Of a stretch of 64,000 nt of DNA, positions 1-64,000 are shown in pieces. The DNA is from Planctomycetes bacterium MalM25 (GTDB lineage: Bacteria; Planctomycetota; Planctomycetia; Pirellulales; Lacipirellulaceae): contig CP036424.1 in assembly GCA_007745835.1 (NCBI GenBank), positions 1,635,001 through 1,699,000 on the forward strand, read 5' to 3'. The notes under the pieces are model-generated. The model had not been told where the DNA came from and made no database searches. It worked only from the letters and a program-made list of their open reading frames with translations. How positions within the stretch are numbered: the first letter of the stretch is position 1; each line of letters starts with the position of its first letter. The translations under genes and the position numbers were made by a program.

Positions 1-38
1 GCGTGATCCACGCGATCGACACCGTGATGCTCCCGTGA
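1..38 (+). CDS. Fasciclin-domain protein, C-terminal end only
   Basis: Only the last eleven codons lie in the window, read in the frame that starts with the GTG at position 3 and stops at TGA 36-38. They encode VIHAIDTVMLP, which closely matches the usual last strand of fasciclin (FAS1) domains (consensus like GVIHVIDxVLLP). FAS1 proteins are secreted or surface adhesion-type proteins. A strong intrinsic terminator follows directly, which supports a gene end here. The rest of the gene is outside the window, so the family call rests on this short C-terminal match. Confidence 0.6.
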   Translation, partial: VIHAIDTVMLP

Positions 39-65
39 GGCGGATTCGATAGCACCAGTCGATCC

Positions 66-106
66 CCGGCCCTCGGCGTGCTCGCCGAGGGCCGGTTTGT
101 TTTTTT
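66..106 (+). terminator. Rho-independent terminator after the fasciclin gene
   Basis: A perfect 13-bp inverted repeat (66-78 with 83-95) closes a 4-base loop and is followed at once by a T tract (TTTGTTTTTTT, 96-106). This is the clearest intrinsic terminator in the window. It ends the upstream gene and separates it from the photolyase that begins 19 bases later. Confidence 0.9.
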
Positions 107-124
107 GCCTTCGATCGATCCCAA

Positions 125-1624
125 GTGACCGACGCCACACCAGCCGTCCGCCTGCGCGACGCCCACGAAACGCCGCGACCGGTCCACGCCGAGTGCGAGT
201 ACGTCCTCTACTGGATGACCGCCTACCGGCGTCCCTCGTGGAACTTCGCACTCGACCGGGCGATCGCCTGGGCTCGCGAACTCGACAAGCCGTTGGTGGT
301 GCTCGAGGCTTTGCGGATCGACTACCTTTGGGCGAGCGATCGCCTCCACGCGTTTGTCGTCGAGGGAATGCGTGACAACCGCGACGCTTTCGACTCAATC
401 TCTGGTGTCGCCTATTACCCGTACGTCGAGCCCGAACGCGGGTCGGGGGCCGGGCTGCTGGCTTCGCTGGCTGGCCGCGCCAGTGTCGTCATCGGGGATG
501 ATTACCCTTGCTTCTTCTTGCCGGCGCAGGCCCGTGCGGCGAGGCGTGCCGTGCCATGCCGTTACGAGTTGGTCGACTCGAACGGTCTCTACCCGCTGAG
601 GGCGACCGAGAAGGTCTTCTCTCGCGCTTTCGACTTCCGCCGGCAACTGCACAAGGACCTGACGCCGCACCTCGCCGAAACGCCCCGGGCCGATCCCCTC
701 GAAGACCTCGACCTGCCCGACGCGGGCGGCGTGATCGACGCTGATCTGGCACGCTGGCCCGTGGTGACTGATGAGCAACTCAAGGACCCGAGCGCCTTGG
801 TCGCCACGCTGCCGATCGATCACGGCGTACCGCCCGTCGCGCGCGAACCGGGCGGGTGGGTCGCCGCCCGCGAGCGGCTGAGTCGGTTCATCGACCAACG
901 GCTCCAACGATACGACCAGCGGAACCAACCCGAGGTCGAGGCGCCGAGCGAGCTGTCCGCCCACCTGCATTACGGGCACATTTCGGCTCACGAGGTCTTC
1001 GACGCGGTGGCCCAGCGCGAAGGGTGGACCCCTGACCGGATCGCGGCTAAGCCGACCGGCGCCCGCGCAGGGTGGTGGGGCATGAGCGAGGTCGCCGAGG
1101 GCTTCCTCGACGAGCTGATCACCTGGCGTGAGGTCGGCTTCAACATGGCGAGCAAGCGCGCCGACTACGACCGCTACGAGTCGCTCCCCAATTGGGCGCA
1201 AGCCACGCTCGAGGAACACGCCGAGGACGACCGCGAGCATGTTTACACCCTCGAGCAGTTCGAGAAGGCGCAGACGCACAACGATCTTTGGAACGCGGCT
1301 CAGCGACAGTTGGTCCGCGAGGGACGCATCCACAACTACCTTCGCATGCTGTGGGGCAAGAAGATCCTCCACTGGAGCGAAAGCCCGCGGATGGCGCTTG
1401 CCATCATGATCGAGCTGAACAACAAGTACGCGCTCGACGGCCGCGACCCGAACAGCTACTCGGGCATCTTCTGGGTGCTGGGCAGGTACGACCGCGCGTG
1501 GGGGCCCGAGCGGCCGATCTTTGGCAAGATCCGCTACATGACCGCCGACAACACCGCTCGCAAGGTCTCCGTGAAAGAGTACGTGCGGCGTTACGCGGCG
1601 GACGGCGAGCGATCTCTCTTCTAG
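125..1624 (+). CDS. phr: Class II CPD photolyase
   Basis: 499 residues, starting at GTG 125. Predicted to repair cyclobutane pyrimidine dimers in DNA using blue light and reduced FAD. The C-terminal FAD domain carries the class II signature: a WGKKILHWSES segment, then IELNNKYALDGRDPNSYSG, then GPERPIFGKIRYM at about residues 430-480. The N-terminal half has the alpha/beta antenna domain opening with YVLYWMTAYRR (about residues 27-37), typical of class II enzymes. Length fits the family (about 450-500). The next gene, a second and unrelated photolyase, starts 8 bases after the stop, so the two are probably co-transcribed. Confidence 0.93.
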   Translation: MTDATPAVRLRDAHETPRPVHAECEYVLYWMTAYRRPSWNFALDRAIAWARELDKPLVVLEALRIDYLWASDRLHAFVVEGMRDNRDAFDSISGVAYYPYVEPERGSGAGLLASLAGRASVVIGDDYPCFFLPAQARAARRAVPCRYELVDSNGLYPLRATEKVFSRAFDFRRQLHKDLTPHLAETPRADPLEDLDLPDAGGVIDADLARWPVVTDEQLKDPSALVATLPIDHGVPPVAREPGGWVAARERLSRFIDQRLQRYDQRNQPEVEAPSELSAHLHYGHISAHEVFDAVAQREGWTPDRIAAKPTGARAGWWGMSEVAEGFLDELITWREVGFNMASKRADYDRYESLPNWAQATLEEHAEDDREHVYTLEQFEKAQTHNDLWNAAQRQLVREGRIHNYLRMLWGKKILHWSESPRMALAIMIELNNKYALDGRDPNSYSGIFWVLGRYDRAWGPERPIFGKIRYMTADNTARKVSVKEYVRRYAADGERSLF

Positions 1625-1632
1625 GCCTGCTC

Positions 1633-3201
1633 ATGCCGGATACTTCAAACGCGGTGAAGGCCAGGACGCTCGCTCTGGTGCTCGGTGACCAGCTCGATCG
1701 CGAGTCGGCGCTGTGGGACGACTTCGACCCCGATCGGGATGTGGTCTGGATGGCGGAGGCCTCCGAGGAGTCGACGCACGTCTGGTCGCACAAGGTGCGG
1801 ATCGCGTTCTTCCTGGCGGCGATGCGGCATTTTCGAGACGCGTTGGCCGAACGCGGCTACCGCGTTGACTACTGCGAGCTTGGCGAGGAAGCGACCACGC
1901 TCTCCGATGCCTTGCGCGACGCGATCGACCGCCTGCGGCCCGAACGCCTCGCCGTGGTCCATCCGGGCGAGTGGCGCGTGCGCGATGCGCTCCGGGCCTT
2001 GTCGGAGGAGAAGGGGCTGGAACTCATCGAGCACGACGACACCCACTTCTACACCACGCCCGAGGACTTCGCCCGCCACGCCGAGGGGCGCAAGCAGGTG
2101 CGGCTGGAGTACTTCTACCGCGAGCTGCGGAAGCGTTTCGGTGTGCTGATGGAGGACGGTCAGCCGATCGGCGGGGCGTGGAACTTCGATAAAGAGAACC
2201 GGGGCGCCTTCGGCAAGCGGGGGCCCGGCAGGCTTCGGAAACCGCGCTCGTCGAAGCCCGACGAGATCACTCGGGAGGTCCTCGACCTCGTTAACGATCG
2301 ATTCGCCGAGCACCCTGGTTCGCTCGACCATTTCGATTGGCCCGTCACGGTGGGCGACGCTCGCCGGGCGCTAGCCGACTTCATCAAGCATCGCTTGCCG
2401 AGCTTCGGCGAGTACCAGGACGCGATGTGGACGGACGAGCCTTGGCTCTATCATTCGCGTCTCTCCGCGGCGATAAACGTGAAACTGCTTGGCCCGCATG
2501 AGGTCGTTGACGCCGCGGTCGCTGCCTACGAGTCGGGCGAGGCGCCGCTCAATGCGGTGGAGGGCTTCGTCCGCCAGATCCTCGGTTGGCGCGAGTATGT
2601 GCGGGGCGTCTATTGGAACCACATGCCGAGGTACCTCGATCGCAACGCGCTCGAAGCCAATCAGCCGTTGCCTGATTTCTATTGGACTGGCGACACCGAG
2701 ATGGCTTGCCTCCGCGACGCCATCCATCAGACGCTCCGCTACGGCTACGCCCACCACATCCAGCGGCTAATGGTCACCGGTCTGTTCGCCATGCTGCTGG
2801 GGGTCGATCCGCGGCGTGTTCACGAGTGGTACTTGGCCGTGTATGTCGACGCGGTCGAGTGGGTTGAGCTGCCCAACACGCTCGGGATGTCGCAGCACGC
2901 CGACGGCGGCCTGATGGGCAGCAAGCCGTATTGCGCCACCGGCAAGTACATCCAGCGGATGAGCAATCATTGCGGCGAGTGCCGGTTCGACCCAGCGAAG
3001 GCGGCCGGCGACGACGCCTGCCCGTTCACGACGCTCTACTGGGACTTCCTGGCTCGGAACCGCGAGCGTTTGCGGGGCAACAACCGGATGGCGATGCAGC
3101 TGAAGAACCTCGATCGGAAAGACCCGGCGGAACTCGCAGCCATTCGTGAAAGGGCCGACTCACTCCGTGAGGAGTTGGCGCCGAGCCTGCCAGAAGGTTG
3201 A
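1633..3201 (+). CDS. FeS-BCP (PhrB/CryB type) photolyase, COG3046
   Basis: 522 residues from ATG 1633. The N-terminus (LALVLGDQLDRES) and C-terminal FAD domain match the bacterial cryptochrome/photolyase family that includes Agrobacterium PhrB, a (6-4) photolyase holding FAD, a lumazine antenna and a [4Fe-4S] cluster. The four cluster cysteines can be placed at C359, C447, C450 and C463. Their spacing (88, 3, 13) equals that of PhrB C350/C438/C441/C454, so the cluster is very probably present. It sits 8 bases downstream of the class II photolyase. An in-frame open stretch continues upstream to 1192, but that part lies inside phr and ATG 1633 matches the family N-terminus. Known relatives repair (6-4) photoproducts; the exact lesion here is inferred. 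Confidence 0.92.
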   Translation: MPDTSNAVKARTLALVLGDQLDRESALWDDFDPDRDVVWMAEASEESTHVWSHKVRIAFFLAAMRHFRDALAERGYRVDYCELGEEATTLSDALRDAIDRLRPERLAVVHPGEWRVRDALRALSEEKGLELIEHDDTHFYTTPEDFARHAEGRKQVRLEYFYRELRKRFGVLMEDGQPIGGAWNFDKENRGAFGKRGPGRLRKPRSSKPDEITREVLDLVNDRFAEHPGSLDHFDWPVTVGDARRALADFIKHRLPSFGEYQDAMWTDEPWLYHSRLSAAINVKLLGPHEVVDAAVAAYESGEAPLNAVEGFVRQILGWREYVRGVYWNHMPRYLDRNALEANQPLPDFYWTGDTEMACLRDAIHQTLRYGYAHHIQRLMVTGLFAMLLGVDPRRVHEWYLAVYVDAVEWVELPNTLGMSQHADGGLMGSKPYCATGKYIQRMSNHCGECRFDPAKAAGDDACPFTTLYWDFLARNRERLRGNNRMAMQLKNLDRKDPAELAAIRERADSLREELAPSLPEG

Positions 3202-3269
3202 TTCCCGAGGCGTGGTCCGCCCTGCGTGGGACGCATGACGGCCATGTCGAAACGGCATCGCCCGCGGCC

Positions 3270-3297
3270 TTGCTTGCTGCGTAAGGACCCTTAGACT
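3270..3297 (+). promoter_or_regulatory. Possible sigma-70 promoter for the peroxiredoxin
   Basis: TTGCTT (3270-3275) and TAGACT (3292-3297) are 16 bases apart, each matching the bacterial consensus at 4 of 6 positions. They lie in the 161-bp gap before the peroxiredoxin, whose leader then becomes pyrimidine-rich. The match is modest and could be chance. Confidence 0.3.
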
Positions 3298-3362
3298 GGT
3301 GCGAAAATAAGCTGTCCCGCCCTTCCTCTCCCGCCCCACCTCCCCCACCCAGAAGGCTCACG

Positions 3363-4001
3363 ATGAGCGACCCCACCACTTTCGAGCAGTTCGATCTCCC
3401 CCCCGCCACGCTGGTCCAGAAGGACGCCCCCGACTTCGCCGCCCAGGCCGTGATGCCGGACGGGTCGTTCAAAGAAGTGAAGCTGTCGGACTACGAGGGC
3501 AAGTACGTCCTGCTCTTCTTCTGGCCGCTCGACTTCACGTTCGTCTGCCCGACCGAGATCATCGCCTTCTCCGAGGCCGCCGGCGAGTTCGAGAAGCTCG
3601 GCGTGCAGCTGCTGGGCGTCTCGATCGACAGCCACTTCACCCACCTCGCCTGGACCAACACGCCGCGTGAGCAGGGCGGCATCGGCAAGACCGCCTACCC
3701 GCTGGTCGCCGACCTCACCAAGGAGATCGCTGACTCGTACGGCGTGCTCCTGCCGGGCGGGATCGCTCTGCGGGGCCTCTTCTTGATCGACCAGAAGGGC
3801 GTTGTGCGTCACCAGGTGGTCAACGACCTGCCGCTCGGCCGCAGCGTCGACGAGGCGATCCGCATGGTCATGGCGCTCCAGTACTTCGAGCAGAACGGCG
3901 AAGTCTGCCCCGCCAACTGGAAAGAAGGCGCGGCCACGATCAAGCCGGACGTCGAGAAGAGCAAGTCGTACTTCGAGGGCGAGTACGCCTCCAAGGCCTG
4001 A
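3363..4001 (+). CDS. Typical 2-Cys peroxiredoxin (Prx1/AhpC family)
   Basis: 212 residues. A cytosolic thiol peroxidase that reduces hydrogen peroxide and organic hydroperoxides. The peroxidatic cysteine is in FVCPTE (about residue 61) and the resolving cysteine in EVCPANW (about residue 180), which defines the typical 2-Cys class. It also has GGIG in the loop before the third quarter and a C-terminal SYFEGEY, the two motifs (GGLG and YF) linked to easy over-oxidation in eukaryotic Prx1. The leader has no SD; it is a long C/T tract (3312-3351). It stands alone next to photolyases and folE, a loose stress-response setting. The reductant partner is not visible. Confidence 0.93.
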
Positions 4002-4030
4002 GCCTCGCCGCTTGCTCCGATTTACCCAGC

Positions 4031-4073
4031 CGACGAGCCCGTTCCGCACCCGCGGGGCGGGCTCGTCGCGTTT
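4031..4073 (+). terminator. Probable terminator after the peroxiredoxin
   Basis: A perfect 11-bp stem (4031-4041 with 4058-4068) encloses a 16-base loop and is followed by CGTTT, a short T run. It lies 30 bases after the peroxiredoxin stop. The weak T tract and large loop make it less certain than the terminator at 66-106. Confidence 0.6.
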
Positions 4074-4278
4074 CTAGCGGCGATTTTTCGTCCGCGGAGG
4101 TCGGGGAGGCCGGTTGCCCGCTGGCGCCAGCTCTCTACAGTATCTTGATCGCAAGCTGGTTGCTCACGCTTCCGGATCGGCAATGATCCGGCGCCCCGCC
4201 ACTCGCTTCCGACGCATCATCCCAATTGACGGGCGGTGGGCCGCATGCCCTCCTCCCCAAACACACGGAGACGCCGGC

Positions 4279-4935
4279 ATGTCAGTGGCTTTTGAGACCG
4301 GAATTACGACCAACGGCAACGGCCAACACCGCCGGATCGAAGAGGCGAACCGAACCGCCTCCCTAGACCATCCGGACGTCGATCTCGAGGCGATCAAGGG
4401 CGCGGTCCGCACGATCCTCACCGCGGTGGGCGAAGACCCCGACCGCGAGGGCCTGCTCGAGACGCCCCGCCGTGTCGCGAAGATGTACGCGGAGATGTTC
4501 GAGGGCCTGCGGGCCGACCCCGGGAAGCACCTCGAGGTGACTTTCCCGGAGGAGTACGACGAGCTCGTCCTCGTCCGCGACATCCCGTTCACCAGCATGT
4601 GCGAGCACCACCTGCTGCCGTTCACGGGAGTCGCGCACGTCGGCTATCTTCCGAACGGCCGTGTGACGGGCCTGAGCAAGCTCGCCCGCGTTGTCGAAGA
4701 GGTCGCCCGCCGTCCGCAGGTGCAGGAGCGGATGAGCCAGACCATCGCCGACCTGATCGAGGAGAAGCTCGGCTCCGCGGGGGTCGCCGTGGTGATCCGG
4801 GCGGAGCACTCCTGCATGTCGATCCGCGGCGTGAAAAAGCACGGTTCCAACACCGTGACCAGCGCCCTGCGCGGCGTGTTCAAAGCGAACCAAGCGAGCC
4901 GCGCCGAAGTGATGTCCCTGATCAACAACGGCTGA
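4279..4935 (+). CDS. folE: GTP cyclohydrolase I
   Basis: 218 residues from ATG 4279, chosen over in-frame upstream codons because GGAG lies at 4267-4270 and the upstream part has no family similarity. Converts GTP to 7,8-dihydroneopterin triphosphate, the entry step to folate, tetrahydrobiopterin and queuosine. The zinc and active-site signature is clear: [11 protein letters not shown] (about residues 104-114), then [10 protein letters not shown] and a late [11 protein letters not shown] with the second zinc cysteine. The leader holds a 7-bp hairpin (4172-4178/4185-4191) and the palindrome GCTGGCGCCAGC (4120-4131), neither matching a riboswitch I know. queD follows 20 bases later, so the two probably feed one pterin or preQ0 route. 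Confidence 0.95.
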
Positions 4936-4955
4936 GATTTCAACACGACGGCGCC

Positions 4956-5435
4956 ATGCTGATCCAGAAAGAATACAAGTTCTACGCGGCTCACCGGAAC
5001 GAGGAACTGGCCGATAAGTGCCGGAACCTGCACGGCCACCGGTACGGTCTGGTCTGCTACTTCGAGGTGGAGCGGACCGGGGCATTGACCACCCTGTTCG
5101 GCGATTTCGACGCCAAGATCGAGCCGCACCTGAAAGAGCACTACGATCACGGGATGCTCATCAACCGGACCGACCCGCTGTACGCGACGCTCCAGGAGCA
5201 CGAACGCCGCACCGGAGAGCGTTTTCGGTTCAAGGTCTTCGACGCCCCGACGACCGTCGAGAATCTGGCGTTCACGCTGTTCGGCGAGATCACCGACATG
5301 GGCTTCCGACTCGCCAAGCTCGACGTGCGTGAGACCGACTCCTCGGTGATCACGTACACGCGCGAAGACTGGATCGCCGATAACCGCGACGCTTCGCGTC
5401 TGAAGAGCGAGCAAAACTCGATCACGGCCGAGTGA
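4956..5435 (+). CDS. queD: 6-carboxytetrahydropterin synthase / PTPS family
   Basis: 159 residues from ATG 4956. QueD/PTPS enzymes take the FolE product dihydroneopterin triphosphate; QueD makes 6-carboxytetrahydropterin for queuosine, while PTPS makes 6-pyruvoyl-tetrahydropterin. Visible are the zinc ligands (AAH near residue 11 and HGH near 27-29), the catalytic Cys in DKCRNLHGH, the PTTVENLA motif (about 108-115) and the Glu of RETDSS. The protein is longer than E. coli QueD (about 120), with an insert in the middle, so a PTPS-like role cannot be excluded. No queC, queE or queF is in view. Its stop overlaps the next gene's GTG start by four bases. Confidence 0.85.
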   Translation: MLIQKEYKFYAAHRNEELADKCRNLHGHRYGLVCYFEVERTGALTTLFGDFDAKIEPHLKEHYDHGMLINRTDPLYATLQEHERRTGERFRFKVFDAPTTVENLAFTLFGEITDMGFRLAKLDVRETDSSVITYTREDWIADNRDASRLKSEQNSITAE

Positions 5436-6160
5436 ACCGGAAGGCGCCACTGGTGGCCGGGGTCGATGGTTGTCCGGCCGGATGGGTGGCGGCGATCGGA
5501 TCGACCGAAACGGCGGACCCGTGGATCGTTGTCGCCGAGTGTCTCGAGCAGCTTATCGATCGGCACCCGCGCGTCTCACGCTGGGCGGTCGATATGCCGA
5601 TCGGCTTGGCGGAGGATGGCCAACGCGAGTGCGACCGCCTCGCCCGCGAGCGGCTCGGCCCCAACCGTCGGTCGAGCGTCTTCTCGGCGCCCCCACGTTT
5701 ATTGGTCCAGGCCGGGGCGCTCGACTATCACGATGCCTGCACGCTGGCGGAGAAGCTCAGCGGCAAGAAAGTCTCGCGTCAGGCTTGGAACCTGCTGCCA
5801 AAGATCGGTGAAGTCCGACGGCTGGTCATCGAGAGGCCGCGGTGGCGACAGCGACTCTTCGAGACCCACCCCGAGCTGGCGTTCGCCCACCTTGCGGGCG
5901 GCGCGGCGATCGCCGAGAGCAAGAAGAGCCGAGAGGGCTGTGCGATCAGAATCGCCATGCTCGCCGACCATCTCGGATCGGACACTGTCCAGCGCGCTCT
6001 GCTCCAGACCGAGAGCACGCGCGGCGTGGCTAAGGACGACACGCTCGACGCCTTGGTCTGCTGGACCGTCGCGAAGCGTGTGACTCAAGCCGCGGCTGAG
6101 TCGTTGCCATGCCAACCTTCTCTCGACGAGGACGGCCTAGTGGAGGCTATCCTTTATTAG
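5432..6160 (+). CDS. DUF429 protein (predicted RNase H-fold nuclease)
   Basis: 242 residues, GTG start overlapping the queD stop (GTGA), so translational coupling is likely. Family features: an N-terminal AGVDGCPAGW strand, a central FSAPPR, then FETHPELAF and a late AKDDTLDALVCW. DUF429 proteins are predicted to adopt an RNase H-like fold, with acidic residues in these motifs as candidate metal ligands; their substrate is unknown. Its position behind folE-queD may only reflect shared transcription. It converges with the sigma-factor gene, 6 bases between stops. Confidence 0.75.
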   Translation: MNRKAPLVAGVDGCPAGWVAAIGSTETADPWIVVAECLEQLIDRHPRVSRWAVDMPIGLAEDGQRECDRLARERLGPNRRSSVFSAPPRLLVQAGALDYHDACTLAEKLSGKKVSRQAWNLLPKIGEVRRLVIERPRWRQRLFETHPELAFAHLAGGAAIAESKKSREGCAIRIAMLADHLGSDTVQRALLQTESTRGVAKDDTLDALVCWTVAKRVTQAAAESLPCQPSLDEDGLVEAILY

Positions 6161-6166
6161 ATCGGA

Positions 6167-7171
6167 TCAGCTCACCAACGCCTCAAGGCGGAACTCGGGG
6201 GCGTGTTCTCGCAGCTTGTCGAGCGCGCGGTTCGCGAGCTGGCGGACCCGTTCTTTGGAGATCCCCAGCCGTTCGCCGAGACGGCTGTAGGACGAACGGT
6301 TCCCGGTCTCATCGAGCCCGAAGCGATAGGTGATGATGAAGCGTTCCCGCTCGTCGAGCCGCTCGAGCATCTTCACCAGAGCCGTGCTGAGATGGCGCCA
6401 CGACGACTCGGTCAGCTCGTCCGGGTCCGCTTCGTCCTCGGCGCAACCATCGAGCAACTCGCCTGAACCGGTAGCGAAACGTTGCAGGCTCTGCTTTTGC
6501 TTCATCACCAATCGGTACAAGTCACGCCGCACGGCGCAGGTGGCGTAAGTGCTGAAGCGGTAGCCGCGGCTGAAATCGAACTTCTCCACCGCGTGCATCA
6601 GCGAGGCGATGCCCTGGCTGAGCAGGTCGTCGAAGCCGTTGCGGGCGTCGGCGAACTTCCGGGCGATCGACATCACCAGCCGGGTGTTCGCTTGGATCAG
6701 ATAGTTGCGGAGCCGCTCGGCGCGGATCAGGCACGATTCCGCCTCACGGACCTTGTCGAGTGCGGGCCGGGATCGCGACAGCCGCGAGGCTAGGGCGTGA
6801 GCTCGGTACTTGCAGTAGTTCATCCGCTCGAAGAGCTCTTTTTCCTCTTCAGCGCTGAGAAGCGGGGTGGCGCACAAACGGCCCAAGTGCGCGGGCAGGC
6901 CCGAGGCGGGCGAGGCGGCGTTTCCTTCCAAACCCTTCTCAACTCGCTGAACCAGCTCGGAAGACTCGGCGAATCGGTCTCTCTGGCCAACGAAACCGTC
7001 ATTCGGGATGAAGTCGATTTCCGCATCGAGGAGGCGGGCAGCCCGCTTAAGCAGAGCGGGCGAAGTCGCCTGAGCCGCCTTGGTGCGGCGGCACGTGATT
7101 GCTCGGGAAGCCGTGGCTTTACGAGGACTGGCTGATTGCGATCGGCGAGTGGGGCGATTGCTGACGCTCAT
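6167..7171 (-). CDS. RNA polymerase sigma-70 family factor, no region 3
   Basis: 334 residues. Shows region 1.2 (TPLLSAEEEKELFERMN, about residue 104), region 2 (LIQANTRLVMSIARKF through SRGYRFSTYATCAVRRDLYRL, about 155-225) and region 4 with its helix-turn-helix (RLGERLGISKERVRQLANRALDKL near the C-terminus). About 50 residues of acidic linker join regions 2 and 4, so region 3 is missing although the protein is larger than an ECF sigma. In region 2.4 the usual WWIRQ is CAVRR. The first about 90 residues are basic, low-complexity and not conserved in known sigmas. It probably directs an alternative regulon; which one cannot be read from the sequence. No anti-sigma gene is adjacent. Confidence 0.85.
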   Translation of the reverse strand: MSVSNRPTRRSQSASPRKATASRAITCRRTKAAQATSPALLKRAARLLDAEIDFIPNDGFVGQRDRFAESSELVQRVEKGLEGNAASPASGLPAHLGRLCATPLLSAEEEKELFERMNYCKYRAHALASRLSRSRPALDKVREAESCLIRAERLRNYLIQANTRLVMSIARKFADARNGFDDLLSQGIASLMHAVEKFDFSRGYRFSTYATCAVRRDLYRLVMKQKQSLQRFATGSGELLDGCAEDEADPDELTESSWRHLSTALVKMLERLDERERFIITYRFGLDETGNRSSYSRLGERLGISKERVRQLANRALDKLREHAPEFRLEALVS

Positions 7172-7505
7172 CGTGGGCTATCCGAGGCTCGTGGAGGCTT
7201 GATACGGCGCCGTATGTTGCGGCATGCCGCGGCCGTCGAGTCGTCCAAAACAACAAAAACGGCCAAAGCGTTCATTCGGAAATGTAGCGACCCTCGATTC
7301 ACCGATCAACCTAAAAATCGTCAAAAACGTTCACTGGCGGCTGGTGCTCCGCTAAATTAGCTAAACAGCCCATCTAAAGAGCCTGCTCGGGTGACTTAAT
7401 CGTCGTTACTACCCACTGGCTGTCGCTGCGCTACAGTTTCACGAGGGCTCACCACCAGCTATCTCACCACGGCCGCCAGCGGCGGCGATTCCCACGGCAT
7501 CTCCG
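7172..7505. other. Divergent intergenic region, sigma factor / MerR1
   Basis: 334 bp between two divergently transcribed regulators, visibly richer in A/T than its surroundings. It holds the perfect 14-bp palindrome ATACGGCGCCGTAT (7202-7215), 31 bases upstream of the sigma start, a candidate operator for the MerR-like protein or an autoregulator. I see no convincing -35/-10 pair and no small gene. Confidence 0.5.
7202..7215. promoter_or_regulatory. 14-bp perfect palindrome, possible operator
   Basis: ATACGGCGCCGTAT reads the same on both strands and sits between divergent regulators. Its place close to the sigma-factor start would suit repression. Function is inferred from symmetry and location only. 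Confidence 0.35.
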
Positions 7506-8372
7506 ATGAAGGAACTCCTTAGTCCAAAACAGGTTGCGACATCGATCGGGGTAAGCGAATCTTCCCTGAAGAGGTGGTGTGACCTGGGCGTCATCTCGAC
7601 TGAGAGGACCCCTGGAGGCCATCGCCGCATCCGGATCGGGGAGGTGATGCGTTTCCTGCGAGACAAGCAGCAGACGCTCGTACGTCCCGAACTCTTGGGG
7701 CTGCCGGTGGGGGTCGGGCAGGGCTCTCTCTCCCTCAGCCGCTCGCAAGAGGCCTTAATGGAAGCCCTGGAGCAGGGCGATGGTGAGCGGTGCCGGCGTG
7801 TCGTTATGGACCTCTATGTGGGGGGATCGAGCGTACTGCGCCTCAGCGAAGAGCTGCTGACGCCTTGCCTGCACAAGCTGGGCGAGAGCTGGGAGTGCGG
7901 CCGAGTCGAGGTTTACCAGGAGCACCGCGCGTGCGAGGTTCTCAATCGCACGCTCTACGACTTGCGAAGCGTGCTGGTCCAACCGGCCCCTTCCGCTCCG
8001 GTCGCCATCGGTGGTACTCCCCCGGGAGACAATTACCGACTCGCGAGCCTGATGGTTGAGTTGGTCCTGGTTGACGAAGGGTGGAACGCGATTTCACTGG
8101 GCAGCTCGCTCCCTTTCGCGACGATGGCCGCTGCGGCCCAGTTTCACGAGCCCAAGCTCTTCTGGTTGAGCTGTTCGCACGTGGCCGATCGATCGGCCGT
8201 GGAAGCCGACTTCACTGAATTCTTGCGTACGACCCCCCAAGAGATGCGGGTCGTGCTCGGCGGTCAGTGTGTAACTCCCTACTTGCGGGAGCAGGCCGAC
8301 GGAGATCGGGTGCAGTACTGCCCCGACCTGAGGTCTTTGCACGGGGGGCTCGCCTCGTGGGGTCGCGCCTGA
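7506..8372 (+). CDS. MerR-type regulator with CarH-like cobalamin-fold domain
   Basis: 288 residues. An N-terminal MerR-like winged helix (SPKQVATSIGVSESSLKRW, then TPGGHRRI, residues 4-45) is followed by a four-helix cap and a Rossmann B12-binding-like domain (about 90-270), the layout of the light sensor CarH. The cap keeps the CarH Wx9EH motif exactly (W129, E139, H140). The cobalamin-binding strand reads TPPGDNYRLAS where CarH has a TPPGExHxxG-type motif, so the lower-ligand histidine is Tyr177 and the glycine is Ala. It is a paralogue of the gene at 21687. It may bind cobalamin differently, another chromophore, or nothing; light sensing is inferred from the scaffold. Two photolyases lie about 4-7 kb away. 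Confidence 0.8.
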   Translation: MKELLSPKQVATSIGVSESSLKRWCDLGVISTERTPGGHRRIRIGEVMRFLRDKQQTLVRPELLGLPVGVGQGSLSLSRSQEALMEALEQGDGERCRRVVMDLYVGGSSVLRLSEELLTPCLHKLGESWECGRVEVYQEHRACEVLNRTLYDLRSVLVQPAPSAPVAIGGTPPGDNYRLASLMVELVLVDEGWNAISLGSSLPFATMAAAAQFHEPKLFWLSCSHVADRSAVEADFTEFLRTTPQEMRVVLGGQCVTPYLREQADGDRVQYCPDLRSLHGGLASWGRA

Positions 8373-8490
8373 ACGCGCGGGGCGAGGCGAGAGACCCCTA
8401 GCCATCGGGCCCTCGCCCGGAGACCATCACGGCTCCTCGTGTGATTCCCGGCGCCCGATGCGCCCCCTCGAACAGTTGAAGGTCTCAGGT

Positions 8491-9408
8491 ATGTCGCTGC
8501 TGGTGGTTGGTTCCGTTGCGATCGATAACGTCGAAACCCCCTCGGACCGTCGCGACGAGATGCTCGGCGGGTCGGCTTCGCACTTCTCGTACGCGGCCAG
8601 CTTCTTCACGCCGGTCCAACTGGTTGGGGTGGTCGGCGACGATTTCCCGACGGAGCACACGGAGCTGCTCCAGGGCGTCGGCGTCGATACGGCGGGGCTG
8701 CAGCGGACCGAGGGGGGCAAGACCTTCCGCTGGACCGGGCGTTACCTGCCGAACATGAACGACCGCGAGACGCTCGACGTCCAGCTCAACGTCTTCGGCG
8801 AGTTCGACCCGGTGGTCCCCGAGTCCTTCCGCGACGCGAAGCTCGTTTTCCTCGCCAACGGCGTCCCTGCGGTGCAAGCGAAGGTGCTCGCTCAGGCGAC
8901 CGACCGGCAGCTCGTGGTTGCCGACACGATGGACCTGTGGATCAACGAGCATCGCGCCGACCTCGACGCCCTCGTGAAGCAGATCGACGGCCTCGTGCTG
9001 AACGACGGCGAAGCGAAGCTCCTCACCGGCGAGCAGAATCTGGTTGCCGCCGGCGAAGCGGTGCTCGAATTGGGCCCCCGTTTCGCGATCGTGAAGAAGG
9101 GCGAGCACGGCGCGATGTACTTCGGCCGCAACGAGCAGGGCGAGATCGAAGCCCACGTCCTTCCCGCCTACCCGACCCGCGAGGTCATCGATCCGACCGG
9201 CGCGGGTGACAGCTTCGCGGGGGGCCTGATGGGCTACCTCGCGGAGAGCGGCGAGCTGACCGCCGAGGCCTTCAAGAAGGCGATGGCCTACGGAACCGTG
9301 GTCGCCAGCTACAACGTCGAGGGCTTCGGCCTCGAGCGGCTCACGCAGGTCGATCGCGACGAGATCGACAACCGCTACGCCGACTACAAGCAGATGCTCA
9401 CCTTCTGA
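8491..9408 (+). CDS. PfkB-family carbohydrate/nucleoside kinase
   Basis: 305 residues from ATG 8491. A ribokinase-fold enzyme that phosphorylates a sugar or nucleoside with ATP. The N-terminus (LLVVGSVAIDNVETP) and GGSASHFSYAA give the PfkB substrate-binding Gly motif, and DPTGAGDSFAGGLMGYL (about residues 233-249) is the C-terminal signature with the catalytic Asp. The substrate is not evident; the ETP after the first strand and the short lid recall adenosine-kinase-like members. It stands alone, converging with the CheX-like gene. An alternative upstream start at 8458 adds 11 poorly conserved residues. Confidence 0.85.
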   Translation: MSLLVVGSVAIDNVETPSDRRDEMLGGSASHFSYAASFFTPVQLVGVVGDDFPTEHTELLQGVGVDTAGLQRTEGGKTFRWTGRYLPNMNDRETLDVQLNVFGEFDPVVPESFRDAKLVFLANGVPAVQAKVLAQATDRQLVVADTMDLWINEHRADLDALVKQIDGLVLNDGEAKLLTGEQNLVAAGEAVLELGPRFAIVKKGEHGAMYFGRNEQGEIEAHVLPAYPTREVIDPTGAGDSFAGGLMGYLAESGELTAEAFKKAMAYGTVVASYNVEGFGLERLTQVDRDEIDNRYADYKQMLTF

Positions 9409-9417
9409 GCCGGGCGG

Positions 9418-9912
9418 CTACAGGTTGCGGACGACGAATCCGAAGTCGACGAAGAAAGACCCGATGTCCGAGTCGAAGTGAACCCGCATCGGCTTCGAGT
9501 TCGCTGGGAACTCAATCTGGTGTTCCGAGTCGTTCACGACATTCGGCAGCCCGATGTTGAGCCCCATGTTGAGCTTGCTCTTCGCGGCGCCGCCCACCAT
9601 GTTGACCAGCTCGCCCAAGGCGTCGAGCGTCTCGAGGGTGATGGCTTTGTAAGATTCGCCAAGGAAGCGGTCAACGACTTGCAGAGCGGTCTTCTCCGGG
9701 AAGCTGATGCAGACCAGTCCCTTGGCGCCGCCCGAAATGCGGATCATCGCCGTGACGTCGCTGAAGGCGTCGTGCTCGTTCCGCAGATCGACGGCCCCAC
9801 GCTCGACGCGGCTGTCGAGCATCATGGCGAACGTATTGATGACCGAGCTCAGCAACGGGTTGATGAGCTTGCCGGTCAGGCGGGCGTCGGGTTGGACGGC
9901 TGCAAAGGACAT
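9418..9912 (-). CDS. CheX-like chemotaxis phosphatase domain protein
   Basis: 164 residues. Matches the CheC/CheX fold, whose members dephosphorylate CheY-P. The active-site helix is visible as ALGELVNMVGGAAKSKL (about 98-114), giving the E-x-x-N pair of this family, with GLVCISFPEKTALQVVDRFLG before it. CheX normally works as a dimer with a receiver domain; no cheA, cheY or receptor gene is near, so it may serve another phospho-relay. Its stop is 9 bases from that of the PfkB kinase (convergent). Confidence 0.75.
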   Translation of the reverse strand: MSFAAVQPDARLTGKLINPLLSSVINTFAMMLDSRVERGAVDLRNEHDAFSDVTAMIRISGGAKGLVCISFPEKTALQVVDRFLGESYKAITLETLDALGELVNMVGGAAKSKLNMGLNIGLPNVVNDSEHQIEFPANSKPMRVHFDSDIGSFFVDFGFVVRNL

Positions 9913-10052
9913 TTCTTCGGCATTCTGTCTAAAGGCGACAAAGAGGACCTGTTTAGTTTAGGCCGCTCGGTCACGGCTCGTCGTGATTCCACTCCGCTTG
10001 CGGCTAGTCTTGCGGGTGACCCACTCCCGTTTCCCCACTTCCAAACTCCACC

Positions 10053-10634
10053 ATGCCAAAGACCCGCACTTTCGTCGCAATCGAATCGACCGACGCGATC
10101 CGACGCCGCGCGGCCGGGCTGGTAGACCGTCTGCGTCCCTACGCCCCAACGGCCCGTTGGGTCGAGGAGGAGGGGGTTCACCTCACGCTCTTCTTTCTGG
10201 GCGACCTGGGCGACGCTGAGGTCGCCGACGCCTGCTCGCGCGCCGAGTGGGCCGCCCGGGCCAACGCCCCGTTCTCGATGCGTGTGGCGGGCGTGGGGGC
10301 CTTTCCGGAGGTCAGCCGGCCGCGGGCCTTGTGGTTGGGCGTGACCGACGGCGCCGAGCCCCTCAGGCGTCTGCAGGCCGACCTGGACGACGCCCTGGCC
10401 GATCTCGCCCCGCGGGGCGAGAACCGCTCGTTCGTGCCCCACTGGACGCTCGCCCGACTGGGCGGAAAGGGGGGGGCGATTTCGCCCCATCTGGTTGACG
10501 TGCTGTCAAACCTTGCCGATTACGACGCCGGCGAGACGCTCGTCGAGGAGGTGGTCGTCCTCGGCAGCGAGCTGCGCCCCGAGGGGCCCGAGTACTACAC
10601 GCTGGCCCGTTGCCCGCTTGGCATGACCCCTTGA
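10053..10634 (+). CDS. thpR: RNA 2',3'-cyclic phosphodiesterase
   Basis: 193 residues, of the 2H phosphoesterase family (LigT/ThpR). The two catalytic HxTx motifs are both present: HLTL (about residue 44) and HWTL (about 130). These enzymes open 2',3'-cyclic phosphate RNA ends to 2'-phosphate; the biological substrate is not settled. The start lies behind a pyrimidine-rich leader with no SD (10019-10051). recA follows about 250 bases downstream on the same strand but has its own regulatory-looking region. Confidence 0.9.
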   Translation: MPKTRTFVAIESTDAIRRRAAGLVDRLRPYAPTARWVEEEGVHLTLFFLGDLGDAEVADACSRAEWAARANAPFSMRVAGVGAFPEVSRPRALWLGVTDGAEPLRRLQADLDDALADLAPRGENRSFVPHWTLARLGGKGGAISPHLVDVLSNLADYDAGETLVEEVVVLGSELRPEGPEYYTLARCPLGMTP

Positions 10635-10664
10635 AAAATGGGGACGGCGAGATCGGAAGAAAAA

Positions 10665-10700
10665 GTGTTGCGTGAACACGCGAACACCGATAGGGTGTTC
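10665..10700. promoter_or_regulatory. Repeated GAACAC/GTGTTC half-sites, possible SOS operator
   Basis: GAACACC (10682-10688) and GGTGTTC (10694-10700) form a perfect inverted repeat with 5 bases between. Two more half-sites lie just upstream: GTGTT (10665-10669) pairing with AACAC (10675-10679). The GAAC...GTTC core resembles the Gram-positive LexA box, though the spacing is wider. Position 183-218 bases before the chosen recA start fits SOS control. No lexA is in view. Confidence 0.5.
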
Positions 10701-10882
10701 CTGCGTACACCACTCGGCCAGGCGCCCCGCCGCGGCCCGCACGCTTGTCATCCACCCGCCTCCCCCGCATAAAGGGGCCCGGTCGCCACCGGGTCGATAG
10801 CCCGATGGTCGCCACCGCCAGCACCCAAGCGCCGAAAAACAAGTCAACGAACGGCTCCACCGCAACGACACCGACCAACCGC

Positions 10883-11995
10883 ATGGCCAAGAAAAGCTCA
10901 AAGAAGGGTAAGTCCGCGAAGGCGGACGCCAAGAAGTCCGTCATGGACGTCGTCCTTGAGGGGAGCGACGAGCTCCGCCACACCGTCGCCGCCATCGAGA
11001 AGCAGTTCGGCGAGGGGGCCATCATGCCCCTGGGCAGCGAATCGGATCGCCGCATCGAGGGCATCCCGACTTCGAGCCTCTCGCTCGACATGGCGTTGGG
11101 CGGTCAGGGCATCCCGCACGGACGGATCATCGAGATCTTCGGACCCGAGTCGAGCGGCAAGACGACCTTGGCCCTGCACGTGGTCGCCGAGGCGCAGAAG
11201 AAGGGCGGAATCGCCGCGTTCATCGACGCCGAGCACGCCCTCGACCCGAGCTGGGCGAAGAAGCTGGGCGTCGATCTCGAGACGCTGCTCGTCAGCCAGC
11301 CGAGCCACGGCGAGGAGGCGATGCACATCACCGAGATGCTGGTGAAGAGCAACGCCGTGGACGTCATCGTGGTCGACTCGGTCGCCGCGCTAGTGCCCAA
11401 GAAAGAACTCGACGGTGAGATCGGCGATTCGCACGTCGGCCTGCAGGCCCGTCTGATGAGCCAGTCGATGCGGAAGCTCACCGGCGCGATTGCCAAGAGC
11501 AAGACCTCCGTGATCTTCATCAACCAGATCCGTGAGAAGATCGGCGTGATGTTCGGCAGCCCGGAGACCACCCCCGGCGGCCGGGCGCTGAAGTTCTACT
11601 GCTCGTGCCGCATCGACGTCCGCCGCATCGGCCAGCTCAAGGACGGCGAGGAGGTTGTTGGCCAGCGGGTGCGGGCGAAGGTGGTCAAGAACAAGGTCGC
11701 GCCCCCGTTCCGGATTGCCGAGTTCGATATGATGCACAAAGATGGGATCAGCTACGAAGGCGACCTGATCGATCTGGGGACCGACCAGAAGATCGTCTCC
11801 CGCACCGGCGCCTGGTTCCGCTACGGCGAGATGCAGCTCGGCCAGGGTAAGGAGAAGGCGCGCCTGTTCCTTCGAGAGAACCCCGAGACCGCTCAAGAGA
11901 TCCGCGATAAAATCCTCGCCGCGGGCGGCTACGACGACTTGCTCGCGATCGACAAGACGGGCGCCGAGGAGAACGAGCCGGACGGCTCGCTCTGA
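10883..11995 (+). CDS. recA: RecA recombinase
   Basis: 370 residues from ATG 10883, where [10 protein letters not shown] gives a family-like N-terminus. ATG 10805 or TTG 10745 would add a Thr/Asn-rich head without similarity; none of the three has an SD. RecA forms filaments on single-stranded DNA, pairs homologous strands and triggers SOS self-cleavage. Seen are Walker [11 protein letters not shown], the [20 protein letters not shown] segment, the L2/NQIREKIG region and the [14 protein letters not shown] motif. The C-terminal tail is acidic ([11 protein letters not shown]), as usual. Probable SOS half-sites lie upstream. Confidence 0.97.
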
Positions 11996-12039
11996 GCGCC
12001 CGTTCGCTCCGCCAGCACACAGCCCGAAGGACCGACGTC

Positions 12040-13608
12040 ATGCGAACGGCGACCTCATCTTGCCTAGTGGTGCGGGTCCTCGGGTTGATCGGCTGCGCCG
12101 CGGTCGCGGCGGCACAAGAGCCGCGCGGGATCGCTTTGTTGCAGGAGATGGAGCGGGCGATCGGCGGGGTGATCGAACGCTGCGAGCGGTCGGTCGTCTC
12201 GATCGCCCGCACGCCTCAGACCCCCGAGCAACTCCTCGGCGCCCCGGGGGCGCCGGAGCGGATCACCCCCGCGCAGCGGCTGCTCTTTCAGAACCAACGC
12301 TCCCTGCCGGGCGTGCTGGGGGGTATGCAGCTCTCTCGCGACGCCCCGCTGCAGCCCAGCGGAGCGGGCGTGGTGATCGATAAATCGGGCCTGATCTTGA
12401 CGCAGTACCTCGTCGTCCGGCTCGGCGAGACTCACGTGGTGACCGACGCCACGGGCGGACGCTACTTGGCGAAGATCGTCGCCGCCGACCCGCGGAGCGG
12501 GCTTGCCGTGTTGGCGGTTGAGCGTCCCTTCCGCGCCAAAGGGCAGGCCGAGCTGCCGGACTTCCAGCCGCTGCCCCTCGGTGAGGCCGAAACCCTTGGT
12601 AAGGGGCGGTTTGTCGTGGCGATCGGCAATCCGTTCTCGATCGAGACCGATGGTCAGCCAACCGCCAGCTGGGGCGCGATCACGAACACCGCCCTCAAGG
12701 CGCCACGGGATGAAAACCTGAACGACATCACCTCCGCAATCGACGGCTCTTACCGAACAACCCTCCATCATTTCGGGTCGCTGATGCAGACCGACGCCCG
12801 CCTCGGCTGGAACGCGAGCGGCGGGGCGCTTGTGTCGCTCGAGGGCGAGTTGGTCGGCGTGCTGACCACCGCCGCGACGATCGCCGGCCACGAGCAGCCC
12901 GCCGGCTACGCGATCCCCCTTAACCGGGCGATGCGACGCGCCGTCGAGACGATGCGCGAGGGCCTGGAGCCGGAGTACGGCTTGCTCGGGGTCAACTTCG
13001 ATCAGGTCGCTTTCGTCAATGCGCGGACCGGTCGCCGCGGAGTCGGTGTGAAAACAGTCTTCACGGGAGGCCCGGCGCAGGTAGCGGGCATCCGCGGGGG
13101 CGATCTGCTTCTGTCGGTCGATGACCAACCCCTAAGAACCCCGGAGTCGTTGCAGCTGATCGTCGGCAGTCTCCCACCTGATCAGACCGTGCGGGTAGCT
13201 TACGAGCGAGCTAGCAAGGTTGATGAGGCGGAAGTCACCCTCGCGAAGGCTTACATCCCGCAGGGCCAAGTTGTCAGCCGACGCCCGACCGCGTGGCGGG
13301 GCATCCGCGTCGATTACCCGACCGCGATTCCCTCCGGCGTGCTCCTGCAAAGATCGCAGGATGGCCACCTCGACCCGCAGGGATGCGTCGTCGTCTCGGA
13401 GGTCGAGGAGGGAAGCGTCTCGTGGAAGAGTGGCGTCCGCCCCTACAGCTTCGTCAGCCACGTGAGCGGCCGGCGCGTCCACACGCCCAACGAGTTCTAC
13501 GCCGCGGTACGCGACGCCAAAGAGAACGTGAAGCTGAAGTTCACCAAACCGTTACCCGCCGTGCCGGCAGCTCCGGTCATCCCCGGCGCCGCCAAGGCGC
13601 CGAAGTGA
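12040..13608 (+). CDS. HtrA-like PDZ protein, catalytically degenerate
   Basis: 522 residues with a signal peptide (cleavage near AAVAAAQ) and an SD (GAAGGA). A trypsin-fold domain (about 40-300) is followed by two PDZ domains (about 310-400 and 415-510), like periplasmic DegP/HtrA. Two of three catalytic residues are lost: the DegP TNNHVV histidine is Leu124 in TQYLVV, and the Asp of DPMSDIAL is Gly154 in DPRSGLAVL. Ser260 is kept in NASGGALV. The His-Asp spacing (30) equals DegP, so the alignment is secure. It is probably not a protease but a scaffold or chaperone in the periplasm. It converges with, and overlaps by 32 bases, the next gene. Confidence 0.85.
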   Translation: MRTATSSCLVVRVLGLIGCAAVAAAQEPRGIALLQEMERAIGGVIERCERSVVSIARTPQTPEQLLGAPGAPERITPAQRLLFQNQRSLPGVLGGMQLSRDAPLQPSGAGVVIDKSGLILTQYLVVRLGETHVVTDATGGRYLAKIVAADPRSGLAVLAVERPFRAKGQAELPDFQPLPLGEAETLGKGRFVVAIGNPFSIETDGQPTASWGAITNTALKAPRDENLNDITSAIDGSYRTTLHHFGSLMQTDARLGWNASGGALVSLEGELVGVLTTAATIAGHEQPAGYAIPLNRAMRRAVETMREGLEPEYGLLGVNFDQVAFVNARTGRRGVGVKTVFTGGPAQVAGIRGGDLLLSVDDQPLRTPESLQLIVGSLPPDQTVRVAYERASKVDEAEVTLAKAYIPQGQVVSRRPTAWRGIRVDYPTAIPSGVLLQRSQDGHLDPQGCVVVSEVEEGSVSWKSGVRPYSFVSHVSGRRVHTPNEFYAAVRDAKENVKLKFTKPLPAVPAAPVIPGAAKAPK

Positions 13609-14299
13609 GCAGCACCCCGGCGAGCGAGAAAGCCGCCAGTGCGGTCGGTTCGGGAACGGCCAAAGCCAAGACGGCCTCCGCAGGCGTCAGAACCAACTCG
13701 GACGAGTCCCGCCAGACGGTGAAGTCCGCTGCGTCGATCACCCCGTCGTCGTTGCCGTCGGCACGCAGATCCACCGCCGATCCGTAGGTCGAGGCGAAGA
13801 CGTTGTAGTCATCTAGGTCGACATCCAGGTCGTTGTCGTAGTCTGCTGTGAGGGTGCGGAACTCGGCCGGAAAGCTGTCCGTTTCCGTCCCTGCGGAGGT
13901 GGTCACCACCAAGCCTTCGAGCAAGGTGGTGTCGAAGAAGAGTCCCAGTGAAACGATCTGCCCCGCGGCAATCGAACCGCTCGCCGCGACCAGCGAGGCC
14001 TCGGCGACTTGGGTCGACGTGGGGACGCCGAGGATGGACCAGTCCGCGGTTGCATCGACGGATTGGTCTCCTGACAGGTCGTAGTTGCCGGCGATCGGGA
14101 CCCAGCCGTTGGTCAGGAGCGCGTCGCCGAACGACAGGATTTGGTATCCGTCGAGCGTGATCGCCCCTTCGGTCGGGTTCTTGATGTAGACCGCTCCGTC
14201 GTCGCGATCGACGATGAACTCGAGCTGGTCCGCCTGCGAGGTCGCGCAGGCAAGGAGGGCGAAGAGGGCCAGCGGGCTGTGGAGAAGGTAGCGAATCAC
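13577..14299 (-). CDS. PEP-CTERM protein with dockerin-like repeats
   Basis: 240 residues from GTG 14299, chosen because it gives a signal peptide (IRYLLHSPLALFALLACATSQA). The middle is a probable beta-rich secreted domain of unknown role. Near the C-terminus are two calcium-loop repeats of dockerin/EF-hand type (DYDNDLDVDLDDYNVF and DGNDDGVIDAADFTVW). The tail VPEPTALAAFSLAGVLL...WRRR is a PEP-CTERM sorting signal, recognised by an exosortase that is not in the window. Its 3' end overlaps the convergent HtrA-like gene. Confidence 0.8.
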   Translation of the reverse strand: MIRYLLHSPLALFALLACATSQADQLEFIVDRDDGAVYIKNPTEGAITLDGYQILSFGDALLTNGWVPIAGNYDLSGDQSVDATADWSILGVPTSTQVAEASLVAASGSIAAGQIVSLGLFFDTTLLEGLVVTTSAGTETDSFPAEFRTLTADYDNDLDVDLDDYNVFASTYGSAVDLRADGNDDGVIDAADFTVWRDSSELVLTPAEAVLALAVPEPTALAAFSLAGVLLTSAPWRRRG

Positions 14300-15961
<1,662 letters not shown>

Positions 15962-16010
15962 TCCGAAGTTAGAAACACAAACACAGACCCCAACTCTCAG
16001 GTGATTCGTA

Positions 16011-16451
16011 ATGAACGGTAAGCTCTGGATGGTTGTGCTCGTGGCGATGGTCGGTTGTGGCGCTCCGGCGAGCGACACCTCGACCCCCGCGGAAGATGCG
16101 GCGCCCGCAGGCAGCGACAGCAAGCCGGCCGGTGAGGCCTCGGTCGGCGAGGTCGGGGCGACACTCGTGTCGTTCAACCCGGACGGCGCCCCGGTCGCCG
16201 AGTTCGAGGCGCCCGGCATGCATTGCGAAATGTGCGCGGCGAAGATCGTTCAGGTCATGAAGGAGAAGCCAGGCGTCGTCGACGTGAAGGCGGACGCCGG
16301 GACGAAGATCTTGTCGGTCGCCTACTCCGACGACGAGTTCGAGTCCGACTTCGCCATCGAAGCGGTCTCCGAGGCGGGCTTCGGCAAAGCGACGCCGGTC
16401 GAAGGGGCTAGTGAGGATACCCCCGCTGAGGAGCCAACGGTCGAAGGCTGA
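16011..16451 (+). CDS. Lipoprotein with heavy-metal-associated (HMA) domain
   Basis: 146 residues. The N-terminus is a lipoprotein signal with lipobox MVGC (Cys16), followed by an Ala/Pro/Asp-rich linker. Residues about 60-130 form an HMA domain with the metal site GMHCEMC (MxCxxC), then VMKEKPGVVDVKAD, as in copper chaperones such as CopZ and P-type ATPase N-domains. It probably binds copper or a similar soft metal outside the cytoplasm; the metal is inferred. No metal ATPase is adjacent. ppnP follows 64 bases later. Confidence 0.85.
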   Translation: MNGKLWMVVLVAMVGCGAPASDTSTPAEDAAPAGSDSKPAGEASVGEVGATLVSFNPDGAPVAEFEAPGMHCEMCAAKIVQVMKEKPGVVDVKADAGTKILSVAYSDDEFESDFAIEAVSEAGFGKATPVEGASEDTPAEEPTVEG

Positions 16452-16515
16452 GCCGCCCTGTGGTTTGCCTTTTGCAACCGTTGTTCTTACAGACTTCCTC
16501 GAGCGTCCCAACGCA

Positions 16516-16836
16516 ATGCCCCAAGAATTCGCCAACGTCACGGTGGTCGTCCCCGCTAACGTCTACTTCGACGGAAAGGTCACCAGCCGAACCGTCAGGT
16601 TCGCCGACGGCACGTCCAAGACCCTCGGCCTCATGCAGCCGGGGGAGTACGAGTTCGGCACCGATAAGGCCGAACTGATGGAGATTGTGGCAGGCAAGGT
16701 GAAGGTCCGTCTCGCGGGCGAAACGGATTGGACCGAGTACGTCGGCGGCGCATCCTTCCACGTGCCGGGCGACTCGAAGTTCGAGATCACCGCCGTGGAG
16801 CTGGCGGACTACGTCTGCTCGTACCTGGAGGCTTGA
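16516..16836 (+). CDS. ppnP: Pyrimidine/purine nucleoside phosphorylase
   Basis: 106 residues from ATG 16516. A small single-domain cupin matching PpnP (YaiE, formerly DUF1255), which phosphorolyses several nucleosides to base plus ribose-1-phosphate. Family features include PANVYFDGKVTSRTV, a GTSKTLGLMQPGEYEFGT stretch and the late SFHVPGDSKFEI. Length is close to E. coli PpnP (94) and it lacks extra domains. Confidence 0.92.
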   Translation: MPQEFANVTVVVPANVYFDGKVTSRTVRFADGTSKTLGLMQPGEYEFGTDKAELMEIVAGKVKVRLAGETDWTEYVGGASFHVPGDSKFEITAVELADYVCSYLEA

Positions 16837-16918
16837 ACGCAGACCTCGCCGGAGGCGGCCGTATCGACCCTCCGCTCAGCGTGCATAGCGTCCTTCGGCC
16901 CTTTCCCAAGGTCCCGCC

Positions 16919-17590
16919 ATGGCCGATCCGATGCCTGTAAGGTCGGGTTACGACCGATGGGCCCGAGTCTACGACCACGACGCGAATCCGATGCAGGCCC
17001 TGGAAGAGCCGGTCGTGATCCACGAGACGGGACCGGTCGCCGGCCTGCGCGTTCTCGACCTGGGGTGCGGCACCGGGCGGCACGCTCTACGGATGGCGGC
17101 CGAAGGCGCTGCCGTGACCGCCGTCGATTTCTCCGAGGCGATGCTCGACGAGGCTAAGCGGAAGCCGAACGCCGAACGGGTTCGCTTCGTTACGCACGAT
17201 CTGCGGGAATCGTTGCCGTTCGACTCTGAGTTTGATCTCGTGGTGTGCGGCCTGGTCCTAGAGCACGTTAAAGACCTATCCGCGTTCTACCAAGAGGTCT
17301 TTCGGGTCGTCGGGCGATCAGGCCGTGTCGTCGTTTCGTTCATGCACTCGGCGATGTTCGCACGAGGGTCGCAGGCACGCTTCACCGACCCGCAAACCGA
17401 CGAGTTGATCGAGGTCGAGAGCGCCCCCTACACCGTGAGCGAAGCGGTCATGGCCGCCCTCGCGGCGGGGTTCACCATCAAGAACCTGTCCGAGCACTCG
17501 CCCGACCCGGCTTTCGCGGAGCGATTCCCGCGAGCGGAGAAGTACGTCGGCTGGCCGATGCTGGTGGTCCAGCACCTGTCGAAGGGCTAA
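16919..17590 (+). CDS. Class I SAM-dependent methyltransferase
   Basis: 223 residues. A Rossmann methyltransferase with motif I VLDLGCGTGRHALRMA (about residues 43-58), the acidic end of strand 2 (AVDFSEAMLDEA), and DLVVCGLVLEHVKD for motif IV (about 105-118). The C-terminus resembles UbiE/COQ5-like or methyltransferase-11 enzymes, but no substrate can be named. The leader before ATG is pyrimidine-rich. Neighbours give no pathway clue. Confidence 0.8.
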   Translation: MADPMPVRSGYDRWARVYDHDANPMQALEEPVVIHETGPVAGLRVLDLGCGTGRHALRMAAEGAAVTAVDFSEAMLDEAKRKPNAERVRFVTHDLRESLPFDSEFDLVVCGLVLEHVKDLSAFYQEVFRVVGRSGRVVVSFMHSAMFARGSQARFTDPQTDELIEVESAPYTVSEAVMAALAAGFTIKNLSEHSPDPAFAERFPRAEKYVGWPMLVVQHLSKG

Positions 17591-17665
17591 AGGCCTGTCG
17601 AAAGGTTGAAGGAACATCGCGGGCGCTGAGGCGTTGTGCCAACGATCGCAGCCTGACGCACCTGC

Positions 17666-18151
17666 TTAGCGGACCGGTACGTTGGCGCCGGCCGTGCGGA
17701 CTCGGGACCCGTCCGCCGCGACGGCCTGAGCGATCGCTTCGCTCGGCAGCGGACCGGCCGCCGCGAGCGTCGTGCCGATCGTGCTGTGCTGGGGGCGCCA
17801 GAGGGCGCCGGTCACGGCGTCGACCCCGATGCCGAGCCCCCCGCCGATCAGGACGTTGCCGGCGATCCACGGGTTGAGCTTGCTGAAGATGGGGGCTTCG
17901 GTCGGCTGGTAGCCCGGTTTCGAAAAAGTGGCCACGTAGCTCGCGGGCCGTAACCAGGTGCGTCCCCGCTTGAGCGTCACGGAGCCTGGCGTCACGGTTT
18001 GCGCCACGACTCGGCCTTCGTGGTCACGCACATCGACATGAGCCCCCGGGGGCATCGACTCGATGGCGACCTCGGCGTTGCGGCCGTTCATGACCGTGGC
18101 GCAGCCGCAGCTCAGCAGGCAGGAGAGCAACAGAACGATCCGTTGGGGCAT
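17666..18151 (-). CDS. Lipoprotein with PEGA-like domain
   Basis: 161 residues from ATG 18151. The signal peptide ends in a lipobox (LLSCGCATV), so it is probably lipid-anchored. Residues about 25-90 look like a PEGA surface-layer domain (SMPPGAHVDVRD, then PGSVTLKRG and ATFSKPGYQP), followed by a Gly-rich segment (AGNVLIGGGLGIGVDAVTG) that may insert in the membrane. Similar small lipoproteins occur widely without a known role. It lies 89 bases downstream of the MFS gene on the same strand. Confidence 0.65.
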   Translation of the reverse strand: MPQRIVLLLSCLLSCGCATVMNGRNAEVAIESMPPGAHVDVRDHEGRVVAQTVTPGSVTLKRGRTWLRPASYVATFSKPGYQPTEAPIFSKLNPWIAGNVLIGGGLGIGVDAVTGALWRPQHSTIGTTLAAAGPLPSEAIAQAVAADGSRVRTAGANVPVR

Positions 18152-18240
18152 GATGAGTCTCGGCTTTCCGTGTCGGGCCCCCCCACGGTTTGGCTCGAGT
18201 CCTACGGAGCACGGGCAGACCCGTCCAGAGCAGTTTGTTG

Positions 18241-19584
18241 CTAGTCCCCCAGGCTCCTCTCTTTCGGACGGTAGAACAATGCGATCGGCAGCATCACGAG
18301 GGCCCCAACAGCGAAGGCCGTGTTGCGGGGCTGGTCGAGCGAATCGCACAGCGCGAGGGCGCCCTTGAAGAGCAGGGCGCCGAGGATGATGCCGATCCAG
18401 TTGCACTGGTTCATCAGGGCGATCATTCGGCCCTTTTCGTTCGCGGGGGGCAACGCCTGCACGGCGACCTGGATGGGCACGATGAAGATCCCCGTGCTCA
18501 CGCCCGCCAGGACCAGCACGGGGATGCTGCCGTAGAAGCCGAGCAGGTGGTCGTTGGGGCCGCCCCGCAGGCTCAAGAGGGCGAGGGTGACGACGATGCC
18601 GATCGCCCCGCCGACGACCACCCGCGGGTTGATCCGTCCTGCTGACAGCTTGCCGCCGATCAGGCAGCCGACCGGGATACCGACGCCGAGCATCGCGGCG
18701 AGGGTGCTGGTCTTGAAGTCGTCCAAGCCCAGTTGGGTTTTTCCCAGGGCGTTGACCGATTGCTGAACGATGCTGCCGAGCAGCCAGAAGCTGCTGGTCA
18801 CGAGCAGGGCGAGCAGCAACTCGCGATCACGCCGCACAAGGGCGATCGACTCGGGAGGCACCAAGAAGTCGGAAAATCGTAGGGGCGTCTTGCCGTTGGC
18901 GGGTGGCACCTTTCGGACCAGCAGGCTCGTGAGGGTGCCGATCACCGCGATGCCGATGCAGACCGCCGAGCCACGCCAGGCAGTGTCGGTATTGGCGCCG
19001 ATTGCGCCGGCGAGGACGGTGCCGAAGATGATCGCCACGAAGGTGAACATCAAGAAGACGCCGTTCGCTTGCGGGAGATCTCGGTCGCGGATCATCTCGG
19101 GCAGGATGCCGTATTTGGGCGGTCCGAAGAAGGCGCTCTGAGTGCCCATCAAGAAGAGCACCACGAGCATGCCCGAGAAGCCGATCTGGCCGTAGAGCAA
19201 GAAGCCGATCATGCCGAGCGTCATGACGACGATCTCGGCGACCTTGGCGGCGATGATCAGCGTCCGCTTGCTGGTCCGATCGGCCAGCCAGCCCGCGAAA
19301 CCCGAGAAGACCAGGAAGGCGATCGCGAAGACGATCATCGTGTCCGCCTGGCGGTCGGGGACCGTCTCGCCGGCGGCCTCCGCGGCGGCGATCTCGATGG
19401 CGGTCGGCGTCGCCAGCAGCAAGAGCAGTTGCTTGAAGACGTTGTCGTTGAACGCCCCTAAAAACTGAGTCGCGGACATCCCCCAGAAGGAGCTGTCTTT
19501 CATCAGCGGAGGGAGCTCGCCTTCCACGCGGGTGGAGGAGGGGAGCGGCTCGGCGGCGGGGGGCGTCTCGGGGGTGTCGGTCAT
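18241..19584 (-). CDS. MFS transporter, LplT (lysophospholipid) type
   Basis: 447 residues with about 12 predicted membrane segments. The first helix carries TQFLGAFNDNVFKQLLLL, and the loop GPPKYGILPEMI...LPQANG follows the pattern of LplT and Aas-fused MFS carriers that flip lysophospholipids inward for re-acylation. The cytoplasmic N-tail of about 35 residues is Pro/Glu-rich. A plsC-type gene lies 9 kb away rather than fused. Substrate is inferred from family only. Confidence 0.75.
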   Translation of the reverse strand: MTDTPETPPAAEPLPSSTRVEGELPPLMKDSSFWGMSATQFLGAFNDNVFKQLLLLLATPTAIEIAAAEAAGETVPDRQADTMIVFAIAFLVFSGFAGWLADRTSKRTLIIAAKVAEIVVMTLGMIGFLLYGQIGFSGMLVVLFLMGTQSAFFGPPKYGILPEMIRDRDLPQANGVFLMFTFVAIIFGTVLAGAIGANTDTAWRGSAVCIGIAVIGTLTSLLVRKVPPANGKTPLRFSDFLVPPESIALVRRDRELLLALLVTSSFWLLGSIVQQSVNALGKTQLGLDDFKTSTLAAMLGVGIPVGCLIGGKLSAGRINPRVVVGGAIGIVVTLALLSLRGGPNDHLLGFYGSIPVLVLAGVSTGIFIVPIQVAVQALPPANEKGRMIALMNQCNWIGIILGALLFKGALALCDSLDQPRNTAFAVGALVMLPIALFYRPKERSLGD

Positions 19585-19682
19585 GCGAAGGATTGTCGGC
19601 GAGATGGCCGTTTCTCGATAGACGGATACGCCTGCGCACGCGAGCGATTGCGGCGCAGCGGCCTGAGGGGCAAAGTAGCGGC

Positions 19683-20927
19683 GTGGATGATGCGAACGCC
19701 CCGCCGCCAGCCGCCAGCAAGCCGTCCCGGCTCGGATCGCTCGACGCGCTGCGCGGTTTCGTGATCGCTTCGATGTTGATCGTCAACATGACCTGGGACC
19801 GCGAGGCCTTGCCCGGGTGGTTGTTCCACGTTCCTTGGAACGACCCGGCGCAGGGGGCGACCTTCACCGACCTCGTCTTCCCCTGGTTTGTATTCGTCGC
19901 GGGCTGCGCGGCGCCCCTCTCGATGCGGTCGGGGCGGGGGCGGGGCAAGACCCGGGGCGAGTTGCTGAGCGCCGCCGGCTGGCGGGCGTGTCGGCTCTAC
20001 CTGATCGGCGTGTTGCTGACGGTCGCCTCCTTCGCGCACGAGACGCCCCTCGATTGGAGCCACCTGCTGTCGTGGAACATCTTGCAGCTGCTGGCGGCCG
20101 CGTACCTGGTGGTGGTCGTGGTGCAGATGACACCCCGGCCGTGGCGGATCGGCTTTGTCGCGGCGGTGCTGGCGCTAAAGTGGGCGACCTTTCTGTTGCC
20201 CTACGACGCGGTCACCGCTTGGGTCACTCCTCGCCCGGTCGATGGAGCCCCGCTTGGGCCCGGCGCCTGGGCGCACTTCGACGCGGTGAAGCAGCTAATC
20301 AATTACGAGTTCGCGCCCGCGCCAACCAGCGGGTCTCGGTTGTTGGGGTGGCTCGGCATGATGCAGCAGTACCTGCCCCTCGCGGCGATCGGGGTGATCG
20401 GCGCCCTGGTGACCGAAGAGCTGGAACGCAAACGCGACTGGCGGAGCGTCGGCGCAATCGCGTTGATCGGCGCGGCGTTGGTCGCGGCGGCTTTCGCCTT
20501 GCAGGCCGGCTATCGGTCGGAGGGAGGCGGCCTGTGGGGCGTGGCCACCGTCCCCTTCAGCAAGTGGTTCTTCAGCCCCGCCTACTGCCTGCTGGCGGCG
20601 GGGACGGGGTCTTTGCTGCTGGCGGCCTTCTTCGCCGCGATCGACCTCGGGAAGATCGAGTGGCTGACGCCGCTGAGTGTGCTCGGTAAGAACGCGTTGG
20701 CCGTTTATGTCGGCGCCGAGCTTTCCTTCAAGCTGGTCTTCGGCCACTGGCTCATGATGACGCCAACCGGCGAGTCGGCGCCGATCGCTTCGGGGGTGCA
20801 GGCTTGGTTGGAGGCCTGGAGCGGCTCGCCCGCCCTCGCGGGGCTCGGCTGGGCGGCGATGTGGCTTGTCGGGTGGTGGTTGATCGCCTGGAAGATGGAC
20901 GCGCGGGGCTGGTACTGGCGTGCTTAG
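19683..20927 (+). CDS. DUF1624/HGSNAT-like membrane acyltransferase
   Basis: 414 residues from GTG 19683; TTG 19593 would add 30 basic residues overlapping the divergent MFS leader. About ten membrane helices. The opening SRLGSLDALRGFVIASMLIVNMT is the family hallmark (YeiB / heparan-alpha-glucosaminide N-acetyltransferase-like), with the LDALRG motif of membrane acyltransferases. It probably transfers acyl groups to extracytoplasmic sugars, but no substrate is shown. Its TAG stop (20925-20927) is the first three bases of a long palindrome. Confidence 0.75.
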   Translation: MDDANAPPPAASKPSRLGSLDALRGFVIASMLIVNMTWDREALPGWLFHVPWNDPAQGATFTDLVFPWFVFVAGCAAPLSMRSGRGRGKTRGELLSAAGWRACRLYLIGVLLTVASFAHETPLDWSHLLSWNILQLLAAAYLVVVVVQMTPRPWRIGFVAAVLALKWATFLLPYDAVTAWVTPRPVDGAPLGPGAWAHFDAVKQLINYEFAPAPTSGSRLLGWLGMMQQYLPLAAIGVIGALVTEELERKRDWRSVGAIALIGAALVAAAFALQAGYRSEGGGLWGVATVPFSKWFFSPAYCLLAAGTGSLLLAAFFAAIDLGKIEWLTPLSVLGKNALAVYVGAELSFKLVFGHWLMMTPTGESAPIASGVQAWLEAWSGSPALAGLGWAAMWLVGWWLIAWKMDARGWYWRA

Positions 20928-21080
20928 AGCGTTTTTCGATCAGGCGTAACGGCCAGGCCTCGTGGGTTCGCTCGTCGCTTTATCGGCCTCCATCGGCGAT
21001 GCTCGCATCGCCTGTTTCGGCCTCCGCGCGACCAGCGATCCCACTTCGCCTGGCCGTTACGCTTGATCGAAAACGCTCTA
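20925..21080. repeat. 156-bp imperfect palindrome between convergent stops
   Basis: Outer arms 20925-20958 and 21048-21080 are inverted copies, differing by one indel and one base over 33-34 bp (TAGAGCGTTTT... with ...AAAACGCTCTA). Pairing continues inward in patches to a perfect tip, GGCGATGCTCGCATCGCC. Both genes end with TAG formed by the outermost three bases of each arm. It could be a MITE-like insertion or a long bidirectional terminator. No transposase is present. Confidence 0.85.
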
Positions 21081-21452
21081 GCCGTTGGCGTTATCGCCAC
21101 GCAGCCGTGCGATCACCTCCGGCAACGGGTACTCGGTGATCGGAACGTCGAGCTTCACCAACTCTCGAAGCCTCCGCCAGCCGCGTGTGACAAGCGCTTC
21201 TTGTTCGGTCACATGTTGCGGGCTCAGATTGCGCTTTGCGAACGGCCCTTCGTGGAAAACTTGGTCAAACTTGTCGTCAATTATGTATTGAGCCAAGGAC
21301 GGGTTACAACGAAGGTGTCTCTCGGGGCTTGTGTGCAGCGTCTCGGGATCGACCCGCCCGATAACAAAGCGAAGGTACAGGTCCGAGTCGGTGATCGAGC
21401 CGACCTCCTCACCACACACGTCGCACAAGTAGCCCTCATCACACTTCGCCAT
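21078..21452 (-). CDS. Conserved planctomycete hypothetical, zinc-ribbon-like
   Basis: 124 residues from ATG 21452. The N-terminus has CDVCGEE preceded by another Cys (AKCDEGYLC), and HLRCNPSLAQYI follows at about residue 45, so four or five Cys plus His could bind zinc. The C-terminal half (ALVTRGWRRLRELVKLDVPI) is probably helical. I recall similar proteins only from planctomycetes and know no function. Its TAG stop is formed by the end of the 156-bp palindrome. Confidence 0.65.
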   Translation of the reverse strand: MAKCDEGYLCDVCGEEVGSITDSDLYLRFVIGRVDPETLHTSPERHLRCNPSLAQYIIDDKFDQVFHEGPFAKRNLSPQHVTEQEALVTRGWRRLRELVKLDVPITEYPLPEVIARLRGDNANG

Positions 21453-21486
21453 GGTTGAGTCTCCGTTCTTTCGAGGTTTTCGTGTG

Positions 21487-21498
21487 AGAAAGCTTTCT
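21487..21498. promoter_or_regulatory. 12-bp palindrome AGAAAGCTTTCT
   Basis: Perfect palindrome in the divergent gap, 35 bases upstream of the zinc-ribbon gene start and about 190 bases before the second MerR-like gene. An operator role is only suggested by symmetry and position. Confidence 0.25.
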
Positions 21499-21543
21499 TG
21501 GCGAACTGTTTCTCGACGAAACCAATAGGCAGCTAACACCCCC

Positions 21544-21572
21544 CTGACAGGCGGATCCGCTCGCCTTATGGT
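21544..21572 (+). promoter_or_regulatory. Candidate sigma-70 promoter for MerR2
   Basis: CTGACA (21544-21549, 5 of 6 to TTGACA) and TATGGT (21567-21572, 4 of 6) are 17 bases apart, about 115 bases before the MerR2 start. Confidence 0.35.
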
Positions 21573-21686
21573 CGGGGATCAGGGCGGAAAAGCTTGTACT
21601 GTTAGCCGAACCCGCCATTCCTGCACGGGCCGACTCAACCGCTTCATAAACACGCGTTTCCACCCCTCGGAGCCGCGATCCTAGGT

Positions 21687-22568
21687 ATGCCGACCCCCGT
21701 TTACACCCCCCGTCAGGTCGCCAAGGCGCTGGGGGTCAGCGAGTCGTCGGTGAAACGCTGGGTCGATAGCGGCAAGCTCCCCGCCGCGAAGACGGTCGGC
21801 GGACACCGGAAGGTCTCTCTGCCGAGCCTGACCACCTTCATCCGCGAGACGGGTCACCAGCTCGTCGAGCCGGAGTTGATCGGGCTTGCGAACAACAGCA
21901 AGAGGGCCTCGCTCGAGGACGCGCGGGAGGAGTTGCATGGGATCCTGATCGATGGCAGTGAAGGCGCGTGCCGCGAGTTGATCCAGGGCCTCTACCTCCG
22001 CGGCGAGACGATCGCCGACCTGGGCGATCGCCTCATCGGGCCGGTGTTCACACGCCTCGGCGACGAGTGGGCGTCGGGCGTCGTCTCGGTCGGCCAGGAA
22101 CGGCGCGCCTGCGAAGTGATGATGGCCGCTCTGCTCGAATTGCGTCGATCGGTTGAGCCTGCCGAGGAGAAGGCGCCACTCGCCGTCGTCGCGACCCCCG
22201 AGCAGGACTTCGCGGTCGTGGCGAACCGACTCGTTGAATTGGTGCTGGTTAACCACGGGTGGCGTGTTTGGGTTGCCGGCAGTGGCTTGCCGCTGCCTGA
22301 GATCCGCGATCTCGTCATGCGTGACGAGCCCCGCTTGCTTTGTCTCAGCGCGACACACCTGATGAGGCCAGAGGCGTTCATCGAGGATTTTAACGCGACG
22401 ATCGCTCGCCCCGTAGTGGCCGCGTTCGCTGCCCGCGATGGGGCCGAGCGGCCCCGCCTGATGCTTGGTGGTTTCGCCCTTTCCGACGCCGACGCGAGCC
22501 GGATCGAGTGCGACCTGTGCGCGACGCGGCTGGCCGACCTGGTGGCCTACCAAGCCCAACTGCGTTGA
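21687..22568 (+). CDS. MerR-type regulator, second CarH-like paralogue
   Basis: 293 residues, same layout as the protein at 7506: MerR-like helix-turn-helix (TPRQVAKALGVSESSVKRWVD, TVGGHRKV), helical cap, Rossmann B12-binding-like domain. Cap motif is W128-x9-E138-R139, so the CarH histidine is Arg. The cobalamin strand reads TPEQDFAVVA, again without the ligand histidine. It is therefore even further from a working B12 site than MerR1. It may sense another molecule or act as a partner of MerR1. It converges with the LEPR-XLL gene, 3 bases between stops. Confidence 0.78.
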   Translation: MPTPVYTPRQVAKALGVSESSVKRWVDSGKLPAAKTVGGHRKVSLPSLTTFIRETGHQLVEPELIGLANNSKRASLEDAREELHGILIDGSEGACRELIQGLYLRGETIADLGDRLIGPVFTRLGDEWASGVVSVGQERRACEVMMAALLELRRSVEPAEEKAPLAVVATPEQDFAVVANRLVELVLVNHGWRVWVAGSGLPLPEIRDLVMRDEPRLLCLSATHLMRPEAFIEDFNATIARPVVAAFAARDGAERPRLMLGGFALSDADASRIECDLCATRLADLVAYQAQLR

Positions 22569-22571
22569 GGC

Positions 22572-25500
22572 CTAGAAGGCTTCGCCGAGCGAAAGCCCCT
22601 CTTCGGACTCTTCTAGTTGGTCGGTTTCATCCGCGGTGCTCCATTCGGCCGCCGAATCTTCCACCCCCCCCGGAGACGATCCTTCGAGCAGGAGCAGGGC
22701 GAACGCCGTGTCGCTGGGCTCTTCGATGGAGAGAGAGGCGGCGCCTCTGCCGCTGTTGACCGGCTCCTCGAAAGGGAGTGAGGCGGGAGCCGTGAGGGGC
22801 GATCCGGCGTCGGCGGATGCCAACTCCGCGGGCGGCTCGACGTAGTTGATGCGGCCGATCTTGCCTTGCAGATCGACGAAGTACATCCGCCCGTCGGGAC
22901 CCATTGACATTTCGACCACCTGGCCGACCGAGCCCATGACGACGTACGACTGATCGAGCGCGCCCTCCGCGTCGAGGGTGATAGCGCGGACCGTGGGGTC
23001 GCCGAAGTCGGTGAAGAACAGGGCGTTGTCGAACCGCGAGGGGTAGAGGTCGCCGGTGTAGAAGTCGCCCAGCACGATCGCGACCCCGCCCGCCCCGTGC
23101 GACCGGCTCCACAGCGGCGGGGTGGCGAGGGCGTCGCCGCCGGCGGCGTAGAAGGCCTGGGCTTCGGCGAGGTCTTTGTAGCCACCGGTCTGGCGGTTGA
23201 TCGCATCGCCGCCCAGCCCGCCCGAGGCGGCGCCCCCTTCGTAGAAGGGCCAGCCGAAGTTCTGCCCGCGCCCGCCGTTGATCTCCTCCCACGAGTTCCA
23301 GCCGACATCGCCCACGTAGGGGACGCCCGTGTTCGGTTCGACGGCCAGGGTGAACGGGTTGCGGAGGCCGTAGTTGTAGACCTTCGATTGATCGTCGGTG
23401 GTGTCCCCCGTGTAGAACGGGTTGTCGCTGTACCCCTCCCCGGTGAGCGGGTCGATCCTCAGCACCTTGCCCGACAGGCTCTCGCGATCTTGGACCCGCG
23501 TGGTGCGGGGATCGACGCGTCCGTAGCTGGTGCCGTCGCCGTTGGTGACGAACAGCGATCCGTCCGGCCCGAAGTCGAGCGCGCCAATTGTGTGCGACTG
23601 GCTGTCGGTGATCAGGATGTCCGGGACCCAGTCGCCGTTCTGGTCGAGGCCCGAAGGGGGCAGGCCGATGTCGCTCGTGCTGTCCTTGTCGGGTGAGCTG
23701 AGATTGTTCCAAGTGCTCCCTGTGCCGAGCAGCACGACGTCGCTACCCGGGACGACGGTGCGGTAGGCGTTCGACGCGTCGAGCGTGAGCCGCGTGAGCC
23801 GAGAGCCCCGGTTGCCGAAGTTGTCGGGAGCGGCGAGGCCGCTCTGGCCGGCTGTCTCGGGCGGGTCGTACGTGTAGAGGAGGTAGAGATATGGGTTCGC
23901 GGTCAGGTCGGGATGCACCGCCATGCCGAGCAGGCCGCGGTCCCGCACGTTGTTGACCGGCGTGCGGTAATCGACGACGACCTCGGACTGCAGCACGCCG
24001 TCGATCGCGAGGCGAACGCGTCCGTCCTGCTGCGAGATGAAGAGGTAGTCGTCGTCGTTGACCACGGAGAAGTCGATGCCGGTGGGTCGCGACAGCCCGG
24101 AGTCGATGATCGTCTCGGCGACGAACTGGCCGGTCTCGGGGATGATCACCTCGCTGTACAGCTGCGACGTGGGGACGATCTGGTACGGTTGCGAGGCGCT
24201 CGACCAGCGGAGCTGGGCCGCCGCGACGCCACTCTGCTCGTACATTTCCATGCGGATGTCGTACTTGACGTTTGCTTCGAGGGTGATCGACCCGGTGTGA
24301 GCGGTGGGTGCCTGGTCGATCCACCGATCGATGATCAGTTGGTTATTGATCCAGAGCCGGACCCCGTCGTCGGTGATCGTCTCGAAGGTGTAGGTCTCGC
24401 TGTAGAGCGGTTCGATCTCGCCGGTCCAACGCACGGAGAAGTTGTCGGCTCCGACGGACGGGGCGGGGGACCCGTTGCCCCAGTTGAAATCGATCGTCGC
24501 GTCGGTCCGTTCGGTCAGCAGGGTGCCGAAGCCCGTCCCGCTGTAGTACTGCCCGAGGAGCCCGACGCCGTCGCCCAGGTTGGGCGCGTCGTCGTCGAAG
24601 ATGGTGACCGTGGTCGTCCGGGGCTGGCCGAGTGTCGCCCCCCCGGTGACCCGGTCGGCGGAGAGGTTGAAGGCGTGGCGGCCCTCCAGGGCGTTGTCGT
24701 CCAGGATGGGGATCTGCACGGTGGCGACGGTCTGGCCGTCGGCGAACACGAGCGTGCCGCTGGTCGTGGTGTAGTCCTCACCCGCGATCGCTTCGCCATC
24801 GACGGTGGTGTAGTCGAGGGTCACGGAGCCTCGGTCCGCCGTGCGGACGAACCCGACTTCGACGAACCCGCCGGTCTCGTTCACGCGGTACTGCGTCTCC
24901 CCAAGCGAGAGCTCGCCCGCCTCGTCGGGGTCTTGCCCGTACTGGAGGACGCCGTTGATGTGCAGCCGCTCGTCCTGCACAAAGCCTGGCTTCACGCCGC
25001 CGCGATCGGGCAGGTAGGTCCCCGTGGAGAAGGTGGTGAGATCCTCGGTCTCGTTCCGCACGCCGTCGAGTTCGATCGCGTCGATGCGGACGTTGCGGTC
25101 GAATCCCCCGGGCGAGCCGTCGTTGAGGAAGGCGACTTCGAGGTCGTCGATCGAGAGGGTGCGGGGGTGGATGACGGCGTGGGGCTCGAAGCGCCTGAGG
25201 TTGTAGTCGCCGCCCAGGCCCCGGATGCGTGCCGCCTCGGAACCGGCGACGTTCACCGCGATCTCCTCGTCCCCCACGGTCCCCGCGGCGAACACGATCA
25301 TCCGCGAGCCGCCCGCGGGACGCGAGGAGTACTGGAAAAAGCCCTCTCCGTGCAGCGACTCGCTCTGAGGAAAACCGGGCACGATCTCGCCATCACGCCA
25401 GGTGCCGGTGCTCATGGTGGTGGTGGCTTCGGAATGGTAGACGCGACCGTCGATCGTGATGGCGTCGACCTTCAAGTTGCGGTCGCGGTCGTCGGCGGTG

Positions 25501-26165
25501 CGGCCGTCGTTCACGAACTCGACGCGCACGCGGTCGGCCGCGACCTTCGACGGATGCGTGTAGTCGAAAGCGACGAACGCACGGTTGTTGTAGTCGCCGC
25601 CGACGTCGGCCCATTCCGCCACCGCAACGCCGTCGATCCACAGCCGCATCAGTTCCTCGCCCGTGGCGCCCGCGGCACGGACGCGTAGCTGAGAGGTCGC
25701 GTCGGCAGAGAAGTGCAACGCTCCCAAGTTCGAGTAAATGTATTCCGACCCGGCGAACCCGGGCACGATCGCGCTGAGCTGGTTGGACCAAGTCCCCGTG
25801 TTCCAGTTCGTGGGGGATTCGGCTTCGAACTTGGCGCCGGCGACTCGCACGCCATCGACCCGCAGGTCCTTGCCGGCGCCCGCGCTATCGACCAGACGGA
25901 CGACCACGTCGTCGGCGGTGGCGTCGGTCGGGTGCGTGTAGTCGAGCGTCACGAACTGGCCGCCGGAGAAGTCACCGCCGACGTTCTCCCATCGCCGCAC
26001 CTCGACGCCACTTATCTCAAGGGCCACCTTTTCCGTGCCCGAGAGCCCCGCCGCGTAAACCTCGATCGGCGTGGCGGCGAGCAGGCGCCGGTCTTCGAGC
26101 GGCTCGAAGCGACCTCGGCGGGAAGCTCGGGGCAGCGGGGCCGAACCGTTGTGGCGGAGGGGCAT
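22572..26165 (-). CDS. LEPR-XLL protein: CBM60 x3, Calx-beta, PA14, sugar dehydrogenase
   Basis: 1197 residues from ATG 26165. The N-terminus carries RRGRFEPLEDRRLLA, the planctomycete LEPR-XLL signal found on very large exported proteins. Then come three copies of a CBM60-like xylan-binding module of about 120 residues (each opening like IEVYAAGLSGTEKVAL and with DRNLKVDAITIDG-type strands; about 32-405), a Calx-beta domain (about 420-525), a PA14 domain (about 530-670, FNWGNGSP to AAQLRWSS), and a six-bladed glucose/sorbosone dehydrogenase-like propeller (about 680-1090, with GLLGMAVHPDL, NYGLRNPF and GWPFYEGG). The acidic tail has no PEP-CTERM. It probably binds and oxidises plant or algal polysaccharide outside the cell; activity is inferred. 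Confidence 0.85.
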   Translation of the reverse strand: MPLRHNGSAPLPRASRRGRFEPLEDRRLLAATPIEVYAAGLSGTEKVALEISGVEVRRWENVGGDFSGGQFVTLDYTHPTDATADDVVVRLVDSAGAGKDLRVDGVRVAGAKFEAESPTNWNTGTWSNQLSAIVPGFAGSEYIYSNLGALHFSADATSQLRVRAAGATGEELMRLWIDGVAVAEWADVGGDYNNRAFVAFDYTHPSKVAADRVRVEFVNDGRTADDRDRNLKVDAITIDGRVYHSEATTTMSTGTWRDGEIVPGFPQSESLHGEGFFQYSSRPAGGSRMIVFAAGTVGDEEIAVNVAGSEAARIRGLGGDYNLRRFEPHAVIHPRTLSIDDLEVAFLNDGSPGGFDRNVRIDAIELDGVRNETEDLTTFSTGTYLPDRGGVKPGFVQDERLHINGVLQYGQDPDEAGELSLGETQYRVNETGGFVEVGFVRTADRGSVTLDYTTVDGEAIAGEDYTTTSGTLVFADGQTVATVQIPILDDNALEGRHAFNLSADRVTGGATLGQPRTTTVTIFDDDAPNLGDGVGLLGQYYSGTGFGTLLTERTDATIDFNWGNGSPAPSVGADNFSVRWTGEIEPLYSETYTFETITDDGVRLWINNQLIIDRWIDQAPTAHTGSITLEANVKYDIRMEMYEQSGVAAAQLRWSSASQPYQIVPTSQLYSEVIIPETGQFVAETIIDSGLSRPTGIDFSVVNDDDYLFISQQDGRVRLAIDGVLQSEVVVDYRTPVNNVRDRGLLGMAVHPDLTANPYLYLLYTYDPPETAGQSGLAAPDNFGNRGSRLTRLTLDASNAYRTVVPGSDVVLLGTGSTWNNLSSPDKDSTSDIGLPPSGLDQNGDWVPDILITDSQSHTIGALDFGPDGSLFVTNGDGTSYGRVDPRTTRVQDRESLSGKVLRIDPLTGEGYSDNPFYTGDTTDDQSKVYNYGLRNPFTLAVEPNTGVPYVGDVGWNSWEEINGGRGQNFGWPFYEGGAASGGLGGDAINRQTGGYKDLAEAQAFYAAGGDALATPPLWSRSHGAGGVAIVLGDFYTGDLYPSRFDNALFFTDFGDPTVRAITLDAEGALDQSYVVMGSVGQVVEMSMGPDGRMYFVDLQGKIGRINYVEPPAELASADAGSPLTAPASLPFEEPVNSGRGAASLSIEEPSDTAFALLLLEGSSPGGVEDSAAEWSTADETDQLEESEEGLSLGEAF

Positions 26166-26508
26166 CTTTGTCTGGAGGGCGTGAGGAGACGCGGCTGTCA
26201 ATCTGGGCGCTTTGCGGCGAATAGCTTATCAGCGACGGGGTCTCGGTCAAATTCCTCCTGCTTATCTCGGCGAGATTTCTAGATTGTTTCCGCCGTGAGA
26301 ATCTGTGATCGGAGGGGAAAGAGCGGCGAACCAAACAGGTGTCGGGTCGCGTATCCCCCCGCAGAGTTAGCCGGCTGCGTTTCAGGGACCGGATCGGGGT
26401 GGGGAGAGTCTCGCCACCCGTGTTAGGTTCTTCGTCCCCGCAACGGTGAGCTCCCGATCGCAGGAGGCGATCGACCTCGCCATTTCAATCCGACCCGAGG
26501 GCTGGAGC
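26166..26508. other. Divergent intergenic region
   Basis: 343 bp between the LEPR-XLL gene and the secreted gluzincin. Slightly A/T-richer near 26210-26290. I see no convincing promoter pair, hairpin terminator or small gene. Confidence 0.4.
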
Positions 26509-27465
26509 ATGGAAGCTCGATTGTCCCGCGCACGCCGGCTGGCGTGCGCCGTCGTCGCTCTGTGGAGCGTCGCCCCGTTGATGGCGGAGGCCCAGGGGCC
26601 CCGCCGACCCGTCTCGATGCAGCGTCAGAGCGGCTACCGGACGCCCAACTTTGTCGTCCGCGCCCCGACCCCCGACCTGGCTCGCGAGATCGGCGAGTCG
26701 GCCGAGGCGTGGCGTGAGAGCCTCGCGATCGAGTGGCTCGGCAAGCCGATGCCCAACTGGGTCGAACCCTGCCCGATCACCGCCCAGGTGTCGCCCTCGC
26801 TGGGCGCCGGCGGGGCGACGAGCTTCGTCTTCGACCGTGGCGAGGTCTTCGGTTGGGAGATGAACATCCAGGGGAGCCGCGAGCGCGTGCTCGACTCGGT
26901 GCTCCCGCATGAGATCACGCACACCGTCTTCGCCAGCCACTTCCGTCAGCCGCTGCCGCGTTGGGCGGACGAGGGGGCGTGTACGACCGTTGAGCACCGC
27001 AGCGAGATCGTTAAGCAAGAACGCCTGCTGATCCAGTTCCTGAAGACGAACAAGGGCATCCCGTTCACGCAAATGTTCGCGATGACCGAGTACCCGAAGG
27101 ACATCCTGCCGCTGTACGCCCAGGGGCACTCGCTCACACAGTTCCTCATGGAGAGCCGCGGCAAGCAGGAGTTCCTCAACTTCCTGACGGACGGCATGAA
27201 CCACAAGAACTGGCGCCGGGCGGTCTCAGATCACTACGGTCACGAGAGCCTGTACGAGTTGCAGACCGACTGGCTCGACTGGGTGAAACAGGGCCGCCCG
27301 CGGCTGGATACGCCGAGCGCTCAGCCGCCGGTGGTGCTCGCTTCGGCCTCGACGCCGACGCCGACGGCGCCAGCGAAGCGCGGCAGGCCCTCGGTCTACG
27401 CCTCGCGTGTCGCCGACGCGTCGGCGCCCGCGGTCTCGAGCGTTTACGCCCCGTTGCGGCGGTAG
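26509..27465 (+). CDS. Secreted gluzincin-type peptidase (HExxH)
   Basis: 318 residues from ATG 26509; GTG 26446 would add 21 residues before the signal peptide (RARRLACAVVALWSVAPLMAEAQG). The catalytic zinc motif HEITH is at about residue 143, and PRWADEGAC about 25 residues later supplies the third ligand Glu, the DUF1570-like/peptidase MA arrangement. The C-terminus is a Pro/Ala/Ser-rich tail with repeated SVYA. Likely a periplasmic or exported metallopeptidase; substrate unknown. A related protein lies at 50988. The end is followed by inverted C-rich repeats. Confidence 0.75.
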   Translation: MEARLSRARRLACAVVALWSVAPLMAEAQGPRRPVSMQRQSGYRTPNFVVRAPTPDLAREIGESAEAWRESLAIEWLGKPMPNWVEPCPITAQVSPSLGAGGATSFVFDRGEVFGWEMNIQGSRERVLDSVLPHEITHTVFASHFRQPLPRWADEGACTTVEHRSEIVKQERLLIQFLKTNKGIPFTQMFAMTEYPKDILPLYAQGHSLTQFLMESRGKQEFLNFLTDGMNHKNWRRAVSDHYGHESLYELQTDWLDWVKQGRPRLDTPSAQPPVVLASASTPTPTAPAKRGRPSVYASRVADASAPAVSSVYAPLRR

Positions 27466-27488
27466 TTTTCCTATGAGAGCTGAGTCGT

Positions 27489-27575
27489 CCCCTCCCCCTT
27501 TGGGGGAGGGTTAGGGTGGGGGTGAAGCGGGCACGCGGCGCGCCCCCACCCCGGCCCTCCCCCAAAGGGGGAGGG
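27489..27575. repeat. Inverted C/G-rich repeat between convergent genes
   Basis: Two 33-34-bp units, 27489-27522 and 27543-27575, are inverted copies (about 30 of 33 bases). Each unit is itself a palindrome of the form CCCTCCCCCTTTGGGGGAGGG. They lie between the gluzincin and cdsA stops and can form one long or two short hairpins, so bidirectional termination is likely. Such CCCTCCCCC elements recur between genes in many bacterial genomes. Confidence 0.8.
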
Positions 27576-27580
27576 AGTCT

Positions 27581-28528
27581 CTAGGACAGGAACCACCGCG
27601 CCACGTGATAAAACACCGGCGCGGCGAAGCAGAGCGAGTCGACCCGGTCGAGCACGCCCGGCTGGCCCTCAACGAGGGTGCCGTAATCTTGCACGCGGCG
27701 ATCGCGTTTGACGGCCGACAGCGTCATCGAGCCGGCGAAGCCCATGACGGCGACTAGCAGCGACGCCGTGGCCGCCTGCCACAGCTCCTCAAAGGGGGTG
27801 GCCCCCAGTTGGTGCAGCACGGCGCCCACCAGGCCGATCGTGGCCGAGGATCCGAGGAAACCCTCCCAGGTGCGGCTCTGGTTGATCTCCGGCGCGATCA
27901 CGTGTCGGCCATAAAGCCGGCTCCAGGCGAACTGCACCGCCTCGGAGAGCAACGACAGCAGCACCAGGAGGAACAGCAGCCGGGCGTTGTTGCTGTGCGT
28001 CAGCTCGGGGCCTTCCAGGTAGAGCAACGCCGGGGCGTAGCTCAGGCAGTAGACGCAGATCAGCATGCCGACCTGGATCTTGGCGACCCGCTCGAGGAAT
28101 CGCTTCGTGTCGCCCGCGATGGCGATCCGCATCGGCACGAACAGGAACGCGAACACGGGGATCATCACGCTGAAGACCGGGTACGCGTTGTAGGCAACCA
28201 GCACGTACTGCAGCGGGAGGAAGAAGAAGAAGACCCAGAACAGCGCGCGGTGGTCGGAGTGCCGCGTCGGCGTGAGGGTGATGAATTCGCGCAGCGTGGC
28301 GAAGCTGATCAGGCCGAACAGCGTGACCGTGATGACCTTGCTCAGCAGCGCGATCGCCAGCAGTGTGCAGATGATCCACCAGCTGCGGACCCGCCGGTTG
28401 AACGCGTCGATCGCCGCGGGGTCGAGACCCCACTGGTTCTGACGGCCCAGCACCCGGCCGACGACCGTTGCGATCAGCAACAGCACGACGACGATCGAGG
28501 CGAACGCCCAGTTCTCAAGGTGGGGCAT
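27581..28528 (-). CDS. cdsA: Phosphatidate cytidylyltransferase
   Basis: 315 residues with about 8 membrane helices. Makes CDP-diacylglycerol from phosphatidate and CTP. The C-terminal signature is recognisable as SAVKRDRRVQDYGTLVEG...GVLDRVDSL, matching S-x-x-KR-x4-KD-x...-DR-x-D, with the usual KD replaced by QD. Upstream on the same strand is plsC, the preceding enzyme in phospholipid synthesis, 45 bases away. The pair ends a run of leftward genes starting with exopolysaccharide functions, suggesting one operon. Confidence 0.9.
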   Translation of the reverse strand: MPHLENWAFASIVVVLLLIATVVGRVLGRQNQWGLDPAAIDAFNRRVRSWWIICTLLAIALLSKVITVTLFGLISFATLREFITLTPTRHSDHRALFWVFFFFLPLQYVLVAYNAYPVFSVMIPVFAFLFVPMRIAIAGDTKRFLERVAKIQVGMLICVYCLSYAPALLYLEGPELTHSNNARLLFLLVLLSLLSEAVQFAWSRLYGRHVIAPEINQSRTWEGFLGSSATIGLVGAVLHQLGATPFEELWQAATASLLVAVMGFAGSMTLSAVKRDRRVQDYGTLVEGQPGVLDRVDSLCFAAPVFYHVARWFLS

Positions 28529-28573
28529 CGGGTGCGCGATTCAGGGGAGGGGGACGCGTTGCGTTGGAGGGAC

Positions 28574-29200
28574 TCAGTCTTCTTCGCCGGGGGCGAGCTT
28601 CAGCACGGCCTGACGGGCGCGGGCGAGGAAGTCGGCCTTGCTCTCGTCCTGTTCGAGCCAGATCGGCGCGCCGAAGCTGACGGTCGCCAGCAGCGGGATC
28701 GGCAGGTACTCGTCGCGTGGTAGCACGCGGTGCATGTTGTGCAGGTGGACCGGCACGAGCTCGATGTCGGGCCGCTTCTTGCCCAAGTAGTAGAGCCCGC
28801 TCTTGAAGTCGCCGACCCGTTGACCGTCCTGCCGGCCCCCTTCGGGAAAGATGATGACCGAATAGCGGTCGCCCATCTCATGGAGCATCAGGTCGATCGG
28901 GCTCTGGTGCACCTTCACGCTCTTGCGGTCGATCAGCATCGCGTTGAACGATTTGGCGAGGTGCGGGCGGAGCCAGCCCCCCGACCAGTAGTCCTTCGCC
29001 GCCACGGGGCGGGTCACCTCGCGGCAGTGCGGCGGGAGGGCGGTGCGGACGAGCACCAGGTCGATGTGGCTCGTGTGGTTGGCGAAATAAACCCGCTGGC
29101 ACGTATCCGGCTGGCAATCGATCCACCGCACCCGCGGGCCGCTCAAAAAGCGGGCCAGTCCCGTGAGGAACCAGTCGGTGATCTTCAGCGAGACAGACAT
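28574..29200 (-). CDS. plsC: 1-acyl-sn-glycerol-3-phosphate acyltransferase family
   Basis: 208 residues. The catalytic NHTSHID (H-x4-D) is at about residue 41 and the substrate motif FPEGGRQDG at about 119-127, which define the PlsC/LPLAT family making phosphatidate. No transmembrane anchor is obvious beyond the N-terminal helix. It precedes cdsA, which uses phosphatidate, so membrane lipid synthesis is the likely role; acylation of a glycan lipid is an alternative given the upstream glycosyltransferase. Confidence 0.88.
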   Translation of the reverse strand: MSVSLKITDWFLTGLARFLSGPRVRWIDCQPDTCQRVYFANHTSHIDLVLVRTALPPHCREVTRPVAAKDYWSGGWLRPHLAKSFNAMLIDRKSVKVHQSPIDLMLHEMGDRYSVIIFPEGGRQDGQRVGDFKSGLYYLGKKRPDIELVPVHLHNMHRVLPRDEYLPIPLLATVSFGAPIWLEQDESKADFLARARQAVLKLAPGEED

Positions 29201-29284
29201 CGATGGCGGCGGGGCGGGGGAGGGCCAAGCATTGGCGAGCCCCCCATTATGCCAGCCACAGGGGCCGGCTACGACCGCCCCGGG

Positions 29285-30493
29285 TCAAACTCCGGCGGTT
29301 TGCGCCGCCGGCTCTTGGTCTGACGTCGATGCGAGGAGGGCGTCTCCTGCCTTCCGGGCGTAGACCCCCGCGATCAGCTCCTCGTATCCCCGCACCATGA
29401 CCCCGAGCGACGACCGCTCGAGGACACGCCGGCGGCCCGCCTCGCCGAAGGCCCGGGCCCGGATCGGTTCGAGCAGCAGCTCGGTCACTCGCTGGGCCAG
29501 CAGGGCTTCGTCACCAGCGGGGGCGAGGAATCCGGTCTCGCCTTCGCGGACCGATTCGCTCACCGAGCCGACCTCGGTCGCCACGACCGGCACGCCGCAG
29601 CTCATCGCTTCGAGGATCGAGACCGGATTGGCCTCGTTGTGCGAGGTGAGCGTCAGCACGTCGAGCGCCGCGAGCAGCTGGGGGATGTCGTCCCGGTTGC
29701 CCAGGAGGCGGACGGCCGACTCGCTTGGCGAACCGGGCTTCATCAGGCCACGCTCGGTGGCGACGCGCTCGATGGTCTCTCGCTCGGGGCCTTCGCCGAT
29801 GATCACGAAGCACGCCTCGGGGACCTCTTTTTTCACGCGCTCGGCGACCGCCAGGAAGAGCTCGTGGTTCTTCTCGGGCCGCAGCGCGGCGAGGATGCCG
29901 ACCAGGGGCGTGGTCTCCGTCACCCCCAGCTCTTCGCGCACCGCCCCGGAGTGCGGCGCGGGGGAGAAACGCTCGGTATCGACCCCGTTGGGGATCACTC
30001 GCACCTTCTCGGCCGGGAACTTCTCGAAGTCGACGAGGAACTCGCCGTGCGGCTCGGCGACGGCGATGAAGGCGTCGGTCAGGCGCGTGAGCCAACGGTT
30101 CAGGCGGCCGACACCGTCGGGCCAGCCGGTGCTGTGCAACGCCGCCGCAACCACCGGCACGCCCGCCAGCCAAGCGGCCAGGCGCCCCCAGAACATCTTG
30201 TCGCCCGCGCCGACCGTGATGACCGCGCCGTAGCGCCGGCGCCGCATGAGGCTCACCAGCCGCGGCAGCACGCGGAGGTCGTACTTGCCGGACAGCAGTC
30301 CGTGCTCGACCGGAAAGCCCTCTTCGGCGAGCAGCTCGCCGAGTGGTCCCGGTTCTTTCAGGCAGACAACCTCCGGCGCGAAGCGACGCTTGTCGAGCCG
30401 CCGCACGAGGTTGACGAGCAGCGTTTCCGCGCCGCCGACCGGCATGCTGGTCTGCACGAAGAGGACGGGCAGAGGTGGGTTCGTTGCGGGCAT
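29285..30493 (-). CDS. GT4-family glycosyltransferase
   Basis: 402 residues. A GT-B retaining glycosyltransferase: PVGGAETLLVNLVRRLD at the N-terminus, a nucleotide-sugar region with IGEGPERETIE, and the family's late EAMSCGVPVVATEVGSVSE (E-x7-E region, about 305-330). It probably adds a hexose to a lipid-linked glycan in the cytoplasm. The flippase gene ends 4 bases upstream, so the two are co-transcribed. Confidence 0.9.
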   Translation of the reverse strand: MPATNPPLPVLFVQTSMPVGGAETLLVNLVRRLDKRRFAPEVVCLKEPGPLGELLAEEGFPVEHGLLSGKYDLRVLPRLVSLMRRRRYGAVITVGAGDKMFWGRLAAWLAGVPVVAAALHSTGWPDGVGRLNRWLTRLTDAFIAVAEPHGEFLVDFEKFPAEKVRVIPNGVDTERFSPAPHSGAVREELGVTETTPLVGILAALRPEKNHELFLAVAERVKKEVPEACFVIIGEGPERETIERVATERGLMKPGSPSESAVRLLGNRDDIPQLLAALDVLTLTSHNEANPVSILEAMSCGVPVVATEVGSVSESVREGETGFLAPAGDEALLAQRVTELLLEPIRARAFGEAGRRRVLERSSLGVMVRGYEELIAGVYARKAGDALLASTSDQEPAAQTAGV

Positions 30494-30497
30494 CGGG

Positions 30498-32054
30498 TTA
30501 GCCGGTTGTCGTGTCAGAGAGGGGGGGCGCCGAGGGGCGACGCACGCGCCGGGCGAAGGGGACGAGCCGTTGTTCGATCAGCCGGGCGAACTCCCGGCGT
30601 TCCTCCGCGGTGAAGATCCAACCCCGGGTCACGGCGAGCACCAGCAGCAGGCAGGCTCCCGCCGTCGCGGGGTACGGGCCGATGGCCAGCAACGCCGGCG
30701 TGAACACGGCGAACCAGACCCCCCGGTGCACGCGCATCCCCGAACGCCGATTGACTTCGATCTGCCCGAGCAGGGCGAGCAGCGTCGCCACGGCGGTTGC
30801 GGCCACCGCGCCGGCCAAGCCGAAGCGGGGCAGCAGGACCAGGTTCAAAGCGACGTTCGCCGAAAGGCCCAGCACCAGCGGACCCGCCGCGCGATGGGAT
30901 TTCTCGTTGCACCAGACGTATTGCTGGGCGACCAGGAGCAGGCCGGCCCACACGCACGCGGTGAGCGTCCACGGCATGACCTCTAAGCCCGCGGCGTACT
31001 TGTCCCCGAAGGCGTAGTGGAACAGCAGCGGGCTGAGCCCGAGCACCAGCAGGCCGGCGCCGAGCATCGCAAGCGTGGTCACCTTGAGCGCCAGGTTCAG
31101 CCGATCCGAGACGGTGTCGCGGTGGCCCGCTTCCCACTCGTGACTCAGGTGGGGCGTCATCGCGTTGACCATCAGGTTCGCCACGGAGATCAAGAGGATC
31201 GGCACGATGCAGCTCGTGTGGTAGTTGCCGACTTGGACGAGCGCCTGGTCTCCCTCGAAGCCGCCCCAGTGCAGGATCATGTAGCGGTCGACCACGCCGA
31301 AGACGTTCGTCAGCAGGTTGGTCACCCAGACCCAGACCGCGAACCGCATCAGCGGCGGCCAGAACTCGCGGTGGCTTGTTGAGACCCCGCTGTCCAGATC
31401 GTGGTGCACGCGGAGCAGCGTCCAGACGATCACACCGAGGATCGAGGCGGCGCACGCCGCGCCGTAGCCGATCACCAGGCTCTCGGCGGCCGGGCGCCAC
31501 CAGGCGAGCAACGCGAGCGAGATCGCGGCGAAGGCCAGGCTCTGCGCGAAGTGCATCGCCGAGACGACGCGGTACATCCGCAGGCCGGCGAAGATCGCCT
31601 CGAAGAAGTGGTGCAGGATCACGACTCCCAGGCAGGCGATCACTCCCGTCGCGAGGCCGGCGTAAGCGGTGTCGCCGAACACGAAAGCGGCGACCGATTC
31701 ACGGCGCCAGGCGAGCAGGCCGATCGTCGCGCCGGCCAGCAGCGTGGTCCACAGTGTGGTGCGTCTCAGGAACAGCCAGAGCTGACCCTGTTGGCGGAAG
31801 CGTTCAAGGTAGCGTCCGAACGACCCGGGCAGCCCGAGGACCGCCAGCGGCGCCGCGAGCATCAGGAAGCCGTACGCCATCTCCCAGTAGCCGAGTTGAT
31901 CCGGCTCGAGCCAACGGCAGAACAGCACGGCGCGGCCGAAACCGACACTCCGCTGCACCACGTTGACCAGCAGCACCAGCACGAGGCTCGACGCGAGCGT
32001 CTCGGGGCGGAGACCCACGCGGGCCCGCTTATTCACCACGGCGGCCTCAGGCAT
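30498..32054 (-). CDS. Oligosaccharide flippase (Wzx/MATE-like)
   Basis: 518 residues from ATG 32054, which overlaps the upstream gene's end by 8 bases. About 14 hydrophobic helices in the MOP-superfamily polysaccharide-transport pattern, with N-terminal VLVLLVNVVQRSVGFGRAVLFCRWL. It is expected to flip lipid-linked repeat units across the inner membrane. It sits between the deacetylase and GT4 genes in a leftward operon, opposite Wzz-like and ligase/polymerase genes, completing a Wzx/Wzy-type set. Confidence 0.85.
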   Translation of the reverse strand: MPEAAVVNKRARVGLRPETLASSLVLVLLVNVVQRSVGFGRAVLFCRWLEPDQLGYWEMAYGFLMLAAPLAVLGLPGSFGRYLERFRQQGQLWLFLRRTTLWTTLLAGATIGLLAWRRESVAAFVFGDTAYAGLATGVIACLGVVILHHFFEAIFAGLRMYRVVSAMHFAQSLAFAAISLALLAWWRPAAESLVIGYGAACAASILGVIVWTLLRVHHDLDSGVSTSHREFWPPLMRFAVWVWVTNLLTNVFGVVDRYMILHWGGFEGDQALVQVGNYHTSCIVPILLISVANLMVNAMTPHLSHEWEAGHRDTVSDRLNLALKVTTLAMLGAGLLVLGLSPLLFHYAFGDKYAAGLEVMPWTLTACVWAGLLLVAQQYVWCNEKSHRAAGPLVLGLSANVALNLVLLPRFGLAGAVAATAVATLLALLGQIEVNRRSGMRVHRGVWFAVFTPALLAIGPYPATAGACLLLVLAVTRGWIFTAEERREFARLIEQRLVPFARRVRRPSAPPLSDTTTG

Positions 32055-32940
32055 CCAGCGCCCCCGCGAGGGCCGGCTCGCCCACACCAAAGTACCGATC
32101 GTCGTCGATCGGATCGATCTGCGCTAGCTTGCGGGCGTCGAACGTCATCCAGTTAACGAAACGGGCCCACTCCGGGTCGGCGTGGATCCGCCGCAGGTGG
32201 AAGGCGCCGTGGTCACGCGAGACCCGCTCGGGTCGGTTGTACGCGCCGTAGGCGGAACAGACTCCGGCGAAGCCCGCCTGACGACAGAGCCGCATCGCCT
32301 CGGGTGTGAAGTTGCTGGTCTGACCGAAGGGGAACGCGAAGAAGCGGGGCCGGCGGCCGGTCCACGCCTCGAGGTCGTCGGCCGATCCGACAATCTCCTC
32401 GGCGAGCCACCCCTCGTCGGTCGACTGCCCTAGGTCGGGGTGCGTCCGCGTGTGCGCGCCGATTTCGACCCCCGCGTTGGCCATCGAGCGGAGTTCGGCG
32501 ATCGTGTTGGGCCGCAGTCGTTGGCTCGCCGCCAGGTCGTGGGGGAAGGCCGATTGGTCTTGGATGATCTGCGTCGAAACGAAGTAGGTGAACGGCAGCT
32601 TACGCTTCAGCAGTAGCCGGATCGCCGTCTCGCAGTTCTCGCCGTAGCCGTCGTCGAACGTGATGGCGACCGCGGGGCGGCGGCTCGGGCCATCGGTGAG
32701 TCGCGTCTGAGCCTCGGCGAGGGAGACCACGTCAAACCGCTTCTGCAGCCAATCGATCTGCCGGGTGAACTCCTCGGTCGACAGGGTCCAGCCGTTCGGG
32801 TGCGTGTCGGCGACCCGGTGGTAGAACAGCACGCTGATCGGCGCTTGGCCTTGGGCGCTCAGCTGCTGAACCGCCCGCTCGCGCGAACGAGCCGTTGCGG
32901 TCTGGTAGAGGCCGAGCAGCGATTGGCGGAAACGATCCAT
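32047..32940 (-). CDS. Polysaccharide deacetylase (NodB domain)
   Basis: 297 residues from ATG 32940. GTG/ATG codons up to 33081 would add 47 residues that intrude into the divergent promoter region. The carbohydrate esterase 4 domain shows VAITFDDGYGEN (catalytic and metal Asp pair) and HTRTHPDL (two zinc His). FAFPFGQTS and HLRRIHAD follow. No signal peptide is clear. Acts on N-acetyl groups of a polysaccharide or lipid-linked sugar. First gene of the leftward operon. Confidence 0.85.
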   Translation of the reverse strand: MDRFRQSLLGLYQTATARSRERAVQQLSAQGQAPISVLFYHRVADTHPNGWTLSTEEFTRQIDWLQKRFDVVSLAEAQTRLTDGPSRRPAVAITFDDGYGENCETAIRLLLKRKLPFTYFVSTQIIQDQSAFPHDLAASQRLRPNTIAELRSMANAGVEIGAHTRTHPDLGQSTDEGWLAEEIVGSADDLEAWTGRRPRFFAFPFGQTSNFTPEAMRLCRQAGFAGVCSAYGAYNRPERVSRDHGAFHLRRIHADPEWARFVNWMTFDARKLAQIDPIDDDRYFGVGEPALAGALDA

Positions 32941-33200
32941 CGAGGGTTTATCAGTGAGAGGGGGCCCGGCAAGCGCAGCGAGGGCGTCCGCAACTCTGCC
33001 TCGCGATGGCGGGTTGGCAAGCGGATCCCCGTGAGACGCCCCTGTTTCGGTTAAGCCGCTCACGTTGCTTTTTTGCAACACGCTCGTGGGATCGAAATGC
33101 GGCCTTCCACCGTGTTTTTCGCCTCGGCGGCCGATCGGGCACTAGGTTTGCACGGTACGTGGCGTCGACTCCGCGCCAACCTGCACGACCCCGAAACGCC
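32941..33200. other. Divergent control region of the exopolysaccharide locus
   Basis: 260 bp between deacetylase and Wzz-like genes, the only place where both arms of the locus could be started. Contains GTTGC-T6-GCAAC (a 5-bp stem around 33065-33080), but I see no clear promoter pair. Confidence 0.35.
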
Positions 33201-34745
33201 ATGCCCGCCGAACCCGCCAGCCTGACGCCCGCCAGTTTGGTTCAGCTGATGCTGAAGCACCGCTTGTTGCTGCTTGGTCCCGCCGTCGCCGGCGGGGTGC
33301 TGGCCGCCGCGGTTGCGCTGGTCACACCGCGCGACTGGCGTGCCGAGCAGGGCCTGCTGATCCGCAGCGACGCCGCGGGCTACGCCGACCAGCGCCTCGG
33401 CAAGTTCACCGACTTGTCGGAGATGAAGACCGTCCAAGAGACCCTCCTTGAGCTGGCTCGCAGCCAGAGCGTCGTGAACGCGGTGTTGGGCCAGGTCGAC
33501 GGGTATGAGCCCTCACGTCAAGACATCGCCGATTTCCGCGACAAGCTACGCCTCAACCCGCCGGGCGGAGCCGAGTTCGGCAAGACCGAGGTCTTCTACA
33601 TCGGCATGCTTGACCCGAACCGGGATCGGGCGATCGCGTTGGTTGAGTCGCTCAGCGGACAGCTCGATACGCGGCTGACCGAGCTCCGCGAAGAGCGGGC
33701 GGGCAGCATGGTCTCGGAGGTCGAGCGCTCGGTCTCGGTCGCCCGCGAGCAACTGCACACCCACGTCGAGAAACTAGCCGCCTTCGAGCAGTCGGTCGGC
33801 GCCGATCTGATCGAACTCCGTTTCCTCACCTCACCCAGCGGCGGGCAGAGCGAGCTGGGGCAGAAGGCCCTGGCGATCGAGGCCGAACGCCGCCAGTCGG
33901 TCGAACGACGCCGTGAGAACGAGGCTCTACTCGCCGAACTGGAAGCCGCCGTCGCCGACCCGTCGCGCATCCTCGCGACGCCCGACGCGCTGCTCACCAG
34001 CCAGCCCGGCCTGCGCCGGCTGAAGGACGGCCTCGTCGACGCCCAGCTGACGGTCGCTCGGACCACGGGGGTGCGGACCGCTGATCACCCGTACGTGCTC
34101 GCCGCCCAGCGGGCGCAGCAGGCCGTCCAAGAACAGCTCGTTCAAGAACTCCCCGCCGCGATCGCCGGCGTGAAGCTCGAGCTGAAGGTCGCTCAAAGCC
34201 ACGAAGCGGAGCTGTCAGCGCAGGTGGACGATCTGCGGAACCGTTCGGCGGGGCTGGCGAGCAAGCGTTCGGAGTACGCCGAGCTGGTCGCCAACGTCGA
34301 AGGCCAGACGAGTGTCCTGGAGGGGACGCTCAAGCAACTCGCCGACGCCAAGTCGCACCGTGCCGGCGCTCATTCGGCGAGCCTCTTGGCTCCGATCGAC
34401 AGCGTCGAGACGGGCGTCCATCCGGTCGGGCCGGGGCGGACCACGATCGCCGGAGCGGGCGGCCTCGCCGGTCTGCTCCTGGGGGCGACCTTGGTCTTCG
34501 TCGGCCACGCTCCGAGCAACGGAGGCCCCGGGCAGACGACGCCGCTAACCTCGCCCGCACCCGCGCCGGTCACCGCTCAGAACGCACCGGCTCCGGTCGC
34601 CCCGCCTCGCCCGGCGCCCGTGCCGGCCGATGCGTTGTGGGGCATCGAATCGACCGCGGCCACGCCACGTCAGACAGCGCCGGTTGTGAGCCCATGGGTC
34701 GATTCCGCTTCGACCGCCGACGCGAACGTCACGGTCGGCGCCTGA
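33201..34745 (+). CDS. Wzz/GumC-like chain-length or co-polymerase protein
   Basis: 514 residues from ATG 33201. N-terminal helix (RLLLLGPAVAGGVLAAAVALV, about 20-40), a long periplasmic part dominated by coiled coil (about 170-400, many Glu/Ala heptads), and a second helix (IAGAGGLAGLLLGATLVFVG, about 414-434). That is the Wzz/GumC layout; there is no C-terminal tyrosine-kinase domain, only a Pro/Ala-rich tail. It should set polymer length with the ligase/polymerase encoded next. Confidence 0.82.
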   Translation: MPAEPASLTPASLVQLMLKHRLLLLGPAVAGGVLAAAVALVTPRDWRAEQGLLIRSDAAGYADQRLGKFTDLSEMKTVQETLLELARSQSVVNAVLGQVDGYEPSRQDIADFRDKLRLNPPGGAEFGKTEVFYIGMLDPNRDRAIALVESLSGQLDTRLTELREERAGSMVSEVERSVSVAREQLHTHVEKLAAFEQSVGADLIELRFLTSPSGGQSELGQKALAIEAERRQSVERRRENEALLAELEAAVADPSRILATPDALLTSQPGLRRLKDGLVDAQLTVARTTGVRTADHPYVLAAQRAQQAVQEQLVQELPAAIAGVKLELKVAQSHEAELSAQVDDLRNRSAGLASKRSEYAELVANVEGQTSVLEGTLKQLADAKSHRAGAHSASLLAPIDSVETGVHPVGPGRTTIAGAGGLAGLLLGATLVFVGHAPSNGGPGQTTPLTSPAPAPVTAQNAPAPVAPPRPAPVPADALWGIESTAATPRQTAPVVSPWVDSASTADANVTVGA

Positions 34746-34887
34746 CGCACAGCCGTTGCGACCCGACGTGATCGAGTCGCCACGCCGCCTCCGCGAGCCC
34801 ACGTCCGGTCGCCAGGCAACCTAGGGTTCAGTAGCCCGCCCCGCGTGGGGCTGGCCTCCTCCCGTTTATCCCCTGCAAGCCTTCGCG

Positions 34888-36306
34888 ATGCTCGTCCCGG
34901 CGCTATTGCTCGGTGTGGCGGTGGTGTTGCTCTTGGCCAAGTTGGCGCCGAGGGTGTCGCCCCCGATGCAGGCGCTCGCGATCGTGGTGATCGGCTACGT
35001 GCTGGGCTACGACGTCTGGCACGCCGACGCCGGCCCGATCCCGCTGACGATCGACCGCCTCGCTTTGGTGGGCGTTGTCGGTCTGTCGCTGTGGCGCCTG
35101 TACCGTCAGGGCACGCCACGCCCCGAGCCGATCGGCCTCGACTGGCTGATCGCCTTGCTGTGCGGCTGGCTCGCGGTGAGTTGCGTGCTGAACAAGCCGC
35201 CGGAGGGAGTGGAGCTGCCCACCTCGCCGTTGTTCCGCTTGATCGTGAGCTTCTGGGCCCCCGCCACGCTGTACGGCGTGCTGCGGACCGCGAAGATCGA
35301 CGCGGTCGACGCCCGCAGGCTGATGACCGGCCTGGCGTTGTTGGGCGTTTACCTCGGCGTGACCGCCGTGCTGGAGACGCTCGGTCTCTGGTCGCTGGTC
35401 TTCCCTCGCTACATCGCCGACCCCGATCTCGGCCTGCACTTCGGCCGCGCGCGCGGCCCGGCGCTCAACTCGGTGAGCTTGGGCGTGCATCTCTCGGTGA
35501 CCGCCGCCGCGAGTTGGTTGTTGATCCCACGGGCCAGCCGGTCGATGCAGCTCTTTTGGTTTGGCGCCTGCGCGCTGATGGCCTTGGGGGTGCTGCTCTC
35601 GTTCACGCGTTCGACCTGGCTCGGTCTGGCGGGCGCGGTGGTCGTCGTGATGTGTCTGCAGGCGCCACGCGGCTGGCGGATGCCGTCGTTTGTCACGGCG
35701 TGCGTGCTGGGTGTGCTGTTCTTGGCCGTGGGCAAAGACGCCATCGTTGGCCTCGAGCGCGAGGACTCTGCGGAGGTCTCTGCGCACTCGGTCCAGCAAC
35801 GCATGGCGTTCGCGTACGTCTCCGCCCAGATGGTGCGTGACAACCCGCTGTGGGGCGTCGGTTTCGGGCGGTTCTACGACCAGAAGCTCCCCTACCTGAC
35901 CGACCGCCGGCAGACGTTCGAGCTCGAATCGATCCGCCCGCTGCACCACCACAACACGCTGCTGAGCCTGTTGGTCGAAACGGGCCCGCTCGGGCTGTTC
36001 GCTTTCCTCGCGGTGCTGGCCGGTTTCGGCTGGGTTGGCTGGCAGCTGGCGCACAACCCAGCCCTCGACGCCGACTGCAACCGCCTCGGCCTGCTGCTGA
36101 TCGGCGCGGTGGTGAACTACCTGCCGTCGGCGCTGTTCCACGACCTGACGCTCGTCCACAGCGAGCAGTGGCTGCTGTTCACGATCGCCGGCGCCGCGAC
36201 CGGGTGCTGGCTCAGTCAGACCCAAGCGGCCGCGTCCGCCGCCGAGACCGCCCCGCACGCCGCGTACCCGACCTATCCCGCTAACGCTTCCCTCTTGCCA
36301 CGATGA
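34888..36306 (+). CDS. O-antigen ligase/polymerase family membrane protein
   Basis: 472 residues with about 12 membrane helices and a large periplasmic loop. The Wzy_C motif region is visible as LSFTRSTWLGLAGA and the loop DNPLWGVGFGRFYDQ...LHHHNTLLSLLVETGPLGL, the usual WaaL/Wzy fingerprint with conserved His. It polymerises or ligates glycan repeats on the outer face. Its stop overlaps the next ATG by four bases. Confidence 0.85.
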   Translation: MLVPALLLGVAVVLLLAKLAPRVSPPMQALAIVVIGYVLGYDVWHADAGPIPLTIDRLALVGVVGLSLWRLYRQGTPRPEPIGLDWLIALLCGWLAVSCVLNKPPEGVELPTSPLFRLIVSFWAPATLYGVLRTAKIDAVDARRLMTGLALLGVYLGVTAVLETLGLWSLVFPRYIADPDLGLHFGRARGPALNSVSLGVHLSVTAAASWLLIPRASRSMQLFWFGACALMALGVLLSFTRSTWLGLAGAVVVVMCLQAPRGWRMPSFVTACVLGVLFLAVGKDAIVGLEREDSAEVSAHSVQQRMAFAYVSAQMVRDNPLWGVGFGRFYDQKLPYLTDRRQTFELESIRPLHHHNTLLSLLVETGPLGLFAFLAVLAGFGWVGWQLAHNPALDADCNRLGLLLIGAVVNYLPSALFHDLTLVHSEQWLLFTIAGAATGCWLSQTQAAASAAETAPHAAYPTYPANASLLPR

Positions 36307-37085
36307 CCAACGAACGAGTCCAACTTTTCGGCATGACGATCGACCGCCTCGACCTGAGGCAGGCGACCGAGCGCGTGCTCACCTGGTCGCTCACCGATCG
36401 CGACGCGGAGGGTTGCCGCTACGTGGTGACGCCCAACGTCGACCACGCCGTCATGTTCCAGCACGACGACCATCTCCGCGACGCTTACCGCGACGCGGCG
36501 ATGGTCGTGGCGGACGGTGCGCCGCTGGTCGCCGTGTCGCGGCTGTTGGGCAAACGCTTGCCGGAGCGCGTCGCCGGCAGCGACCTCGCCCCCGCGATGC
36601 TCGACATGGCGGACACGCTCGCCTCGGCCGGTGGTCAGAAGCTGCGGGTCTTCCTGCTCGGCGCCGGGCCGGGCGTGGCCGACCGGGCGGCGAAGCAGAT
36701 GGCGAGGAAGTGGCCCGGCGTCCAGACCGTCGGCACGTACTGCCCCCCCCTCGGGTTCGAGAACAACGACGCCGAGAACGAGCGGATCCTCTCGGTCGTC
36801 TCCGAGGCCCAGCCGGACGTCGTGCTGATCGGCCTCGGCGCTCCGAAGCAGGAGCTGTGGGCGCAGCGTTTCCACAAGCGGCTCGACGCGAAGGTCGCTC
36901 TCTGCATCGGAGCCACGATCGACTTCTTGGCAGGCGAGAAGAAGCGTTCGCCCCTGTGGATGCAGCGTGCCGGGCTCGAATGGGCTCACCGCCTCGCGAC
37001 CGAACCCCGCCGCCTCGCCGCCCGCTACGCCCGCGACGCCTGGGTCTTTCCTCAACTCGTGTGGGGCGAGTACCGCGGCGGCTGA
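36303..37085 (+). CDS. WecG/TagA/CpsF glycosyltransferase
   Basis: 260 residues, starting in ATGA with the upstream stop. GT26 family: VVTPNVDHAVMF (about residues 40-51), then VVADGAPLV with the likely catalytic Asp, VAGSDLAPAML, and VLIGLGAPKQELW. These enzymes transfer ManNAcA, ManNAc or a related sugar to an undecaprenyl-linked acceptor. In this locus it may add the second sugar of the repeat; the donor is not readable. Confidence 0.92.
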   Translation: MTNERVQLFGMTIDRLDLRQATERVLTWSLTDRDAEGCRYVVTPNVDHAVMFQHDDHLRDAYRDAAMVVADGAPLVAVSRLLGKRLPERVAGSDLAPAMLDMADTLASAGGQKLRVFLLGAGPGVADRAAKQMARKWPGVQTVGTYCPPLGFENNDAENERILSVVSEAQPDVVLIGLGAPKQELWAQRFHKRLDAKVALCIGATIDFLAGEKKRSPLWMQRAGLEWAHRLATEPRRLAARYARDAWVFPQLVWGEYRGG

Positions 37086-37118
37086 TCGCCGAGGGCCACG
37101 GGCGTTAGACTGATTGTT

Positions 37119-38201
37119 ATGCCTGACGCCCCGGATGACCGGCCGACGATCGTGATTGCCATCGATGGCCTGCGCCCCGCGGCGCTCGGCGCGTACGGCC
37201 AGACCGCCTACGAGACGCCCGCTTTCGACACGCTGGCGGCCGACGCGGTGACGTACGATTGGTGCTACGCCCCGACGCCCCATCCGTTTGATCTCTATTC
37301 GCGGCTGGCGGAGCGACTCGAAGGGTTCACTCTCGTAACGGATGACCAGCGGCACGTCGCGCCGCTACTCGATCGGGCGGCGAAGGTCCACACGATCGAC
37401 CACCTGGAGCCCGCCGTGTCGGGGGCCCCGACCGCCATGTCGATCGTTTGGGCGAAGATCGCCGAGCAGACGGTTGAGTGGGCCTCCGCCGAGGAGAGCT
37501 CACTGCTCTGGGTCCACACCCGGGGGCTCTACGGCCCGTGGGACGCGCCCGCCTCGCTGTACGAGTCGTTGTTCGACGAAGACGATCCGCCCTGCGACGA
37601 GGGGTCCGATCCGCCCGACCATGTGCTCGCGGGCGACGAGTTGCACGAAGCGGCGTTCCTTGCCTCGTGTCGTTACGCCGGGCAGGTGATGGTGCTCGAC
37701 TCGTGCCTCGCCGCCTGGTTCGATCTCGTCGAAGGCCTGATGGAGGGGATCGATTACCGGCTGATCGTTTCCGGGCTGCGTGGCTTGCCGTTGGGTGAGC
37801 ACGGCCGAGTCGGAGGGACAGATGAGCGGCTCTACAGTGAACAGCAGCAGGCGCCACTTTTTGTATGTGAGGGCGATCCGGCCACACGATTCACCCGCGA
37901 CGCCTCGCCCGTATCGCTGGAGACAGCGTTGCTGTCGCGGTTGGTTGGGGAAGCGAACACGAGGCCGGCGGTCTCGATGCGATCGAACGAGGCGGAGGCG
38001 CTGGTCACCGCGGACCGGCTGCTCCGCCAGCCTTTGGGGGATTCGGACGACGCCGAGTTGTACGTGAAACCGGACGACCGCTGGGAGCAGAACGACATCG
38101 CGTCGCTCGAAGAGGAGACCGTCGAGCAGCTGCAGGGCGTGCTAGCACGGGGCGGGCCGGCCGGCGAATCCGGCGTGGCCGCTGACGGGCAGCGGGGCTA
38201 A
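37119..38201 (+). CDS. Sulfatase-fold protein lacking catalytic Cys
   Basis: 360 residues. The start (IVIAIDGLRPAALGAYGQ...TPAFDTLAADAVTYDWC) matches the alkaline-phosphatase/sulfatase opening, where sulfatases place C/S-x-P-x-R. Here the segment reads APTPHPFDLYSRL, with no Cys or Ser at that position and no following Arg in register, so formylglycine cannot form. About 150 residues shorter than active sulfatases. A non-catalytic role, or a distinct phosphatase-fold function, is likely. It belongs to the rightward exopolysaccharide gene run. Confidence 0.65.
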   Translation: MPDAPDDRPTIVIAIDGLRPAALGAYGQTAYETPAFDTLAADAVTYDWCYAPTPHPFDLYSRLAERLEGFTLVTDDQRHVAPLLDRAAKVHTIDHLEPAVSGAPTAMSIVWAKIAEQTVEWASAEESSLLWVHTRGLYGPWDAPASLYESLFDEDDPPCDEGSDPPDHVLAGDELHEAAFLASCRYAGQVMVLDSCLAAWFDLVEGLMEGIDYRLIVSGLRGLPLGEHGRVGGTDERLYSEQQQAPLFVCEGDPATRFTRDASPVSLETALLSRLVGEANTRPAVSMRSNEAEALVTADRLLRQPLGDSDDAELYVKPDDRWEQNDIASLEEETVEQLQGVLARGGPAGESGVAADGQRG

Positions 38202-38298
38202 ACTCTGCGGGTTCGGCGAGTCGCCGAGCGGGCCGGCACTCAGGAAGAGTCGTCGGTTGGCGAGTGGCTACCAATCACCGCGTGGACAAGGACGTCCG

Positions 38299-41200
38299 AT
38301 GCGGATCGCGAAGCGTACCGACTCCACGCCCGAGCCCCGCGCACGCGGTTGGCTCGCCGTCGCGCTGTGTCTTGTCGCGGGGATCGCTCAAGCCCAGCCG
38401 CTCACGCCCCTGCGGTTACAGGTCTCGATCAAATCCGGCGACCAAGAGAAACCGCTTGCCTGGCGTGGCGACCTGGCCGTGAGCGAGGGCCGGCTCGATA
38501 AGCTCCAGCCCCTTAACCTCGACCCGAACGCCGCCGCCGCTCTGGCGATCCAAGAGGGTCGGCTCCGAGTGCGCCACCGCCGGCCGCTGCCACGCGATGT
38601 CTTCAACGTGACCGCCCTGCGATCGCCCGGCGGCGAGCTGCTGATCACGCCGCTCGCTTCAGATGGCGAACCGAGCGAGCCGGTGCGGGTCTCGCTCGAC
38701 GCCGCGCTGTCGGCTCCGCAGACGGTGAGCGTGGGGGAAGGCGATGCGCTGTTCACGATCGCGCGCGTTGCGAACGACCGGATGCGCATCGAGACCGACC
38801 GCCGATCCCTCCTGTTCGACCCGGGCGAGGAGTTCACGTTCGACCTGCTCGCCGAGCCGGCGGGGGTCGAGCGGGGCCGTCCGTACGACCTGACCGCGAC
38901 GCTCCTCCGCGGCCGTGGCGCCGAGGAGGTCTGGCGCGGAGCGACGACGCGCGTCGAAGCCCCGGCGATCGGCGCCGCCCGCCTGCCGGTCGCGATGCCG
39001 CTGCCCGAAGGCGAAGGGGTCTACACGGTGCGTCTTGCCGCGACACGGCCCCCGGGCTTCCTGTCCCGCTTCCCTCGCAGCGGAACCCCGCCGGTGATCG
39101 CGGAACGGACGTTCCAAATCGCGGTGTTCGATGCGAGCCGCTCTCCGACGGCGCCCACCGCCTGGAACGAGACCCACGCCTTCGAGCCCGGCGCAACCAA
39201 CTGGGTCCGCCGCGTGCCCGAGTGGATGCGATGGCGTCGGCTCCCTTGGCCCCAGGCCGGGCCGCTGAGCAGCGAGGAGGGCGCCCCGCCCGAGACGGTC
39301 TCACCAAGAGCGTCTGACGGTTCCGTCCACTGGCGGGCTTACCCGCTTCCGATCGAGCAGCCGGGCGCCCTCTACGCCGTGGAGGTGCAGTACGAGGGGG
39401 AGCCCGAGGAGGCCCTGACGATGGCGCTCGTCGAGCCCGACGCGCTCGGCGATCTCCGCCCGATCGGCCGGGCCGTGACCCGCCCCGCACGCCGCTGGAA
39501 CCGCGGCGCCGGCGCCGTGGTCATGCAGCTGACCGCGCGCCCCCGCACCGCCTCTCCGATGCTGGTGCTCGCCAACCCGAGCGAGACCGCGGCCGCCCGG
39601 TTCGGTCGCATCCGGTTGCTGCGCGCCACCGAGGGACCGGCCGCGGAGCCGGCGCAGGAACGCCTCGTCGCCCTCGATTGGAGCGAGGCGGACCTGCCGC
39701 ACGCCCTGGGAGCCAGCCACGCCGCCTCGCCGATCGGTCGCTTCGAGCAACCCGACTTGCAGACGCATTACGAGACGGCCGTCGCCCTCGCCGACCGCGT
39801 GCTTATCGCCGGCGCGAACGCGGCGTTGATCACGGTCAACGAGCGGGGCGGGGCGATCTACCCGAGCGAATCCTGGTCCACCCCCCGTTTCGATCTCGGG
39901 TGCTGGGCCGATGGGGCCGGCGACTTGCCGCGTCGTGAGCTGCTGAGTCTGATCGCGCAAGAGTTCCGCCGACGCGGCCTGCGGCTGGTGCTCGGCCTGC
40001 GGTTCGACAGCGCGATCCCCTCGCTCGAAACGCCCGACTCCCCACCGCTCTACGCCCCGACCGACGCCCGCACGCTCGCCGCACAAGAGGCAGCCCTCGC
40101 CGAAGCGCTCGATGCGGTCGGCGATCCGGGCGTCGTCGCCGGCGTTGCGGTGCGCATCGCTTCGGACGATTGGTCCCTCTTGGGGCGGCACGAGCGGGGC
40201 GCCACGGACCCCGGGCTGTCCGATCGGCTTCGTGGCGGCTACGGCTTGCTGGCGGAATCATTGAACCGGCGGCTGCCGGTCACTTTCCCTTTGCTCTTGA
40301 TCCCTGGCGAGCTGGCGGAGCACACCGCTTTGGCTCCCCGGTTGGGCGGGACGAGCCCCGCGGCCATGGAGTACCTGCAGCGGCTCGGTCTGTCGGCCGT
40401 TGCTCAGAACAATCCGCTGCTGCGGGTCGTCTCTCCCTGGGGCGGAACGAGCGGCCCCGAGTCGTCGCCTCGCTCGCCCGTCGCCGCCAGCCTCGAGACG
40501 CTGCGGGAGAGCCTCCCCCACACCGGGCCGCCCCCGGCGATTTCGATCCGGTCCGATCGCCACACGCTCAGGTTGCGTCGCTCGGCTGAACGGCTGAGGG
40601 CGTCGAACGGATCGAAGCCACCAAGCGACCTGAAGCTCGAAGCCTGGATCGCCGACCCGATCGCCGAAGGGGAGTTGCTCGCCGCCGCGGCCGGGCAGGC
40701 GACGTCCGTTGTGCTCGCTAGCGGCCCTGCGACCGCGGGGTGGAGAGACTCGGCAGTGGGTGAACGCCGTGCCGAACTCGTCAGGACACCGCAGCCCTCG
40801 ACGGTCCGAGAGCCGAGCGAATTGGCGGGGGGCGACATCGGGGCGATCGCCTTCGACACGGGCGCCGAATCGTCGGTCGCCCTGGCGACGAACCACACCC
40901 CCTGGTCACGCCGCGCGCGGCTGACCCTCGCGACGCCCACTCGCATGCGGGGCGAACGCCTCGGGGCGGGGAGCCTGTCAGACGCGGAGTGGTTCGAGCC
41001 AGGACAGTACCCCGTCGAGCTCACGCTGGCGCCGCACCAGACAATCGGATGGCGCTTTGACGGCGCAGGCGTGCAAGTTGTTGGGCTGCGGATCGAACCG
41101 AGCCCAGATGCCGAGGAAGAGCTGACGGCAGTCGTGGCCGACCTGCAATCGCGTGACACCACCACACGCAGGCCCTTCGAAGCGTTGCCCAACGCCTCTT

Positions 41201-41970
41201 TCGAGAGCGTGAAAGAGAACGAAGAGAACGGAGCGGGAGGACCCTTCGTGGGGTGGTCGGCCAGCCGTGGTGTGAGCCAGGACGCGGAGGTCGCCTTCGT
41301 CGGCGAATCTTCCGCGCGGCTGGTGTCGGCCCTCTCCTCCCCCTCGGTGCTGACAAGCGAACCCTTCCCGATGCCGACGACCGGGCAGCTGGTGCTCGGC
41401 TTCCGTGTGCGTCCCGGCGAGCTCGATCCCGACGCGGAGTTGCGGATCGAACTCGAGCAGGTCGATGGCGACTACCGCAACGCCACGAAGTTGCTCGCGT
41501 CCCAGCTCATCCCGGCGGGGGGGGAGGGCGAGCCGAGCGATTGGCTCCCGCCGATCGTCTTCCCGATCGACGACCTCCCGCTGCTCGCCGACGGCAGGCT
41601 GCGGCTCCGGCTGACGCTCACCGGCGAGGGGGCGGTGAACCTCGATGACCTGCAAGCCGAGGACCTGATCCTGCCGCTCGACGGTTACGGTTCGATCGAG
41701 CTGCGGGCGGAGAAGTTCGCTTTGATCCGGCTGTTGTCGGCAACCGACGAGCTGCTGTCCGAGGGGCGGCTCGGCGCCTGCCGCGAGTTGCTCGATGGCT
41801 ACTGGGCGCGGTTCCTTGTCGATCATTTCCCGCCCCACCAGCCCGAGGCAGCGCATGTGGCGGAGGACGCTTCGCGCGAGGAAGCCGACGAGGAACAACC
41901 CGTGGAAGAAGCGGAATCGCCCTCGGTCAGCCAGCGATTGAAGGGCTACTTGCCCCGCTGGTGGCGATGA
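38299..41970 (+). CDS. Very large secreted protein of unknown function
   Basis: 1223 residues from ATG 38299, with a signal peptide ([16 protein letters not shown]). Mostly beta-rich; a middle part (about 500-720) has a TIM-barrel-like region: [24 protein letters not shown], then [23 protein letters not shown], and [17 protein letters not shown], reminiscent of family-10-like (COG1649) glycoside hydrolases. A carbohydrate-binding-like beta domain sits near 1000-1120 and the acidic C-terminus ends in [12 protein letters not shown] cannot name an enzyme. Located in the exopolysaccharide run, it may modify or hold the polymer outside the cell. Confidence 0.65.
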
Positions 41971-42001
41971 AACGGCGGCCCCGAGCGGCTACGTTGTAGC
42001 G

Positions 42002-43243
42002 ATGAGCGAGCACGCCGCTGCCAACCCGCAGAACCCGCCCCGCGCCCTCGTGGTCGCTTGGTTCGTGACCCTGTTGGTCCTGCTGGCCGTGACGTGGCGG
42101 CTGTGGACTCCGCTGCGCGAGGTCCCCCGATTGCCGCCCGTTGCGGTGATGAGCGTGCTGCCGGCCGGTCTCGACTTCGCCTGCTTGTTGATGATCGCGG
42201 TCGTCGCGATCCGAGCCGCCCGCTCGCCGATCGACGCCCGCGTGGCGATCGGCGTGGCGACGGTCGCCCTCGCTCTCTCGATGGCGATGGATCAGCTCCG
42301 TTGGCAGCCGTGGGCGCACCACGCTCTGCTGGCGGGCGCGGTGCTCGCCACCGCCACGCCGCGGCGAGCGGTGGTCGCGCTGCGGTGGATCGCCATCGCG
42401 GTCTATGCCTACTCCGCGCTGTCGAAACTCGACGCCGAGTTCGCCGCCACGCTCGGGCAGCAGATGCTCAACGCGGCGGTGGGGGGCGTGGGGCTCGACG
42501 CTTCGACTTGGGGCGAAACATTCCGCCGCCTCCTGGCGTTGACGTTGCCGTTGGGAGAGCTGGCCGTCGCCGGCCTGTTGGTCGCTTCGACGCGTTATCA
42601 GAAAGTCGCTCCCTACGCCGTTGGCGCCGCGGTGGCGATGCACGTCGGCGTGATCGCTCTATTGGGCCCCCTCGGGCTGGGGCACAGCTGGGGCGTGTTG
42701 CTCTGGAACGTTGGCTTCGCCTGGCAGACCGCCCTGCTGTTCGGGAGCAAATTACCCGAGCCGATCGAGCCCAGCGTGCGGACGCCGCTGGTCGTGTGGA
42801 TCGCGGGGGCGGCCGCCATCGTGGCGCCGGTGCTCACGCCGCTGGGGCTGTGGGACCAGTGGCCCGGCTGGGCGGTCTACGCCCCCGGCGGTGAGCGGGC
42901 GCGGCTGTTCGTTCACGAAGCGGCCGCGGATCGGTTGCCCGTCACGCTGCGCGAGCACGTGAAGCGGGCGTCCGACCCGGGCCCCTGGCGGCGTGTCGCC
43001 ATCGATGACTGGCTGCTCGCCGGGACGGGCGCCCCGATCTACCCGCAGAACCGCGTCGTCGCCGCCCTCGCCTCGGGGCTGGCGAAGCGTTACGCGTTGA
43101 CCGACCGATTGCAGCTCGTGTTAGAAACCCCAGCCAATCGGCTTACCCGTGAGCGGGAGTCGGTCACGTTGACCTCGGCGGACGAATTGTTGGAAGCGAG
43201 CCACCTGTTTTGGCCCGTTTCTCCCGCGGTTTGGACGCGCTGA
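42002..43243 (+). CDS. Multi-span membrane protein, DoxX/HTTM-like
   Basis: 413 residues with about 8-9 helices and a C-terminal soluble part. YAYSALSKLDAEFAATLG (a helix-end motif with charged pair) and HVGVIALLGPLGLGHSWGVLLWN resemble HTTM/DoxX-type vitamin-K-carboxylase-like membrane proteins of planctomycetes. Role unknown; being last in the run (31 bases after the large protein) links it to the exopolysaccharide locus. Confidence 0.6.
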   Translation: MSEHAAANPQNPPRALVVAWFVTLLVLLAVTWRLWTPLREVPRLPPVAVMSVLPAGLDFACLLMIAVVAIRAARSPIDARVAIGVATVALALSMAMDQLRWQPWAHHALLAGAVLATATPRRAVVALRWIAIAVYAYSALSKLDAEFAATLGQQMLNAAVGGVGLDASTWGETFRRLLALTLPLGELAVAGLLVASTRYQKVAPYAVGAAVAMHVGVIALLGPLGLGHSWGVLLWNVGFAWQTALLFGSKLPEPIEPSVRTPLVVWIAGAAAIVAPVLTPLGLWDQWPGWAVYAPGGERARLFVHEAAADRLPVTLREHVKRASDPGPWRRVAIDDWLLAGTGAPIYPQNRVVAALASGLAKRYALTDRLQLVLETPANRLTRERESVTLTSADELLEASHLFWPVSPAVWTR

Positions 43244-43253
43244 CCAATAACAA

Positions 43254-44369
43254 TTAGGTCGCCGTGGCGGCCAGCGGGGCCGTTTCTGGCTTTGGGGTCG
43301 CCAGCGGGTTCGGCTCGTCGATCGTCGGGTGGACGCCCGGCAGGTCGTCGGCGTACCAGCGGTCGAGGACCGACCGCCACTCGCCCGGCTGCTTCACCTT
43401 CACGAAGTCGGATCGCACCTCGGCGTGCTGCGGGTGGAGCTGCGAGTACTTGATCGCGAACTTCCGCATGTCGGGCACGCACCGCTCGGCGCCGTACAGC
43501 TCCTCGGCGAGGCGGTAGTGCTCGGCGATCACCTCGCGTTGCACGTGCAGCGACGGCGCCGCGGGCATCGGTTCGCCGGCGGCGAGGGCGGCCACCTGCT
43601 GGAAGATCCACGGGTTGCCGATCGCGCCCCGCGCGACGGTCACGCCGTCGACCCCCGTGTGGGCGATCATGTCGAGGCACGCCTGCGCGTCGAACAGGTC
43701 GCCGCTGCCGAGCACGACCCGTTCGCCCGCGTGCCGCTTCAGCTCGCGGAGGAACTCCCAACGCGACGGGCCGACGTACTTCTGCGTGACGGTCCGCCCG
43801 TGGACGGTGATCGCCGCCACGCCCAGCTCGTAGGCGCGGTCGAAGATCTTGAAGAAGTTGTCGCGGCTCTCGGCGGTGTCGTCGATGCCGCGGCGCATCT
43901 TCACGGTGACCGGCTTCTCGTCGGGCACCGCGTCGCGGACGCGGCCGATGATCTCGATCGCCACGTCGGGCTGGCTCAGGTGGAACCCGCCCCGGCAGCG
44001 GCCGAGCACCTTCTTCACGGGGCAGCCGAAGTTGATATCGATGACATCGTAGCCGGCGTCCGACAGCCGCTTGGCGGCGGGGCCGAACTGCTCAGGCTCG
44101 GCGCCCATCAGCTGCCCGCCCACGGGGGGCTCCTCGGGGCCGATGTGCAGCAGGTGCCGCGTCTTCTTGCGGAGCTTCAGGTCGACCAGGAACTTGTCGA
44201 GCATGACCTCGCACAGCGTGTACGACGCGCCGTGCCGCCGGGCGATGGTGCGCATCGGCGAGTCGCTGTAGCCGCTGAGGGCCGCTTGCACGATCGGGAA
44301 ACCGATCTCGAGCGGGCCGATCCGTAGCGGTTTCAGGGTCGGTGGCGGCGTTGGGGTGGCGTCGGGCAT
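43254..44369 (-). CDS. tRNA-dihydrouridine synthase
   Basis: 371 residues from ATG 44369 (GTG 44387 would add six). An FMN enzyme reducing uridine to dihydrouridine in tRNA. TIM-barrel motifs: AALSGYSDSPMRTI, GYDVIDINFGCPVKKVLGR with the catalytic Cys, VKMRRGIDD, and GVDGVTVARGAIGNPWIF. Closest in layout to DusB. Converges with the HTTM-like gene, 10 bases between stops. Confidence 0.92.
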   Translation of the reverse strand: MPDATPTPPPTLKPLRIGPLEIGFPIVQAALSGYSDSPMRTIARRHGASYTLCEVMLDKFLVDLKLRKKTRHLLHIGPEEPPVGGQLMGAEPEQFGPAAKRLSDAGYDVIDINFGCPVKKVLGRCRGGFHLSQPDVAIEIIGRVRDAVPDEKPVTVKMRRGIDDTAESRDNFFKIFDRAYELGVAAITVHGRTVTQKYVGPSRWEFLRELKRHAGERVVLGSGDLFDAQACLDMIAHTGVDGVTVARGAIGNPWIFQQVAALAAGEPMPAAPSLHVQREVIAEHYRLAEELYGAERCVPDMRKFAIKYSQLHPQHAEVRSDFVKVKQPGEWRSVLDRWYADDLPGVHPTIDEPNPLATPKPETAPLAATAT

Positions 44370-44600
44370 AGAACGATTGTTTTTCACCGCCCGCCGGCGT
44401 CAAGACGCTAGCACGGATTCTCGGGCTCTCGGCGCTCTGCGGCGGCTGGGCGCCCGCTGGCGCCGATGGCGTTTCCCCGTTGGTAAATCGAGGTTGTAAC
44501 GCCCTGAGCCCCCGGCATTTTCAGCTCCGGACTTGAGCCGTTCTTTCAAGTCACGTCTGCGACACCACTTACACGTCTTTTCAGATCGCCGTGTGAACTC

Positions 44601-44615
44601 TGGCACGGCGGGTGC
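44601..44615 (+). promoter_or_regulatory. Sigma-54-type promoter for csrA1
   Basis: TGGCACGGCGGGTGC carries GG and GC exactly 10 bases apart, the invariant -24/-12 geometry, and TGGCACG matches the -24 consensus fully; -12 is GTGC instead of TTGC. The predicted start of transcription is near 44627, giving a leader of about 130 bases. csrA2 has the same promoter form. No rpoN or enhancer-binding gene is in view. Confidence 0.6.
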
Positions 44616-44704
44616 GTAGCATCATCACCGGCTGGGACGCTCGGTTGAGTCGACCCCGCCAAGCCGCGGGTACTGGTTCTCGATTTCGACGGACCGCCTA
44701 CGGT

Positions 44705-44722
44705 GGTGAGGAGGACCTCACC
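44705..44722 (+). promoter_or_regulatory. Hairpin with AGGA loop, likely CsrA-binding site
   Basis: GGTGAGG (44705-44711) pairs perfectly with CCTCACC (44716-44722), exposing AGGA (44712-44715) in a tetraloop. CsrA dimers bind GGA in hairpin loops, and a second GGA lies in the csrA1 SD (AAGGGAG, 44743-44749) about 30 bases on, a spacing able to bridge one dimer. Negative autoregulation is inferred. Confidence 0.6.
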
Positions 44723-44755
44723 GGACTCATCTTTAAAGAACCAAGGGAGTGACCG

Positions 44756-45094
44756 ATGCTAGTTCTTACACGGAAGCCGCAAGAGAAGATCCGGATCGGC
44801 GACAACATCACGATCACCGTCATCAAGACCAAGGGCCAGGGCGTCCGCCTCGGCATCGAGGCGCCCCGCGACGTGCCCGTCCTGCGGGGTGAGCTCGTCG
44901 CCTCGCACGACAGCTTCGCCGAGGCCGAAGAGCCGACGCAGCAAGAAGATTCGACCGGCGTTGAGGTCGAAGAGAGCGTCGTCAGCTTCACCCGCACCAA
45001 GCGATCACGCGTCGGCACGGTGCTGCCCAACCTGCTGGGCGAAGCGGGCCCGCTCCGCGAGATGATGGCGGGGCGCAGCTCGACCAACGTGTGA
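44756..45094 (+). CDS. csrA: Carbon storage regulator, long form
   Basis: 112 residues. An RNA-binding dimer that blocks or remodels ribosome binding sites. The first about 55 residues are a standard CsrA core (MLVLTRKPQEKIRIG, then VRLGIEAPRDVPVLRGEL), with the RNA-contacting VLRGEL kept. The C-terminal about 55 residues are an acidic then basic extension (EEPTQQEDSTGVEVEE, TRTKRSR) absent from ordinary 60-residue CsrA. It has a good SD. A second csrA lies 3.3 kb away. Confidence 0.93.
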   Translation: MLVLTRKPQEKIRIGDNITITVIKTKGQGVRLGIEAPRDVPVLRGELVASHDSFAEAEEPTQQEDSTGVEVEESVVSFTRTKRSRVGTVLPNLLGEAGPLREMMAGRSSTNV

Positions 45095-45316
45095 GGTGGT
45101 CGGCTCAGTCGGCCACAGCGACCAGGGAAGGTCCGACTCCGCCTGCGGCTCTAGGCAGGTCGTCATCGCCGCCGACCCATGACCCAACGCGGTGTTGCGC
45201 ACACGCTGCGCTCCGGGACGCACAAGCTTGCATGGCTGTTTAGCACGAATTAGGATACTGCCGTGTGATACGAAGGTACTCGCCGCCCCGTTTCCTTTTC
45301 GCCGAACAAGCCTCTC

Positions 45317-46222
45317 ATGATCTCCACCGCCGCGTTGTCGAAGCTCCGTTTCTTGGCCGCGATTGCGATCCTCTTGTCGATGACGACGGCGGCCTCCGCA
45401 CAGTTTTCTGCGAGCTCCGCCGCCGAGGTCTCGGCAGGCCAAGAGAGCGCTGGGTTCGTGGAAGTGATCGACGGCGACTTCAGCAGCACGGGCGCGCAGG
45501 TCGCGTTTTCTGGCAGCCAGAGCTTCGGTGACGAAACGGAGACCGGCGTCTTCGAGGTGAGCGGCTCGGCCTCGGCGTCTGCCGTTGCTGGTCGCTTGCG
45601 GGCGAACGCCAGCGCCACGCTGATCGAGAACTCGGTCTTCGACTTCAGCACGCCCTACATCCCCAACGGCCCTGGCACTTCGGATAACCTCGACTTCGGC
45701 ATCCCCACCACGGCGGGCTTCAGCGCTTTCGCTGAGTACACCGACCGCTTGCAGTACGGTGGGACGACCACGAACTACAACTCGAAGTACATCTTCCGCG
45801 TGACCGGCAACATCACGGGCAGTGGCGGCTTCGCAGTCGTGAACATCCAGCACGGCGGTTCGGGTGAGCAGACGATCGTCTTTGATCAGCCGGGACCCTA
45901 CAACGAGATTATGACGAGCGAGGCGTTCGTTCACGGCGGCGCGCCGCAGTTCTTCCGACTCGCCCTGCAAACGACAGTCGACTACTTGCCAGAGTTCGAC
46001 ACGGGCGGTTCGGGCTCGGTCCAGTTCGGCAACACGATCGAGCTGCTCGGCGTGGAGCTCCGCGACGACGACACGGGCGAGCTGCTCCTCAGCGAGACGA
46101 TCACGCCCGACAGTGGCGCCGGCTCGTTCTACCAGGTCCGCACCGCGATCCCCGAGCCGGCCTCCGCCGCGCTCCTCGTGCTGACGCTGCTCGCGGGCGC
46201 CGCCACACGTTCGCGGTGCTGA
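45317..46222 (+). CDS. PEP-CTERM secreted protein
   Basis: 301 residues. Signal peptide (FLAAIAILLSMTTAASAQF) and C-terminal IPEPASAALLVLTLLAGAATRSRC, a classic PEP-CTERM tail with Pro-Glu-Pro, hydrophobic helix and basic end. The body is Ser/Thr/Gly-rich, beta-strand in character, without a known domain. It would be exported, cut by an exosortase (not in the window) and placed at the cell surface. The stop lies 5 bases from the convergent lipase-like gene. Confidence 0.8.
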   Translation: MISTAALSKLRFLAAIAILLSMTTAASAQFSASSAAEVSAGQESAGFVEVIDGDFSSTGAQVAFSGSQSFGDETETGVFEVSGSASASAVAGRLRANASATLIENSVFDFSTPYIPNGPGTSDNLDFGIPTTAGFSAFAEYTDRLQYGGTTTNYNSKYIFRVTGNITGSGGFAVVNIQHGGSGEQTIVFDQPGPYNEIMTSEAFVHGGAPQFFRLALQTTVDYLPEFDTGGSGSVQFGNTIELLGVELRDDDTGELLLSETITPDSGAGSFYQVRTAIPEPASAALLVLTLLAGAATRSRC

Positions 46223-46227
46223 GCCCC

Positions 46228-48222
46228 TTACCGAGAGACGCCGCTCGTTAGTTGGACGGCCGGTCCCGCTGGCGTCGTTGGCCAGATGGTCCGCGTCGGC
46301 CTTGGCTGGGCGGCCATCCGTCGTGGCTCCAGTTCGGTCAAGTGCTCGAGCAGCACGCGGCGGACCTCGGCGATGCTCTGCGGGTGTCGGTGCAGCGTGA
46401 CGTGGTCCTCGGGCACCACGATCTGCGAGGCGAGCTGCGGCAGGTCGTCGAGCCGGGCGCTGTCGACCGACACGACGCCGTCGCCCCGGTTGGAGAACCA
46501 GCTGGTCAGCCCGTTGCGCGGCTGGTCTCCCACCACGTTGTGATAATGCACCCAGGGCCCGGGCTGCGCGGCGAGCAGGGCGGACAGCATCGGCGAGCTC
46601 GGGTTGAGCGAGTCGATGCTCGTCATGACCCGCGTTGCCACGTTGGGCCGGAAGAAGCCCGGGTTGCGGCGGAACAGGTCCTGGCGCGCGGCGAGCGTCT
46701 GCATCGGGAACGCGATCAGCTTCGCCCCGAGCCACTGCGTGAAGCCGTTGGCGAACCGACTGCCGCGGTGTGGCGTGCCGATCGTGACGACCCTTTGCAC
46801 CGAAGCGTTCGGTTGGAAGTAGAAGAGATTGCCCAGGTGCTGACGCGTCTCCTCGTCGGCTTGCAGCTCTTGGAACTGGTGCTCCGAAACGATCCGCCAG
46901 AAATCGTGGCTGCTATCGACCGTTTGCAGCCGCGAGAGCAGGCCGCCCATGCTGTGGCCGACCAGCACGGTCTGGTCGAGTGCCCGCAGACGGCGTTGCG
47001 GGTCGAAATCACGACGCAGCGTGGCCAGGTCGGTCCGCATCTGCGCGGCGCTGACCCAGAACGGGTTGCCCGTCGGATAGAGGTAGAACCAGAACTGGTA
47101 GCGGCTGCGGATCTGCGGGTCGCTCCGCAGGTCGTTGAACATCTCCATCCACGTGGCGGGGCTCGACCAGAGGCCGTGCACCATGACCACGGGGATGCGG
47201 TTCGGGTCGAACGGCTCGAGCAGGTAGAGCCCCTCGAGCTTCTTCACGCTGCCCGGCTTGAGCAGGCCGAGTGTCGAGACGTCCTCCTCGTGCAACTCAG
47301 GCTGATCGAGGTAGTACGCCAACGGCGTGGAGAGGTCGGTCTCGAGCGGCGCCCGCCGGCCGGCGAGCTCGAAGGTCTCGTGGTCGGTCGGGTCGTGAAG
47401 CTCCAGCACCAGCCGCATGCCGCCCTGGGGCGCCTCGGCAGTGGGGGGCGTGCTCTCCGCGCGGGCGACCGCGGTCAGCGGGTAGCAGAGCTTCTCGGGG
47501 TAGTACTTGTCGGCCGTGTGGTCGCGGTCCGGGTGGTACCGCACGCCGATGAGCGGCACGCCCACCCCGCTAGTGTGGTAGTGGTTCCGCAGGCCCATCA
47601 CCTGGAAATCGCTGGCGAACTCGAAGCCCTGGAAGTCGGCCTCGGTCCAACGCTGGCTGTGCAGTTCGATCGCGATCGAGCAAGCGCTGTGCGTCAGCGG
47701 CAGGGCGACCCGCGCGCCGGGGCGGACCTGGTCCTTCTCGCGGAGCAGACGCATCAACGCAACGAGCGATCGGTTGTAGCGCTGCGTGGCGCCGGGGACG
47801 CGTTGGCGGGGATCGGTCGACAGGGCGCGGTAGCCGTGCACCAGCGACTCGGCGTAGAAGCCGATGGCCGCTTCGGGCTCTTTCTCGGCGAGCTCCTCCG
47901 CTTCCCAAGCGGCCAGTTCGCTGAGGGCGAACTCGAGTTCGGGCGTTAGTTGCCCGTGGGCTTCCTGCTCGAGCAGGGCGAGCAGCTTGGCGCGCTCGTC
48001 CTCGTCGGTCGGGTCGAGCCCGCGGGGCTCGGCGATGGCGAGGGTCGGCGCCGAGAGAGTCTCGGGCTCATTGCTGCTCAGCAGAAACGACGCGGCGAGG
48101 GCGTGGTCGGGCGGGCGGCGCTCGATCCACTTCTCGTGGGTCGCGCAGCCGCCAAGCAGCAACAACGACGCCAGGAACAGCGTCAGGTGTCCGGCCGAGT
48201 TGGATCGCTCGGGGCGGGTCAA
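46228..48222 (-). CDS. Lipoprotein with alpha/beta-hydrolase domain
   Basis: 664 residues. Lipobox LLLLGGC near residue 25 followed by a long N-terminal helical part. The hydrolase core (about 340-600) has VVMVHGLWSSPATWMEMFNDL (oxyanion HG) and LVGHSMGGLLSRL with the nucleophile Ser, then IGTPHRGSRF, and a late DHVTLHRHPQS with the probable catalytic His. Likely an envelope lipase or esterase. It lies downstream of csrA2 on the same strand (140-base gap). Confidence 0.8.
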   Translation of the reverse strand: MTRPERSNSAGHLTLFLASLLLLGGCATHEKWIERRPPDHALAASFLLSSNEPETLSAPTLAIAEPRGLDPTDEDERAKLLALLEQEAHGQLTPELEFALSELAAWEAEELAEKEPEAAIGFYAESLVHGYRALSTDPRQRVPGATQRYNRSLVALMRLLREKDQVRPGARVALPLTHSACSIAIELHSQRWTEADFQGFEFASDFQVMGLRNHYHTSGVGVPLIGVRYHPDRDHTADKYYPEKLCYPLTAVARAESTPPTAEAPQGGMRLVLELHDPTDHETFELAGRRAPLETDLSTPLAYYLDQPELHEEDVSTLGLLKPGSVKKLEGLYLLEPFDPNRIPVVMVHGLWSSPATWMEMFNDLRSDPQIRSRYQFWFYLYPTGNPFWVSAAQMRTDLATLRRDFDPQRRLRALDQTVLVGHSMGGLLSRLQTVDSSHDFWRIVSEHQFQELQADEETRQHLGNLFYFQPNASVQRVVTIGTPHRGSRFANGFTQWLGAKLIAFPMQTLAARQDLFRRNPGFFRPNVATRVMTSIDSLNPSSPMLSALLAAQPGPWVHYHNVVGDQPRNGLTSWFSNRGDGVVSVDSARLDDLPQLASQIVVPEDHVTLHRHPQSIAEVRRVLLEHLTELEPRRMAAQPRPTRTIWPTTPAGPAVQLTSGVSR

Positions 48223-48362
48223 CGTGGGCCGACGCCTCCGCGTGCTAGCGACGTCGCCTTCTCGCTCACGGTGAGCGGGTGTTAAAGAGGCAATGCCAGA
48301 CGCGGAACGCTACGGACCGAATCGTTCAGGGTCAATGCGAGTGTTCCTCTGCGAGAGCGGTT

Positions 48363-48596
48363 TCAGGCGGAAGCCGCGGTCGTCGAGCACTGGTCGTCGA
48401 CGACAAACGAAATCGTCTGCGGGGCCGGCGTTTCGAACTCCTGGGCGGCTTCTTTGAGCTCGCCACGTAGAATCCGCACGTCACGCGGCGCTTGGACCGC
48501 CAGGGCGACCCGATTGCCGGCGAGGCGACGCACCTCGATGGTGATCTCGTCGCCGATGTGAATCTGCTCTCCCGCTTTACGGCTGAGTACTAGCAT
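48363..48596 (-). CDS. csrA: Carbon storage regulator, second copy
   Basis: 77 residues. Core MLVLSRKAGEQIHIGDEITIEVRR and VQAPRDVRILRGELKEA is typical CsrA, with a shorter extension than the first copy. SD GGAGAG is 8 bases before ATG, itself a GGA that CsrA could cover. Identity with copy one is limited to the core, so these are diverged paralogues, not a recent duplication. A sigma-54-type promoter lies upstream. Confidence 0.93.
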   Translation of the reverse strand: MLVLSRKAGEQIHIGDEITIEVRRLAGNRVALAVQAPRDVRILRGELKEAAQEFETPAPQTISFVVDDQCSTTAASA

Positions 48597-48999
48597 CTTT
48601 TGCTCTCCAGGCTCTGCGAGGACGGCTCCGCCGCCGCAAGAAACGAATAAGGGATAAGGACGTCTGTCAAAAAGGAAATGCACGTGGCGTGCCAGAAAGC
48701 TTGCCCAGAGCCTTCCCGATACCAGCTAGCGATGACGACTGCGTAAAAATGGGAGATCCGCCTCAAGATTCACCTCGTATTCCGCCGACTAAGGCCGCAG
48801 CCTGATCGGGGTGTGCGGGCCAGGACGCTTAGAGAGTCTCGAAATGAGACCGCTCAATCTGAGAATGAGAATGACGCTGACCGATCTGGGCGATTGCTAG
48901 CGGCCCTGTCGGGGTGTGTGGTCAGCCCACCTTGCCGCCCCAGCGCCCACCTGTTCCGCTGCTGTCGAAGCCTTGCAACACCTGTTGAGAAGACGAAAC
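48597..48999. other. csrA2 / M24 peptidase divergent region
   Basis: 403 bp. Holds the csrA2 leader with its sigma-54 match (listed separately). The rest, before the M24 start, shows no clear promoter, terminator or small gene. Confidence 0.5.
48679..48694 (-). promoter_or_regulatory. Sigma-54-type promoter for csrA2
   Basis: On the minus strand the bases read TGGCACGCCACGTGCA: a full -24 TGGCACG, the invariant 10-base GG-GC spacing, and GTGCA at -12. The predicted start is near 48668, giving a leader of about 72 bases. It has the same TGGCACG-N4-GTGC form as the csrA1 promoter. Confidence 0.65.
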
Positions 49000-50094
49000 G
49001 TGATCAACTCCCAAGCCATCCGCTCTCGCCAGCAACGTTTGGCGGAACAGCTGCAAGCCCGTAAATGCGGCTTGGCTTTCCTGCTCAGGCCCGAATCGGT
49101 CCAGTGGCTCACCGGGGCGTACGTCGGCCCGCTCTTTCACCCGGTGGCGGCGATCGACGATGAGGGGCAGGTCACGCTGGTCCTGCCCAGCCGGAAGGTC
49201 GAATCGGACGCGGTCGCCGACAAGGTGCTGCCGTACGAAGAGAAACGCCTCTCCACGATGCGTGACGCCAGCGAGCAGCGGCTCGACGCCGTGATCGCTT
49301 TGCTCGATTCCCTCACCAAAGTCCCCAGCCGGGCCGCCTGCGAGTTCTCACTGGCCCCTCAGACGCTCATGAGCGCGCTGACGGGCGACTGGCTCGACCT
49401 CGACTCGCTGATGTTCCGCCTCCGCCGCCGCAAGGACGCCGACGAGCTCGAAACACTGGCTCGTGCAAACACCGCCAACGAAGCGATGTACGCCCGTGCC
49501 CGCGAGGCGATCGAGCCGGGCGTGAATGAGCTCGATCTCTACAACCTGCTGCACAGCATCGCCGTGAAGGCGCTCGGCGAGCCGCTCACCTACTTCGGCC
49601 AGGACTTCCGCGCCAACGCTCGGGGAGGCGCCCCCCGCGACCGACGCGCCGAGGCGGGGGAACTGTGGATCCTCGATCTGGGCGTCGGCTTCCGCGGCTA
49701 CTACAGCGACAACGCCCGCACCATCGCGGTTAGCGAACCGACTGACGCGCAGCTAGCGGCGCACGAGCGGATCGCGGCGGTCTTCCCGATGATCGAGTCA
49801 ACCGTCCGCCCGGGGGTGAAGTGCAAGGACCTCTTCGAGCGGGCGAAAGAGATGCTAGCGGGCGACGAGCCGTGGGTCTTCAACCACCACCTGGGCCACG
49901 GCGTCGGCCTCGCGCCGCACGAGGCTCCCCGGCTCAACCCGAACTGGGACGACACGTTCGAGGTCGGCGACTTCTTCGCCGCCGAACCGGGCCTCTACCA
50001 CGACGACCTCCGCCACGGCATCCGCCTGGAGCAGAACTACGTGGTGACCGAAGGGGGCGTCCGGCTGGTGACCGACTGGCCGCTCGGCTTGTAG
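49000..50094 (+). CDS. M24-family metallopeptidase (Xaa-Pro aminopeptidase type)
   Basis: 364 residues from GTG 49000, with GAGA upstream. Pita-bread fold: the N-terminal creatinase-like domain is followed by the metal site residues in LDLGVGFRGYYSDNARTI (two Asp), HHLGHGVGLAPHEAP (His), FAAEPGLY (Glu) and GIRLEQNY (Glu). These dimetal enzymes cut N-terminal residues before proline; prolidase is an alternative. No signal peptide, so cytosolic. Confidence 0.9.
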   Translation: MINSQAIRSRQQRLAEQLQARKCGLAFLLRPESVQWLTGAYVGPLFHPVAAIDDEGQVTLVLPSRKVESDAVADKVLPYEEKRLSTMRDASEQRLDAVIALLDSLTKVPSRAACEFSLAPQTLMSALTGDWLDLDSLMFRLRRRKDADELETLARANTANEAMYARAREAIEPGVNELDLYNLLHSIAVKALGEPLTYFGQDFRANARGGAPRDRRAEAGELWILDLGVGFRGYYSDNARTIAVSEPTDAQLAAHERIAAVFPMIESTVRPGVKCKDLFERAKEMLAGDEPWVFNHHLGHGVGLAPHEAPRLNPNWDDTFEVGDFFAAEPGLYHDDLRHGIRLEQNYVVTEGGVRLVTDWPLGL

Positions 50095-50193
50095 GCGTCG
50101 CATTCGCCTTCCGGCATTCGCGCCGACGCCTTAGACTCCCCCGGCACGCCGACGCCAAGTGCGGCGGCTCCGAAGGGACGCGGAGATCAAGCC

Positions 50194-50988
50194 ATGGACG
50201 GCTTTGTTGATATCCACTGCCACCTGCTGCCCGGCATCGACGACGGCGCCGCGGACCTCGACGCCTCGCTGGCGATGGCCCGCATGTCGGTCGAGCAGGG
50301 CGTCGACACGATCACCGTCACGCCCCACCAGCTCGGCGCGTTCGCCGCCAACCGGGGCGACGACATCCGCGCCCGCGTCTCGGCGTTGCAGCAGGAGCTG
50401 AAGCTGCACGACATCCCGCTGACGATCCTGCCGGGCGCCGACGTGCGGATCGAAGACCACATGCTCGCCGGGCTCCTGTCGGGTGATGTCGTCACGCTGG
50501 GCGACCACGGCAAGCACGTGCTGCTCGAGCTGCCGCACGAGTTGTATTTCCCGCTCGAACCGGTGCTCGACGACCTGCGCCGCTACGGGATGGTCGGCGT
50601 GCTTTCGCACCCCGAACGCAACGCCGGCCTGCTCGCCCGCCAGGACCTGATCGCTCCTTTGGTTGATTACGGTTGCCTGATGCAGGTGACCTCGGGCAGC
50701 CTGGTCGGCGGCTTTGGGCCGGCGAGTCAAGAGATGGCCGAGCGGATGGCCCGCGAGGGCTTGATCCACTTCCTCTCGACCGATGGCCACAGTCCGAAGC
50801 GGCGTCGTCCCCGCCTGAACGATGGCTACACGGCGGCGACCAAGCTGGTCGGCGAAGAGGCCGCCAAGCTGTGGTGCGCGCACAACCCGCGCGCCGTCGC
50901 CGAAGGACGCCAGGTGAAGCCGGGTCCGACCCCGGTCGAGCGCCCCCGCCGCGGCTGGTCCCTCTTCTCGTCGCGGAGAGCCGCTTGA
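50194..50988 (+). CDS. PHP-domain tyrosine phosphatase (CpsB/YwqE type)
   Basis: 264 residues. PHP metal site: VDIHCHLLPGIDDGA (first His pair), TVTPHQ, then LSHPERN, and STDGHSPKRR. CpsB/YwqE phosphatases remove phosphate from the tyrosine kinases that drive capsule and exopolysaccharide export. No BY-kinase is in the window, and the exopolysaccharide locus is 7 kb away, so a link is inferred only. The next gene's ATG overlaps its stop. Confidence 0.85.
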   Translation: MDGFVDIHCHLLPGIDDGAADLDASLAMARMSVEQGVDTITVTPHQLGAFAANRGDDIRARVSALQQELKLHDIPLTILPGADVRIEDHMLAGLLSGDVVTLGDHGKHVLLELPHELYFPLEPVLDDLRRYGMVGVLSHPERNAGLLARQDLIAPLVDYGCLMQVTSGSLVGGFGPASQEMAERMAREGLIHFLSTDGHSPKRRRPRLNDGYTAATKLVGEEAAKLWCAHNPRAVAEGRQVKPGPTPVERPRRGWSLFSSRRAA

Positions 50989-51842
50989 TGCCGCGCGTCG
51001 AGCGAACCCATCTTCTGACCCGCCGCCGGGCGTTGGCGGCGGGGCTGGCCGGCGGAGCCGCCTTGTGGGCGGGCCCGGTGCGAGCCGCCGCCGAGCCGCG
51101 TTGGGTCGATCAACGCCAGATCGGCCCCTTCGTCTGCCGCGCCGCGTTCCCGCTGGACGATCGCCTCCTCGCCGAGGCGGACCTGGTCCGCCTCGAGCAG
51201 GAACTCCGCCGCGTTCTGGCGCTCAAGCCGTGCCAGTCATCGATCGAGCTGTTGTTGCTCCGCGACGCGCGACAGCACAAGCAGGTGATCGCGTCGCGAC
51301 ACCCATCGACCCCTTACCGGCGGGCGCTGTTCTACAAACAGGGCGACCGCTCGGTGATTTTCGCTTACCGCCACTCGGAGCTGGCGATCGATTTGCGGCA
51401 CGAGGGGACGCACGCCCTGCTGCACGCCGACCTGCCGATGGTGCCGCTGTGGCTCGACGAAGGCCTCGCCGAGTACTTCGAGCCCAGAGCGAGCGAACGC
51501 CCCTTTGGTCCCGACCACCTCAACGGCGTGCTGAAGGACATCCGCCGAGGCGGCGTGCGTTCGTTGCGTTCGTTGGAGTCGAAGCACGAGCTCGCCGAGA
51601 TGACCGGCGAAGACTACCGCTACGCCTGGGCCTGGACGCACTTCTTGCTGCACGGCCCCTCGGCCGCTTCGATGCAGTTGTGGGCGATGCTAGCGGCGTT
51701 GCGTCGGTACGAGCCTCCGGCCCCTATGTCCGAGAGGCTGGCGGCGGTCGTCGGCCCGCCCGAGAGGGCGCTGGTGAAGCACTTCCACTCGTGGGTGGGG
51801 GTGGTTCGCGCCGCACGGAAGAATGCTATCGCTCGCGGCTGA
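50988..51842 (+). CDS. Tat-exported gluzincin-like peptidase
   Basis: 284 residues. The N-terminus has a twin-arginine-like signal (TRRRALAAGLAGGAALWAGPVRAAA). HEGTH (about residue 138) with WLDEGLAEYFE about 18 residues later forms the gluzincin zinc site, and the C-terminus has RYAWAWTHFLLHG. Related in layout to the Sec-exported protein at 26509 but diverged. Its ATG overlaps the PHP gene's stop (TGATG). Confidence 0.72.
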   Translation: MPRVERTHLLTRRRALAAGLAGGAALWAGPVRAAAEPRWVDQRQIGPFVCRAAFPLDDRLLAEADLVRLEQELRRVLALKPCQSSIELLLLRDARQHKQVIASRHPSTPYRRALFYKQGDRSVIFAYRHSELAIDLRHEGTHALLHADLPMVPLWLDEGLAEYFEPRASERPFGPDHLNGVLKDIRRGGVRSLRSLESKHELAEMTGEDYRYAWAWTHFLLHGPSAASMQLWAMLAALRRYEPPAPMSERLAAVVGPPERALVKHFHSWVGVVRAARKNAIARG

Positions 51843-52035
51843 CTTTTCCGGTAAGGCAAGTCAGAGAAAAGCTGGATCGTCGGGGCTTGCCCCGCCGATG
51901 AACGGAAATGCGATTCTACGTGTGACGCGCCCAGGGTTCGATTGCGGGGGCCGGGGCGCCTGACTCAATAGCTTGTGCGGCGTCTTGCCGGCGCCCGCGG
52001 GACAACGACGTTCACTAAGGAGAGAGGACGAGATC

Positions 52036-52569
52036 ATGAAGATCCTTGTTGCCCAGCGTTTGGCGGCTGCCGTGGCGTGCGTCGGCATGCTCGCTCAGCC
52101 CGCTCTGGCCACGTCGCCCGCCGTGGCGACTTCGGCCGTCGCCGATGTGGCCCTCGCCGAGGGCGGTTTGTTTAGTGGCAAGGTCGTGAACGCCCAGGGC
52201 GCTCCGATCGCCAAGAGCGCGGTTTCGCTGCGTCAGGCCGGTGAAGAAGTCGCCGTCGCCAAGACCAACGAAGAGGGCGTGTTCGCCGTTCAAGGCCTCC
52301 GTGGCGGCCTCTACCAGGTCGTCTCGGAAGGGGGCGCCGTCTCGTACCGCCTGTGGGCGCCGAACACGGCTCCCCCCGCGGCCAACCAGTCGGCCCTCAT
52401 CGTCACGGGCGATGCGGTCCTGGCCGGTCAGTACGGCCACCAGGGTGGTCACGGTCACGGCGTCATGAGCTGGGTCCGCGAGCACCCGCTGCTCGTCGCC
52501 GCCGGTATCGCCACGGCCATCGCCGTGCCGCTCGCCGTCGCCGATGACGACGACGACCCCGCTAGCTGA
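52036..52569 (+). CDS. Small secreted protein, tandem paralogue A
   Basis: 177 residues from ATG 52036 with a clear purine-rich SD (AAGGAG and GAGAGGA, 52017-52028). Signal peptide, then a carboxypeptidase-regulatory-like beta domain (GLFSGKVVNAQGAPIAKSAVSLRQ...TNEEGVFAVQGLRGG), a Gly/His-rich GHQGGHGHG stretch, one hydrophobic helix (LLVAAGIATAIAVPLAV) and the tail ADDDDDPAS. Paralogue B follows within 150 bases. Role unknown. Confidence 0.8.
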   Translation: MKILVAQRLAAAVACVGMLAQPALATSPAVATSAVADVALAEGGLFSGKVVNAQGAPIAKSAVSLRQAGEEVAVAKTNEEGVFAVQGLRGGLYQVVSEGGAVSYRLWAPNTAPPAANQSALIVTGDAVLAGQYGHQGGHGHGVMSWVREHPLLVAAGIATAIAVPLAVADDDDDPAS

Positions 52570-52601
52570 TCGCTGCGGCGGACAATCGAGAACAACGAGC
52601 G

Positions 52602-52641
52602 CCCCGCTCGCCGGACCTCCGGCGGGCGGGGTTTGCTATTT
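52602..52641 (+). terminator. Terminator between the tandem secreted paralogues
   Basis: A 13-bp stem (52602-52614 with 52619-52631, one G-T pair) closes an ACCT loop and is followed by TTTGCTATTT. It would end paralogue A, so B probably has its own promoter. Confidence 0.75.
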
Positions 52642-52718
52642 GGCATTGGGGCCCGGTCCGCTAACGTCCGCGCGAACCGACCACACCTCCCCGCCAGCCT
52701 GCAGTTTGGGTGATTCCC

Positions 52719-53255
52719 ATGGGCGTTCGCCGATCGTTGTTCCGTGCCTTGCTTGTCTTCTCCGTCGCGTTGGCGCCGTGCGCCGCCCGGGCGGAGAGCG
52801 CAACGGCCGCCAGGCCGCTGGCGGTCGATGTTGTGTTGCAGCCCGAGGGTTTGCTCGTGGGACAGGTCGTCTCGGCTAGCGGCGCGCCGCTCAGCAAGTC
52901 GGAGGTGAAGCTCCGCCTGAAGGACGGCCGCGAGGCGGTCGCCAAGACCAACGAAGAGGGCGGTTTCGCCTTCCGCGGCGTGCGGGGCGTGGTGACGCTC
53001 CACAGCGACAAGACGGCCGCCGTCGTCCGCACCTGGGCGCCCGGCACGGCGCCCCCCAACGCCACGCCCGCCCTGCTGATGGTTGAGGGGGACCAGGTCG
53101 CCCGCGGTCAGCACTACGCCGGCGCCGGCACCCAGGCGGTGGTCGATCGCAGCAAGCGGCTGATGGCCAACCCGCTCTTCGTGGCGGGCGTGATCGCCAC
53201 GGCGGTCGCCATCCCGGTCGCCATCGCCAACGACGACGACGATCCGGCGAGCTGA
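52719..53255 (+). CDS. Small secreted protein, tandem paralogue B
   Basis: 178 residues from ATG 52719 (GTG 52710 is an alternative). Same plan as A: signal peptide, GLLVGQVVSASGAPLSKSEV beta domain, TNEEGGFAFRGVRG, helix (LFVAGVIATAVAIPVAI) and tail ANDDDDPAS. Identity to A is strongest in the beta domain and the tail. No SD. The shared tail suggests a common anchoring or processing signal. Confidence 0.8.
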   Translation: MGVRRSLFRALLVFSVALAPCAARAESATAARPLAVDVVLQPEGLLVGQVVSASGAPLSKSEVKLRLKDGREAVAKTNEEGGFAFRGVRGVVTLHSDKTAAVVRTWAPGTAPPNATPALLMVEGDQVARGQHYAGAGTQAVVDRSKRLMANPLFVAGVIATAVAIPVAIANDDDDPAS

Positions 53256-53428
53256 TCCCCGCCGCGACGCGTGCGAAGCGCTCAGCCGGCAGGCTTTGCC
53301 AAGCCGTCCCCTCTCGGGCGCCGTGCCGCTCGAATTCGACTGGGCTGCCCGATAGGGCGTGGCCGATGCCAGTTGGGGTGGTCGCAGGGAAGCGGCCCGA
53401 GTGAGGCATCGCACGCACGGATAGCGCC

Positions 53429-53986
53429 ATGGCGGTAGGCGGGCTCTTTAAATACGCGCGTCGGGCGCTGTTCTCCAAACCCACGCCCGAACGCCAGCTC
53501 CTCAAGGCGCTCAAGCAGCAGCCGATCCGCCGCGTGGTCGAGCTGGGAGTCGATTCGGAAGAGGCGACCGTCACGCTCCTTCAGGCCCTGGCGAAGCAGG
53601 CCGGCGGCGAACCGATCGAGTACACGGCGATCGATCCTTTCGAGGTCCGTCCCGCCGATCAGGAGGCCTTGCCTCTGGCGGGCTACTACCGCCAGTTGGT
53701 GGCGACCGGAGCCCGCGTGCGGCTCAAGCCGGGCGAGGTCGCCCCGGGCGTCGCGGCTCACGCCAACTCGTTGGCGGACACCGACTTGCTGCTCCTCTCC
53801 CGCCGCACGACCGACGCCGACCTGGGCCCATCGTGGTTCTACGTGCCGCGGATGTGCCACCCGGGGACGCTGGTCTTCCGCCGCCACGAGGGCGAGACCG
53901 CCGAGCAACCGGGCGAGTGGCGACCCATCACGCTGGAAGAGGTCTCCTCTCAGGCCGGGGCTGTCGTCCGCTCACGAGCCGCCTAG
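53429..53986 (+). CDS. Hypothetical protein, Rossmann methyltransferase-like
   Basis: 185 residues. IRRVVELGVDSEEATVTLLQAL and EYTAIDPFEVRP resemble motif I and strand 2 of SAM methyltransferases, but the Gly-rich loop is poor (LGVDSE). An N-terminal basic segment (RRALFSKPTPERQL) precedes it. Probably a non-methylating or very divergent member. Known to me only as a conserved planctomycete hypothetical. Confidence 0.5.
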   Translation: MAVGGLFKYARRALFSKPTPERQLLKALKQQPIRRVVELGVDSEEATVTLLQALAKQAGGEPIEYTAIDPFEVRPADQEALPLAGYYRQLVATGARVRLKPGEVAPGVAAHANSLADTDLLLLSRRTTDADLGPSWFYVPRMCHPGTLVFRRHEGETAEQPGEWRPITLEEVSSQAGAVVRSRAA

Positions 53987-54189
53987 CGTGAGCTCTCTCA
54001 CGCTGGGGCCACTTTACGGTCCTCCACCGCGACGCTGCCCATCCGGCGGTGAACCGACTACGATCAGGGTACGTCCTTACGTACACGCACCACCCGCCCG
54101 GAGCGATCCGCGGGGGTCACGCCGTCGAGCCGGTCGCAGCGATCCGGGCGAACGGCCGGTTGGGACGCAGCCAGCAAGGAGTCGCGGAC

Positions 54190-55953
54190 GTGTCGGGAGA
54201 AGCCTTCGAGAACGCGGAGACCATCGCCGCCCCGCTAGCGGGTTTGAGCGGCTCCCAGGGGACCGCGCTGGATAGCGCGACCCGGGGTTCCGGCTCGCGC
54301 AGTTCTCGGATCGGCGCCGCCGCCCGGGGCTTGGTGAACTTGGTCGAGGGGAGCTCCCCGCACCTCACCAGCGAAACCCGAGATGTCCTCCGCCAGCGTC
54401 TACGGATCGCGGCTCTGATCTTTTTCGCGGCTTTCACGGCGTTCTGGGTGCGCGACCTGATCTTCGAGCCGCCCCGGTTCGAGTTCACCGACGCGACTCA
54501 CACGCAGTCCGTCCGCGGCGAAGCGGGCCTCATCAACTGGATGCGGCTCGGGATTATCGCCTTCCTGGGCGGCGTCGCGGCCTGGTTGTACCGGAGCCGC
54601 GAGACCTCGATCACCGCTTTGCGGCTGACCGAGTACGCGATCTTCGGCGCGATGCTGGTCTTCTTCATCGCCATCACGCACTTCAAGTTCGAGGTGGCGA
54701 CCTGGCTCGAGGAGGGCCAGCACCTGCCGACCATCACGCCGCCCTGGATGCTGCTGATGTTCACCTACGCGATGTTCATCCCGAATTCGTGGCAGCGCTC
54801 GCTCTGGTTGCTCGTGCCGGCGACGCTGATCCCGATCGGGCAGCTCCTGTTCCAGCAAGCCAGCTGCCCCCGTTTCCAAGTGTGCCTTAGTCACCAGGGG
54901 AACACGAGCTACGTGACCGAGCAGACGCTCGCGTTGCTGCTCACTTTCGGGGTGGCGGTCGTTGGCGTGAAGACGATCAACTCACTCCGCAAGCAGGCCT
55001 TCGCGGCGAAGCAGCTCGGGCAGTACCGCCTGAAGAACAAGCTCGGCGCAGGCGGGATGGGCGAGGTCTACCTGGCCGAGCACCAGATGATGAAACGCCC
55101 CTGCGCGGTCAAGGTGATCCGCCCCGAGAAGGCGGGCGACCCGCGCACGCTCGCCCGTTTCGAGCGCGAGGTCCGCTCGACGGCGAAGCTGTCGCACTGG
55201 AACTCGATCGACATCTACGACTTCGGCCGCACCGATGACGGAACCTTCTACTACGCCATGGAGTACCTTCCCGGCCACAACGTGGGCGAGCTGGTCGAGC
55301 AGGGGGGGGCGCTCCCGCCGGCGCGCGTCATTTACCTGATGGACCAGGTCTGTCGCGCCCTGACCGAGGCCCACGGCATCGGCCTCGTGCACCGCGACAT
55401 CAAGCCGGCGAACCTGTTCTGCGCGTACCGGGGGGGCGAGTTCGACGTGGCGAAGCTGCTCGACTTCGGCCTCGCGAAGCCGACGATCGACGGAGCCACC
55501 GCCACGCAGGACGTCGCCCTGACCGCCGAGGGAGCGATCACCGGCTCGCCCCTCTTCATGTCGCCCGAGCAGGCGACCGGTGAGCACGAGGCCGACATCC
55601 GCAGCGACATCTACTCGCTCGGCTGTGTGCTGTACTACCTGCTGACCGGCAAGACGCCCTTCCCGTACACCCAGGCGGTGAAGGTGATCATCGCCCACGC
55701 TTCGGAGGATGTAACGCCCCTCCGCGAGCACAACCCGATGCTGCCGATCGAGCTGGAAGAGATCGTGCAGCGATGCCTCGAGAAGGACCCCGAGGACCGT
55801 TTTCAATCGGCCGACGAGCTCCGCGTCGCGCTGCAGGACGTGCCGCTCGACGACGAGTGGACCTCCGAGCGCGCCGCCGAGTGGTGGAACTGCAACGGCT
55901 GCCCCGAACGCAAGGCGATGGCCGCCGAGGCGATCGAGGCCGCGGCGGTTTAG
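54190..55953 (+). CDS. Ser/Thr protein kinase with N-terminal membrane domain
   Basis: 587 residues from GTG 54190, chosen because AAGGAG lies 9 bases upstream; an earlier GTG (54049) lacks an SD and would add 47 low-complexity residues. Six hydrophobic helices (about 69-260), then a Hanks-type kinase domain: GAGGMGEVYLA (285), AVKVI Lys, HRDIKPANL (401), DFGLAKP (425) and SPEQATG. The tail WWNCNGCPERK has a CxxC. Unlike PknB, the membrane part comes first and no sensor domain follows. It probably signals from the membrane; the substrate is unknown. Confidence 0.88.
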   Translation: MSGEAFENAETIAAPLAGLSGSQGTALDSATRGSGSRSSRIGAAARGLVNLVEGSSPHLTSETRDVLRQRLRIAALIFFAAFTAFWVRDLIFEPPRFEFTDATHTQSVRGEAGLINWMRLGIIAFLGGVAAWLYRSRETSITALRLTEYAIFGAMLVFFIAITHFKFEVATWLEEGQHLPTITPPWMLLMFTYAMFIPNSWQRSLWLLVPATLIPIGQLLFQQASCPRFQVCLSHQGNTSYVTEQTLALLLTFGVAVVGVKTINSLRKQAFAAKQLGQYRLKNKLGAGGMGEVYLAEHQMMKRPCAVKVIRPEKAGDPRTLARFEREVRSTAKLSHWNSIDIYDFGRTDDGTFYYAMEYLPGHNVGELVEQGGALPPARVIYLMDQVCRALTEAHGIGLVHRDIKPANLFCAYRGGEFDVAKLLDFGLAKPTIDGATATQDVALTAEGAITGSPLFMSPEQATGEHEADIRSDIYSLGCVLYYLLTGKTPFPYTQAVKVIIAHASEDVTPLREHNPMLPIELEEIVQRCLEKDPEDRFQSADELRVALQDVPLDDEWTSERAAEWWNCNGCPERKAMAAEAIEAAAV

Positions 55954-56008
55954 GCCATCGACACGGGTTCTTCTCTCGTCTCTCCCCCCTTCCGCCGAGA
56001 CCGATTCG

Positions 56009-56854
56009 ATGTCCCCCCTCGTGCTCGAAGCGTTGTTCCTCGCCGCGGTCGCCAACCCGGCGGCGCCCGCTACCACCGAGACGCTCCTCGACTCGGTGGT
56101 CGGATCCCGCATCAAGCGGGCGGCTTTTGAGGTGACGCCGAGCGCCACGCTCGCCACGACCGACGCCGCCTACCGTTTCCAAGACCGCCTCGCCGCGGCG
56201 GAGACTCCCCGGCTTGGCCCGGTGGTCGGCTACAAGGTCGGCTACGCGAGCAAGGCCGCCCAGCAGCAGTTCGGCATGGACCAGCCGGCGCGGGGGCCGC
56301 TCTTCCTCTCGCAGGCGATCGTCTCCGGGTCGAAACGCCAGGCGGGCGAGTTCCGCGAGATCATGCTCGAGACCGAGATCGCCTTTACCCTCGCCACGGC
56401 CGTCACGCCGGACGAGGTCCCGGCGACGGTCGACGAGCTGCGGCCCTACGTGCGCTCGGTGCACGCCGCCCTCGACGCGAGCGACTACCGTTTCAACGCC
56501 GACGCCAAGCCCGCGCCCATCGACATGATCGCCACCGGTCTGGGCGCCCACCGCTACGTGCTCGGCCGCGGCGTGCCGCCCCAGCGGGTCGACACCCAAT
56601 CGCTGCGGCTGCTCCTGTACCGCGACGGCGAGCTGGTCCGCGACAGCCCCGCCACGGAGGTGATGGGAGACCCGTGGAACTCCTTGCTCTGGCTCGTGCG
56701 GGACGTCACCTCCCGCGGCGGGAGTCTGCCGGCGGGGGCGATCGTCCTGACCGGCACGGCCGATAAGGCCTGGAAGGTCACCGGCGATGAGGTCCGTGGC
56801 GAGTACGTCGGCGATTGCGGCCCCCTGGGAAAGGTCCGGCTCAACCTGCGGTGA
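56009..56854 (+). CDS. 2-keto-4-pentenoate hydratase family protein
   Basis: 281 residues, fumarylacetoacetate-hydrolase fold (MhpD type). LETEIAFTL gives the metal-binding ExE, and VVGYKVGYAS, SVHAALDASDY and GDPWNSLLWLV match family segments. Known members hydrate 2-hydroxypentadienoate in aromatic degradation; here it stands alone before leuC, so the substrate is open. The leader (55968-56008) is pyrimidine-rich with no SD. Confidence 0.75.
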   Translation: MSPLVLEALFLAAVANPAAPATTETLLDSVVGSRIKRAAFEVTPSATLATTDAAYRFQDRLAAAETPRLGPVVGYKVGYASKAAQQQFGMDQPARGPLFLSQAIVSGSKRQAGEFREIMLETEIAFTLATAVTPDEVPATVDELRPYVRSVHAALDASDYRFNADAKPAPIDMIATGLGAHRYVLGRGVPPQRVDTQSLRLLLYRDGELVRDSPATEVMGDPWNSLLWLVRDVTSRGGSLPAGAIVLTGTADKAWKVTGDEVRGEYVGDCGPLGKVRLNLR

Positions 56855-56958
56855 GCCCCGCCCCGCGGGCTTAGGAACTACCAGCGGGCGAACCGGCGCC
56901 GTAAACTACGGGTCTGTCCCCTGGTTCCTGACCGCTACCGACTACCCCGCCGCAGGCG

Positions 56959-58371
56959 ATGACCGCTCCCCGCACGCTGTTCGAGAAGATCTGGGACAAC
57001 CACGTTGTCCACGCCGAAGAGGGCCGCTCGACGATCCTCTACATCGATCTGCAGCTGGTTCACGAAGTGACCAGCGCCCAGGCGTTCGAGGGGCTGCGCC
57101 TCGCCGGCCGCCGGGTCCGCCAGCCCGCCCGCACGGTCGCCACGGCGGACCACAACGTGCCGACGACCGATCGCAGCCTGCCGATCCTCGACCCGATCAG
57201 CAAGACCCAGATCGAGACCCTCGAGAAGAACTGCGCGGAGTTCGGCGTGCAGTACTACGGCCTGGGGCATCAGAACCAAGGGGTCGTCCACGTGATGGGC
57301 CCCGAGCTCGGTTACACGCAGCCCGGCATGACGATCGTGTGCGGCGACAGCCACACGAGCACGCACGGCGCGTTCGGCGCGCTGGCGTTCGGCATCGGCA
57401 CCAGCGAGGTCGAGCACGTCCTCGCCACGCAGACGCTGTTGCAATCGAAGCCGAAGACCTTGGAGCTGCGCGTCGATGGCGAGCTCGGTCCGGGTGTCAC
57501 GGCCAAGGACATGGTCCTCTACCTCATCGGCCAGCTCACCACCGCCGGCGGTACGGGTTACTGCATCGAGTACACGGGCGACGTCGTCCGCGGGCTGTCG
57601 ATGGAGGGCCGCATGACCGTTTGCAACATGTCGATCGAGGCGGGCGCCCGCGCCGGTATGATCGCCCCGGACGAGACGACCTTCGCGTACGTGAAAGGCA
57701 AGAAACACGCCCCCAGCGGCGCCGACTGGGACGCGGCCGTCGCCGCGTGGAAGCAGCTGCCGACCGACCCGGGCGCCACTTACGATAAGTCGCTCGTTTT
57801 CGACGCGGCCGACATCGCCCCGCAGGTCAGCTGGGGCACGAACCCGGGCCAGGTGGTGAGCGTCAACGCGAAGGCGCCCAACCCGAGCGACTTCAGCGAC
57901 CCGACCGAGCAGAAGACCACCGCCGCCGCCCTCGAGTACATGGACATCGCGGCGGGCACGCCGATCACCGAGCTGGCGATCGACCGGGTCTTCATCGGCA
58001 GTTGTACAAACGGCCGCATTGAGGACCTCCGCGCCGCGGCGGCGGTCGCGAAGGGCCATAAAGTCGCGGGCCGCGTGAACGCGATGGTCGTGCCGGGCTC
58101 GGGCGTCGTGAAGCAGCAGGCCGAGGAGGAGGGCCTCGACGCGATCTTCAAGGAGGCCGGCTTCGAGTGGCGCGAGGCGGGCTGCAGCATGTGCCTCGCG
58201 ATGAACCCCGACAAGCTCGAACCGGGCGAGCGCTGCGCCTCCACGAGCAACCGCAACTTCGAGGGCCGCCAAGGCCGCGGCGGCCGCACCCACCTAGTCA
58301 GCCCCGCGATGGCCGCGGCAGCCGCGTGTGCCGGGCACTTCGTTGACGTGCGTGATTGGGGAGGTGGCTGA
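56959..58371 (+). CDS. leuC: 3-isopropylmalate dehydratase, large subunit
   Basis: 470 residues. With LeuD it isomerises 2- to 3-isopropylmalate in leucine synthesis. Aconitase-family features: [38 protein letters not shown] with the first cluster Cys, and [12 protein letters not shown] with the C-x-x-C pair, then [12 protein letters not shown]. Length and order fit LeuC. Its stop TGA overlaps the retropepsin ATG by one base. Confidence 0.97.
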
Positions 58372-58757
58372 TGGGCCGGATCGTTACGCAAGTCGCAGTT
58401 GAAAATTTCGCCTTCCCTGACCAACGCGTGGAGTTCGCCGCGATGGTGGACACGGGTGCCTCGCACCTCACCCTACCGCAGGCTTGGAAGGAGAAACTCG
58501 GCGACTACCCAATTAACCGCGAAGAGACGCTCTACATGGCGGATCAGTCCACAGTTGTCGGGCAGGTCTGTGGGCCAGTGAAGATCGAGATCGAGGGCTT
58601 CGAGCCAATCGCCTCCGAGGTGCTGTTTATCGACATGTCCCCGGCAGAAGGCAGCTACGAGCCTCTACTGGGCTATATCCCCTTGGAGCAATCGAAAGCG
58701 GCTGTCGATATGCTGGGCCACCGACTCGTACCGGTGAAGCACCTGGACCTGAAGTAG
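58371..58757 (+). CDS. Retropepsin-like aspartyl protease
   Basis: 128 residues between leuC and leuD, starting in TGATG with the leuC stop. [14 protein letters not shown] is the aspartyl-protease DTGA motif; [24 protein letters not shown] is the expected strand pair. A single domain of this size would act as a homodimer. Composition looks less GC-rich than leuC. Small clan-AA proteases are often host-independent, so its link to leucine synthesis is uncertain. Confidence 0.72.
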
Positions 58758-58800
58758 TCTGCTGGCCATTCCCCCTTCCGCCTTCCCACTTCCCCCTTCG

Positions 58801-59418
58801 ATGACCCCCTTCACCACCCACACCGGCCTCGTCGTCGCCATGGACCGGGCGAACGTCGACACCGACCAGATCATCCCCAAGCAGTTCCTCAAGCGGATCG
58901 AGCGGACCGGCTTCGGCGAGTTCCTCTTCTGGGACTGGCGGAAGGACGCGGACGGCGTCGAGAACCCCGACTTCGAGCTCAACAAGCCCGAGGCCCAGGG
59001 CGCCAGCGTGCTGCTCGCCCGCCGCAACTTCGGCTCCGGCTCCAGCCGCGAGCACGCCCCCTGGGCGCTGGAGGACTACGGCTTCCGGGTGATCGTCGCG
59101 CCGAGCTACGCCGACATCTTCTACAACAACTGCTTCAAGAACGGCATGCTGCCGATCGTCCTCAGTGAGGAGCAGGTCGAGGAGCTGTTCCAGCGGGCCG
59201 CGAAGCACGCGTCGGACGAGGGGGGCTACCGGCTCACGGCCGATCTGGAGAACCTCAAGCTGACCGACTCGGACGGCTTCGAGGCGGCGATCGAGGTCGA
59301 TCCGTTCCGCCGGCACTGCCTGCTCAACGGGCTGGACGACATCGGCCTGACGCTGGAGCACGAGGCCAAGATCTCCGCGTTCGAGGCCCGGCATGCCCAT
59401 GTCGCCCCCAGCGCGTGA
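58801..59418 (+). CDS. leuD: 3-isopropylmalate dehydratase, small subunit
   Basis: 205 residues. The LeuD swivel domain: [35 protein letters not shown] and the C-terminal hydrophobic core. Partner of LeuC despite the gene between them. No SD; the ATG follows a 32-base pyrimidine tract. Its end overlaps the next gene's start. Confidence 0.97.
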
Positions 59419-60259
59419 GCCGGCCCTCGCGGCCGCGCTGCTCACGGCCTGCGCCCTGCTCGCCGGCGCGGCGGAGCCGGTCCTGCTGGCCGACGGTTTG
59501 CGCGGCGCCAGCGCCCTCGCCGCCACGCCGAACGACGCGGGCGGGCTCCGTGTGCTGGTCGCCGAATCGGAGGCCCAACGGCTGACCGAGATCGTCCTGC
59601 TCGGCGAGGCCCTGCTGTCGCGTGACGATGTCGGCTCACTCCCCGACGCCGGCGTGACGGGCCTCAAGCTCGTGGGCGAGCGTTGCCTCGTGCTGACCGA
59701 CGCGGGCGTCACGAGCGTGTCGCTTGAGGAATGGCTCGACGAGCCCAAAGCCCCCGCGGGCGAGGCGGTCGCCGGCCCGCCCGTGAGCAACTCCCGTTGG
59801 CTCTTCGCCCCCGGCGAGGACGCTCTGCTCCGCGGTCGGCTCGCGTTGGGCCGGGTGACCCGGCTGAGGCGGATCGACCGGCCCGACGGGGCGCCCCTCG
59901 CGATCGCGCTGTCGCCGGAGGGCTATCTCGTTTCAATCGTCTCGAAGGAAGAAGCCCACCGGATCGTCTTTCACGATCCCGAACGGCCCGAGCGCGAGGG
60001 CGCCGGTTACCCGTTGGACGGGCTGACCACCCCGCGAGCGATCGCCTACGTTGGCCCGCCGCAGGGCGCTTCGTTGCTGGCAATCGATAGCGAAGGGGGT
60101 TGGCGGCGGGTTATCAGCCGGTCGACCGACACGGGCACACGCGCGGTTGCGGAACCGATCGATGGGCCCGAGGGCGCCGTCGCGTTCTGGCCCACCCCCA
60201 CGGGCTCGCTCTTGGTGCTCACGGCGGAGCGGCTCTCTCTCTGGCGCCCCGACCTGTAG
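59393..60259 (+). CDS. Secreted beta-propeller-like hypothetical
   Basis: 288 residues; starts at ATG 59393 or 59399, overlapping leuD. Signal peptide ([17 protein letters not shown]), then repeated beta segments such as [16 protein letters not shown] and [18 protein letters not shown] that suggest a propeller. No family recognised; coupling to leuD may be only translational. Confidence 0.6.
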
Positions 60260-60290
60260 CGGACCCTCTGGAACCCAAAAGGAACACGAC

Positions 60291-60611
60291 ATGGCTTCCC
60301 GACGCGAGAAGATCGAGGCGATGCTCGCCGACGACCCGGGCGACACGTTCCTGCGTTACAGCCTCGCGATGGAACTCGACAAGGAGGGCGACCACGGCGC
60401 CAGCCTCGCGCGGCTGGACGAACTGACGAAGGACGCCACGCCCTACGTGCCCGCGTTCTTCATGGCCGCCCAGCAGCTGGCCCGGCTCGACCGCGTGAAC
60501 GAGTCCCGTGCGTACCTCCGCGACGGCATCGAGCAAGCCCGCGCCCAAGGCGACGCCCATGCCGCCGGGGAGATGAGCGAGTTTCTCGCCTCGCTGGGTT
60601 TGGAGGCGTAA
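60291..60611 (+). CDS. Small TPR-like protein
   Basis: 106 residues with an SD (AAAAGGA). Two to three tetratricopeptide-like helical pairs: PGDTFLRYSLAMELDKEGDHGASLARLDEL and [24 protein letters not shown]. Probably a protein-interaction adaptor; partner unknown. It sits after the propeller-like protein with a 31-base gap. Confidence 0.7.
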   Translation: MASRREKIEAMLADDPGDTFLRYSLAMELDKEGDHGASLARLDELTKDATPYVPAFFMAAQQLARLDRVNESRAYLRDGIEQARAQGDAHAAGEMSEFLASLGLEA

Positions 60612-60621
60612 CCGATAGCAA

Positions 60622-61068
60622 GTGGCTATGAAGAAGCTACTGAAGGCGTGGCCGTTCATGGCGCTGTTAGCGCTCATGCTCGCTAGATCATGGTTATCCA
60701 GTGATCCTGGCAGCAATGACGCTTTCTGCGAGCAGGTCCTCAACGAGGGGGCGTCGGCAGAGGCAAGAGAGTGGTTTCAAACAGGCGACAAGGCCGGAGA
60801 GGTGCGTACGATCTATGAGTTCAACAACGAGATGACCCGAGAGATCATCGATGAACTCTACGAGCTTGGCGCGATGACCGTAACCGCGGCCGATATCGAC
60901 GCCGAGCCCGGCGTCTACGCATCGACCGATGTGCTCATCGTCACACTCCCTGAAGACTCGGCATCCCGCAGAAAGCTCTTCCGTTACGAGAGCCGGCAAT
61001 CGTCGTTCCTTGGACTCGGCGGCATGTGGGATCGGGGACAGAAGTATCTGTTTTTATGGTGGGACTGA
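60622..61068 (+). CDS. Hypothetical small membrane-anchored protein
   Basis: 148 residues from GTG 60622 or ATG 60628. N-terminal hydrophobic anchor (WPFMALLALMLARSWL), then a soluble part (REIIDELYELGAMTVTAADIDAE) ending GQKYLFLWWD. It looks less GC-rich than its neighbours. No family recognised. Confidence 0.55.
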   Translation: MAMKKLLKAWPFMALLALMLARSWLSSDPGSNDAFCEQVLNEGASAEAREWFQTGDKAGEVRTIYEFNNEMTREIIDELYELGAMTVTAADIDAEPGVYASTDVLIVTLPEDSASRRKLFRYESRQSSFLGLGGMWDRGQKYLFLWWD

Positions 61069-61093
61069 GCGATCTCAGTGAGCCGTCTCGCCG

Positions 61094-62230
61094 ATGGGGG
61101 ACGCCGCGACCGAGTACGATGACGACATGACGCCCGACGAGTTCCGCCGCCGAAACCCCGACTGCTTCTTCCTCGCCTGCGACGAGCGGGAGGCGTTGGG
61201 GGCGTACCTGGTCCGGCTCGGCGTGATCGGCGAGGGGGAACACCTCCGCTCCGTGGCTCCCGCCGGGGCGGGGAACATGAACCTCACGCTGCGCGTCGTC
61301 ACCAACGAGCGGTCGCTGATCGTCAAGCAGTCGCGGCCCTGGGTCGAGCGCTACCCGTCGATCGCGGCGCCGTGGGACCGGGTGCTGGGAGAGGCGCGGT
61401 TTTACCGAATCACGTCCGAGCACCCGGCGGTCGCCACCCGTATGCCGGGGCTGTTTGCGGTGGGTGCGGAGTCGCGGGTCCTTGTTCTCGAAGACCTGGG
61501 TGAGTCGAGCGACTACACCAGCCTCTACCAGGGCAAAGCCTTGCTGCCTGATCAGGCATCGACGCTCGCCGGCTGGTTATCGGAGCTGCACGCAATCGAC
61601 TTCGAGCCCGAGGTGCGAGAGACTCTGCCCAACCTGGAGATGCGTCAACTTAATCACGAGCACATCTTCCGTTTCCCATTCGATCGGGAGAATGGGCTCG
61701 ATATCGAGGCGATCACCCCCGGTTTGAGCCGCCTGCGTGACGAGTTGGCGACAAGCAAGCGATTGGTCCGCCGCGTGCAGGAGCTGGGGGAGATCTACCT
61801 GAGCCCCGGTCCCAGGCTGATCCACGGCGATTTCTTTCCCGGCAGTTGGCTAGCGGCGGACGAGGGGCCAGCCGTGATCGACCCGGAGTTCGCCTTCTTC
61901 GGTCCGCCCGAGTTCGATATGGGGGTCTTCTTGGCTCACCTGTTTCTCGCCAATCAGGAAGAGGCCACAGGGCAGGCCACGATCAAGGGCTACAAGCCAC
62001 CACCCGGGTTCGACCACCGAATGGCCTTTGCGTTTTGCGGAGTCGAGATCATGCGACGGCTGCTGGGAGTGGCTCAGTTGCCGATCAACCTCACCTTGGA
62101 TGAAAAGCGTCGGCACTTACTGTTTTGCCGCGATGAGCTGCTCAACGAGAATTCGACACTGATGCAGTCGTTCAGGTTTAAGCCGCCAGAACCCCCGGTG
62201 ACTCTTCTAAGGGCGTCCGACGCCTTCTGA
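61094..62230 (+). CDS. Phosphotransferase, methylthioribose-kinase-like
   Basis: 378 residues; ATG 61094 or 61127 are both possible. APH/MtnK fold: APAGAGNMNLTLRV (nucleotide loop), SLIVKQSRPWVERYP with the ATP Lys, LIHGDFFPGSWL (HGD catalytic loop) and VIDPEFAFFGPPEFDMGVF (metal motif DPEF) are very close to MtnK, which phosphorylates 5-methylthioribose in methionine salvage. No other salvage gene is near, so the substrate is inferred. Confidence 0.75.
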   Translation: MGDAATEYDDDMTPDEFRRRNPDCFFLACDEREALGAYLVRLGVIGEGEHLRSVAPAGAGNMNLTLRVVTNERSLIVKQSRPWVERYPSIAAPWDRVLGEARFYRITSEHPAVATRMPGLFAVGAESRVLVLEDLGESSDYTSLYQGKALLPDQASTLAGWLSELHAIDFEPEVRETLPNLEMRQLNHEHIFRFPFDRENGLDIEAITPGLSRLRDELATSKRLVRRVQELGEIYLSPGPRLIHGDFFPGSWLAADEGPAVIDPEFAFFGPPEFDMGVFLAHLFLANQEEATGQATIKGYKPPPGFDHRMAFAFCGVEIMRRLLGVAQLPINLTLDEKRRHLLFCRDELLNENSTLMQSFRFKPPEPPVTLLRASDAF

Positions 62231-62270
62231 ATGAAGACAGGCGACGGTGTGTGGCAAACGACGAGCGGGT

Positions 62271-64000
62271 TCACTCCGCGTCGCGGCCGAAGACGCACAG
62301 GCACATGTCGTCCGATTGCGCGAAGCCGTCGACGAACTTGCGGACATCGTCCAGCACGTGCTTGCCGAGCTCTTCGACGCTCGTCGTCGGTTGGCCGACC
62401 TGGTCGAGCAGCCGTTCGATGCCGTAGAGGTCCTTATCGGAGTTCATCGCCTCGCTGAAGCCGTCCGTAAAGATCGTGAGCGACTCGCCGGGGCCCATGG
62501 TGAAGGTGGCCTGATCGAAATCGAACTCGTCGATCACGCCGATTGGCAGGCCGGTGATCTCCTCGTGGATCTCTTCGACCTTCCCCTCGGCGTGGCGGAG
62601 CATGGGGGGCATGTGGCCCGCATTGACCAGGGTGACCTCGTTGGTCGCCGGGTCGACGATCGTGAAGATCATCGTGACGAAGCGGTCGTCGAGGCCCTGC
62701 TCGGCGAAGGCGCGGTTCACGTAGTTCACGGCGCTGCCCAGGTCGGGTTCGGTCGCCAGGGCGAAGCGGACGTCGCTCGACAGCTTCGCCATGATGATCG
62801 CCGCAGCGACGCCCTTGCCGGCCACGTCGCCCAGGATGACCGCGAACCGGCCGTCCGGCAGGTTGATGTAGTCGTAGTAGTCGCCGCCGACCTGGCGGGC
62901 CGAGTCGTAGTAGTCGAAGAACCCGAAGCCGTTGGCGTTGGGGGGGCTCGAGGGGAGCAGCGCCCGTTGCATGCGGGTCGCCAGCTCGAGGTCGCGCTCC
63001 AGCGCTTGCTGGGCGACCATCTGGTCGTGCATCCGCGCGTTGTCGACCGCGACCGACGCCTGGCTCGCGACGGCCGCGAGCACCTCCAGGTCGTCGTCGG
63101 TGAACCGGCTCCGCTGGTTCAGCGTGTCGATCTGGATGACGCCGAGCGCCTCGCCCTCATTGTCGATCAGCGGGACGCACATCATCGAGCGGATCTGGAA
63201 CTGAGCGATCGACTCGGCCATGCCGAACCGCTCGTCGCTGGCGGCGTCGGCGGAGAGGATCGCCTTCTTGCCGTTCATCGCCTCCTCGACGATGGTGCGG
63301 CTGATCCGCGCGCCCTCCTCCATGTCGCCCCGGCGGGTCTTGGCGGCGACCGGCACGAGCGGCGCGTCGGGCTCGGGACGCATGACGACGAAGCCGCGGT
63401 CGGCTTGCGTGAAGACCTTGAAGAGGCTGTCGAGCAGCTTCGGGAGGACCTCGTCGATCGAGATCGCCCGGCCGAGGCCCTGCGAGATCTCCACCAGCGC
63501 GGCGAGCTTCACCTCGGGGTGGGCGGACATCGACCAGCCGCCGCCCGTGTCGCCGGCGCCGCTACCGCCGCCGGTGAGCTGGATGGTCGCCATGTAGTCG
63601 GAGGGGCCGTCGTCGTCCTCGGCGGCCTCTTCGGCCGTGTCATCGACCAGCTGGACGAGGCTCGACGCGCTCGACGTCGGGCGCCCTCCCAGGAGGGACG
63701 GTTTGCCCGCCGAATCGGGCGTCTCGAACGCGAATTCCTGATCGCAGATCACGATCCGGTCGCCCGGCGCGAGGGCCTGCGGGGCGGCGATCTTCTGGCC
63801 ATTGACGAACGTGCCGTTGCGGCTGCCCAGGTCCTCGATGAGGAACGTCTCGCCCTGGCGGACGACGCGGGCGTGCCGGCGGCTGACGGCGGCCACGTCG
63901 AGCGCCACCTCGCAATCGCCGCTGCGGCCGATCGTCGAGATCTCCGCTTCCAGCTGGAAACTGCGGTCCGGTTCGACACCGTTGACGATGCGTAACGTGG
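62271..64000 (-). CDS. FHA-GAF-PP2C (SpoIIE) phosphatase, 5' end beyond window
   Basis: Runs in frame to the right edge, so the N-terminus is outside. Visible part: an FHA domain (STIGRSGDCEV to DLGSRNGTFVNGQ), a GAF domain (ADRGFVVMRPE, MMCVPLIDNEGEALGVIQID) and a SpoIIE/PP2C phosphatase domain with GGDYYDY, ILGDVAGKG and FTDGFSEAMN acidic metal residues. Such proteins dephosphorylate anti-anti-sigma factors or answer kinase signals; FHA suggests binding to phosphothreonine, possibly linking to Ser/Thr kinases like that at 54190. Target unknown. Confidence 0.88.
   Translation of the reverse strand, partial: TLRIVNGVEPDRSFQLEAEISTIGRSGDCEVALDVAAVSRRHARVVRQGETFLIEDLGSRNGTFVNGQKIAAPQALAPGDRIVICDQEFAFETPDSAGKPSLLGGRPTSSASSLVQLVDDTAEEAAEDDDGPSDYMATIQLTGGGSGAGDTGGGWSMSAHPEVKLAALVEISQGLGRAISIDEVLPKLLDSLFKVFTQADRGFVVMRPEPDAPLVPVAAKTRRGDMEEGARISRTIVEEAMNGKKAILSADAASDERFGMAESIAQFQIRSMMCVPLIDNEGEALGVIQIDTLNQRSRFTDDDLEVLAAVASQASVAVDNARMHDQMVAQQALERDLELATRMQRALLPSSPPNANGFGFFDYYDSARQVGGDYYDYINLPDGRFAVILGDVAGKGVAAAIIMAKLSSDVRFALATEPDLGSAVNYVNRAFAEQGLDDRFVTMIFTIVDPATNEVTLVNAGHMPPMLRHAEGKVEEIHEEITGLPIGVIDEFDFDQATFTMGPGESLTIFTDGFSEAMNSDKDLYGIERLLDQVGQPTTSVEELGKHVLDDVRKFVDGFAQSDDMCLCVFGRDAE

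Follow-up and report, generated by a model that had tools for sequence, protein, structure and literature searches.

A palindrome of 156 bp lies between two convergent genes of Planctomycetes bacterium MalM25 and its outermost bases form the stop codons of both, which raises the question of how it came to stand there and what it did to its neighbours. The initial annotation of the window (the whole stretch of 64,000 nucleotides that was analysed) offered two answers: the insertion of a MITE-like element that truncated both genes, or a selected long terminator. The analysis described here indicates that the feature is very probably one copy of a family of palindromic non-autonomous elements of 156–161 bp (MITEs), which entered a TA shared by the two stop codons and left both proteins intact.

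The palindrome and the genes that end in it

The whole palindrome, including two TA dinucleotides, spans positions 20925–21080 and was delimited by repeat finding, folding and comparison with other copies; it is given on the plus strand, following the orientation of its core (CCATCGGCG...CGCCTGTTTCGG). It reads TAGAGCG at the 5′ end and CGCTCTA at the 3′ end. The element proper (GAGCG...CGCTC, 20927–21078, plus strand), as defined by the TA duplication and the YTAR target, stands between the duplicated TAs at 20925–20926 and 21079–21080, to which no strand is assigned. The left 27-bp end (20925–20951, plus strand) resembles some IS630 ends of sister genomes and is mirrored by the right 27-bp end (21054–21080, minus strand), and the conserved core (20984–21022, plus strand) comprises a GGCC/GGCC stem, an internal loop and an apical hairpin.

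A repeat search returned arms of 46 nt each (20933–20978 and 21028–21073) with 87% complementarity, and the hairpin tip, GGCGATGC-TC-GCATCGCC, pairs perfectly as an inverted repeat. As single-stranded DNA with flanks of 10 bp, the element folded at −64.9 kcal mol−1 against a shuffle mean of −32.45 kcal mol−1 (z = −10.9), which was equalled by none of 200 shuffles. The length, termini and perfect tip given in the initial annotation were thereby confirmed; the arms that it described are also real, but its figure of about 33 matching bp is too low, almost the entire element being paired in the fold if a few mismatches are allowed. Rfam scans of the element gave no family above threshold, the best matches being RF02598 (22.9 bits, cut-off 41.8) and RF03654 (30.3 bits, cut-off 100). 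The element does not fit a GTAG-tagged REP or REPIN; such a REP, as outlined in PMC3733652, is a palindrome of 20–40 bp with GTAG at one end, against the 156 bp and TAGAGCG ends of the present element.

Gene A (19593–20927, plus strand; Pfam HGSNAT_cat, DUF5009) was defined from its open reading frame, Pfam and orthologues; its true start is probably later than 19593, because both orthologues align only from residue 39 or 40. Gene B (21078–21452, minus strand), defined from its open reading frame and homologues, encodes 124 residues from an ATG at 21452 and has no Pfam match. The reading frames on both sides do terminate in the outer TAG of each strand, as had been stated: the left TA provides the first two bases of the gene A stop (20925–20927) and the right TA, read on the minus strand, those of the gene B stop (21080–21078). 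Elsewhere in the window a minus-strand reading frame of 1209 residues (22572–26201) carries FEPLEDRRLLA near its start, which we take to be a motif of planctomycete exported proteins.

That the outer TAG is the actual stop on each strand is what an insertion that cut both genes short and gave them new stops would produce. Such a truncation is nevertheless highly improbable, since the flanks joined through one TA (GCT-TA-GCC) already carry both stops in frame: the plus strand reads TGG CGT GCT TAG and the minus strand AAC GGC TAA. Before the insertion gene A thus ended in TAG and gene B in TAA, the stops of the two convergent genes overlapped, and the site was classed as a double stop. The homologues also argue against truncation. 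The gene A orthologues of genomes G008 (64% identical) and G003 (57%) end in YWRV* at the same codon as the YWRA* of the window. Homologues of gene B were found in 37 of the 43 family genomes (the present one counted), and among the 29 that were returned as loci and aligned, 28 have their stop at most four residues from that of gene B, and the remaining one (L337) exceeds it by about nine residues. Genes A and B are likewise convergent in G003, where their stops lie 23 nt apart and the element is absent, although this neighbour has diverged and no orthologous empty site is near enough in sequence for a base-by-base comparison. Homologues ending at the same codons, which the initial annotation had counted in part against its insertion proposal, are therefore a fact, but one that overturns the truncation and not the insertion of a MITE. 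For annotation in general this is a warning that a gene is not necessarily truncated when an insertion supplies its stop codon.

Dispersed copies, target site and stop codons

Further copies, for which the initial annotation had suggested a search, were located with BLAST and with a covariance model (R1) built on seven copies gathered by DNA similarity. The 4.72-Mb contig holds the element at seven places (1655925, the window copy, 2198664, 1110708, 505331, 3054006, 4486804 and 1368393; 11 matches with the strands counted apart), so that the alternative of no second copy anywhere is false. The copy at 505331 has a central deletion and a length of about 132 bp, and a half copy lies near 1490240. 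One of 156 positions differs between the 2.20-Mb and the 1.11-Mb copy, so that movement was recent. Matches were obtained in eight of the 43 family genomes, the present one and seven others, and 35 had none; they numbered 69 in G007, 47 in G027, 23 in G023, 11 in the present genome, five in G002, three in G005 and one each in G018 and G012, where one place may count twice, once per strand. The same-genus genomes G001 and G003 gave no matches. Stricter filters were used in this search of more than 40 genomes, and BLAST matches of 24–27 nt in G048 and G056 were dropped. Two variants were observed in G023: a copy of 174 bp that contains an internal duplication (L371, 1381–1554, contig C12) and has a weak DDE_3 fragment some 100 bp away, and a 45-bp palindrome consisting of the element ends only (L372, 860–904, contig C63), perhaps a deletion derivative.

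The element duplicates TA on insertion at a YTAR target. In 60 of the 69 G007 matches, which were taken with 1.2-kb flanks, the TA is preceded by C or T in 57 and followed by G or A in all 60; beyond YTAR the pooled profile holds nothing else that is strong. The copy at 1.11 Mb interrupts CCCTCCCC-TA-GCCCCTCCC, a repeat that occurs uninterrupted five times in retrieved loci (L166, L286 and L297) of two congeneric species. A G007 copy (L260) interrupts another repeat, unrelated to the first, at GATGC-T-TA / GCGTG; this second repeat is uninterrupted, with a single TA, at L271, L272 and L257. At L275 the flanks form a perfect palindrome around one TA. The two comparisons with unsplit repeats and the L275 palindrome identify a single TA as the target and support a target duplication, for which the initial annotation had suggested a search. 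The second repeat, seen in the left flanks at L260, L271, L272 and L257, is itself palindromic (about 90–110 bp, with GTGCGA..TCGCAC ends and CACACCGCCACACACGC inside), and the hairpin element is inserted into it or adjoins it.

Stop codons are frequent insertion sites and are rebuilt by the TAG ends of the element. Classification of 82 copies (60 of them G007 copies, the other 22 spread over six further genomes including the present one) placed 20 on one stop, five on two overlapping stops, 14 downstream of a stop by 1–60 nt, 38 elsewhere in intergenic DNA and five in predicted genes. The set leaves aside nine of the 69 G007 matches, G012, the 505331 copy of the present genome, most of G023 (where five of the 23 matches, each strand counting separately, were used) and of G027 (three used of 47), and L011, L035 and L049, which were not placed by the end finder. 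Control YTAR sites in the same flanks, for which genes were called with the same in-house script, fell on one stop in 20 cases, on two in none, within 60 nt in 52, in other non-coding DNA in 305 and in genes in 206. Measured against all non-coding DNA, 25 of 77 copies lie on stops compared with 20 of 377 other YTAR sites (odds ratio 8.6, p = 3 × 10−10), and measured against sites 1–60 nt downstream the odds ratio is 4.6 (p = 2.6 × 10−4); related G007 copies are separate insertions here, their flanks being different, and standing copies fit targeting or survival alike. In the present genome four of the six classed copies are on stops, two of these double.

Between genes A and B, the element very probably entered the single TA common to their overlapping stops. 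Because it starts with G at both ends, TA plus G reads TAG on either strand, so that both stops are restored, both proteins stay intact and 154 bp are added between the genes. The frequency of stop codons among the sites may reflect the fact that TAA or TAG after a pyrimidine is itself YTAR and that an insertion there would alter no protein; something perhaps also favours the 3′ ends of genes. Mobile DNA usually harms the site that it enters, and the combination of these ends with a YTAR target makes the stop codon a harmless landing place; as stop codons account for 25 of the 82 sites, such a rule of harm avoidance is measurable.

The same distribution bears on the alternative of a selected long bidirectional terminator, or RNA-stabilizing hairpin, at convergent gene ends, with mobility as a secondary property. 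The hairpin is stable, its arms covary (see below) and, among the 75 copies that have two neighbours, convergent pairs (32) outnumber divergent ones (ten). The other 33 pairs are tandem, however, and a role at convergent gene ends does not sit well with the copies in other intergenic DNA or with an element from which most of the family genomes are free. A terminator scan for a GC-rich stem followed by a T-run found no site in 20700–21300, and the core shows no orientation bias at single-stop sites, where it runs in the same direction as the host gene in 11 cases and in the opposite direction in nine. This second proposal of the initial annotation thus found no evidence and is unlikely, although the hairpin may have some part in termination or RNA stability.

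The ends and the candidate transposase

A length of 156 bp is too short for a transposase. The element has terminal inverted repeats without a transposase gene, dispersed copies with different flanks and a TA duplication, which are the three defining features of a MITE. It is classed here as a MITE, for which no autonomous partner was found, rather than as an established derivative of IS630. The MITE-like insertion proposed at the outset is supported by the several copies, by the TA duplication and by ends that are like those of some IS630 elements.

The comparison of ends was made with a matrix derived from 20 MITE ends, of which 18 score at least 12.7 and two score 3.8 and −2.4; positions 7–27 of the 27-bp end read GTTTTTCnnnTAGGCGTAGCG. 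The background consisted of 286 other TAGAGC sites, MITE remnants included, and its 95th percentile is 4.8. Ends beside IS630-type (DDE_3) matches in sister genomes scored 15.4 (L189, which adjoins a DDE_3 match below the Pfam cut-off), 13.8 (L188), 12.8 (L186) and 9.6 (the right end of L170), and three further ones scored 1.3, −0.1 and −2.1; four of the seven therefore exceed the background 95th percentile and three do not. All seven IS5-type ends scored negative and none rose above background. These scores suggest that an IS630-family transposase may move the element in trans by acting on its ends of about 27 bp.

The IS5-type scores count directly against the rival view that a transposase of that type (YTAR/CTAG target, like IS870), and not of IS630 type, moves the element. 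IS870 is an IS5-type element that reportedly requires CTAG and generates its own stop codon with it, IS5-type elements with TAGAGC ends are present in sister genomes, and some same-core elements of Phycisphaerae are flanked by TTA or TAA. An IS630-type transposase does not explain these TTA or TAA flanks, which belong to same-core elements with other ends. With all of the IS5-type ends negative and four IS630-type ends above background, we regard movement by an IS5-type transposase as quite improbable, and an IS630-type transposase is the preferred candidate.

No autonomous partner with matching ends was found in the present genome or in G007 by a search with one Pfam family and exact end patterns, and the IS630 step is therefore an inference. 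G007, the genome with most copies, has no DDE_3 match. The sole DDE_3 insertion sequence of the present genome (region 1441–2028 of L021, G000:C1:2060332) was rejected as partner; its ends are, by eye, CTCTTATTGTCGGTCGCATGGC-like and unlike those of the hairpin element, and an in-frame TAG interrupts its DDE_3 reading frame. A candidate insertion-sequence end at G007:C3:458534 is really a MITE-end remnant beside a long reading frame, which presumably resembles FtsK/SpoIIIE. The end pattern had 17 matches in G007; six places were fetched, and most of the others resemble MITE variants by the matched sequence alone. The 72 loci that share the core (see below) held one IS630-like match (L146), far from the core, some transposase frames in this comparison having been taken on the wrong strand. 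An IS630-type reading-frame fragment at L188 (1377–1775, minus strand, G002:C16) ends in a TAG whose first two bases are the terminal TA and whose third is the adjacent base of the flank; this transposon's own stop seems to be supplied by the target, as is reported for IS870.

The conserved core and known systems

In the alignment of the seven copies, 21 of 53 pairs have changed on both sides with the pairing kept, which none of 500 shuffles reproduced and slid controls approached with at most six. An exact core pattern of 24 letters, with the arms unconstrained, was then found in 72 stretches in 84,980 species genomes and in none in IMG/VR. The titles of 71 of these stretches name Planctomycetota, Pirellulales, Pirellulaceae, Phycisphaerae, Botrimarina or Aeoliella, and one names Omnitrophica. 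The core stands at the middle of hairpins of about 160 bp with several kinds of ends; identity within the pattern is by construction, and hairpin, length and end variety are independent of it. When arm was aligned against arm, 56 of 61 cores exceeded the 99th percentile, and 39 of these also the maximum, of 1220 control places, and five lay below that percentile (L104, L113, L128, L137 and L102); the other 11 of the 72 are too close to a contig edge for this alignment. It replaced a poor RNA-fold control: 20 arm pairs were attained by 54 of the 61 cores, yet 30 of 170 controls attained them too, since DNA rich in GC folds in any case.

The end groups that share the core are TAGAGCG, GAGGGTGTTTC (mostly with TTA or TAA flanks), TAGGCTCTGCC, TCTAGGAGCC, AAGAGCTTGTC and TTAGAACTG, and 24 chosen same-core representatives are 156–171 bp long. 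R1, which itself contains the core, matches at least once in each of 27 sources spanning the end classes. A further end type was seen at L093 (201–361, G027:C27), where the same core has GAACGTG...CACGTTC ends and flanks CTCA / TCAG, and two Phycisphaerae loci carry elements side by side (L108, 4339–4499 and 4584–4743; L154, 94–252 and 361–521).

The retention of paired arms and core may mean that the element needs a folded strand or the core sequence. We put forward tentatively, as possible rather than probable, that these are modular mobile hairpins spread through the phylum, in which one core (CCTGCATCGACG ... CGCCTGCTTCGG, with a covarying stem) is carried on the ends of several transposon types (TA-flanked GAGCG, TTA/TAA-flanked GAGGGTG and others), at a length of about 160 bp and with a preference for stop codons that are rebuilt on both strands. 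This modular core is the novel part of the finding. If the reading is true, the core would be a working part that a protein binds or that folds, as RNA or as single-stranded DNA, with the ends exchanged around it, and the element would not be the leftover of one insertion sequence; MITEs could then carry a selected module and switch transposase partners.

The nearest precedent for making a stop codon out of the target is the use of CTAG by IS870, reported by Fournier et al. (1993). There the stop closes the transposon's own reading frame, whereas the gene-less element of the window restores the stops of host genes. No comparable MITE or palindromic repeat of planctomycetes came up in open-licence papers, as far as titles and abstracts show. 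As outlined in PMC2229807, YPAL/RU-2 is a palindrome of about 168 bp and thus similar in length, but its termini lack TA and its duplications are of 3 to 26 bp. Correia/NEMIS and ERIC, described in the same outline as MITEs of 100–200 bp with TA termini and a long stem-loop in the transcript, share size class, termini and stem-loop with the window element and differ in sequence (as far as the Rfam scans reach) and host. RUP, the repeat unit of pneumococcus, is in that account a non-autonomous repeat of about 100 bp (107 bp) with ends like those of IS630-Spn1, insertion at TA and a stem-loop. The window element appears to work like RUP, Correia and ERIC, and resembles RUP in being short and non-autonomous, in ends that are similar to some IS630 ends, in its TA target and in its stem-loop; RUP differs in its length of 107 bp, its sequence and its host, and the outline in PMC2229807 mentions for it neither a conserved functional motif nor the habit of landing on stop codons that distinguishes the present element.
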